A stretch of 40,524 bases of DNA, taken from positions 1 to 40,524 of the forward strand of contig JAOLYM010000001.1 of assembly GCA_028343435.1 (NCBI GenBank), read 5' to 3'. A program made the position numbers and the translations under genes. Shown here piece after piece: positions 1-40,524 of the stretch. Each line of letters opens with the position of its first letter. The first letter of the stretch is position 1. The notes beneath the pieces were generated by a model, which ran no database searches, was not told where the DNA came from, and saw nothing but the letters and a program-made list of their open reading frames with translations. The DNA comes from Candidatus Nitrosopelagicus sp. (GTDB lineage Archaea; Thermoproteota; Nitrososphaeria; Nitrososphaerales; Nitrosopumilaceae).

Positions 1-1
1 C

Positions 2-433
2 AATGTCGAGCCAAAAGATTTAGAAGTAATTTTACAAAAATTAGAAAATTCAGGATTGATTAAAGTAGATGAGAAGAAGAGTTGGATGGGAACAAAAATC
101 GAAATTAACCCAACAGAAAAAGGTTACAAAGAATTTGAACATCAATTAAAAATCTTGCAAGAAAAATGGAATCAATTAGAAAATAGCTACAAATCAGGAA
201 ATAAACAAGAATTGGAACAAAAACTAAAAGAAGATAAATCATTTTTGCCTTCAATGATGATGTTTGGAATTATAGATATGATGATGTTTAGTATGATGTT
301 TAGTATGATTGGTTCCAGTATTGGAAGTTTCATTCCAGCTGAAGACATGGGAGGTATGGATGAGGATACAAACGATAATGGAGGATCCGACATGGGAGAT
401 GATGGCGGATTTGATATCGACATAGGCTTCTAA
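2..433 (+). CDS. Winged-helix protein with Met-rich and acidic Gly-rich tail (5' end outside window)
   Basis: The frame is open from base 2, so the gene is cut by the window edge; a TTG at 56 could start it but coding similarity to a winged helix begins earlier. Visible parts are a helix-wing segment ending in SGLIKVDE and INPTEKGYKEFE, typical of MarR/PadR-like winged helices, then a charged coiled-coil-like stretch of about 45 residues, a Met/Phe-rich hydrophobic segment with repeated MMF and SMMFSM, and a tail rich in Asp and Gly. The stop overlaps the birA start (TAATG), so the two are probably cotranscribed. A DNA-binding or scaffold role is inferred; target and ligand are unknown. Confidence 0.7.
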   Translation, partial: NVEPKDLEVILQKLENSGLIKVDEKKSWMGTKIEINPTEKGYKEFEHQLKILQEKWNQLENSYKSGNKQELEQKLKEDKSFLPSMMMFGIIDMMMFSMMFSMIGSSIGSFIPAEDMGGMDEDTNDNGGSDMGDDGGFDIDIGF

Positions 434-1434
434 TGTCATACACATCATTTGATAATGTAGGATTGGTAAAGGTACTATCTTTTTTCCAGACACATGATTC
501 AGAATATTTATCAGGTCAAGATCTTAGCGATGTTTTAAAAATTAGCAGGGTTGCAGTGTGGAAACATATTAAAAAAATTAAAACATTAGGTTACAAAATT
601 GAATCAAAACAAAAATTAGGATATAGATTAGTTAATGACACGGAAAAACTGTTACCGTGGGAAATTACAACAGATCTAAAAACCAAGATGATTGGAAAAA
701 GAGTTCATTATTTTGAAGAAATTGATTCCACACAAAATTTTGCACAGCAAATTGCATCAGACAAAAAAGAAAATGGAGCTATAATTATTGCTGAAAAACA
801 AACAGCAGGCAGAGGACGATTAGATAGAAAATGGACATCTCCAAAAGGCGGGATTTCATTCTCAATAATCATTCATCCAACATTTGATGTATCTAGTTCA
901 ACATTAATTCCAATTTTATCAGCAGTCGCGTTATCAAAATCAATTAAATCAACTTTAGGAATAGAAACCCAAGTAAAATGGCCAAATGACATTACAGTGA
1001 AAGGAAAAAAAGTTGCAGGTATTTTAGTTGATGCTTCATTTCAAGCAAACAAGATAGATTATCTAATTCTGGGTGTTGGAATTAATTTCGATATAGATGC
1101 AAAAAAACTTGAAAAAAGATTGTCAAAGACCCCAAACTTCTATGGAGTAAAATCACTAAGGAAAAAAAATGATAAAACACCTCCAAAATTATTTCTCAAA
1201 GAATTTCTATTACAATTTGAAAAAAATTTATCACAATTAGATAATGGAGAAAAATCAAAGATCATAAAAGAATGGACAAAAAGAGCAATAGGAATTGGCA
1301 AAAAAATTACAATAAATACATCGAATGGTAAAATTTCAGGAATATCACAAGGAATAGACAACGATGGTGCATTAAAGCTAAAAATTGGAAAAGAAATAAA
1401 GAAAATATTTGTAGGTGATGTGGTTTTATCATGA
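433..1434 (+). CDS. birA: Biotin--protein ligase with N-terminal HTH (BirA-type)
   Basis: Activates biotin as biotinyl-AMP and transfers it to a lysine of a biotin carrier protein; in these archaea the expected acceptor is the acetyl/propionyl-CoA carboxylase of carbon fixation (family knowledge). Residues 10-67 form an HTH_11 domain, so it may also repress transcription like bacterial BirA. The catalytic domain shows GRGR at 126-129 followed by RKWTSP, KWPND at 182-186 and KKVAGIL at 192-198, then a short C-terminal SH3-like domain ending VGDVVLS. The length of 333 residues is normal for two-function BirA. The ATG overlaps the stop of the preceding winged-helix gene by one base, indicating coupling. 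Confidence 0.95.
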   Translation: MSYTSFDNVGLVKVLSFFQTHDSEYLSGQDLSDVLKISRVAVWKHIKKIKTLGYKIESKQKLGYRLVNDTEKLLPWEITTDLKTKMIGKRVHYFEEIDSTQNFAQQIASDKKENGAIIIAEKQTAGRGRLDRKWTSPKGGISFSIIIHPTFDVSSSTLIPILSAVALSKSIKSTLGIETQVKWPNDITVKGKKVAGILVDASFQANKIDYLILGVGINFDIDAKKLEKRLSKTPNFYGVKSLRKKNDKTPPKLFLKEFLLQFEKNLSQLDNGEKSKIIKEWTKRAIGIGKKITINTSNGKISGISQGIDNDGALKLKIGKEIKKIFVGDVVLS

Positions 1435-1493
1435 ATCTAGTATAAAGCCTAGTTTGTAGAATCATTTAATTTTGAAAAATAGGACAAATTAGT

Positions 1494-3005
1494 ATGCAGA
1501 AGAGAAAAGTTGGAGAATATTCATTCACCATATCAGCAGTTTTTATATTATTTTTATCTCCTAGCATTAACGACTCATTTGCAGAAGGAATAAGAGATGT
1601 TCCAAATCTATACAAAAAAGCAAATGAACATTTTATGATTGGAGAATATCATGAAGCGTTAGAATTGTATGATAAAATTTTAGAAATTGCACCAACAAAT
1701 ACAAAAACATCACTGATGAAAGCAATTGCATTAGAAAATCTTGAGAGACATAAGGCTTCAATATTAGAATTTTACAAGGTAAATCAACAAGAACCTGATA
1801 ATATTACAGCATTGATTGGATTGGGAGTTGGTTTTGGAAATTATGGAGAATATAAGCAAGCTTTAGAATATTTTGAACAAGCCTATGAATTGTCACCAGA
1901 TAATCATGTTGTTAAAAATTATTATGAGTTTGCGACAAAAAATGTAAAAAAATATCTGTATAATGAAGCTGAAAAACCAGAAGTATTTACATTGAATATT
2001 CCAGAAACAGTACCAGCATGGATTAAAAATACCGCAGGATGGTGGGCTACAGATAAGATTCCGGATGAAGAATTTTTGAAGTCATTACAATTCCTTGTAG
2101 AAAATAATATCATCAATGTTGAATCGTCAGACAATACCATAACAAATTCATCAGTACAACCCATTCCAGCATGGATTAAAAATACCGCAGGATGGTGGGC
2201 TACAGATAAGATTCCGGATGAAGAATTTTTGAAGGGAATTAATTTTTTGATTGATAGTAATTTGCTAATAGTTGATTTGCCAGATGTGCGAGAATTATCA
2301 GAGGAAGAAGAAAAAATTAATGATAGAAATCAATGGGAATTTTCAAGGTATTTAGACAGAATTGAAAATATAGTCAATAAGGACAAAAGATACATTGAAT
2401 TTCCAAATCCAAGTAATGATGTTATTAAGAAATTCATGAGAGATTATGTAAAATGGAATTATGATCAACAAATTGAGATTGGGAATCAAGGATTCCCAAA
2501 TCCAGAGTATGTATTAATAGATGATGTATATTATTTAGAATACAAAATTTATGTAAATGATCAACCGGCGGCATTGCCATTAGATCATGTGAGTACATTG
2601 GTGAATTCATTCAAGATGTGGGAAGATATGGAATTTAATGCAAATGATGGAAAAGAAGTAAAAATAAATTTTGTAACAACGAAAACAAAAACTAATGCAA
2701 ATCTCTGGGTGACATGGGTTGTCCGAGATATGGGAGAAGGAGTTCTAGGCCATGCAAATCTTGGAAAGGGAATAGTAGAAGTTGCATTAGGCGGGTATGG
2801 CTGTGATGGAAATTTTCAACTTTTTCATGTTGATACAGTGCAATATATCATGACACATGAACTTGGTCATGGTATCGGTCTAAGACATAGCGAGGATCCA
2901 AATAGCATTATGTTTCCATCAATGAAAAATACACAATATGCATATTGTATGCTTGACGTTGATAAAAAAATTAACACAGGTTCAATAGTTTTAAAAAATG
3001 ATTAA
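1494..3005 (+). CDS. Secreted TPR protein with PAWIKNTAGWW repeats and matrixin-like metalloprotease domain
   Basis: Predicted exported zinc protease. A hydrophobic N-terminal segment (about 10-30) looks like a signal peptide. TPR-like helices cover about 36-150 (YHEALELYDKILEIAP, YKQALEYFEQAYELSP). Two copies of a short module beginning PAWIKNTAGWWATDK lie at about 174-196 and 225-247; such modules recur in secreted proteins of this archaeal group. The C-terminal half ends in the zinc motif HELGHGIGLRH, with H455, H459 and H465 as ligands and E456 as catalytic base, followed by a Met-turn SIMFPS. This is the metzincin/matrixin arrangement. A paralogue with the domains in a different order is at 23169-24794. 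Substrate unknown. Confidence 0.85.
   Translation: MQKRKVGEYSFTISAVFILFLSPSINDSFAEGIRDVPNLYKKANEHFMIGEYHEALELYDKILEIAPTNTKTSLMKAIALENLERHKASILEFYKVNQQEPDNITALIGLGVGFGNYGEYKQALEYFEQAYELSPDNHVVKNYYEFATKNVKKYLYNEAEKPEVFTLNIPETVPAWIKNTAGWWATDKIPDEEFLKSLQFLVENNIINVESSDNTITNSSVQPIPAWIKNTAGWWATDKIPDEEFLKGINFLIDSNLLIVDLPDVRELSEEEEKINDRNQWEFSRYLDRIENIVNKDKRYIEFPNPSNDVIKKFMRDYVKWNYDQQIEIGNQGFPNPEYVLIDDVYYLEYKIYVNDQPAALPLDHVSTLVNSFKMWEDMEFNANDGKEVKINFVTTKTKTNANLWVTWVVRDMGEGVLGHANLGKGIVEVALGGYGCDGNFQLFHVDTVQYIMTHELGHGIGLRHSEDPNSIMFPSMKNTQYAYCMLDVDKKINTGSIVLKND
2013..2234 (+). repeat. Identical 69-bp direct repeat inside the protease gene
   Basis: Bases 2013-2081 and 2166-2234 read identically by eye over 69 bp, 153 bp apart, each encoding the module that starts PAWIKNTAGWWATDK. 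The flanking DNA differs. Identity at silent positions suggests recent duplication or gene conversion. Confidence 0.9.
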
Positions 3006-3601
3006 CCTAACGCTCTAGAATGTTTTTGTGTATGAGGACGTTCTCCTGAGAATTTACGTCGCATATGTCCAGAAGGTCTACCATATAATAATTCCAAGAA
3101 CCAACTTTCATGTTCAATTTCTTCCATTAAGATATCCTTTGCAATATCATAAGTGGCAGGATCTTTATCATATGTCATCTTACATACAATATTCCAATTA
3201 ACAATTGCACCTTGTTCAGCTTTTAGACATTTTTCTAATATCGCTTTAATGTCCGTAGGGTTTTTTGGTAATTGTAAAAATTCACATCCAGACATTTTAG
3301 TAAATGCTTGTGCGTCATTTGGTAAACTACCACCTAGTTGAAATATTCTTTCTATACAAGATTCAAAGTGACTTAAATCCTCTAAACGTGCATCCTCAAT
3401 AATACCCTTGATGCCTTCACCTTCCATTCCAGTGCAATGCATTCTTAAATTTGTAAAGTAGTAGTATGCAGTAAATTCAACAGATGCATTAGTTATTAGC
3501 TGTTTTACTAATTTGTCCACATTCAATCCATTTTTTTTGAGAACTTCCACACCGACAACTTTTGGTTTTTTTGTTGCAGATGATTTCTTTGATGCCACCA
3601 T
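3002..3601 (-). CDS. Dps-like / ferritin-like protein
   Basis: A 199-residue four-helix-bundle protein of the ferritin superfamily. Likely iron or heme-peroxide protection: two carboxylate/histidine motifs, ARLEDLSHFE and EEIEHESWFLELL, match the helix 2 and helix 4 ExxH metal-ligand pattern. A TAYYYF stretch on helix 1 is preceded by a basic N-terminal tail (ASKKSSATKKPK) that could bind DNA. Several Cys residues (for example CTGMEGEG, SGCEFL, KCLKAE, IVCKM) recall the DPS-like (DPSL) subgroup of archaea, although I cannot assign a disulfide. The gene converges on the upstream protease gene with a 4-bp overlap of stops. A TATA-like CTTTATTCAG near 3622-3631 would give a nearly leaderless transcript. 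Confidence 0.82.
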   Translation of the reverse strand: MVASKKSSATKKPKVVGVEVLKKNGLNVDKLVKQLITNASVEFTAYYYFTNLRMHCTGMEGEGIKGIIEDARLEDLSHFESCIERIFQLGGSLPNDAQAFTKMSGCEFLQLPKNPTDIKAILEKCLKAEQGAIVNWNIVCKMTYDKDPATYDIAKDILMEEIEHESWFLELLYGRPSGHMRRKFSGERPHTQKHSRALG

Positions 3602-3740
3602 GCTGTAATTATTTTTAGGTCTGAATAAAGAGTTTCGCTGTTTAGACTAAGAATATAGAATGATTTCATGAACAAAGACATACAATTAACCAGTAGATTG
3701 GTTGTGAAGTCATATTAACTTCAAAATGGCATTAGAATAG

Positions 3741-4643
3741 TTGAAATCATCTAACGAACAAAGATGTCCTTCTTGTAATAAAACCACATTGATCTCTGAT
3801 GACAATTCAGGAGAAATAGTTTGCAAAACATGCGGGATTGTTTTATCAGAAGGAAGTGAAGCAAGTGGTCCAGAATGGAGATCATTTGCAAATGATGGTG
3901 TAGACAAAAGTAGGACCGGAACAGGAACATCAATTACAATGCATGATATGGGATTATCTACAGTCATTGGAGCAGTCAATAAAGATGCAACAGGAAAACC
4001 ACTTTCATCAGCAATGAAACAGTCATTTGATAGAATTAGAACATGGGACAGTAGATCACAAGCTCATTCATCTGTTGACAAAAATTTAAGACAGGCACTT
4101 AGTGAGATGGATAAATTAAAAGATAAATTATCATTAACAGATGCAGTTATTGAAAAAGCCGCATACATTTATCGAAAAGCTATTGACAAAAAATTAGTCA
4201 AAGGACGTTCAATTCAAGGATTAGTAGCCGCATGTGTTTATGCAGCATGTAGAGATACAGAAACGCCTAGAACTTTAGATAATGTTGCAGATGGCATAAA
4301 CATTAGGCGAAAAGATGTAGCTAGATGTTACAGATTAGTCTTCAGAGAACTAGACCTTAAAGTTCCAGTTGCAGATCCAATTAATGGAATTCCAAGAATT
4401 GCAAGCATTGCCGGATTAGGAGAAAAAACAAAAAGAAAAGCAGTTGAAATTCTAAGAAAAGCAAAGAAAATAGGAGTTGTTGCAGGAAAAGATCCTACAG
4501 GACTGGCAGCCGCGGCACTGTACCTTGCATGTATCACTGAAGGTGGAAATAAAACTCAAAAAGAAATTTCAGAAGCATCAGGTGTTACAGAAGTAACAAT
4601 TCGTAATAGATGTGCAGGTCTCAAAGTATTTTTAGAAAAATAG
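3741..4643 (+). CDS. tfb: Transcription initiation factor B (TFB)
   Basis: Archaeal TFIIB homologue that binds TBP-TATA DNA and recruits RNA polymerase. The N-terminus has a zinc ribbon RCPSC...VCKTCG (about 8-33), followed by the conserved B-reader sequence GPEWRSF, then two cyclin-fold repeats (about 110-200 and 205-300) with the typical GRSIQGLVAACVYAACR and DPTGLAAAALYLAC. The length of 300 is standard. The start is unusual: TTG at 3741 follows directly on an in-frame TAG at 3738-3740, and an ATG at 3726 opens a four-codon frame ending at that TAG. A TATA-like CATATTAAC near 3712-3720 would place the transcript start around 3740, supporting a leaderless TTG start. Confidence 0.95.
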   Translation: MKSSNEQRCPSCNKTTLISDDNSGEIVCKTCGIVLSEGSEASGPEWRSFANDGVDKSRTGTGTSITMHDMGLSTVIGAVNKDATGKPLSSAMKQSFDRIRTWDSRSQAHSSVDKNLRQALSEMDKLKDKLSLTDAVIEKAAYIYRKAIDKKLVKGRSIQGLVAACVYAACRDTETPRTLDNVADGINIRRKDVARCYRLVFRELDLKVPVADPINGIPRIASIAGLGEKTKRKAVEILRKAKKIGVVAGKDPTGLAAAALYLACITEGGNKTQKEISEASGVTEVTIRNRCAGLKVFLEK

Positions 4644-4645
4644 AA

Positions 4646-5209
4646 TTAACCGAAATCATCTAAAGGATCTTTTTCACGTCTACGCATTATAGAAAATATT
4701 CCAAGAGTCATACCTAGCTGATACATGACATATAGAATTATTTGAAAAGTGCTTGGAACATAATCTGTAAATCTACCGAGCATTGCAATAATAAATACAA
4801 TTACACTTATTGTAAAAATGAAATAACGCGAAATGCTATTCAATTCTGCAAATCTAAACAACAGTATCAAGGTAATAGAAATAAATATTCCAGTTACAGC
4901 AATAATTCCTGCATTCAATCCAAGTACATCAATAAGTAAAAGAAATGCAGATTCAGGAGTTTCAGGAATTACAAACTCAGTAAATTCAACTTTAGAAGGT
5001 TCTGCAAATTTTGAAATATTTCCAGCAGCATTAATTGAAAATAATATTAAAATAATTATGGATACACCTTTTGCATATTTTTTTAATTTGGGAAACTTTC
5101 TTCTTATACCTCGAGCAAGAATTGCACCTTGTAAAAGACCAATTCCAAAGACAATAGCAAATGTATAGTAATAATATTCTTCAGCTAATTGTAATATTTC
5201 CAATTCCAT
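4646..5209 (-). CDS. Integral membrane protein of unknown function
   Basis: A 187-residue protein with about five hydrophobic helices: roughly 13-33 (YYYTFAIVFGIGLLQGAILA), 49-64 (VSIIILILFSINAAG), 87-120 (FLLLIDVLGLNAGIIAVTGIFISITLILLF), 129-145 (YFIFTISVIVFIIAML) and 152-172 (STFQIILYVMYQLGMTLGIF). Positive patches RGIRRKFPKLKKYAK and RRREKD lie at helix ends, which suggests cytoplasmic loops. No family is recognised. It converges on tfb with a 2-bp gap. Confidence 0.7.
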   Translation of the reverse strand: MELEILQLAEEYYYYTFAIVFGIGLLQGAILARGIRRKFPKLKKYAKGVSIIILILFSINAAGNISKFAEPSKVEFTEFVIPETPESAFLLLIDVLGLNAGIIAVTGIFISITLILLFRFAELNSISRYFIFTISVIVFIIAMLGRFTDYVPSTFQIILYVMYQLGMTLGIFSIMRRREKDPLDDFG

Positions 5210-5310
5210 ATTATTTCATTCACGACTATTTTAAAGTCTGGAGATTAGAATAAACAGACTAGGTACAACAAATTGAATAGACTTTTCAACCCATAAAATA
5301 ATCAATTATT

Positions 5311-5616
5311 ATGACTGAAGATTTCAAGATAGAAACACCTTACCTACCAGGAGAAAAAGGATGTAGAATTACATGGTTATTTACAGACGATGAAGAAAAA
5401 ACTCTTTACTTGAGACACGAAGATTTGATGGAAATGATTGAGATTTTAGAACACGGCACAACCGCAAAAATTGAGATGGAAGATGGCGCGAGTTCAATAT
5501 TGGTAAATTCTGATTCCACAGATTTCTTTCTAGCAGGTCAAAAATCACAAAAAATTGAAACTCTTGCCTTAAAAATTGCATTAAAAGAATTTATGAAAAA
5601 TAATCCTAATGCATAA
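5311..5616 (+). CDS. Small conserved-looking hypothetical protein
   Basis: An acidic soluble protein of 101 residues. It shows alternating beta-like segments (CRITWLFTDDEEKTLYLRHEDL, TTAKIEMEDGASSILVNSD) and a final helix ending FMKNNPNA. No catalytic motif or family is recognised. The ATG at 5311 is preceded by an AT-rich promoter region. Its stop is 2 bp from the stop of the small convergent gene at 5619-5768. Confidence 0.65.
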   Translation: MTEDFKIETPYLPGEKGCRITWLFTDDEEKTLYLRHEDLMEMIEILEHGTTAKIEMEDGASSILVNSDSTDFFLAGQKSQKIETLALKIALKEFMKNNPNA

Positions 5617-5618
5617 GA

Positions 5619-5768
5619 TCAAGATAAAGTTCCATATCCAAAACTACGAGAAGCATTTACCTTGTGAATGATTACTGCAATTAGATAACACGATGCCGTA
5701 ACGGATTTTTCAAGCCAATTACAAAATCTTCTTAATACAGATTGTTTTTTTCTATATTCTATTTTCAT
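5619..5768 (-). CDS. Small basic protein, 49 residues
   Basis: A complete frame (ATG at 5768, TGA at 5619) encodes a basic N-terminus MKIEYRKKQSVLRRF, a moderately hydrophobic middle (TASCYLIAVIIHKV) and the end RSFGYGTLS, possibly an amphipathic or membrane-associated helix. Three observations support it: the stop is 2 bp from the convergent gene's stop, the frame fills an otherwise empty gap, and a TATA-like TTTATTAAT (5787-5798, read on the minus strand) lies about 25 bp before the ATG, as expected for a leaderless message. It is divergent from cspA and shares the palindrome-bearing region with it. No family recognised. Confidence 0.5.
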   Translation of the reverse strand: MKIEYRKKQSVLRRFCNWLEKSVTASCYLIAVIIHKVNASRSFGYGTLS

Positions 5769-5808
5769 GTTTTATAATGTAGTCATAGATTAATAAATTG
5801 TATTTTTT

Positions 5809-5908
5809 TTAGGTTTTCCTAACTTTTTTTATAATAATTAGTTAGTTTTACCTAATTTATTGTAAATATTATTAGTCATAGCTAATCTAAAAAATCAGAC
5901 ATAAATAG
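5809..5908. promoter_or_regulatory. Array of three TTAG-N6-CTAA palindromes and TATA box before cspA
   Basis: Three sites fit TTAG-N6-CTAA: TTAGGTTTTCCTAA (5809-5822), TTAGTTTTACCTAA (5842-5855) and TTAGTCATAGCTAA (5872-5885). Starts are 33 and 30 bp apart, close to three helical turns, so the sites would face the same side of DNA. A TATA-like CATAAATAG (5900-5908) lies 24 bp before the cspA ATG, so transcription would begin at or near the start codon. A TATA-like element for the divergent small gene lies on the other side. This makes a two-way control region; the binding protein is unknown. Confidence 0.7.
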
Positions 5909-5931
5909 ACATCAGATTATAACAGGTCAAG

Positions 5932-6126
5932 ATGGAAACAGGAACCGTAAAATGGTTTAACCAAACTAAAGGCTTCGGTTTTATCGAACGTGAAAATGAA
6001 GACAAAGACTTGTTTGTCCACAAGACAGAAGTTAATGGTCAGATTAGAGACGGCGATAAAGTTGAGTTTGAAATTGGTGAATCCGAAAAAGGCCCAGCCG
6101 CAACAAAAGTGAAAAAAGTAGACTAA
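5932..6126 (+). CDS. cspA: Cold-shock domain protein
   Basis: A single cold-shock domain of 64 residues that binds single-stranded RNA or DNA, acting as an RNA chaperone. The RNP1 motif KGFGFI (about 14-19) and RNP2 motif LFVHKTEV (about 27-34) are intact, and the start METGTVKWFNQTKGFGFI is very close to bacterial CspA. Cold-shock domains of this form are rare in Archaea and known in mesophilic lineages, so ancient acquisition from bacteria is plausible (inference). The short spacing from the TATA box implies little or no leader, unlike bacterial cspA genes with long thermosensing leaders. Confidence 0.95.
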   Translation: METGTVKWFNQTKGFGFIERENEDKDLFVHKTEVNGQIRDGDKVEFEIGESEKGPAATKVKKVD

Positions 6127-6181
6127 GACTAATAATTTTAAATTAATTTTCTTAACAATCTATTATCGAGTAACTACTATC

Positions 6182-6191
6182 TTTTTTTTTT
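6182..6191 (+). terminator. T-tract terminator of cspA
   Basis: A run of ten T residues lies 55 bp after the cspA stop, followed by further T-rich sequence. Archaeal termination commonly uses such tracts without a hairpin. Confidence 0.5.
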
Positions 6192-6233
6192 ATTTTAATT
6201 TTAAAACAAAATGTATCTTGTGTAAATTTTTTA

Positions 6234-6268
6234 AAAATTGAATTTGATAATGCCTAGTTTACACTAGG
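6234..6268 (-). terminator. Hairpin plus T-rich end of the rRNA operon
   Basis: On the minus strand, downstream of 23S, CCTAGT-GTAA-ACTAGG (6253-6268) forms a perfect 6-bp stem with a GNRA-type GUAA loop. It is followed by a T-rich stretch near 6234-6240. It could be a terminator or a 3' processing/stability element. Confidence 0.45.
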
Positions 6269-6307
6269 AGAATCAAAAAATGAAACGCCATGCATGTGTC
6301 TTTCTAT

Positions 6308-9331
<3,024 letters not shown>

Positions 9332-9462
9332 TTTACACAAGACACATGCATGACGATCATTGCCGAACTAGTGCGGTAGTCGGCTACATCCTTCTTACAT
9401 CATTTTCATGATGTAATGCATCGATGGCGATGCGAAGATTATGTGCTTCCGTAATTCTTTCT
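9332..9462 (-). other. 16S-23S internal transcribed spacer without tRNA
   Basis: A spacer of about 130 bp. From 16S towards 23S it contains one arm of the 16S processing stem (9429-9459), a perfect 9-bp hairpin at 9395-9416 whose minus-strand loop is GAAA (GNRA tetraloop), and one arm of the 23S processing stem (9340-9355). No tRNA-Ala is present, unlike many euryarchaeal operons. The 16S arm pairs with 10989-11019 upstream of 16S over about 29 bp, with only an unpaired A and an unpaired U on the leader side. Confidence 0.8.
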
Positions 9463-10934
<1,472 letters not shown>

Positions 10935-11181
10935 CTATATTATTTTATTTTCAAAGTACATTTTTTGCACAACTAATTTCTATTATTGGAATTAACGGAA
11001 TGCACATAATCTTCACATCTCAGATTTGATCTTTTGATCAGATCCTCATTTTGTATGCGTAACTGGAGGCCTCTAAATCACAAAATGGCATCTTGCCATA
11101 CTTCATCAAAGGCGCCGCCAAAGCGTTACGTATGCGAAAATTTGAGTTGCTGAAGGCATTATAAACCATTCAAAATATAGG
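10935..11181 (-). promoter_or_regulatory. rRNA operon promoter and structured leader
   Basis: About 250 bp precede 16S. A TATA-like TTTATAAT (11158-11165, minus strand) preceded by GAATGG, with a second candidate CCTATATTTTG (11171-11181), would start transcription near 11135-11150 and give a leader of about 200 nt. The leader has the upstream arm of the 16S processing stem (10989-11019), a TGATC-N4-GATCA dyad (11027-11040), an ATGGCA-TCT-TGCCAT hairpin (11085-11099) and an imperfect long-range pairing of GTATGCGTAAC (11053-11063) with GTTACGTATGC (about 11125-11135). No protein-coding frame is convincing here. Confidence 0.6.
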
Positions 11182-11204
11182 CATGAATGACCGTTTTTGG
11201 CGAT

Positions 11205-11240
11205 CAGTAATATAATGAAAGGAAAGAAAATAGGTAGGAT
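11205..11240 (+). promoter_or_regulatory. Promoter of the aminotransferase gene
   Basis: AATATAAT (11209-11216) lies about 29 bp before the ATG at 11241, so the leader should be a few bases. AGGTAGG just before ATG could also act as a weak ribosome binding site. It is divergent from the rRNA promoter. Confidence 0.5.
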
Positions 11241-12554
11241 ATGACCAGCATACAAGAAATTTACAGAAAAAAAACCAAGAAGTCATCCAAACTATTTGCA
11301 AAAGCAAAAAAGGTTCACATCAATGGTGTTCATCACAATATTAGATTTTTTGAGCCATACCCATTTATCACAAAATCTGCAGAAGGTAAATTTCTCAAAG
11401 ATGTAGATTCCAACAAATATGTAGATTATTGGATGGGGCATTGGAGTTTGATTTTAGGACATGCTCAAAAACAAGTTCAGAAAAAAGCAGCAGTACAATT
11501 GAAAAGAGGATGGATGCATGGAACATCAAATGAAAATGCAATTTTACTTTCTGAAAGAATTTCCAAAGCAGTTCCAGTAGCAGAAAAAATTCGTTATGCA
11601 TCAACAGGTACAGAGGCTACAATGTATTCGGTAAGATTGGCTCGTGCAATGACAGGTAAAAAAATCATTGCAAAAATTGATGGAGGGTGGCATGGTTATA
11701 CAACAGATTTACTCAAAACAGTGAACTGGCCATTTGACGTTTCTGAAAGTCAAGGATTAACAGACGAGGAACATATCGTATCATTACCACTGAATAATTT
11801 ACAGGAATCATTAAAAATTTTAAAGTCAGTGAAAAAGGATTTAGCAGGAGTTTTAGTTGAGCCAGTTTTAGGCGGAGGTGGAGCAATTCCTGCAACAAAA
11901 GAATACTTGCAAGGATTACAAGAGATGGTAAAAACAAATAACTCATTATTCATGCTAGATGAAATTGTAACAGGATTTAGATTTAGATATGGATGTATTT
12001 ATCCAACTATGAAACTTGACCCAGATATTGTTACACTTGGAAAAATTGTTGGTGGAGGATTTCCAATTGGTGTGATTTGTGGAAAAGATGAGATTATGGA
12101 ACATGCAAACACTTCGGTAAATTCTAAAAAAAGTAGAACCTACATTGGAGGCGGTACATTTTCTGCAAATCCATTGTCAATGATTGCAGGAGATACAACA
12201 CTTGAAATTTTGAAAAATAAGAAAAATACACTTTACAAAAAATTAGATAGATTAGGAAATGAGACAACAAAAATGCTAAAGAAAATTTTTTCTGACGATG
12301 TTATAGTTACAGGAAAAGGCTCATTGTTCATGACACATTTTCCAAGAAATGGAATGAATGAAATTAACAATGCGGTAGATGCAGCAAAATGTGATTCTAC
12401 AAAATTATTCAACTATCATTTTGAGATGATAGCTAAAAACGGCATATTCTTCTTACCAGGTAAACTTGGAGCATTTTCAGATGCACATTCAATGACAGAT
12501 GTGAAAGAGATGAAAATGGCTACTGAAAGTTTTGTGTCAAATTTCAAGAGATAA
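11241..12554 (+). CDS. Class-III PLP aminotransferase, glutamate-1-semialdehyde aminomutase-like
   Basis: A PLP enzyme of 437 residues. The fold is clear from [27 protein letters not shown], the PLP-phosphate segment [25 protein letters not shown], the Asp motif [10 protein letters not shown] and the Schiff-base lysine K268 in [12 protein letters not shown]. The [11 protein letters not shown] context and overall length are those of glutamate-1-semialdehyde 2,1-aminomutase (HemL), which makes 5-aminolevulinate for heme and corrinoids. However, no other heme genes are adjacent, and substitutions such as GVICG rather than GAYGG make a HemL paralogue with another amino-acid substrate possible. 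The nitroreductase gene follows 34 bp later. Confidence 0.85.
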
Positions 12555-12588
12555 GGAAATTTTTTATCTCAATGATTAAAGGAATCTT

Positions 12589-13242
12589 ATGAATAAAAAA
12601 ATAGATCCTAAACGCACCTGGCCTAAAGGATATGAGCCAAAGGAAGACCCAGGTGAAGATTTATCGATTAGGCTAGGATTAATGACAAATATTCTAAATA
12701 AAAAAACAGAGAAAAAGCTGAATACAGATATTTTCAAGGTAATGGCAACTCGAAGATCAACTAGAAAATTTTCCAAAAATCCTGTAGAGAAATGGAAAAT
12801 TGATAAAATTTTAGCGGCTGCAGATACTGCACCAACAGCAGGTAATTTTCAGGGATTTGAGATTTTTTACATCAGTGATAAAGAAACTAAAGAGGAATTA
12901 GTCAAAGCGGCAAACAAACAAGCCTACGTGAACACCCCATTGGTACTAGTATTTTGCATGAATCCAACTAGAGTGAAACTTGACTTTCCTGCAAAAGTAA
13001 TTATGAAATTTTCAATTCAAGATGCAACCCTTGCAGCTGCATATTCTCAATTAGCCGCATCTGCATTAGGATTAAGCAGTATTTGGATAGGTATGTTTGA
13101 TGAAGAAAGAGTGAAAGAAATCATAGGAACAGAACTCAGACCTACATCATTATTGTGTATAGGATACCCAATTAAAAAAAGACCTGCAAAACAAAGAAGA
13201 CAATTAAAAGAATTAATCCACGTAGTTGAGAAAAAAGACTAG
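12589..13242 (+). CDS. Nitroreductase-family flavoprotein
   Basis: An FMN-dependent NAD(P)H oxidoreductase of 217 residues. The FMN phosphate-binding motif TRRSTRKFS (about 50-58), AADTAPTAGNFQGFEIFYI (about 81-99), the helix DATLAAAYSQLAASALGLSSIWIG (about 145-168) and LLCIGYP near the end match the family. A 45-residue N-terminal extension precedes the core. The substrate could be a quinone, nitro compound or flavin and cannot be told from sequence. It probably shares a transcript with the preceding aminotransferase and overlaps the convergent gene at 13239 by 4 bp. Confidence 0.88.
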   Translation: MNKKIDPKRTWPKGYEPKEDPGEDLSIRLGLMTNILNKKTEKKLNTDIFKVMATRRSTRKFSKNPVEKWKIDKILAAADTAPTAGNFQGFEIFYISDKETKEELVKAANKQAYVNTPLVLVFCMNPTRVKLDFPAKVIMKFSIQDATLAAAYSQLAASALGLSSIWIGMFDEERVKEIIGTELRPTSLLCIGYPIKKRPAKQRRQLKELIHVVEKKD

Positions 13243-13640
13243 TCGTCAGCAAGTGTTTTTGTGAAACCAGATGAATCATCTGAGAAAATTTTAACAACAT
13301 TTTCAGCTAATTTTTCAATGTCAAGACCAGGTTCAGCAGATATCAAAAGTATGTTTGTAGTAACTGGGAATGGGAAACTGATTAAAATTACTTTATCACG
13401 TCTTGATGCAATGTAGTTTAGTGCACCAAGTGAATATTTTAGTTCATCAGTTCTTAATGATACAGTCAATGCAAATTTATAAAAGTCATTTAACTTTGTT
13501 TCATCTCCTTCATACGGAGTAACACCATCAGTGAAGCCCCCAGCAATTTTTTCACCAGCATGATTAATGATTGCTGCAAATCTAACACCATCATGATGTT
13601 GAATTTCTTTACATCTTGGATCATAAACTGAATCTTCCAT
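13239..13640 (-). CDS. Roadblock/profilin-like small protein (possibly DUF6659)
   Basis: A 133-residue soluble protein. Alternating strands RFAAIINHAGEKIAGG, DKVILISFPFPVTTNILLISAEP and a final helix IEKLAENVVKIF suggest a roadblock/longin-like alpha-beta fold; I associate the pattern with the archaeal DUF6659 family from memory, not from a search. It has no catalytic motif. A symmetric TATA element, TATAATTATTATA in the minus-strand reading (about 13661-13674), lies 25-30 bp before the ATG, giving a leaderless start. Confidence 0.65.
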   Translation of the reverse strand: MEDSVYDPRCKEIQHHDGVRFAAIINHAGEKIAGGFTDGVTPYEGDETKLNDFYKFALTVSLRTDELKYSLGALNYIASRRDKVILISFPFPVTTNILLISAEPGLDIEKLAENVVKIFSDDSSGFTKTLADD

Positions 13641-13675
13641 AATGTAGCTAGAAACTTTGAGTATAATAATTATAG

Positions 13676-13755
13676 TGAGGACAGAATGGCATCTGCCGTT
13701 TACGCAGGAGTTAACGCGTATTGGATTTTAAGCAGAGTTGCCCCCCACTGAATTG
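13676..13755 (+). other. GC-rich island, possible small RNA or 21-codon frame
   Basis: In an AT-rich gap this stretch is clearly richer in G and C. It contains nested inverted repeats (CTG-CG-TTTA-CG-CAG near 13694-13709 and outer GGCA...TGCC), and TATA-like AT-rich DNA lies about 25 bp upstream. A short frame (ATG 13686, TGA 13749-13751) reads MASAVYAGVNAYWILSRVAPH. Either a small structured RNA or a micropeptide is possible; neither is proven. Confidence 0.3.
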
Positions 13756-13787
13756 ATTTGATCGTTTCTCTAATAAAAAGTAAAGTA

Positions 13788-13904
13788 TTACTGAACAGCG
13801 ATTAATTTTTCTTTTTTGGCTTTAGCTTCTCTTCTCATTTTTGCAATTACATTTGCAAGCATTTGCTGTTGGATTGCTTCTAAATCTTCACAGACGCTAC
13901 TCAT
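13788..13904 (-). CDS. Small charged helical protein, 38 residues
   Basis: A complete frame from ATG at 13904 to TAA at 13788. It reads as one amphipathic helix: an acidic, Gln-rich first half (SSVCEDLEAIQQQMLANVIA) followed by a basic second half (KMRREAKAKKEKLIAVQ). The start overlaps the stop of the upstream 123-residue gene by 8 bases (ATGAGTAG), which suggests translational coupling and supports it as a real gene. It contains a single Cys. No family recognised; a small partner or nucleic-acid-associated protein is possible. Confidence 0.6.
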   Translation of the reverse strand: MSSVCEDLEAIQQQMLANVIAKMRREAKAKKEKLIAVQ

Positions 13905-14268
13905 CTTCATCCTCATCCACAAATTGCCAATTTTTCATTAATTGTTTTCGCAAGGTTTCAACTTGCTTTTCGTCGAGAGCTTTACCTGTGTTTTTGTCAA
14001 CTGGTACCACATTCATACCGGCAAGTTTGTACTCTACATCAAAAAGGGATAATTTCGATTTCTCCTGTAAAACAGGGACACCATCTGCATCGATTGCTCG
14101 GTCCACATCAAATGGTTCTTCTTCATCCATATCACGATGCATGTAACTTGATGTTACCTCACCTTTTTTTGGAGTAAATTTTTTGGCTATTTGTTTTTCA
14201 ATATCTAAAGTAGTTTCATTCTCATGATAAAGACGTCTTCCAGTCTCTTCTTCGATAAACTCAGGCAT
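13897..14268 (-). CDS. Hypothetical acidic protein
   Basis: A soluble protein of 123 residues with many charged residues. It starts MPEFIEEETGRRLYHENETT and ends WQFVDEDEDE. A central acidic stretch DMDEEEPFDVDRAIDADGVPV is followed by a compact-looking region LSLFDVEYKLAGMNVVPVDKNTG and a helix EKQVETLRKQLMKNW. No known domain is recognised. It is followed by the overlapping 38-residue gene. Confidence 0.65.
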   Translation of the reverse strand: MPEFIEEETGRRLYHENETTLDIEKQIAKKFTPKKGEVTSSYMHRDMDEEEPFDVDRAIDADGVPVLQEKSKLSLFDVEYKLAGMNVVPVDKNTGKALDEKQVETLRKQLMKNWQFVDEDEDE

Positions 14269-14292
14269 GAATGACGTCTATCTTGTGTGTAT

Positions 14293-14517
14293 TTAATTTT
14301 TGGCGTCTCTGAAAAAGAACTTGAAAAGAGCCTCGCGTCGTCCTTTTTTACTCATATTTCTTGTTAAAACACGATATATTGTATATGACAATCCGATGGA
14401 TACAACGATCGTATATCCAATACAAGATGGATCTTCATAACAAGGTGTTCCAATAATTTTATTCTTTATTGCAAACATTGATGGAAGTAATATCGCATCC
14501 AGACTACAGGAATCCAT
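14293..14517 (-). CDS. Small single-pass membrane protein
   Basis: A 74-residue protein with one membrane helix around 34-51 (GYTIVVSIGLSYTIYRVL), followed by a basic tail with KKGRREALFKFFFRD. Cysteines at about 4, 26 and 32 lie before the helix. Topology by the positive-inside rule would put the tail in the cytoplasm. No family recognised. Confidence 0.55.
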   Translation of the reverse strand: MDSCSLDAILLPSMFAIKNKIIGTPCYEDPSCIGYTIVVSIGLSYTIYRVLTRNMSKKGRREALFKFFFRDAKN

Positions 14518-14565
14518 GCTCTGTATTGTTTTTAAGATTAAAAAATCTGGCGCTAATTTTTAGAA

Positions 14566-17500
14566 TTAAAAGAAGCGTTTTTTGATTGCAACGATTGCTG
14601 CTGCCGGTGCTACAAAGTACATTCCGATGTTAAGTAGGATTATACTAATTCCATAACCTAACATTTCTTCTTCAGTGTCAACTTGAACATAGTTGAGTAG
14701 TGTTAGTGATGTTAACATTGGAGTTAGTGTTACTTTGACTGCTTCTTTGAAGACTGGGCTTTCTCTTTCTAAGTCAGCAACTGCTGGTGAGAATGAGTAA
14801 TAGAATTGGTTGAATCCTGTCATGAATGCTGTACCGGATTGTGTAGACATTACGGTGTTATCTCTAATTTCTCTTAAGAATTGAACTTGTGGTGCCATTT
14901 CAGAACCAAATGCTGCAGTTGCGATTAGACATCCGCCACCTTCTTCAAGTTTTACTTGTTGTGTTTCTTCTGCTGCTGGTGCAGGAGTTGGTGCAGGAGT
15001 TGGTGCAGGAGTTGGTGCAGGTGCTGCTGCAGCTGCCTTTGGAGCAGGACCACTAGCAATTGCTGCTTGTGCTGTCTTTAAGTCATTGTTAATCATTAGG
15101 ATGTGAGATTCAACATCGTTGTAAGAAGAACCAGATGTAATCATGTTTCTCAAGTTCTCTCTCATATCATCTTCAATAGTTTTCATTAATTTACTGTCAA
15201 CTGCGCCAATTGGTGCTTCTAGGAATTCATAATTGTCCAAGTATGCGGTGCCGACTAGTTCATGTGCTAAGTCAGCATCGCCGTTTGCATATGCTGCTTG
15301 TGCTGTAATCAATAATCTATCAATAGTGTCAAAGTATCCACCAAGGTTTGCTCCACCTTCACCTGCGTTTGCTTGTAGGTTCTTTACAGTTAAGGTTGCT
15401 TCATCAGCCTGTTTTAGGACTGTGGATATTGCTTTCTTGTTGTCCACATCAGATGCTATGGATGATAATTGTGATTGTAATTTGGCAAAGTCACTTGCTC
15501 CAAGTTCTTTTAATACTTCAGCGTTTTCTTCAGCAATTTCTACTCCGCCGTGTGCAAAGGCTACAGTTTCAGCATATTCCATATCATTAATGATAGTGCC
15601 TGTGCCATCAATTGCGTCAACATATTCTACTTTGACTAAGTGTAATCTATCAGAGATACCTGCTAGTGCAAGTGCTTCAGGAGTACCATCAATACCGTTG
15701 TGCTCCATAACAATTTTCTCTACTTGTTTCTTGGTGTCTTTCATTTGTGCTGTCAAGTCTGCAACAGATACTCCGTCATTTGCAGAGTCTGAAATGTCCA
15801 TTGCTTTTTCCATTAATCCATATAGTTCATTGGCTTTTGCTGCACCTATTGAGTCGGTGACATATGGGTCGAGTGTTCTGTAATAGTATAATCCTTCATA
15901 AGCATATTTCTTTGCAGAATATGTGTCATCTTCATTATATTTGATTAGTGCCTCTTCTAATTCTTCAACTGTTTTTAATTCGAAAATATCTAACATGTTA
16001 TCTTTAACTACACCGGAGTATAGTCTGAGTTTTGATGGGTCATTTTCAATTGCTGTGAGTAGTGCCAGTGTTGCTGGGTCTTTGTCAGCGACTTTGAATT
16101 TTGTTTTAACAATATCTACCCAGTCAATGTATGCTACTGAGTTATTCTTTGATACTGCATCTTCCATCATGACCATGCCAAGTGTGTAAATTGATTTTTC
16201 TTGACATTGAATCCATAGTTTTGCTTGTTTGTTATCGCCATCTTTGTAATTTTGTTCTGCTTTATCATAACATTCCATAATTACGTTGTGAGTTGCTCTA
16301 TCGTGCATTTGTGCGGCACTTGCAAAGTGTTTATTGTAAATTGCTTCAGCATCTGCTAGAAGTGCTAGTGATTCATCAGTAGTTTCTGCTTTGTATGCAT
16401 TACCGAGTGTTTTCTTTACTTTGGCCCATTGTTCACCAAGTTTTACTACATCTTCAGCAGCTGGTGAGCCAGATGTAACTAAGTCTTGTGCAGTATCAAG
16501 GTCAGTAGTGATTTTTTGGATTTGTGCTTGAACTAAGGTAGCAGATGAACCAGATTCAATCATGTTTCTTAAGTTCTCTCTCATTTCATTTTCAATTTCT
16601 TTCATTAAGAAAGTGTTGTATTCTCCAATTGGAGCCTCTAAGAATTCATAGTTGTCCAGGTATGCGGTGCCGACTAGTTCGTGTGCTAATTCAGCATCAC
16701 CATTTTCATATGCTGCTTGTGCTGTAATCAATAATCTATCAATAGTGTCAAAGTATCCACCAAGGTTTGATCCACCTTCACCTGCGTTTGCTTGTAGGTT
16801 CTTTACAGTTAAGGTTGCTTCGTCAGCTTGTTTTAGAACTGTTGAAATTTTTACTTTGTTGTCTACATCAGAGGCAATACTTGCTAATTGTGATTGTAAT
16901 TTGGTAAAGTCACTTGCTCCAAGTGCTTTTAATACTTCAGCGTTTTCTTCAGCAATTTCAACTCCACCGTGTGCAAAGGCTACAGTTTCTGCATATTCCA
17001 TATCATTGATGATGGTACCGGTACCGTCAATTGCATCAACATATTCTACTTTAACTAAGTGTAATCTATCAGAGATACCTGCGAGTGCAAGTGCTTCAGG
17101 AGTACCAGCAATTCCGTTGTGTTTCATAACAATTTTTTCTACTTCTTTCTTAGTTTCTTTCATTTGTGCTTTCAAGTCTGAAATAGATACTCCGTCATTT
17201 GCAGAGTCTGAAATGTCCATTGCTTTTTCCATTAATGCATATAGTTTGTCTGCTTCACCTTGACCGATTGAGTTTACGACATATGGGTCAAGTGTTCTGT
17301 AATAGTATAATCCTTCATAGGCATATTTCTTTGCGCCGTATGTGTCATCTTCATTATATTTGATTAGTGCTTCTTCTAATTCTTCAACTGTTTTTAATTC
17401 GAAAATATCTAACATGTTTTCTCTAAATACTTCAGAGTATAATCCTAATTTGGAACCGTCATTTTCAATTGCAGTGAGTAGTGCTAGTGATGCTGGGTCT

Positions 17501-17934
17501 TTTGCTTCAACTTTGAATTTTGTTTTAACAATGTCTGCCCATTTGATGTAATCTTTTGCGTTATCATTTGCTACTGCAACTTCCATCATTACTATACCAA
17601 GTGTGTAAACTGATTTTTCTTGACATTGAATCCATAATTTTGCTTGTTTGTTATCGCCATCTTGATAATTTTGTTTTGCTTTGTCATAACATTCCATTAT
17701 AACTTCATGTGTTGCTGGATCATGTGTTCTTGCTGCTCCTGCAAATTCACTCATGTAAATTCCGCGAGCATCTGCTAGAAGTTTTAGTGATTCTTCAGTT
17801 GTTTCTGCTTTGTACGCATTACCAAGTGTTTTCTTAATTGCTGCCCATTCATCACCAAGAGCTGCTTCTGCTTCTGATGCCATTGGCACTAAAAGAAGTG
17901 CCATTAATGGTGCTAGTAAAATTAACTTGTTCAC
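14566..17934 (-). CDS. Large duplicated surface protein with CFI-box C-terminal anchor, related to FTR1 ectodomain
   Basis: An 1122-residue exported protein. The start is GTG at 17934; a signal peptide covers about 1-24 (LILLAPLMALLLVPMASEAEA). Two helical copies follow with a period of 473 residues (about 26-498 and 499-960); each contains a Cys pair in IMECYDKA and WIQCQEKS. Each copy ends with TAYLDNYEFLEAPIG, a motif also found twice in the nearby FTR1-type permease. A Pro-Ala linker (about 968-986) leads to a CFI-box-like domain (GGGCLIATAAFGSEMAPQVQ from about 996), the known Cys-containing C-terminal module of surface proteins, then a terminal membrane helix and KKRFF. It is likely anchored outside the cell and may bind iron; this role is inferred from similarity and neighbourhood. 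Confidence 0.85.
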   Translation of the reverse strand: MNKLILLAPLMALLLVPMASEAEAALGDEWAAIKKTLGNAYKAETTEESLKLLADARGIYMSEFAGAARTHDPATHEVIMECYDKAKQNYQDGDNKQAKLWIQCQEKSVYTLGIVMMEVAVANDNAKDYIKWADIVKTKFKVEAKDPASLALLTAIENDGSKLGLYSEVFRENMLDIFELKTVEELEEALIKYNEDDTYGAKKYAYEGLYYYRTLDPYVVNSIGQGEADKLYALMEKAMDISDSANDGVSISDLKAQMKETKKEVEKIVMKHNGIAGTPEALALAGISDRLHLVKVEYVDAIDGTGTIINDMEYAETVAFAHGGVEIAEENAEVLKALGASDFTKLQSQLASIASDVDNKVKISTVLKQADEATLTVKNLQANAGEGGSNLGGYFDTIDRLLITAQAAYENGDAELAHELVGTAYLDNYEFLEAPIGEYNTFLMKEIENEMRENLRNMIESGSSATLVQAQIQKITTDLDTAQDLVTSGSPAAEDVVKLGEQWAKVKKTLGNAYKAETTDESLALLADAEAIYNKHFASAAQMHDRATHNVIMECYDKAEQNYKDGDNKQAKLWIQCQEKSIYTLGMVMMEDAVSKNNSVAYIDWVDIVKTKFKVADKDPATLALLTAIENDPSKLRLYSGVVKDNMLDIFELKTVEELEEALIKYNEDDTYSAKKYAYEGLYYYRTLDPYVTDSIGAAKANELYGLMEKAMDISDSANDGVSVADLTAQMKDTKKQVEKIVMEHNGIDGTPEALALAGISDRLHLVKVEYVDAIDGTGTIINDMEYAETVAFAHGGVEIAEENAEVLKELGASDFAKLQSQLSSIASDVDNKKAISTVLKQADEATLTVKNLQANAGEGGANLGGYFDTIDRLLITAQAAYANGDADLAHELVGTAYLDNYEFLEAPIGAVDSKLMKTIEDDMRENLRNMITSGSSYNDVESHILMINNDLKTAQAAIASGPAPKAAAAAPAPTPAPTPAPTPAPAAEETQQVKLEEGGGCLIATAAFGSEMAPQVQFLREIRDNTVMSTQSGTAFMTGFNQFYYSFSPAVADLERESPVFKEAVKVTLTPMLTSLTLLNYVQVDTEEEMLGYGISIILLNIGMYFVAPAAAIVAIKKRFF
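15040..17859 (-). repeat. Tandem 1419-bp duplication in the surface protein gene
   Basis: The coding DNA of the two protein copies aligns with an offset of 1419 bp (for example GCTGTAATCAATAATCTATC at 15302 and 16721). Long stretches are almost identical in DNA, while the first part of each copy differs more, suggesting patchy gene conversion. Confidence 0.85.
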
Positions 17935-17957
17935 GAAAAATTCGTTATTGATTTCGT

Positions 17958-18004
17958 ATATAATACTAAACCTGAATGCAGATTCTTATTCTAGAGTCTT
18001 AGAA
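17958..18004 (-). promoter_or_regulatory. Promoter and dyad of the large surface protein
   Basis: GTATATAATAC (17958-17968) is a strong TATA box 24-34 bp before the GTG start. About 20 bp further upstream is TTCTAGAGTCTTAGAA (17989-18004), a TTCTA-N6-TAGAA dyad of the same form as one at the FTR1 promoter (22401-22416). Confidence 0.6.
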
Positions 18005-18026
18005 TTTACAACTTGTTTAACTACAA

Positions 18027-20147
18027 CTATTTTTTGGCTTCTACAATTACACAGGCCTGAGAGGACGGATTCAATTCTTTTTTGATTGCATCAATTATGT
18101 GAGACTTTGATGTAAGTCCCGAAAAATCAACTAACTTCAATTCATTTAGAAGATAAACTTGCGGAGAAATATCAGAGTCAGATGATAGAGATTTGTTTAG
18201 TCCAGATGTGATTTGAGAAATATCACCATCTATTAGTTTTGCATTACTAAGATTGAGTTTTTCCCGACCATACTTATCAATGACAATTACAGGCTGTATA
18301 GTTTTTTTAATCATCAATTTTTTTGTTGTAATTTTTCCAGCAAATACAAAATAATGATCAGTTTCAAATTCAAGATTAATTTTATCTTTAGGCATACCAG
18401 AAATTTCAAGTGCACGTTCCATTGCATCATCTTTATCAAAAATATTTTTAGCTGTCATACCATTATCTAATTCAACATTTCCAAATGCAGTTACACGTAA
18501 CAACGATTTTTCTGGAATGTATACACTGTCAACAGAGATAGATTCTGGAGTTGATCCTTTTTCAATAAGTATGTCATGAATTTTTTTATGAAGTTTTGAT
18601 ATTTGTTCAGGATTTGGGTTTACAACAGTTTCTTCAAGTTGTTCTTGCATCATTGATGATGCAACACCGATTGAAGAGATAACTTCAGCATAATCAGCTT
18701 TATCATATTGTAATTGTAGTTGTTCTGCAACAAAAGGTGCAAGAACAGATGCACCACCACCACCACCAATAAGTTTCACTTTTGATTTTTGAAGTTCAAA
18801 CTCTTTTATGATTTTTGTAATTTCATTTGTGATATCAAATGAAGCATTTTGAAGTATAGATAATGCAACTTGTGAGCCAGAGACACCTAATTTTTTACCT
18901 AAAATTTCTAACGCAAGCTTTGCAGTTGCAGGATCAGAGTAAGAGTAATCACCTTCAGGTATTCTATCTAGTGCATTTGCAGCACAAGTATTTGTTATTG
19001 CATACGTTTCATTTTTACATTTTATGGCAACATATTCTTCAATATCGTTTGGTTTTGGTTTAACAAAAATAATTTCACCAGTTGATAAATCATCCATTGG
19101 TGCATAACAAGAATATTTCAAACCAGCAATGTGGGCACTACGTGGTCCAACACCTGCAACAATATTTGATTTTACTTGCACCATACTTCCACCTGCAACA
19201 CCAAGTACTCGAACATCCATTGACCTAATGCAAGTAGGATGATTCTTTATTGTAACATAACGAATCTCAGGTTTGCCATTTTTTATGATACAAATGTTGG
19301 TACTTGTTCCGCCAACTTCAACAAAAATTCCGTTTGTGATTTTTAGATATAGTAATGCACCTGCAACACTTGCGGCAGGACCAGAAAGAACAGTCAAGAT
19401 GGGCTTTGTACGAAATGTATCCATGCTTGTAACACCACCATCACCTTTCATTATCATTAATGGAGCAGTTACACCAGTTTCACGAATTGCTTCTTCTACA
19501 AAGTTACCTACCTGAACAGTTTTTGGTAATACGCTAGCATTGATTGCTGCAGTTAAGGTTCTAATCTCGAGACCATAAATTCCAGAAATTTCATGTGATG
19601 CGGTAGATGGGACTTGTTGTTTTGTAGCATGTTCCATGATAAATTCTTCATTTGAAGGATCATCCACACCAAACGCCTCAGTTGCCACTATCACTTTAGC
19701 ACCTTCATCTTTTAGCTCTTTAATTGCAGTTGATACTTCAGAATCGGTAATCAGATGAGACGTATCAAGAAATCGATGAGACGATTTTATATCATTTTCA
19801 TGGTTAATTTGTGCATCGCGCAGGTTTGTACGTTTTATGACATCACTTTTTTCAGGACCGACCCCCATTGCAACAATTCCAACTTTAGCAGTATCAGATT
19901 CTAACAATGCATTAATTGCCTGAGTAGTACTATGAGCTATAATTTCAATTTCATCTAATTCAATGTGAGATTCTTTTAACAAGTCTGATAACACAGAGAC
20001 GATACCTGCAGATACTCCACGTTCGGCTGTATGCGTTGTTGGAATTGTAGAAGTGGAAAGAATTTCTCCAGATACAATATCTAACGCTATAGCTTTTGTA
20101 AATGTCCCGCCTACATCAATACCAATTCTAATTCGTCTGTTGCTCAT
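18027..20147 (-). CDS. HyuA-like (hydantoinase/oxoprolinase A) ATPase-fold protein
   Basis: A 706-residue member of the hydantoinase A/oxoprolinase family of the actin-like ATPase superfamily. It has the phosphate-1 loop GIDVGGTFTKA (about 9-19), HSTTQAINALLE (about 92-103), TLTAAINASVLP, GDGGVTS and LSGPAASVAGA (about 256-266), and a later glycine-rich IGGGGGASVLAP. Family enzymes hydrolyse cyclic imides or lactams with ATP, usually together with a B subunit; no HyuB gene is visible beside it. Its start lies within the last 20 bases of the FTR1-type gene, so both are surely cotranscribed, an unexpected pairing. Substrate unknown. Confidence 0.82.
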   Translation of the reverse strand: MSNRRIRIGIDVGGTFTKAIALDIVSGEILSTSTIPTTHTAERGVSAGIVSVLSDLLKESHIELDEIEIIAHSTTQAINALLESDTAKVGIVAMGVGPEKSDVIKRTNLRDAQINHENDIKSSHRFLDTSHLITDSEVSTAIKELKDEGAKVIVATEAFGVDDPSNEEFIMEHATKQQVPSTASHEISGIYGLEIRTLTAAINASVLPKTVQVGNFVEEAIRETGVTAPLMIMKGDGGVTSMDTFRTKPILTVLSGPAASVAGALLYLKITNGIFVEVGGTSTNICIIKNGKPEIRYVTIKNHPTCIRSMDVRVLGVAGGSMVQVKSNIVAGVGPRSAHIAGLKYSCYAPMDDLSTGEIIFVKPKPNDIEEYVAIKCKNETYAITNTCAANALDRIPEGDYSYSDPATAKLALEILGKKLGVSGSQVALSILQNASFDITNEITKIIKEFELQKSKVKLIGGGGGASVLAPFVAEQLQLQYDKADYAEVISSIGVASSMMQEQLEETVVNPNPEQISKLHKKIHDILIEKGSTPESISVDSVYIPEKSLLRVTAFGNVELDNGMTAKNIFDKDDAMERALEISGMPKDKINLEFETDHYFVFAGKITTKKLMIKKTIQPVIVIDKYGREKLNLSNAKLIDGDISQITSGLNKSLSSDSDISPQVYLLNELKLVDFSGLTSKSHIIDAIKKELNPSSQACVIVEAKK

Positions 20148-22359
20148 TTACTTCGGCTCTCGATTTTCTCATTGAAGCGAGGGCTTTTTGTCTCTTTGGT
20201 CTTAGAACAAGCACATAGAGAGATGCTACAAGATATACCGATAGCAAGACGATTTGGCCTACAGTTGTCTCAAGTGTTGGATAAATTCCAGTCATTGTTG
20301 CAACGTTGATGTCTAATCTTGGGATAGTACCAAGCATGCTAGTGTATGGGATGTAATCTAGTACCTGGAACTCGCGTATTGCATTTCCTAAGAATGCAAT
20401 TGACAAGTAAGCACCAATACCCATTGTTAATCCAAATAATGCACGTAGAGGTAGACGTTTTCCAAGTTTTCTAAATCCAAAGTATATTCCAAGTAACGAA
20501 ACAATGCCTGTAATGAATCCTAATCCAACATACAATTCCATGTATTTAGCAAATGAAAACATCGCTTGATAGAACAGAACAGTTTCAAATCCTTCTCTGT
20601 AAACAGTGAAAAATGACAGCATTATGAACACGGATGTACCTCCGGCAGCAGACGCCTGGAAAACTTTTGCCTTTACAAACTCCATCCATCGTTTATGTTC
20701 AATCTTATTCAGTATCCAGAAGCTCACATAGAACAGAACCGCTGTTGCAGATAATGCAGCTATCGCCTCAATTAATTCTCGGTTAGCACCCGAGATTTCT
20801 ATAAGATAAGATGCAACAAACCAAGTTACAGCTGTGGCACCGATTGCAAGCCCTACTCCATAATGCACATATTTTTTGAATTTATGATTTCTTGATGCTT
20901 CAAGATATGTAATTATGGCACCTAAAATCAAAACAGATTCCAATCCTTCTCTAAAGATTATAGCAAAAGAAGAGACGAATGCAATCATTGGCGCAATTGT
21001 TCCGGTTCCAGAAACAAGACGTTCAGATTCATCTAGAGAACGTTCAATGAAAATAATTGTAGTAGAAATGTCTTCGATTGGTGCACCATCGTTAATTTGA
21101 TTTCTTAATGTTGCAAACTGATACTCAACTTCAAAAGTAAAATCAGGAGCAATTGCTCTTAATGGAATTTCAACATATTCATAACTGTCCAGATATGCGG
21201 TTCTTGCACTTGCGTATGCTGCTTGTGTATCTCCTAATTCATAGAAAATTTCGGTTGCCATCAATTGTTCACGGATGAAATCAATCTCATCTCGAACTTC
21301 AGCTTTTTGACCTTCAGATGCAGAGCCCATTGGTTTTGTTTCTAGATTTGCTCGTGCTTCTGCAATTATTACGCCAGATGCTCTCAAATCTATAACTTTA
21401 GCTTCTGCAGTATCTAGTCTAGGAATAATTGAATCAACCAAAAACGATTTGATTACAGAGGGGTCTTCATAATTTTTGATCTTCGTACGTAATTCTTCAC
21501 GCATGTCCCATTCTAATTGATATAATAATTCTGCATCTGCAATTTCAATCTCAGGCTCTAAATATTCAAAGTTTTCAAGGTATGCCTCAATTCCTAATTG
21601 CTCTGCCTTTTTGTAATCGCCATTATCTAATTCAACCATTAATTCAGAGTATAGTTCTTTTATGACAACATAGAAACTACTACTGTCTTTTCCAATAGTT
21701 CCAACAACATCAGTTCCAAGCAAATCTCTTTGAACCCAGATATTAGTAGATGCAATTGATGCGTATGGATCTTTGTTTTTTACCATTTCAAACATGTCGT
21801 TGAAAAATGATTCTAATTCTACTTTTTGACGTTCTCCATAATCAGTTCCAGAATAAAATATCTGATTGGCTCTCTCCATGAATCCCACAGCTATTTGATA
21901 AGAAAATTCATCTTCGTTAGTTTCAAAATTTGCATATTGTTCATCAACTATAATCAATAATGAAACTGTGATATTTGGATTGTATTCTACATCCTCTGGA
22001 ATTGCTTCAAAAATTTCAATAATTCTTGTTAGTTCAGATGATACCGCAGATAGATTTTCAGAATTAATCTGTCTGGTTTGAAGATCGAGTAATGATATGT
22101 GAACCTCATCTGCAAGAGATGCATCAACATTTCTTAATTTTTCTAAATTCTTTGAAAAGTGTGTTGAACCAAATTCTATGAATTTTTTAGTAGAATCAAA
22201 GTCTTGATTTTCAAGACTTGTCAGTGCAAGATTTAGACTTGTTTCAGTAACTTCTGTAACAGAGTAATATCGTACCTTACTGTTATCAACAGAATACGCA
22301 CTAGGAATTACAACCAATAACATTGCAATTGCTAGTATGGCAAAGATAGAATTCTTCAA
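20128..22359 (-). CDS. FTR1-family iron permease with long extracellular domain
   Basis: High-affinity iron permease-type protein, 743 residues. A signal peptide (about 3-23) is followed by about 430 mostly helical extracellular residues holding two motif copies, EAYLENFEYLEPEI (about 250) and TAYLDSYEYVEIPL (about 387), like those of the large surface protein. The membrane part has about seven helices and both hallmark iron-binding motifs, REGLES (about 467) and REGFET (about 586). These motifs are required for iron passage in known FTR1/EfeU proteins. The start is TTG at 22359 with AAGGA upstream. No ferroxidase gene is visible beside it. The protein overlaps the HyuA-like gene by 20 bp. 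Confidence 0.92.
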   Translation of the reverse strand: MKNSIFAILAIAMLLVVIPSAYSVDNSKVRYYSVTEVTETSLNLALTSLENQDFDSTKKFIEFGSTHFSKNLEKLRNVDASLADEVHISLLDLQTRQINSENLSAVSSELTRIIEIFEAIPEDVEYNPNITVSLLIIVDEQYANFETNEDEFSYQIAVGFMERANQIFYSGTDYGERQKVELESFFNDMFEMVKNKDPYASIASTNIWVQRDLLGTDVVGTIGKDSSSFYVVIKELYSELMVELDNGDYKKAEQLGIEAYLENFEYLEPEIEIADAELLYQLEWDMREELRTKIKNYEDPSVIKSFLVDSIIPRLDTAEAKVIDLRASGVIIAEARANLETKPMGSASEGQKAEVRDEIDFIREQLMATEIFYELGDTQAAYASARTAYLDSYEYVEIPLRAIAPDFTFEVEYQFATLRNQINDGAPIEDISTTIIFIERSLDESERLVSGTGTIAPMIAFVSSFAIIFREGLESVLILGAIITYLEASRNHKFKKYVHYGVGLAIGATAVTWFVASYLIEISGANRELIEAIAALSATAVLFYVSFWILNKIEHKRWMEFVKAKVFQASAAGGTSVFIMLSFFTVYREGFETVLFYQAMFSFAKYMELYVGLGFITGIVSLLGIYFGFRKLGKRLPLRALFGLTMGIGAYLSIAFLGNAIREFQVLDYIPYTSMLGTIPRLDINVATMTGIYPTLETTVGQIVLLSVYLVASLYVLVLRPKRQKALASMRKSRAEVNEQQTN

Positions 22360-22379
22360 TAATTCCTTACTTTTGAAAC

Positions 22380-22442
22380 CCTATTTTAGGAGAGGACTCA
22401 TTCTATCATCATAGAACAAGATAATCAGATAAGCTTTAAAAC
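22380..22442 (-). promoter_or_regulatory. FTR1 promoter with dyads near the transcript start
   Basis: On the minus strand TTTTAAAG (22435-22442) is a TATA candidate, so initiation should fall near 22410. Exactly there lies TTCTATCATCATAGAA (22401-22416), a perfect 6-bp inverted repeat fitting TTCTA-N6-TAGAA. A second dyad CCTA-TTT-TAGG (22380-22390) is in the presumed leader. A dyad over the start point is a typical repressor position. Confidence 0.6.
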
Positions 22443-22680
22443 AAAAAAGGAAAAGGAAAAAAATAATTTTCTCAAATTCCAGATAGTTAGATCATTTTAC
22501 TTCATGATGTTAATGTGATTACAACAAACGGATTATGTGTTATTTCATAAAATTTTATTATTTTTAGAATTGTGTAAGTTCTACAATCTAAGAATTTAGA
22601 AGAAAAATTCCAAAAGTTGAGAATAACAATCTAAATTCAGAACTAGTTTTAATTATTGAGCAAGAACAATCTGTATATGC
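22443..22680. other. AT-rich gap before the small RNA candidate
   Basis: No convincing coding frame is seen on either strand. Purine-rich and T-rich runs near 22445-22480 and 22545-22565 may be terminator-like. TTTTAATTAT (22649-22658) is a TATA candidate for the RNA that follows. Confidence 0.4.
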
Positions 22681-22759
22681 CGTTAGTGACAAGCATCGTA
22701 TGCTTTGATCTAAAAACCAGAATACATGTCGTCAACTACTGGAATGTTGCTAACGGCGC
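22681..22759 (+). ncRNA. Candidate structured small RNA
   Basis: A 79-nt element closed by a perfect 8-bp stem GCCGTTAG (22681-22688) with CTAACGGC (22752-22759). Inside are a 6-bp hairpin AAGCAT-CGT-ATGCTT (22693-22707) and a CAAC...GTTG hairpin (about 22735-22751). A TATA-like TTTTAATTAT (22649-22658) is placed about 26 bp before the first stem base, so the transcript would begin with the stem. The multibranch shape resembles a cloverleaf, but there is no TTCRANY loop or plausible anticodon arm, so it is not called a tRNA. The opposite strand would form the same stems. Function unknown. Confidence 0.45.
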
Positions 22760-22830
22760 TTTCCATCTTATTAGAACAAAGTTTTGAAAAGTACATCGAA
22801 TTTTAATATCGTCATAGTGGTAATCACATA

Positions 22831-23142
22831 ATGGCAGACAAAAAACCATATGTTTTAGTTAGCGTCTTCAAAGAAGATGCAAAAGAACAAGATGTAGCAC
22901 AAGCCGCAGGCAAAATTGCTACAATCATTGACGACTGGAATGCAAAAGGAAACATGATTTGGAGCGGATCATTTGATGATAATAAAACCGCAATGTCAGT
23001 AATTGAAGGAGACCAAGCTACAGCAGAAGGTTTCTTCAACACATACAATGACGCATGCAAATCATTTCTTTCATCATACATGTATCAATGGGATGCAATG
23101 CCACTTTTGTCACTTTTAGGACAAAAGCAAGCAGCTCAATAA
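22831..23142 (+). CDS. Small hypothetical protein
   Basis: A 103-residue soluble protein with pattern KPYVLVSVFKEDA, AAGKIATIIDDWNAKGNMIWSGSF, AMSVIEGDQATAEGFFNTYN, suggesting a small alpha-beta (ferredoxin-like) fold. A single Cys is in NDACKSF. The TATA-like TTTTAATAT (22801-22809) about 25 bp before ATG indicates a leaderless message. It has no membrane segment or known motif. Its own strong promoter and clean codon use suggest good expression, but I do not recognise a family. Confidence 0.7.
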   Translation: MADKKPYVLVSVFKEDAKEQDVAQAAGKIATIIDDWNAKGNMIWSGSFDDNKTAMSVIEGDQATAEGFFNTYNDACKSFLSSYMYQWDAMPLLSLLGQKQAAQ

Positions 23143-23168
23143 TTGTGAAAATTAATCACAGTATTTTT

Positions 23169-24794
23169 TTAAATTATAATTATTCCTTGCTTTAATAGAT
23201 AATCAATAGTTTTGAGAAATTCTTCATCAGATAGTTTTTCATCAAACCACCATGTTACGATATCTACAAGCCAATTTGGAATGTGTGATTGAGAATAATT
23301 TGAAAATTCATAACTTCCAATCAGTCCTTTGTTTTGCATGTATTCAAATGCATCAAGCAGTGATTGATCAGTGGATTGGCCATTTATCCACCAACCAGCA
23401 TTTGATTTAATCCAACCAGGAAGTGGAACAATTGAATCAGCAGTCATCATTTTACCATTATCCTCAATTAATGATTTAGAAGTTTTTAGATTTTCTTGAA
23501 TATTAGGATAGCCAGGATTGATTTCATACACCTGCTCAAAATATGATAATGATTTCTCATAATTTTTTAACTCTATTAGTGCAAGACCAATTTTACTTAA
23601 GGCGTTTAGGTGCAGAGGTTCTTGGATTTTATCTATATTTTTTATGACTACTTTGTAATTTTTTATGGCATCACCATACAAACCCATTTCAAAAAATTGA
23701 TCAGCAGTATTACTCACCTGAATAATATTTAGATTTTCAGATTTGGATGGTAGTGGAATGTCAGTTTGCTCTACATCGAATGTTATGTTTTTACTTTGAT
23801 CAATTTTATCAATGTATACAAATTCAATAGAATATTTTCCTGGAAGTGACTTATAATTAAAATTTAGATATGTTTGAAAAAATCCATCTCGAGTAGGTTT
23901 TACTTTTAAAACTTGAGTTGACAAATCAGGATTTGTAATTAATAAAAATACAGGATGGCCTGACATGAACACAACATCATTTATCTGACCAGAAATGGTC
24001 ATCAATGAATCTTGATGACGAAATAACTTTACATTGTTTTTAGAAATTTCAGTGAATTCAAAAGGATATGTAGGATCCAATGGAGAGATTGGATTTTCGA
24101 TTATAATTTCACTAGGTCGTTGTTCAGAGAATGCATGAAAACCATAACTTCCATAAATTAAACGGACTTTTTGCACATCAATATCAGTAATCTTTCTTAA
24201 ATCAGGATTAATGTGTGCAGGAGCAAACATTATCGAAGGAGGAGATTCATCACGTGTTGCAACTTTTCGATTGTAATCATTGTCATCAGTTGTATAATGG
24301 CCAAGACCAAACGTATGACCCATTTCATGGATTATAGTTTTCAAAATACCATCCATCCATTTATCGCCATAAATTGATTCTTGATTTTCATAGTAGATGT
24401 AAATAGAATTTCTCATGAAAGCGCCCAGCGTTTTGCTAAGTAATGAACCAGAAAATTCAGGATCATCTCTAAACAGGATAGTAATTGTACAATCATCAGT
24501 TACAGATTCATTTTTTCCAATTTTCTTAAATTTTAAATCCCAGAATTCCTTGTTTGTTATCTCAGATTTTTGTAACATTTCCTTCCAAGTATTAACGGCA
24601 AGTTCGGATTTAGCCAACATTTCATCCATTTCAGAAGATTCAATTTTGTCAGTTATTGATTCAACGGCACAATATGTTGGGATTTCAGTTAATCTTTGAT
24701 TGATTGTAGGATATGTGTAATCTAATGCATATGCATAGCTAGAACCAATAGTAACGCAGACTACAAAAATTAGTAATAATAATAAAATTTTCAT
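23169..24794 (-). CDS. Secreted metalloprotease with TPR and GWW-type repeats
   Basis: A paralogue of the 1494-3005 protein with domains in reverse order. An N-terminal signal peptide (about 1-23) is followed by a metzincin-like domain with HEMGHTFGLGH around 158-168 and a later SIMFAP Met-turn-like segment. A beta-rich middle (about 250-345) follows, then TPR-like helices (about 360-440, YGDAIKNYKVVIKNI, YEKSLSYFEQVYEINP). The end has two degenerate modules, LPGWIKSNAGWWINGQ and IPNWLVDIVTWWFDEK. Zinc-dependent extracellular proteolysis is predicted. The ATG abuts the stop of the preceding small gene with no gap. Confidence 0.85.
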   Translation of the reverse strand: MKILLLLLIFVVCVTIGSSYAYALDYTYPTINQRLTEIPTYCAVESITDKIESSEMDEMLAKSELAVNTWKEMLQKSEITNKEFWDLKFKKIGKNESVTDDCTITILFRDDPEFSGSLLSKTLGAFMRNSIYIYYENQESIYGDKWMDGILKTIIHEMGHTFGLGHYTTDDNDYNRKVATRDESPPSIMFAPAHINPDLRKITDIDVQKVRLIYGSYGFHAFSEQRPSEIIIENPISPLDPTYPFEFTEISKNNVKLFRHQDSLMTISGQINDVVFMSGHPVFLLITNPDLSTQVLKVKPTRDGFFQTYLNFNYKSLPGKYSIEFVYIDKIDQSKNITFDVEQTDIPLPSKSENLNIIQVSNTADQFFEMGLYGDAIKNYKVVIKNIDKIQEPLHLNALSKIGLALIELKNYEKSLSYFEQVYEINPGYPNIQENLKTSKSLIEDNGKMMTADSIVPLPGWIKSNAGWWINGQSTDQSLLDAFEYMQNKGLIGSYEFSNYSQSHIPNWLVDIVTWWFDEKLSDEEFLKTIDYLLKQGIIII

Positions 24795-24980
24795 TTAATC
24801 AATTACGTATCTTTTTGCACGTTTCACATGTTCTTCATCTAGATGCTTTGCCATCATTATTCCCAGCATGTAAGAACGTGCAGCTGCATCATCGGGGTTT
24901 GCATCGAGAGCTTTTGCATTAATTTCAAAACCATCCGCTGCAATTTTTTTAAAATCAGTCATATCATACAATTTAATCAA
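24795..24980 (-). CDS. Small hypothetical protein
   Basis: A 61-residue protein of helical type (FEINAKALDANPDDAAARSYMLGIMMAKHLDEEHVKRAKRYVID), resembling a single TPR-like hairpin. An alternative start at Met7 (24962) would remove the 8-bp overlap with the upstream gene. It sits inside a tightly packed minus-strand run from 25683 to 23169. Confidence 0.6.
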   Translation of the reverse strand: MIKLYDMTDFKKIAADGFEINAKALDANPDDAAARSYMLGIMMAKHLDEEHVKRAKRYVID

Positions 24981-25179
24981 CTCGTTTTAAGATCTTTCGG
25001 TTTTTCAGATATGATATGAGAAGATAAATTCCACCCAGAATAAATCCAATACTTACAACAACGACGGTTATAGTGGTAGAAGTTGGATAACTAGTTCCAG
25101 CATCATATGCAGAATACACGCCAACAAATACAAAAAACATTCCTAAGACAAGATATGTTCTTTGATAAAATAGATTCAT
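24973..25179 (-). CDS. Small two-helix membrane protein
   Basis: 68 residues with two membrane helices, about 9-27 (YLVLGMFFVFVGVYSAYDA) and 35-58 (TTITVVVVSIGFILGGIYLLISYL), and a basic end LKNRKILKRVD. The start abuts the stop of the DUF192 gene (25180), so it is in the same operon. No family recognised. Confidence 0.65.
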   Translation of the reverse strand: MNLFYQRTYLVLGMFFVFVGVYSAYDAGTSYPTSTTITVVVVSIGFILGGIYLLISYLKNRKILKRVD

Positions 25180-25683
25180 CTAAATCGAGATTAACACTAA
25201 TTGTGAGTTTTCATTTATAGAATGCTCATCTACGTATCCAGATGTCATTTCAAGAACATACTGTGCATTATCAGCAGAAACACCATGTGATTTACAGCTC
25301 ATTACTTCAACAGGAGTAATGCATGGAGGGACATGTTTTTCAATTGCAACTACTGCACCGGTTTCATTAAACCAAATAATATCAAGATGGAACTGCATGT
25401 TTTTCATCCACATAGACCGATTCCCCGGTTCGTTGAATACAAACAACATTCCTTTATCATCAGCAAGAAAACTCTGGGTCTCCCACATCAAACCACGCAT
25501 TCTACGCGGATCATTATCTGCAATGTATACCTGAATAATTTCATCATCTAACTGTACAACACCCATTAAGAAATTTGAATTTGCGTCAAGTTGAACCTCA
25601 GAAGGAAGCGATATCATGCCAGCAACACCAACTATTACAGCAGCAACTCCAATTGGGATCAAAACCTGAAGACGTGTTGGCAT
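25180..25683 (-). CDS. DUF192 (UPF0127) family exported protein
   Basis: 167 residues. An N-terminal hydrophobic segment (about 8-27) is a signal or anchor. The conserved family core is clear: RRMRGLMWE, GMLFVFNEPGNRSMWMKNMQFHLDIIWFNETG and VLEMTSGYVDEH. A Cys pair PPCITPVEVMSCKSHG is present in the usual place. The function of the family is unknown. It leads a compact minus-strand run of small membrane/exported genes and a secreted protease. Confidence 0.9.
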   Translation of the reverse strand: MPTRLQVLIPIGVAAVIVGVAGMISLPSEVQLDANSNFLMGVVQLDDEIIQVYIADNDPRRMRGLMWETQSFLADDKGMLFVFNEPGNRSMWMKNMQFHLDIIWFNETGAVVAIEKHVPPCITPVEVMSCKSHGVSADNAQYVLEMTSGYVDEHSINENSQLVLISI

Positions 25684-25721
25684 ATCTTATCTTATAACAG
25701 ATAAAATAAAAACTAAAGCAA

Positions 25722-26069
25722 TTACAATGATGCTTTGAATTGATTAATCGAGGACATTGTTTCATTGGTACTATGACCAATATCTTTCAAAGTAGAGCCA
25801 TTGTATTTTTTATCCAAATATCTACCTGCCAATATCATTGGAGCCCCAACTGCAACTGTTACACCTGTAGGTTCAGGAATCCATAACATTAGAAATCCCA
25901 GCTTTTGCATTTTTCTGCCAGGAGCAGATGCACGATTTAATGCACCTAAAGATTGTGAAGTTTTTTTATCATCTAATTTCCCCATGTCACTGTACAAATC
26001 AGTACGTCTAGAAGCTGATTCTCTCATTATTCGTAATCTTTCAATTTTTTCCTTGAGTAAATCAGTCAT
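25722..26069 (-). CDS. Hypothetical protein with hydrophobic centre
   Basis: 115 residues. A basic, helical N-terminal part (LLKEKIERLRIMRESASRRTDL) is followed by GRKMQKLGFLMLWIPEPTGVTVAVGAPMILAGRYL, which could be a membrane-associated hairpin, and a polar tail. No family recognised. It is divergent from the MntR-type gene. Confidence 0.6.
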   Translation of the reverse strand: MTDLLKEKIERLRIMRESASRRTDLYSDMGKLDDKKTSQSLGALNRASAPGRKMQKLGFLMLWIPEPTGVTVAVGAPMILAGRYLDKKYNGSTLKDIGHSTNETMSSINQFKASL

Positions 26070-26146
26070 TTATTGATGTTTTAGAAAATATAGTTAACAG
26101 TCAGTGATCAAAATCCACTACATTCAAGTCAAGATTTCATTACAAT

Positions 26147-26173
26147 AATTTCCAATTTATATAAAAGGAAATT
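26147..26173. promoter_or_regulatory. Dyad centred on the TATA box of the MntR-type gene
   Basis: AATTTCC (26147-26153) and GGAAATT (26167-26173) are perfect inverted arms with 13 bp between them. The TATA palindrome TTTATATAAA (26156-26165) sits in the middle. The ATG at 26186 lies about 26 bp from the TATA centre, so the message is leaderless. Occupancy of the dyad would block TBP, consistent with autorepression. Confidence 0.6.
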
Positions 26174-26185
26174 CTTATCGCCATA

Positions 26186-26653
26186 ATGAAAAAGAAGACA
26201 TCACGTAGATTAGATTCAATCAAGGCAGCACATGAATCTGAGAAAACAATTTCCATTTCAGATAGAGTGGAAGATTATCTAGAGGTTATTTCAGAGCTAG
26301 TAGATATGAAAGGATATGCCGCAACATTAGATATTTCAAGATATATGAATGTCAGTGCTCCAAGTGTTACAAAAATGCTCAAAAAATTAGATGCAGAAGG
26401 ATTTTTAGAATATGAAAAATATTATGGAATTAATTTAACAGAAAAAGGTCAGAAAATTGCAGACATGATAAAACAAAAACATGGAATTTTACTAGAGTTT
26501 TTTGAAATTTTAGGAATTGGTAAAGAAATTGCAAATCAAGATGCAGAAGGAATTGAACATCATCTAAATCCAAAAACAATTAGACAAATTAGAAAATTTG
26601 TGACATTTTTCAAAGCAAATCCAAAGATGATGAATAGTTTTAATGAGTTCTAA
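26186..26653 (+). CDS. MntR-type (DtxR family) metal-dependent regulator
   Basis: A 155-residue regulator: winged-helix DNA-binding domain (about 26-95, with VSAPSVTKMLKKLDAEGFLEYEKYYGI) and metal-binding/dimerisation domain (about 96-150), without the SH3-like domain of iron-type DtxR. By comparison with Bacillus MntR, all six metal ligands appear conserved: D30, E33, H99, E121, E124 and H125 (motifs EDYLE, KHG, DAEGIEHHLNP). An Asp at the first site, where DtxR has Met, is typical of Mn-responsive proteins. A 24-residue basic N-terminal extension is extra. It probably represses metal uptake genes and itself. Confidence 0.9.
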   Translation: MKKKTSRRLDSIKAAHESEKTISISDRVEDYLEVISELVDMKGYAATLDISRYMNVSAPSVTKMLKKLDAEGFLEYEKYYGINLTEKGQKIADMIKQKHGILLEFFEILGIGKEIANQDAEGIEHHLNPKTIRQIRKFVTFFKANPKMMNSFNEF

Positions 26654-26769
26654 CTAAAAATTTCTTCTATCTTTTTACGGCTACCTTTTAGGAAAAACAG
26701 TCCGCCAGCACCCAACAATGCAAATGGAGCGGCGTAAAATAGTAAATCTAGCATTGGATCTCCGCACAT
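26650..26769 (-). CDS. Small membrane protein, 39 residues
   Basis: A complete frame (ATG 26769, TAG 26650) reads MCGDPMLDLLFYAAPFALLG, then AGGLFFLKGSRKKIEEIFS: one membrane helix followed by a basic cytoplasmic tail. A second ATG five codons later is possible. The stop overlaps that of the convergent MntR-type gene by 3 bases. A Cys close to the N-terminus is notable. Function unknown. Confidence 0.6.
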   Translation of the reverse strand: MCGDPMLDLLFYAAPFALLGAGGLFFLKGSRKKIEEIFS

Positions 26770-26830
26770 ACTATACAACAGAATAACTAGTATTTGAAAT
26801 TTTTTGTAAATACTTCACTATACAAAAATT

Positions 26831-28303
26831 TTAGTCTCGTTTTAGAAATATTTCCAGATTATCATCATGATTGACAAATCTAGAAAAACGCTTACCCTCA
26901 GTAGAACGCTTCAAAATTTTGATTTTACCTTTTTTACCAATTCTAGATGAGAATAAAAACTCGCCATTTACCACAAAGCTGGCCACATTTCCAACATACT
27001 GTCTATCTACCTCAAATATTAGAGCAGTTCCAGATTCACCATAATCATATGATAGAGATTGAGATGGAAGATCTTGTTGTGTTCCATGTTCTTCAACGTC
27101 AATGTGTAAACCAAGAGATTTTTCTAATTCTTGAATGGTTTTTCCTGCTTTCCCAATTAGTGCTGGAATCGAATCTTTTGAAACAAAAATCTTGATCCTG
27201 CCAGGACTGAGAAATTCAATTTTAGGATGAGAATCAAATCTATACAATCTGTCTAGAATTTTTTCTTCTGCTAAATGTTCAATTCCAGTTTTTTGTGAGC
27301 CATTTTCATCAACAGGAATTATGATGTTTTCCTCACCAAAGGTGTAAATTTCATATTCCAAAGTGTTTGTTTCAAAATCAGATATCTCAATTACAGGTCG
27401 TGCTAAATCTTGTTCAACCATTCCAGATGGAACCTTTACTTTTAGTTCAAGTTGATAAACTTTTGATATTCCACCATCTTTTACATAAATTACAGTGTCA
27501 AGTACATTTGGAATAATTCCAAGTTCAATTTTTCCAATGAATCTCTGAATTGCATCAATTGGTGTATTTGCATGAACAACTCCAACCATACCAACCCCGG
27601 TCAATCTAAGATCACTAAAAATTCTAAAATCTTCTCTTCGTCTAACTTCATCAAATATCGTATAATCAGGTCTAACAAGCAATAAGATATCAGCTGAGTT
27701 TTCGAAACTTCCATCCAACCTAGTGTATTGAGTTACACCAGGATCAACTTGTAAATCACGCGGAGATTCAAATGTTTTAACAATTTTTCCAGAGCGATTA
27801 AAGAAGTTTGCAATTCCTGATGCAAGGGTACTTTTTCCAGAACCTGGAGCACCAGATATGAGAATTCCTTCTGCTTGTTGTTCCAATCTAGACATTAATT
27901 TTTCAGATAGTTGATAATCTTCTAATGACATTTGTTTGATTGGATGAACTATTGTAATTTCTAAGAGTTCGGAAAATGGAGGTCTTGTTATTGCAATTCG
28001 ATAATCCCTATACTGTATTACCAATGCACCAGGTTTTGAGATTTCAGTATTGCCAAGCGTTTCATCATCTATTGCTGATAAAATTTGATTTGTTATAATT
28101 TCAAGATAATCACGCTCAAGTGTTTTTGTGTCAAGTTCCACTAACTCAAAACTTCCAGGCATTCCTTTCTTGCCAAGAGGTTTTTGATTTTCTTTAAGAT
28201 GAATGCTCATTGTGGTAGGGTCAAAGAACTTCAGGAACTCTAAATCAGGAGTCTTTTGTTCATTGATGATAAACTCTGATTCAGATTTTTGTAAATCACT
28301 CAT
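26831..28303 (-). CDS. PilT/VirB11-like ATPase with KH domain, lacking the PIN domain
   Basis: 490 residues. A secretion-type ATPase core has Walker A GAPGSGKST (about 150-158), an acidic DYTIFDEVRRRED Walker B-like segment (about 204-216) and GVVHANTPIDAIQRF. A KH RNA-binding domain (about 378-410, IPALIGKAGKTIQELEKSLG) follows. Archaeal COG1855 proteins normally carry an N-terminal PIN nuclease-like domain in front of this pair and are about 600 residues; here the N-terminal 90 residues do not look like PIN. A role in RNA or ribosome metabolism is inferred. Confidence 0.85.
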   Translation of the reverse strand: MSDLQKSESEFIINEQKTPDLEFLKFFDPTTMSIHLKENQKPLGKKGMPGSFELVELDTKTLERDYLEIITNQILSAIDDETLGNTEISKPGALVIQYRDYRIAITRPPFSELLEITIVHPIKQMSLEDYQLSEKLMSRLEQQAEGILISGAPGSGKSTLASGIANFFNRSGKIVKTFESPRDLQVDPGVTQYTRLDGSFENSADILLLVRPDYTIFDEVRRREDFRIFSDLRLTGVGMVGVVHANTPIDAIQRFIGKIELGIIPNVLDTVIYVKDGGISKVYQLELKVKVPSGMVEQDLARPVIEISDFETNTLEYEIYTFGEENIIIPVDENGSQKTGIEHLAEEKILDRLYRFDSHPKIEFLSPGRIKIFVSKDSIPALIGKAGKTIQELEKSLGLHIDVEEHGTQQDLPSQSLSYDYGESGTALIFEVDRQYVGNVASFVVNGEFLFSSRIGKKGKIKILKRSTEGKRFSRFVNHDDNLEIFLKRD

Positions 28304-28419
28304 AATTGAAATTTAGGCTTGGTTCTATTATGTATTCTTTTAATGCATAAAACAATCTACATTGTTTAACAAATTATTCTCACAAAGCCAAACAAAAGAA
28401 TTGTTTTAGATCGGTATGT

Positions 28420-28569
28420 ATGTCAGGTCAAAATAATGTGAATTTACAATTTCATTCAGATTGTAGTAATTACTTTGATTCATTAAGAGAAAAAGGTGAA
28501 ACTGACTTTGAGTTTGAAGATGAGTATTTCTTTACTTTGCCTGCAATATCTCAGATGAGTTTAGACTAG
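28420..28569 (+). CDS. Small acidic protein, 49 residues
   Basis: A complete frame (ATG 28420, TAG 28567-28569) reads SGQNNVNLQFHSDCSNYFD, then an acidic stretch REKGETDFEFEDEYFFTLPA and ends QMSLD. It converges on the lysine-rich gene with a 3-bp gap, fitting the compact style of the region. The opposite charge of the neighbouring product is curious. No family recognised. Confidence 0.5.
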   Translation: MSGQNNVNLQFHSDCSNYFDSLREKGETDFEFEDEYFFTLPAISQMSLD

Positions 28570-28572
28570 GTC

Positions 28573-28869
28573 TTAGCTTCTAGTTCTCTTTTTTATTGTA
28601 GCAATTTTCTTTGAGGATCTAGCTTCTTTTGCTTTTGAAGTTGATTTTGTAACTTTTCCTTCAGTTTTCATACTTTTTCCACTTCTTCGAGAAGCTCGAG
28701 ATTGTTGTGCGCGTGTTTTTTGTTCTGCTTTTGCTTTTGCTTTGGCTTCATATCTTTCTCTGATCTGATTACTCTTTGTTTTATTTGCTCTTGATGGATG
28801 TTTTTTTTTCTTTGCTTTGTATTCAGATCTTGATTGATTCCCTTTTTTCTTTGCTTTGGCTTCAACCAT
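28573..28869 (-). CDS. Lysine/alanine-rich basic protein
   Basis: 98 residues, highly basic and low-complexity, with AKAKKKG, YKAKKKKHPSRANK, RYEAKAKAKAEQK and SKKIATIKKRTRS. It lacks hydrophobic core residues and is probably disordered, like histone-H1-type or ribosome-associated tails; nucleic-acid binding is inferred. A different frame (28668-28949) is also open, but this frame has the regular Ala-Lys pattern and fits tightly to the neighbouring gene end. Confidence 0.65.
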   Translation of the reverse strand: MVEAKAKKKGNQSRSEYKAKKKKHPSRANKTKSNQIRERYEAKAKAKAEQKTRAQQSRASRRSGKSMKTEGKVTKSTSKAKEARSSKKIATIKKRTRS

Positions 28870-29025
28870 ACAGAACGTAGAATTTTATCATAGATAAAGG
28901 AATTATTTTTGATGTGGACATTTGTTATCCGTAGAATGTACTTTTGCAAAATTAGTGAAATTGGCTTATCCGACGTGTTAGTATGGAATTAGGTTAATTA
29001 TTCAGTAGTTCCTCGAATTATAGAT

Positions 29026-29751
29026 ATGCACAAGCTTGATTCAATTGCAGAAAATGTCAAAGAATGTCAAAAATGTGAATTATGCGAGACACGAACAAAG
29101 GCAGTTCCAGGTAAAGGAAATTTTGATGCGGATGTAATTTTTGTAGGAGAGGCACCAGGCAAAAATGAAGATATTCATGGAGAGCCATTTGTCGGAGCTG
29201 CAGGAAAAAGACTTGATATGATTTTAGAAGATACCGGGATTGATAGACAAGATGTCTACATCACAAATATCGTAAAGTGTAGACCTCCAAAAAATAGGGT
29301 TCCATCAAAAAAAGAAGAAGAAGCTTGTAATGATTTTATTAATCAAGAAATTGAGATAATCAATCCAAAAATAATCTGCGTTATGGGCAATACCGCATAT
29401 GGTACGTTATTGGATGGAAAAGAGATAACAAAGAATCATGGTAAAATTGTGGAAAAAGATGGTAGGAAATTTTTTGTTACATTTCATCCAGCTGCAACAA
29501 TTTACAATCAAAAGCTAGTGGAGGAATTAAAAAATGATTTTAGAGAGTTGGCAAAATTTCTAGGAATGAAAGATCAGCCAAAACAATATGAAGAAAGGAG
29601 GTGTGATTACTGCATGGCTAAAACAAAACACGAGGTGGTAGTTATGCCAAAAGTAGTCACAAGAAAAAGAAGATGGTTATTCAAATGCGTAGAATGCAAC
29701 CATGAGAGATGGCTTCAACCTTACAGAACGGTTGCGGAAAGTTTGTACTAA
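29026..29751 (+). CDS. Family 4 uracil-DNA glycosylase with extra C-terminal zinc ribbon
   Basis: Removes uracil from DNA. The family 4 core spans about 1-180: motif A GEAPGKNED (41-49), GEPFVGAAG, NIVKCRPP and the catalytic-loop motif HPAA (154-157). The 4Fe-4S cluster is supplied by C17, C20, C85 and C101 (C-x2-C and C-x15-C). C14 is extra. A C-terminal extension holds C193-x2-C196 and C221-x2-C224, a zinc-ribbon pattern (CDYC...KCVEC) not part of the minimal enzyme. A TATA-like TTAATTATT about 25 bp before the ATG suggests a short leader. Confidence 0.92.
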   Translation: MHKLDSIAENVKECQKCELCETRTKAVPGKGNFDADVIFVGEAPGKNEDIHGEPFVGAAGKRLDMILEDTGIDRQDVYITNIVKCRPPKNRVPSKKEEEACNDFINQEIEIINPKIICVMGNTAYGTLLDGKEITKNHGKIVEKDGRKFFVTFHPAATIYNQKLVEELKNDFRELAKFLGMKDQPKQYEERRCDYCMAKTKHEVVVMPKVVTRKRRWLFKCVECNHERWLQPYRTVAESLY

Positions 29752-29755
29752 TTAT

Positions 29756-31036
29756 CTAATACAGATGACTCTGTAATTCAATTTGTTCTTCAGCAGACAT
29801 TATTCCTTTTCTAACTAGGATATCAAGCATATCTTTGAACAACTGTTTTTGTTCTTCAGACATTCCACCGGTTGGACCTTTCTCTCCAGGTGGGCCAGGA
29901 GGACCACGTGGACCTTTGTCACCTACGGGACCTTGTGGACCTTGTGAACCTTTGTCACCAGAAGGACCTTGCAAACCTTGTTTTCCTTGTTCACCTTGTG
30001 GACCTTGAATTCCTTGTGGACCGCGTGGACCTTTGTCGCCAGTTAATCCAGGAGGACCTTGTTCACCTTGTGGACCAATTGTTCCACGGTCACCTTGTGG
30101 ACCTGGAACACCAGTTATACCTTTGTCACCTGGAGTGCCTTGTGGACCGCGTGGACCTTTCTCTCCAATTGGACCTGTAATTCCAATTTTTCCTTTTTCG
30201 CCTTGTGGACCTTGAGGACCGGTTGGACCTTTCTCTCCCATTGGACCTGTAACACCTTTGTCTCCTCTTTCACCAACAGGACCGGGAACTCCTTTGTCTC
30301 CTTGAACACCAGGAGGACCGGTTGGACCTTTCTCTCCTTTGTCTCCACGTAAACCTGTTAATCCTTTGTCTCCAGATGGACCTTGAGCACCAGTGGTACC
30401 TTTGTCACCAATTAAACCACGACCCCCCTGTTCTCCTTTGTCTCCTTTGTCGCCGGTTAGACCTTTCTCTCCTTTGTCTCCAGTTCCACCTTTTACGCCA
30501 GGAGGACCTTTGTCTCCTTTGTCTCCTTTGTCTCCAGTAACTCCTTTTTGTCCCGAAAGACCTTTGTCACCTGCAGGACCTTTGTCTCCTTTGTCTCCTT
30601 TATCCCCATCAGGACCAGGTTGACCTGGAGGACCTTTAACACCAGCGCTAGAAGAGCGCGACATTTGTTTTGTTTTTGATTGAGTTGAATCTGACTTTGG
30701 TTTTTGAGGAACCTGTCTCATTGTTTCAGGTACTTTAAATTCAAATGATGAACCAACAGATGAAAATTGATCAACAAGTATTATCCAAACAGTGGTAAAT
30801 GTGGAAATTTTTTCAGGTAATGGATTTGATTGGGAACCTAATGTAGCCTCAAATTCTCCATTTTTTATATTGAGATGTGATTTTTCACGCCAAATTGGAA
30901 GAAATGATTTTTGTGCAATTTGTTCACTAGTAGGCTTTGCTTCAGTGATAGCAAATTCCACTTCAAAGACGCCGTTTTTTTGTTTGTATGGAGATTGCCC
31001 TTTAATAGTAAAGTGCTCAGATGACGGCATAATCAT
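29756..31036 (-). CDS. Collagen-like triple-helix repeat protein
   Basis: A 426-residue protein. The N-terminal 130 residues form a beta-rich non-collagen domain ([33 protein letters not shown]). A Ser/Lys-rich linker (RSSSAG) precedes about 85 continuous Gly-X-Y triplets, many GDKGDKG, GEKGPTG and GPQG, and a 35-residue helical tail ([18 protein letters not shown]). No signal peptide is evident, so export is uncertain. Lys-Gly-Asp triplets can stabilise trimers without hydroxyproline; trimerisation is inferred. I prefer ATG at 31036: TTG at 31045 is possible, but the TATA-like AATAAATA (31053-31062) points to a start near 31033-31036. It converges on the UDG gene. Confidence 0.9.
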
Positions 31037-31052
31037 TTCTTTCAATATCTAG

Positions 31053-31117
31053 TATTTATTTACATTTTCTAGCCACGCTAGGCATAGATTTGGCACTAGT
31101 AGCAGCTTAATATTTAT
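31053..31117. promoter_or_regulatory. Divergent promoters of the collagen-like and TPR genes
   Basis: Minus strand: GTAAATAAATAC over 31052-31063. Plus strand: TTAATATTTATCC near 31107-31119, about 28 bp before the ATG at 31142. Both spacings fit TATA boxes with short or no leaders. Confidence 0.5.
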
Positions 31118-31141
31118 CCGTTAAATGTAGAAATCTAATTC

Positions 31142-32248
31142 ATGAAGGATAAGAAAAAAGAAACATCACTAAGTAAAAAAGATGAAACTAGTCTAACAAA
31201 TGTCAATTATCAACGAGATAGACTTTTCAAAAAAGGCATTAATTTGATGGCAGATGAGAAATTGGAAGAAGCTGTAGAAAATTTTGAGATGATATTACGA
31301 ACAGACCCAAACGATGTAGAAGCAATGCTCAAACTTGGATATTCACGATTTCATTTAGATGACCATTCAGAAGCAATGAGAGTTTATGATAGAATTTTAG
31401 ATATTGATGTGACAAATCCAGAAGCATGGAACTTAAAATCATTAGTAAATTATGAAAAAAAGAATTATGCTAAAGCATTAGACTGTGTTGAAAAAGCAAT
31501 AGATTCAGACCCGACATATGGAATGGCATGGTATAACAAAGGATGTTACCTTTCGATGCTAAATCAAGTCCCGGATTCATTAGAAGCATTAAAACGCTCA
31601 ATTGAGATTGATGTTAAAAATGCAAGAAAAGCAGTTAAAGATAAAGACTTTGTAAATGTAAGATCAGAAGAAGGTTTTAAACGAATTATTGAAGTTGTGT
31701 TAATTGAATCATTAAGACAAGGATACCATACAATTGGCGCAATTGTTTGGACAACATTCCTAGGAAAAGAAGATACTATCAAAGGATTAGATGAATTAAT
31801 TTTAAAAGGTGTTGTTGTTAAAAATGAAAAAAGACAGGGATTCAACCAAATTATACCAATTTATGATTTGATACCAGATGTTGCAAAAAAACTTGGTGCA
31901 AAGAGAAGAGGACTACTTGGTCCAAAAGAGATTGGAAAAGTTCCGACACCTGTTAAAAGTCTAAAGGAAATTGGATTGGCGGTTCAAACAACAATGTCTG
32001 CAATAGAAAATGAAGATTTAGAAAAAACAGTGGATAGTTTTGATGCATATATCAATCCGGCAAAATGTGGTCAACAAATGATTGAAGAATTTTTAGACGA
32101 ACATAGAGAGATAAGATTGTTTAAAATCAGATTGGATGATAAAGGCAAAGATTACCTAATTGATAACAAAAAGAAAATGTTAGAATTATTTGAAAATATG
32201 GAAATTACAGTTACAAAGAAATTAAGAGCAAACGTTCCACAGAACTAA
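31142..32248 (+). CDS. TPR protein with C-terminal winged-helix-like region
   Basis: 368 residues, soluble. After a basic N-terminus (KDKKKETSLSKKDETS), four TPRs cover about 27-165 (EEAVENFEMILRTDPND, SEAMRVYDRILDIDVTN, AKALDCVEKAIDSDPTY, PDSLEALKRSIEIDVKN). Then a segment LRQGYHTIGAIVWTTFLGKEDTIKGLDELILKGVVVKNEKRQG resembles a winged helix. The rest is helical without a known motif. A protein-interaction adaptor, perhaps with nucleic-acid binding, is inferred. The stop overlaps the next convergent gene by 4 bp. Confidence 0.8.
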   Translation: MKDKKKETSLSKKDETSLTNVNYQRDRLFKKGINLMADEKLEEAVENFEMILRTDPNDVEAMLKLGYSRFHLDDHSEAMRVYDRILDIDVTNPEAWNLKSLVNYEKKNYAKALDCVEKAIDSDPTYGMAWYNKGCYLSMLNQVPDSLEALKRSIEIDVKNARKAVKDKDFVNVRSEEGFKRIIEVVLIESLRQGYHTIGAIVWTTFLGKEDTIKGLDELILKGVVVKNEKRQGFNQIIPIYDLIPDVAKKLGAKRRGLLGPKEIGKVPTPVKSLKEIGLAVQTTMSAIENEDLEKTVDSFDAYINPAKCGQQMIEEFLDEHREIRLFKIRLDDKGKDYLIDNKKKMLELFENMEITVTKKLRANVPQN

Positions 32249-32451
32249 GTCATAGAATCTTTTTCTTTTTTTATAATTGGGATTCCATCTATTATTGATA
32301 CATCATCTTCTTCATAGACAGTATGCCAACGTCCATTGTGAGGAAGTAGATTGTTTAATTCTTCGATTTTTTTATTCGTAGGTTTTTTGTTAAGCAATGC
32401 ACCCCATTTCATATTTGGAACTTTTGGCATTACATCATTGATATCTTTCAT
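32245..32451 (-). CDS. Small hypothetical protein
   Basis: 68 residues, charged, with MPKVPNMKWGALLNKKPTNKKIEELNNLLPHNGRWHTVYEED. It contains conserved-looking Trp residues and no membrane segment. It follows the rhodanese gene by 6 bp in the same orientation, so it is probably part of the reductase-rhodanese operon. No family recognised. Confidence 0.6.
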   Translation of the reverse strand: MKDINDVMPKVPNMKWGALLNKKPTNKKIEELNNLLPHNGRWHTVYEEDDVSIIDGIPIIKKEKDSMT

Positions 32452-32457
32452 TTTGTA

Positions 32458-33255
32458 TCACTCTGCAGAAAGATCCCAATAATTGGCATTTTCTTGTTTA
32501 TCAATTGGTTTTTCAAGACTTTTCCATTCTTTAAAGGAGTGGACATATAGTTTGACGTTTGGTACACCTATTGATTTTAGAGCATAATATGCCAATCCAG
32601 ACAATGTTCCTACACTTCCACAATATGTGATTATTTCTGCATCCTCAGAAATACCTCTATTTTTTAGAAGAGTTTTCATGCCCTCTTTTGTTCTAAGAAT
32701 TTTTCCATCTGTGGCAAGTGTTCTGTACGGGATGTTAATTGCACCAGGAATATGTTGTTCAAGATAATTCAAACGCTCACGATTATCAATTATTACAACA
32801 TTTTTGTTTTCTTTAACTTTTTCAAGATATTCAGCAGTAGCCATAATTTCAGGATTAATTTTTACAGAGTGAGTTGCAGTTTCAATCTCCGGTACTTCAG
32901 TGGAAATTTCATATCCAAGATCTTTCCATTGTGAGAATGTTACATCCAATAATTTTACATCTTCATGCCCAATGTATTGTAAAGCCCAAACAACTCTAGA
33001 AGATAACGCGCCAAAGGTATCATCATAGATTACAGTAGGAGTTTCATCAGAGATTCCCAAATCTTGTGCAATTTTTTGTATGGATTCTGAACTATCGTCA
33101 GCAAGAAGTTTTGCGAGTGGAAGATTTACAGCATTTGTTATATGACCTTGCTGATATTCTTGTTCTCGTCTAACATCAACAATTCGAATTGAATTTTCTT
33201 GAATTTTTTCACGAAGAAGTTTTGAATTAATTATTGGAATATCAGAATCAATCAT
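32458..33255 (-). CDS. Two-domain rhodanese (sulfurtransferase)
   Basis: Transfers sulfane sulfur from thiosulfate or 3-mercaptopyruvate to an acceptor. Two rhodanese domains are visible: the first (about 10-120) is inactive, with Asp in YDDTFGALSSR where the catalytic Cys would be. The second (about 140-265) has YCGSVGTLSG with the active Cys (residue 212 from the start chosen here). This asymmetry is normal for SseA/TST proteins. I choose ATG at 33255, which gives an ATGA overlap with the reductase stop. An earlier ATG at 33264 would add MCC. Coupled expression with the reductase suggests sulfur exchange between the two. Confidence 0.9.
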   Translation of the reverse strand: MIDSDIPIINSKLLREKIQENSIRIVDVRREQEYQQGHITNAVNLPLAKLLADDSSESIQKIAQDLGISDETPTVIYDDTFGALSSRVVWALQYIGHEDVKLLDVTFSQWKDLGYEISTEVPEIETATHSVKINPEIMATAEYLEKVKENKNVVIIDNRERLNYLEQHIPGAINIPYRTLATDGKILRTKEGMKTLLKNRGISEDAEIITYCGSVGTLSGLAYYALKSIGVPNVKLYVHSFKEWKSLEKPIDKQENANYWDLSAE

Positions 33256-35054
33256 GCAGCACATTCACCTTTTCCAGTTACGGTGTGATAATTTGTATCA
33301 CTTCCATAATCCATGTAGAAATCAGGTTCATCTTCAACATTTGGAGGAACTATGAGAGGTGCAATTGCTTTTTTGATATCATCGACACCAGTAATTTTTG
33401 AGGATTCATTTCCACTAACAACTCTATCAATCCATTTAGCTAGTGTATCATCAGATTGTTTATTTTCTTTAAACAGTTCAATAATTTTTAGAATTACAGG
33501 AATTATACGTTTTACAGGAACACGTGCGGTATGATGACCAAGCATTGCATCTTCATCGAATTTACCTCCTAATGACATCGTATAATTTGGGAACATGTCA
33601 GTTCCATGTCTACCACCACCACCATAAAATCCGATTGTTGCAATTTGGTGTTGTCCACAAGAGTTAGGGCATCCACTAATTTTGATTGTGGAATCTTTCA
33701 AATCATCATCTTCATCATAATTTAGTTCTAAGAATTTTCTTTGTACTTCTTTTGCCAACCTGTGAGAGTTAGTTAATGCAAGATTACAAGAGGTTGTACC
33801 AGAACACCCTACAGCAGATGCCATTGTTAATGAACCAGTTTTAGCAAGCCCATTTTCAATTAGTCGAGAATACATTGATTTGAGATCATCGTCATGAACA
33901 TAACGAATTACAATATTTTGTGAAAATCCATTTCTGGCAAATCCCTCAGCAGAATAATCACGGATAATTTCTGCGACACTTCTTAGTTGATTAGCTGTAA
34001 TATCTCCAGCCTCTAAACCAATGAATACTGAATTAAAACCAGATTGAGATTGTTTTTCAACATTAGTTTTTTCCCATCTTGCATATCCATCAGGAACAGA
34101 AGCAGATTCATCATTAACAGATATCGGTCTTTGAATCTCATTTACGCTATCATCAATATTTAATTTAACAATCACAGATTGTGTAGCTTTTACAACAGCT
34201 CTTTCTTTTAACACAAGGTTTTGGAATTTTTCCCAACCTAGATCATTTACCAAATAACGCATTCTATTTCGTGATAGGTTTTTTCGGTCTCCCATTCTAT
34301 CGAAAATTCTAATTACGGCCATTGATGTGTAAAGTAAATCTTCAACAGGAGTAAAATCTTCTAATTGATGACCAACAAATGAACGGTTTCCTAATCCGCC
34401 ACCTAAGAAAATTTTAAAGCCTTTTCTTTTTTCTCCATCAATTTCTTGGATTTGAGGTAAAAGGCCAACATCTACAATTCGTATCATTCCATGTTTTTCA
34501 CAACATGTGAAATTGAATTTGAATTTACGTGGAAGTCCTTGACATATTGGATTTCTAAGCATAAATCTTGCAATAGCTAATGCATACGGAGTTGTATCAA
34601 AAATTTCATCTTTACAAACACCAGACATAGGACTACACATTACATTTCGAACAGTATTTCCACATGCTTCACGAGATGTCATTCCAACATCAGAAAGTGA
34701 TTGCATTATTTCAGAAACATCTTCAAGTATTACCCAGTGAAGTTGAATATTTTCACGAGTTGAAAAATGTGCACTGCCAATTGAATACATCTCACTTAAC
34801 TGAGCAATTTTTTCTAATTGATTTGGATATACTTGTCCTGCAGGAACTTTGATTCTAACCATCGCATAATCATCAGTCATACGTGTACCGTATGCACCAT
34901 GTTGTAGACGGAATCTACGGAACATATCAGGATCAATCTTGCCTTGTCGGAATAGCTTCACGGTTTCAGCAAAATTTTCTGCTTCTTGTCTTCTGGACCA
35001 ATCAATCTTTGACTGTTTATCAGCCGGTTTTGATGGTCTTAGCTGTTGTGCCAT
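33252..35054 (-). CDS. Ferredoxin-type nitrite/sulfite reductase (siroheme, 4Fe-4S)
   Basis: A six-electron reductase of 600 residues. Two repeats of the ferrodoxin-like/siroheme fold are present (GAYGTRMTDDYAMVRIKVPAGQV; FSTRENIQLHWV; TSREACGNTVRNVMCSPMSG). The cluster ligands are in CSGTTSC (C-x5-C) and CPNSC (C-x3-C) near 415-470. Arg/Lys-rich siroheme contacts are in the usual regions. Sequence alone does not decide sulfite versus nitrite as substrate; the adjoining rhodanese favours sulfite assimilation. A TATA-like TTATAA on the minus strand (35080-35089) lies about 30 bp before the ATG. Confidence 0.92.
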   Translation of the reverse strand: MAQQLRPSKPADKQSKIDWSRRQEAENFAETVKLFRQGKIDPDMFRRFRLQHGAYGTRMTDDYAMVRIKVPAGQVYPNQLEKIAQLSEMYSIGSAHFSTRENIQLHWVILEDVSEIMQSLSDVGMTSREACGNTVRNVMCSPMSGVCKDEIFDTTPYALAIARFMLRNPICQGLPRKFKFNFTCCEKHGMIRIVDVGLLPQIQEIDGEKRKGFKIFLGGGLGNRSFVGHQLEDFTPVEDLLYTSMAVIRIFDRMGDRKNLSRNRMRYLVNDLGWEKFQNLVLKERAVVKATQSVIVKLNIDDSVNEIQRPISVNDESASVPDGYARWEKTNVEKQSQSGFNSVFIGLEAGDITANQLRSVAEIIRDYSAEGFARNGFSQNIVIRYVHDDDLKSMYSRLIENGLAKTGSLTMASAVGCSGTTSCNLALTNSHRLAKEVQRKFLELNYDEDDDLKDSTIKISGCPNSCGQHQIATIGFYGGGGRHGTDMFPNYTMSLGGKFDEDAMLGHHTARVPVKRIIPVILKIIELFKENKQSDDTLAKWIDRVVSGNESSKITGVDDIKKAIAPLIVPPNVEDEPDFYMDYGSDTNYHTVTGKGECAA

Positions 35055-35149
35055 CTATCTTTTTTTGATCGCAGTGTGGTTATAAGTTTTTGATATAGGT
35101 AAAGTTACACATATCGATTAAACAAAGTATACATTTTTGCCGGTTTGTG

Positions 35150-35163
35150 TTAGTATTACCTAA
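35150..35163. promoter_or_regulatory. Possible TTAG-N6-CTAA palindrome between the reductase and thi4
   Basis: TTAGTATTACCTAA differs by one base from the middle site before cspA (TTAGTTTTACCTAA). It lies 29 bp before the thi4 ATG and just upstream of its AT-rich TATA region. A weaker relative, ATAGGTAAAGTTAC, lies at 35095-35108. One exact TTAG-N6-CTAA site is expected by chance in a window of this composition, so this site is tentative. Confidence 0.35.
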
Positions 35164-35191
35164 TTTTGAATAAAAATACCCAAAGCTATTA

Positions 35192-36046
35192 ATGAGTTTG
35201 AGAATGAAAAATTTCATGCAAGAATCAGTTAACGAACAGAGACCAGATAAAATTTTTGCAGATGCAAAAGAAGTAGAAATTACTAGAGCAATTGCAAAAG
35301 AATTCTATGATGTTTTACAGGATAGAGCAGAAAGTGATATCATAATTATAGGAGCTGGACCTGCAGGACTAACTGCATCTAGAGAATTATCATTAATGGG
35401 TTACAAAGTTTTAGTTATTGAACAAAATAACTACCTAGGCGGAGGATATTGGCTTGGAGGTTACATGATGAATCCTGTAACAGTACGTGCACCTGCACAA
35501 AAAATTTGGGACGAGATAGGAATTCCTTACAAAAAAGTAGGAGAAGGATTGTATCTTACACCAGGTCCACATGCAGTTTCTAAATTAATTGGAGCCGCAT
35601 GTGATGCAGGAGTGAAATTTTTGAATCTAACAAAATTTGATGACTTAGTTATGAGACATGGAAGAGTTGCAGGAATTGTTGTAAACTGGATGCCAGTTTC
35701 AGCACTACCAAGAAACATTACATGTGTGGATCCTGTTGCGTTAGAAGCAAAAATGATTATTGATGCATCAGGACATGATTCAGTTGCAGTAAAGAGACTA
35801 GTAGATAGACAACTAGTAGAATGGAAAGGAATGGATCCAATGTGGGTAGAAGATGGAGAAGAACACGTGGTACATAAAACAGGAGAAGTATATCCAGGAT
35901 TAGTCGCTGCAGGAATGTCAGTCACAGAGACGTATGGATTAGCGAGAATGGGACCAACATTTGGTTCAATGCTTTACTCTGGAAAAAAAGCAGCTGAGAT
36001 AACTGATCAAAAGATTAAAGAATTTGATAATAAGATTCCAAAATAA
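35192..36046 (+). CDS. thi4: Thiamine thiazole synthase (Thi4), Cys type
   Basis: Makes the adenylated thiazole precursor of thiamine from NAD and glycine. 284 residues with dinucleotide-binding DIIIIGAGPAGLTASRELS (about 49-67), GGGYWLGGYMMNPVTVR (about 83-99), IIDASGHDS and the terminal GPTFGSMLYSGKKAAE. At the position just before the conserved VDP the residue is Cys (C178, TCVDP). In yeast this position is the sulfur-donating Cys that makes the enzyme single-turnover, whereas Methanocaldococcus-type enzymes have His and use free sulfide. The first ATG is kept; the ATG at 35204 is an alternative. Confidence 0.95.
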   Translation: MSLRMKNFMQESVNEQRPDKIFADAKEVEITRAIAKEFYDVLQDRAESDIIIIGAGPAGLTASRELSLMGYKVLVIEQNNYLGGGYWLGGYMMNPVTVRAPAQKIWDEIGIPYKKVGEGLYLTPGPHAVSKLIGAACDAGVKFLNLTKFDDLVMRHGRVAGIVVNWMPVSALPRNITCVDPVALEAKMIIDASGHDSVAVKRLVDRQLVEWKGMDPMWVEDGEEHVVHKTGEVYPGLVAAGMSVTETYGLARMGPTFGSMLYSGKKAAEITDQKIKEFDNKIPK

Positions 36047-36051
36047 TCTAT

Positions 36052-36846
36052 TTGAACTTTACAAAAATAATATTATACAAAGAACCTGCAATTTCCGAAA
36101 TCAATATTGAAAAATTAACTAAATTTTTAGAAGATAATTTTCCATTTGAAGTCAAAATAGAAGAGAATATTTTCAAAAAATTTGATCTCAAAAATATCAA
36201 AGAATTATCAAATACTCGAATCACAGATATTAGAAATTCATTTTCAAAGTATGACTCAAATGATACTGAGATTAAATTTGAGGAGAAATTATGTAGAAAT
36301 TCTTCAATTATGGATTCGACAACCAAAATTGAAGATGCTCAAGAAATAAGTCAGGTTTTCATGTACGATGGTTTTGAGTTACAAAAGATTCTCAGATATC
36401 TTAATGAGGATAATGAAACATTACAGGTAATTCTGACAAATAGACTAACATGTACATTTGATGAAAATGATAAGAGATATCATGCAAGAGCAGTGATTTG
36501 TGCCAATCCTTCAATTATTTCTACTACAGGAATAGTAGAAGCCCCTGCAAAACCAAAAGAATACTATTTTGAAGTAATGAAATTAAGAACACAAGGTTTG
36601 GATATAAAATCTGCTAAGGAAAAATACAAAGATAAATTTTTAGAATATAACGATAAAAGATTAACCAAAATTTTAGAGGGATATCTCTTACAAATCATTT
36701 TTTACAATATAACAGGAGAATCATTTTGTGAAGATATTGAATGCAGATTGAATAATGCTCATTGGCAAAAGGATCTTTTATTCTCACAACTTGAAATAAG
36801 TAAACTATGTAAAAAACACAATGAGATCTTGACAAGTCTAAATTGA
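36052..36846 (+). CDS. Hypothetical protein with C-terminal Cys/His cluster
   Basis: 264 residues from a TTG start 5 bp after thi4. The middle contains CTFDENDKRYHARAVICANPSIISTTGIVEA, and the C-terminal part has CEDIECRLNNAHWQKDLL...ISKLCKKH, a Cys/His pattern that may bind metal. From memory it may belong to DUF6775, described as putative metallopeptidases, but I cannot verify this. No HExxH motif is seen. Tight spacing suggests cotranscription with thi4. Confidence 0.65.
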   Translation: MNFTKIILYKEPAISEINIEKLTKFLEDNFPFEVKIEENIFKKFDLKNIKELSNTRITDIRNSFSKYDSNDTEIKFEEKLCRNSSIMDSTTKIEDAQEISQVFMYDGFELQKILRYLNEDNETLQVILTNRLTCTFDENDKRYHARAVICANPSIISTTGIVEAPAKPKEYYFEVMKLRTQGLDIKSAKEKYKDKFLEYNDKRLTKILEGYLLQIIFYNITGESFCEDIECRLNNAHWQKDLLFSQLEISKLCKKHNEILTSLN

Positions 36847-36875
36847 TTTAAATTATAATCATAGAGTAAATTATT

Positions 36876-37883
36876 ATGATGTCAGAGGATGATAGTTCAC
36901 TAGTTATGGAAGATAGAGGTTCAAATGATGAACCAAAAACTCCAGATTTTCCAAAAAAATCAAAGACATCATATGATGTTATTATAATTGGTGCAGGACC
37001 CGCAGGATACACTGCAGGAATTTATTGTTCAAGAGCAAGACATGATACACTAATAATTTCAGGACTTTTACCAGGAGGCCAACTAATGAACACAACTGAT
37101 GTTGAAAATTATCCAGGATTTGAAGAAGGCATAATGGGTCCAGATTTAATGTTGACCATGAGAAAACAGGCAGAGAGAATGGATACTACAATTATTGATG
37201 ATGTGGTTGTGAATGTTGATTTTCGTGCAAAACCATTCAAAGTTTTAACAGGCTCAGAAGAGTATGAAGCAAAAGCAGTAATAGTTTGTACTGGTGCAAC
37301 ACCAAGAAAAATTGGCATCGAAGGAGAACAAACATTCAGCGGGAAAGGAGTTTCTTATTGCGCAACATGCGATGGTGCATTTTTCAGAAATCAAGATATT
37401 GCAGTTGTAGGTGGTGGAGATACATGTATGGAAGAAGCAACATTTCTTACAAAATTTGCATCAAAGGTTCACATTATTCATAGACGAGATGCATTCAGAG
37501 CAAGCAAAATAATGCAAGACCGCGCATTAAGTAACGAGAATATTGAGGTTCATTGGAACAGTGAAATTGAAGATATTAAAGGAGACCAAAAAGTACAACA
37601 GATAATTCTAAAAGATACAAAAACTGGAGAGAATAAAACTCTGGAGATGGGAGGGGTTTTTGTGGCAATAGGTCATGAACCAAACACAGATTTATTTAAG
37701 AATCAATTAGAAATGGATGAAAATGGATACATCATTCAGAAGCAAAATACAGAAACAAGTGTAAAAGGTGTATTTACCGCAGGAGATGTTCATGACCATA
37801 GGTATAGACAAGCAGTTACAGCAGCAGGATTTGGATGTATGTCAGCAATTGATGTTGACAAATATTTATCAGAACAAAAATAA
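36876..37883 (+). CDS. trxB: Thioredoxin reductase
   Basis: An FAD/NADPH disulfide reductase of 335 residues. FAD-binding YDVIIIGAGPAGYTAGIYCSRA (about 33-54), redox-active CATC (C162, C165 in SYCATCDGAFF), NADPH-binding AVVGGGDTCMEEATFL (about 176-191) and the terminal GVFTAGDVHD and RQAVTAAGFGCMSAIDV are complete. A 32-residue acidic N-terminal extension (SEDDSSLVMEDRGSNDEP) is longer than in most TrxB. GGGDTC replaces the common GGGDSA. A TATA-like TTTAAATTATAAT about 25 bp upstream gives a leaderless start. Confidence 0.95.
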   Translation: MMSEDDSSLVMEDRGSNDEPKTPDFPKKSKTSYDVIIIGAGPAGYTAGIYCSRARHDTLIISGLLPGGQLMNTTDVENYPGFEEGIMGPDLMLTMRKQAERMDTTIIDDVVVNVDFRAKPFKVLTGSEEYEAKAVIVCTGATPRKIGIEGEQTFSGKGVSYCATCDGAFFRNQDIAVVGGGDTCMEEATFLTKFASKVHIIHRRDAFRASKIMQDRALSNENIEVHWNSEIEDIKGDQKVQQIILKDTKTGENKTLEMGGVFVAIGHEPNTDLFKNQLEMDENGYIIQKQNTETSVKGVFTAGDVHDHRYRQAVTAAGFGCMSAIDVDKYLSEQK

Positions 37884-37885
37884 AA

Positions 37886-38119
37886 TTACTTTATTTTTTT
37901 AATTGTAAATTCTAAATCAGTACCATTTTTTTTCAATTCAACAAGTTCATGACCACGAGTTCTACACAAGTCTGAAATATCATCTTCAGCGGCAGGATCA
38001 TCTGCCAATACAAGGAGTATTTTACCAACCTGCATTTTTGAAAGTTCAACTACAGTTTGCATTGCAGGCGATGGACAGTATAATCCTCTTACATCTAGAG
38101 TTTTTTCTGGTTCAGACAT
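37886..38119 (-). CDS. TusA-like sulfur-carrier protein
   Basis: 77 residues of the SirA/TusA family. The motif LDVRGLYCPSPAMQT has the conserved CPxP with C15 as persulfide carrier; a second Cys is in DLCRTRG. TusA proteins relay sulfur between rhodaneses and tRNA thiolation, molybdenum cofactor or other users. Its nearness to a rhodanese, a sulfite-type reductase and Thi4 fits a sulfur relay, inferred from context. It converges on trxB with a 2-bp gap. Confidence 0.88.
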   Translation of the reverse strand: MSEPEKTLDVRGLYCPSPAMQTVVELSKMQVGKILLVLADDPAAEDDISDLCRTRGHELVELKKNGTDLEFTIKKIK

Positions 38120-38186
38120 TTCTACCTAACAAAAAATTAGCGGTTCTATATTAAAATCTAGTTCTTTTTAGCTTTGCCTACAGAGA

Positions 38187-39104
38187 TTAAAATATCATTT
38201 TTGTAATTGTAGGGATATCACGTGTTCGAAAGGCAGACGGATCATAACCTTCAAAATTTATCTTATATGAAATTCTTCGTAAACCAAATATTGCAATCTT
38301 CAAAGTAGCATCCCAGATTAGTGATTTTTTAGTAATCATGTATGAACTATACATTAGATTAAACAGCCAAGAATATTTTGGGTAGAATTCTTGTACGTAT
38401 TGATCTATGTAATCTTTGGAATTCTCAATTTTATACCGAATATGTTCTAAGATTTCACGACGTGTGATATATTCAGTTTTTTCAATAGAGATTTTACCTT
38501 TTTTCATTGCAGATATGACATCATCAAGATTATTTTCAGAATTTATTAAATTTGTACATCTTCCGATAGTAGATGCAACATGAGAATCACTTCCGGCAGT
38601 TGTTAACAAATTATTATCTTTTGCAAAAATTTCTGCTTTTTTATTTGAATGTAAATCAACATTCGAACTATTAAAAACTTCAAATAAATCACACTTTAGG
38701 GAATCATCACGTAAAGAATCAACCAAACTAAAAGGATGAGGAGCGATTGTTACAGCATCTTGTACTTTAGCAGCATCAAGTATTTCATCTATAGTTTGAT
38801 TTGATTTTATTTCATCTTGTAAACCATAAACAAGAACATGTGCTTCTTTATCAGTAGTTACTTCTACAGCAGGATACACTTTTAGATTTGAGAATTTTTC
38901 ATGGTCATGTTTATAATCTGTTATTTGTTTGAAGCCATCTAAAGTGTTATGATTTGTTACAAATAATATATCAAGTTTTGATTTTAATGAATTTTCTAAT
39001 TGTTCATTTAGTGTCACGTTTGAATCAAAAGGAGGTTCCAAATCACCTACATGACCATTGGAGTAGACATTATGACAATGAAGTTCGGCACGTAACATTT
39101 CCAA
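38187..39104 (-). CDS. PHP-domain phosphoesterase
   Basis: 305 residues with polymerase-and-histidinol-phosphatase metal motifs: ELHCHNVYSNGH (about 7-18), TNHNTLDGF (about 50-58), TIAPHPFSL and a final GSDSHVAST (about 173-181). A trinuclear metal centre and phosphoester hydrolysis are typical. The last 80 residues (from about 225) are extra, with helices rich in Tyr and Ile (YPKYSWLFNLMYSSYMITKK). Substrate unknown. It lies 30 bp after cofE in the same orientation. Confidence 0.88.
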   Translation of the reverse strand: MEMLRAELHCHNVYSNGHVGDLEPPFDSNVTLNEQLENSLKSKLDILFVTNHNTLDGFKQITDYKHDHEKFSNLKVYPAVEVTTDKEAHVLVYGLQDEIKSNQTIDEILDAAKVQDAVTIAPHPFSLVDSLRDDSLKCDLFEVFNSSNVDLHSNKKAEIFAKDNNLLTTAGSDSHVASTIGRCTNLINSENNLDDVISAMKKGKISIEKTEYITRREILEHIRYKIENSKDYIDQYVQEFYPKYSWLFNLMYSSYMITKKSLIWDATLKIAIFGLRRISYKINFEGYDPSAFRTRDIPTITKMIF

Positions 39105-39134
39105 TATTTTCTATAAGATTTTACTTTTTATTAA

Positions 39135-39872
39135 TTATCTGAATAGATCTTCTTCTTTAGAACGAAGTATGTTATTGATATTTCCAATATTTTCTTTAAA
39201 CTCAAAATTTTTGATGATTGCCGCAGGACATTTTTTAGTTTTACCCATTACAAGTTCTGCTGCAGAACTAAGTTCATCGACTACGGCAGTTGCAGTAACT
39301 CGTAAAATTTTACCAAAAGTGTCAGGTGTACCTTCATAGTGTAAAATAGTATCAATACCGGCTACACCTATAGCATGATCAGTTTGCCCCATCCTGAAAG
39401 GACGACCAAATGTATCCGAAATTATTACTGCTATCTTTTTTCCAGTTTGCTGTAAAATTTTTAATCGTATTTCTTGTGCAGATTTATCAGAATCTTTTGG
39501 AAGTAATGTGGCATAACCATTTTCTACATTGCTTTCATCTATTCCTGCATTTGCACAAATGAAACCATGAATAGTTTGAACAATAATTACACCATGTTCC
39601 ATTCTAACAATTCGTTCTGATTCAGATAGAATGGCTTGAACTAATTTTGGATCTTTATCATATGCAGATGCGATACCGATAGATAATTCAGATGGAATAA
39701 TAGAATCTAGATTTACAACTCTACCTTCATGTTTTGATATAATTTTTTGTGATATTACTAATACATCACCATTTTCAAGAGATGTTTTAGAAGAGGATAG
39801 TAAAAGATCAACTAAATCGTCAGAAGGCTGAATATCATTTTTAAAATGAATGGGCGTTATTTGTAAACTCAA
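39135..39872 (-). CDS. cofE: Coenzyme F420-0:L-glutamate ligase (CofE)
   Basis: Adds glutamate residues to F420-0 using GTP to give F420. 245 residues, with the family pattern ENGDVLVISQKIISKHEGRVV (about 34-54), ESERIVRMEHGVIIVQTIHGFICANAGIDESNV (about 86-118), IAVIISDTFGRPFRMGQTDHAIGVAGI (about 148-174) and DELSSAAELVMGKTKKCPAAII. F420 biosynthesis is known in ammonia-oxidising archaea. It lies 41 bp after serB and 30 bp before the PHP gene, so an operon is likely. Confidence 0.95.
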   Translation of the reverse strand: MSLQITPIHFKNDIQPSDDLVDLLLSSSKTSLENGDVLVISQKIISKHEGRVVNLDSIIPSELSIGIASAYDKDPKLVQAILSESERIVRMEHGVIIVQTIHGFICANAGIDESNVENGYATLLPKDSDKSAQEIRLKILQQTGKKIAVIISDTFGRPFRMGQTDHAIGVAGIDTILHYEGTPDTFGKILRVTATAVVDELSSAAELVMGKTKKCPAAIIKNFEFKENIGNINNILRSKEEDLFR

Positions 39873-39913
39873 TAACTAATAGAGAAATTTGCTATAATTG
39901 AGTTTTTTCAATC

Positions 39914-40524
39914 CTAGGAAGATACAGACATAGGGAGTTCCATAGAATAATGCTCATTAATTATAGGAATTATTTTTGTGAGATCTTTTTCTTCCAAAGT
40001 AGTAGTTGCAAGATCTTTGACTATATCTTGTGCACGATATGCTATACCAAGATTACATATATCAAATAATTTTATGTCATTAGCGCCATCAACAATTACT
40101 ACAATTTCATCTTTAGGAATATTCCATTCTTCAATTTTAACTCTAGCAGATTTTGCTTTATCAGAATCAACATTAATTTTTACACCATCCAATTTTCCAT
40201 CTTTGAATATCAATTCGTTTGTATAAACATGATCAAGATTTAATTCGTCTTTTAATCTATCAGTCATAATTGTAAACCCTCCAGATACAGCCATCACTTT
40301 CCATCCTGCATCTTTTAGAGTTTTACATGCTTCTCGTGCACCAGTCATTATTGGTAAAGAGTCAGCAACTTGTTTACAGGTTTCAAAATCAATGCCTTTC
40401 AAAAGTTCTACTCTCTTAGTTAATCCTTCTTCCCAATTTATTGAACCTTGAATACCTTTTTTTGTGATATCCCAAATCTCCTCTTCCTTGTTTATTTTTT
40501 CAGCAAGAATTGGCAGATATTCTG
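39914..40524 (-). CDS. serB: Phosphoserine phosphatase-like HAD protein (5' end outside window)
   Basis: Last step of serine synthesis, dephosphorylating O-phosphoserine. The frame is open to the window edge, so the N-terminal DxDxT nucleophile motif is not visible. Seen are the cap segment GSINWEEGLTKRVELLKG, motif II VSGGFT, LDHVYTNEL, motif KSARVKIEEWNI and motif III IVDGANDIKLF. Motif III has VDGAND where GDGAND is usual. A TTG at 40402 is an internal codon, not the start, because coding similarity to the SerB cap extends upstream of it. Confidence 0.85.
   Translation of the reverse strand, partial: EYLPILAEKINKEEEIWDITKKGIQGSINWEEGLTKRVELLKGIDFETCKQVADSLPIMTGAREACKTLKDAGWKVMAVSGGFTIMTDRLKDELNLDHVYTNELIFKDGKLDGVKINVDSDKAKSARVKIEEWNIPKDEIVVIVDGANDIKLFDICNLGIAYRAQDIVKDLATTTLEEKDLTKIIPIINEHYSMELPMSVSS

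Follow-up and report, generated by a model that had tools for sequence, protein, structure and literature searches.

The 40,524-nucleotide stretch of Candidatus Nitrosopelagicus DNA analyzed here (the window) carries three short palindromes between a cold-shock gene, csp, and a small divergent reading frame, and this arrangement raises the questions of which gene the sites serve and which regulator binds them. A preliminary description proposed that a DtxR-like or other dimeric regulator controls the cold-shock gene (there named cspA) from an array of sites on the same face of the helix. The features of the locus are as follows.

5809..5822, no strand: site 1, TTAGGTTTTCCTAA; proximal site for the divergent gene, 40 bp from the end of the site to the ATG
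5842..5855, no strand: site 2, TTAGTTTTACCTAA; middle palindrome of the array
5872..5885, no strand: site 3, TTAGTCATAGCTAA; distal site for the divergent gene (start at -117), and of the three the closest to csp, 46 bp from its end to the ATG
5619..5768, minus strand: remnant, 49 codons, of a ~96-aa membrane-protein gene, recognized from translations by eye and from lengths; no Pfam family
5790..5797, minus strand: TATA-like element TTTATTAA of the divergent gene, by sequence inspection only
5901..5907, plus strand: TATA-like element of csp (ATAAATA), separated from site 3 by 15 bp, likewise by inspection only
5932..6126, plus strand: csp, encoding a 64-aa cold-shock domain protein (Pfam CSD, 4.2e-23)

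Clustering and frequency of the palindromes

The pattern TTAG-N6-CTAA is present at all three positions, with starts 33 and 30 bp apart, and the triple far exceeds chance, as first proposed. The window contains five exact matches where shuffled sequences predict 0.84 (the earlier guess was about one or two per window), and no triple that fits into 77 bp appeared in 3 Mb of sequence generated from the window dinucleotides, nor in 3 Mb generated from local intergenic dinucleotides. The two further exact matches in the window are at 7839, inside the 23S rRNA gene, and at 35150, in a promoter. Site 1, TTAGGTTTTCCTAA, does share 12 of 14 bases with TTAGGTTAGCCTAA, a part of the DtxR/IdeR box. At the gathering score, Rfam yielded no RNA family at the palindromes and matched only rRNA families.

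The bare pattern is not enriched, either in the 849-kb assembly (27 sites, versus 53 for a reversed control pattern) or in the one-contig relative G025 (45 sites, versus 82); the signal resides in clustering, promoter position, and conservation, and not in the raw count. Of the 45 G025 copies in this raw count, 30 are in ORFs, which were called mechanically, 14 are intergenic, and one is taken to be in 23S rRNA from its identity with the match at window position 7839; five of the 30 ORF copies are tandem repeats within one ORF. Tandem copies in G000, TTAGAAGGTGCTAA, and in G025, TTAGAGGGTGCTAA, were considered as operators and rejected, the repeats lying inside one ORF of ~715 aa. These box-mimicking 15-bp tandem repeats in coding sequence (G000:C34:28389-28462 and G025:C1:629607-629710) belong to an ORF that we take to encode a pentapeptide-type repeat protein.

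The box at iron-sulfur and metal gene promoters

The match at 35150 has the following context.

35150..35163, no strand: single box, TTAGTATTACCTAA, between the sulfite/nitrite reductase gene (33252-35054, minus strand) and Thi4 (35192-36046, plus strand); the reductase-Thi4 intergenic regions of G025 and G114 contain the identical box

The box also precedes other genes, several of them at a near-constant distance. Among 31 genus genomes, the sufC promoter is readable in 23 (seven have no sufC match and in one it is cut), and all 23 carry the box, with a gap of 40-41 bp to the start codon; the half-sites of these boxes are constant and the spacer has four variants. A 40-41-bp gap also occurs at sufB, apbC, zinc-containing-ferredoxin-like genes, and two cysteine-rich genes of G114. 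Other gaps are 37 bp (FAD/NAD reductase), 46 bp (csp), 51 bp (the G025 zinc-ribbon gene), 28-56 bp (Thi4), and 12-13 bp (an operon encoding a 70-aa protein and a ferredoxin), and for multicopper oxidase (MCO) genes they are 31-60 bp in the loci with paired boxes and 41 bp in G114. SufB and SufC score over the NCBIfam cut-off, and the other named targets are ApbC/NUBPL and MCO, sulfite reductase, Thi4, and 4Fe-4S ferredoxins, with apbC and sulfite reductase of G025 named on the G000 or window copy.

Paired boxes were sought across the family, and in a scan of 250 family genomes 139 matched, versus 23 for the reversed control. Thirty pair loci, one per genome, comprise 28 MCO promoters and two promoters of a membrane-protein gene described below. 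Of the MCO promoters, 23 were assigned by script and five (L140-L144) by eye, with a Pfam match in addition for L140. In both of the MCO operons that were followed further, those of G025 and G114, the next gene encodes a ZIP-like transporter, with a Pfam match below the cut-off.

Two one-contig genomes give a broader view of the boxed genes. The 14 intergenic sites of G025 include three in the csp array, two in the MCO promoter, and two that are tied to no gene (405470 and 911050); the remaining seven are single sites that precede sufC, sufB, apbC, sulfite reductase/Thi4, an FAD/NAD reductase gene, a zinc-containing-ferredoxin-like gene, and a zinc-ribbon gene. G114, a single contig from another genus (g36), has 51 sites, from which 20 stretches were chosen; ten have the box before a gene, nine have it in or overlapping an ORF, and one is tied to no gene. 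The ten boxed genes are sufC, MCO, Thi4/sulfite reductase, a ferredoxin gene, the 70-aa/ferredoxin operon, the membrane-protein gene, two small cysteine-rich genes, and two unnamed genes.

Both cysteine-rich genes are tiny (57 and 61 aa, with no Pfam family over the cut-off), and their promoters carry three abutting boxes (L265, 1367-1408) and two abutting boxes (L267, 1286-1313). A ferritin-like gene at 3002-3601 in the window has a box with one mismatch 13 bp before it, at 3615-3628, but was rejected as a target: the box is kept neither in L153 nor in any of the 10 stretches, among 11 further ones from the genus, in which the gene was found.

Among the boxed genes we thus find iron or metal genes and iron-using genes; the zinc-ribbon genes and the membrane-protein gene are neutral as regards membership, and some targets, namely the zinc-ribbon and small cysteine-rich genes, have no evident link to iron. 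The boxed genes form a predicted metal/Fe-S regulon.

Candidate regulators

Two DtxR-family proteins are candidates for binding the box.

26186..26653, plus strand: DtxR-family paralog A, MntR-like, the second-choice candidate regulator; best structure match E 2.4e-27, NCBIfam MntR 135.1 bits versus a cut-off of 138
G000:C34:23310-23507 (locus L227), outside the window: C-domain of paralog B (gene at L227 769-1233, minus strand), IdeR-like, the favored candidate; closest to chains of SloR (an iron-dependent repressor), DtxR, and IdeR

The DtxR C-domain (PF02742) scores over the cut-off in 31 of 31 genus genomes, with two matches in 21, and two DtxR-family matches are present in all five genus genomes that are at least 90% complete. 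Paralog B has the motifs EHHM and SPRGREIP. Among NCBIfam models it scores best with a thermophile MntR, at 65.7 of 350 bits, far below the cut-off, so that "IdeR-like" is an interpretation and not a curated assignment. Exact boxes are absent from the 200 bp upstream of the DtxR genes themselves (0 of 33 gene rows), giving no sign of autoregulation. Regulation by Fur or by Rrf2/IscR finds little footing: Rrf2 was over the cut-off in none of seven tested genomes and FUR in one of the seven (G033), and G025 and G114, which both carry the box, have neither Rrf2 nor Fur over the cut-off, with weak partial matches or none. The early guess of a DtxR-like dimeric regulator gains support from a DtxR consensus that holds two units of the box (see below), from the DtxR proteins encoded, and from predicted targets that are mostly Fe-S or metal genes.

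An alternative is that a non-DtxR regulator binds the boxes, most plausibly an ArsR-like 103-aa protein that is encoded beside the MCO-ZIP operon and would sense Cu, Zn, or redox state. Its gene lies within the MCO cluster at the loci inspected, and is present in 20 of the 31 genus genomes, many of which are incomplete, and in five of five at 90% completeness or above; MCO and ZIP among the targets would suggest Cu besides Fe. The protein matches NCBIfam ArsR metalloregulator models at E 0.0035-0.0055, far below the cut-off, and has no Pfam match. However, five of the G025 targets are Fe-S genes (sufC, sufB, apbC, sulfite reductase, and the zinc-containing-ferredoxin-like gene), and the box is one unit of the DtxR box; we regard an ArsR-like regulator as a credible but rather unlikely rival. 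Five genomes with no MCO at the usual place (G026, G011, G004, G002, and G008; L367-L370 and L372) retain the ArsR-like gene as well as the box at sufC, a combination that does not discriminate between a DtxR-type and an ArsR-like protein. A DtxR-type regulator, with paralog B as its favored candidate, remains our preferred reading.

A divergent membrane-protein gene as predicted original owner of the array

The divergent gene was first described as having 49 residues. An ORF of this length is present, but it is not a complete gene; relatives have an intact gene of ~96 aa, of which this ORF is a truncated remnant. An intact 96-101-aa gene occupies the same place in five same-genus genomes (G009, G013, G019, G027, and G028), and eight genus genomes, including the window's, have a remnant or unrelated sequence, with 174-220 bp between the 101-aa neighbor gene and the array. 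The distance from that neighbor to site 1 is 192 bp in the window, versus 332-333 bp in the three genomes that have both the neighbor and an intact divergent gene. The 101-aa gene itself (window 5311-5616) has no Pfam family; it is near the array in the genus loci compared, and is a shorter ORF in L145.

The membrane protein has no Pfam or NCBIfam family. A profile built on it finds matches in 118 of 250 family genomes, a few of them fragments, spread over 11 of 22 genera, and 50 of these loci were read: the 30 best, a few of which had first been met via the pattern, and 20 lower-ranked ones from across the genera, with promoters unseen at the time of choice. At least one exact box lies within 200 bp upstream of the gene in 50 of 50 loci and at least two in 47; because the orthologous rows are related, Fisher and hypergeometric values computed on them should not be taken as strict probabilities. 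The gap from the nearest box to the start codon is 40 bp in 47 loci, 42 bp in one, and 46 bp in two; outside the membrane-gene promoter, the first 29 loci contain one exact box in their remaining 86,395 bp. In most loci of other genera the promoter has abutting 14-bp pairs at -54/-68, in some with an additional site at -103 or pair at -103/-117. The sites in the window's genus are at -54, -87, and -117, the outermost positions being as in other genera and the inner ones differing, and site 3 is at -117 even in genomes without an adjacent csp. By orthology of these promoters, the array is ancestrally the control region of the divergent ~96-aa membrane-protein gene. The suggestion of a same-face array fits the 33- and 30-bp spacing of this genus, but not the 14-bp (abutting) or 35-bp spacing of others; as a general rule we reject same-face phasing, abutting 14-bp pairs being the commoner form of the membrane-gene promoter.

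Across 12 complete genus arrays, half-site bases are invariant at 24 of 24 columns, compared with 10 of 18 in the spacers and 20 of 35 between sites (30 of 53 together). These 12 rows come from loci already seen to hold an array and were positioned on the sequence of site 1; G013, where a contig end cuts the array, and G016, which has csp and no array, were left out. The arrays of G019, G028, G013, and G027 were first met by the pattern, and all four were met again via the membrane protein, that of G027 also via csp. In the eight genomes with a decayed membrane gene, 66 of 77 array columns are invariant versus 35 of 61 in the 5' flank, where the dead gene starts, so the array outlived the gene; within these eight, the contrast between half-sites (24 of 24) and the rest of the array (42 of 53) is weaker. 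Conservation in relatives, which had been suggested as a check, is thus borne out both by the 12 arrays and by the membrane-gene loci. The palindromes look like true binding sites for a regulator, and like part of an iron-type (DtxR-like) regulon that marine ammonia-oxidizing archaea share.

The cold-shock gene as a neighbor of the array

As the array outlived the membrane gene, csp may now use it. A stronger proposal, the original one, gives the array a dedicated role in controlling the cold-shock gene. It would be consistent with retention of all three sites in 10 of the 11 genus genomes that have csp at the locus, with the greater invariance of the array than of its flank in the eight decayed-gene genomes, and with a distance from site 3 to csp of 46 or 47 bp in nine loci. 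However, among 59 csp upstream regions (165 bp, with some contigs counted twice) the box is absent from 50, and all nine positives are at this locus. The array and csp also occur apart: in G019 and G028 the array and an intact divergent gene are followed by 23S rRNA instead of csp, and in G016 csp directly follows the 101-aa neighbor, with array and divergent gene both absent. The position of site 3 at -117 of the membrane gene where csp is not adjacent likewise argues against dedicated control of csp, which we consider improbable, and none of the observations makes csp a necessary target. Box presence follows the membrane gene and not csp, and we reject cspA as the ancestral target; the initial claim of cold-shock control is correspondingly weakened, csp promoters elsewhere having no box.

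The csp gene, which is convergent with the 23S and 16S rRNA genes, is probably a later neighbor of the array, and may have taken over its sites. A fuller scenario, which we put forward tentatively as a possibility, is of a family-wide metal regulon of marine ammonia-oxidizing archaea, whose operators are arrays of DtxR boxes, each for a single dimer, set almost a fixed distance from the archaeal TATA; in one lineage csp would have settled on the far side of such an array, the original gene would then have died, and csp would have been captured into the regulon. Another csp copy (e.g., in L015-L017, L020, and L035-L038) has a different conserved upstream stretch, around GAGCTTAGGCATGCATGGTCTTA, which may be either a separate operator or a structured part of the 5' UTR.

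Coincidence in AT-rich intergenic DNA, or an RNA hairpin or terminator element, is very hard to credit: the region is 24% GC and the palindromes would make short hairpins if transcribed, but neither model gave a triple in 3 Mb, every one of the orthologous membrane-gene promoters read has the box, nearly always (47) at one fixed place, the sites lie upstream of TATA-like boxes, and Rfam at gathering score reports no family other than rRNA.

Comparison with known operators

A single 19-bp DtxR box is occupied by two dimers, on opposite faces of the DNA. The iron box of Corynebacterium DtxR/IdeR is TTAGGTTAG(G/C)CTAACCTAA, 19 bp in length (PMC1382209), and in the consensus given there TTAG-N6-CTAA occurs exactly twice, as overlapping units with an offset of 5 bp; the same source also has a predicted box before an Fe-S assembly system of C. 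jeikeium. The predicted archaeal operators are like this consensus in their TTAG...CTAA half-sites and N6 spacing. They differ in being single 14-bp units or arrays with start steps of 14, 19, 30, 33, or 35 bp, and neither the 5-bp overlap nor the full 19-bp DtxR palindrome is found among the archaeal sites read. They differ also in belonging to archaeal TATA/BRE promoters.

Other operators offer looser parallels. Paralog A matches Bacillus MntR structures over most of its length (residues 27-154); the Bacillus MntR box is not known to have the form TTAG-N6-CTAA, and, in a further difference from MntR, the assigned archaeal targets are mostly Fe-S genes, with no Mn transporter among them. SlyA/MarR-type palindromes, TTAG-N4-CTAA, have identical half-site letters with a spacer of 4 versus 6 in the archaeal box, and this pattern occurs once in the window, within the 23S rRNA gene at 7549. 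A copper-limitation motif of Nitrososphaera viennensis, TTCSGSMTTTGWACYANT, lies 35-70 bp before start codons (PMC7785015). As described there, it too is a promoter motif of an ammonia-oxidizing archaeon, in some cases near multicopper oxidases, but it belongs to a soil lineage and has another sequence, which, compared by eye, does not contain TTAG-N6-CTAA.

Proposed mechanism and implications

Our preferred reading, which we hold to be reasonably probable, is that in Nitrosopumilaceae a metal-dependent regulator of the DtxR type, most likely paralog B, has TTAG-N6-CTAA as its operator, and that the window array stems from a decayed membrane gene with csp as a possible user. One dimer would occupy each 14-bp palindrome. 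At the membrane gene, sufC, sufB, apbC, and a ferredoxin gene, the box closest to the gene ends 40-41 bp before the start and, as judged by eye, ~10-15 bp upstream of a TATA-like element; a bound dimer would therefore adjoin the BRE/TATA and would alter recruitment of TFB/TBP according to Fe or Mn. The near-constant offset upstream of BRE/TATA suggests contact with the basal machinery, and our guess is that activation fits slightly better than occlusion. By orthology, the three sites of the window belong to the ~96-aa membrane-protein gene, and they would be a multi-site form of the operator. In the window's lineage that gene would have decayed while the array stayed, with csp as the intact adjacent gene that could use it.

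Metal supply matters to marine ammonia-oxidizing archaea. It is the subject of PMC9723733. Our literature search, for which most subscription papers and preprints were outside reach, returned no metal-responsive operator for the marine lineage and no report of a TTAG-N6-CTAA regulon. The box can be read in Nitrosopumilaceae genomes and gives a testable list of metal-controlled genes, among which it marks a membrane protein of unassigned function as a likely member of the metal response. It could also give metatranscriptomes a readout of metal stress, and the window may show promoter capture under way.
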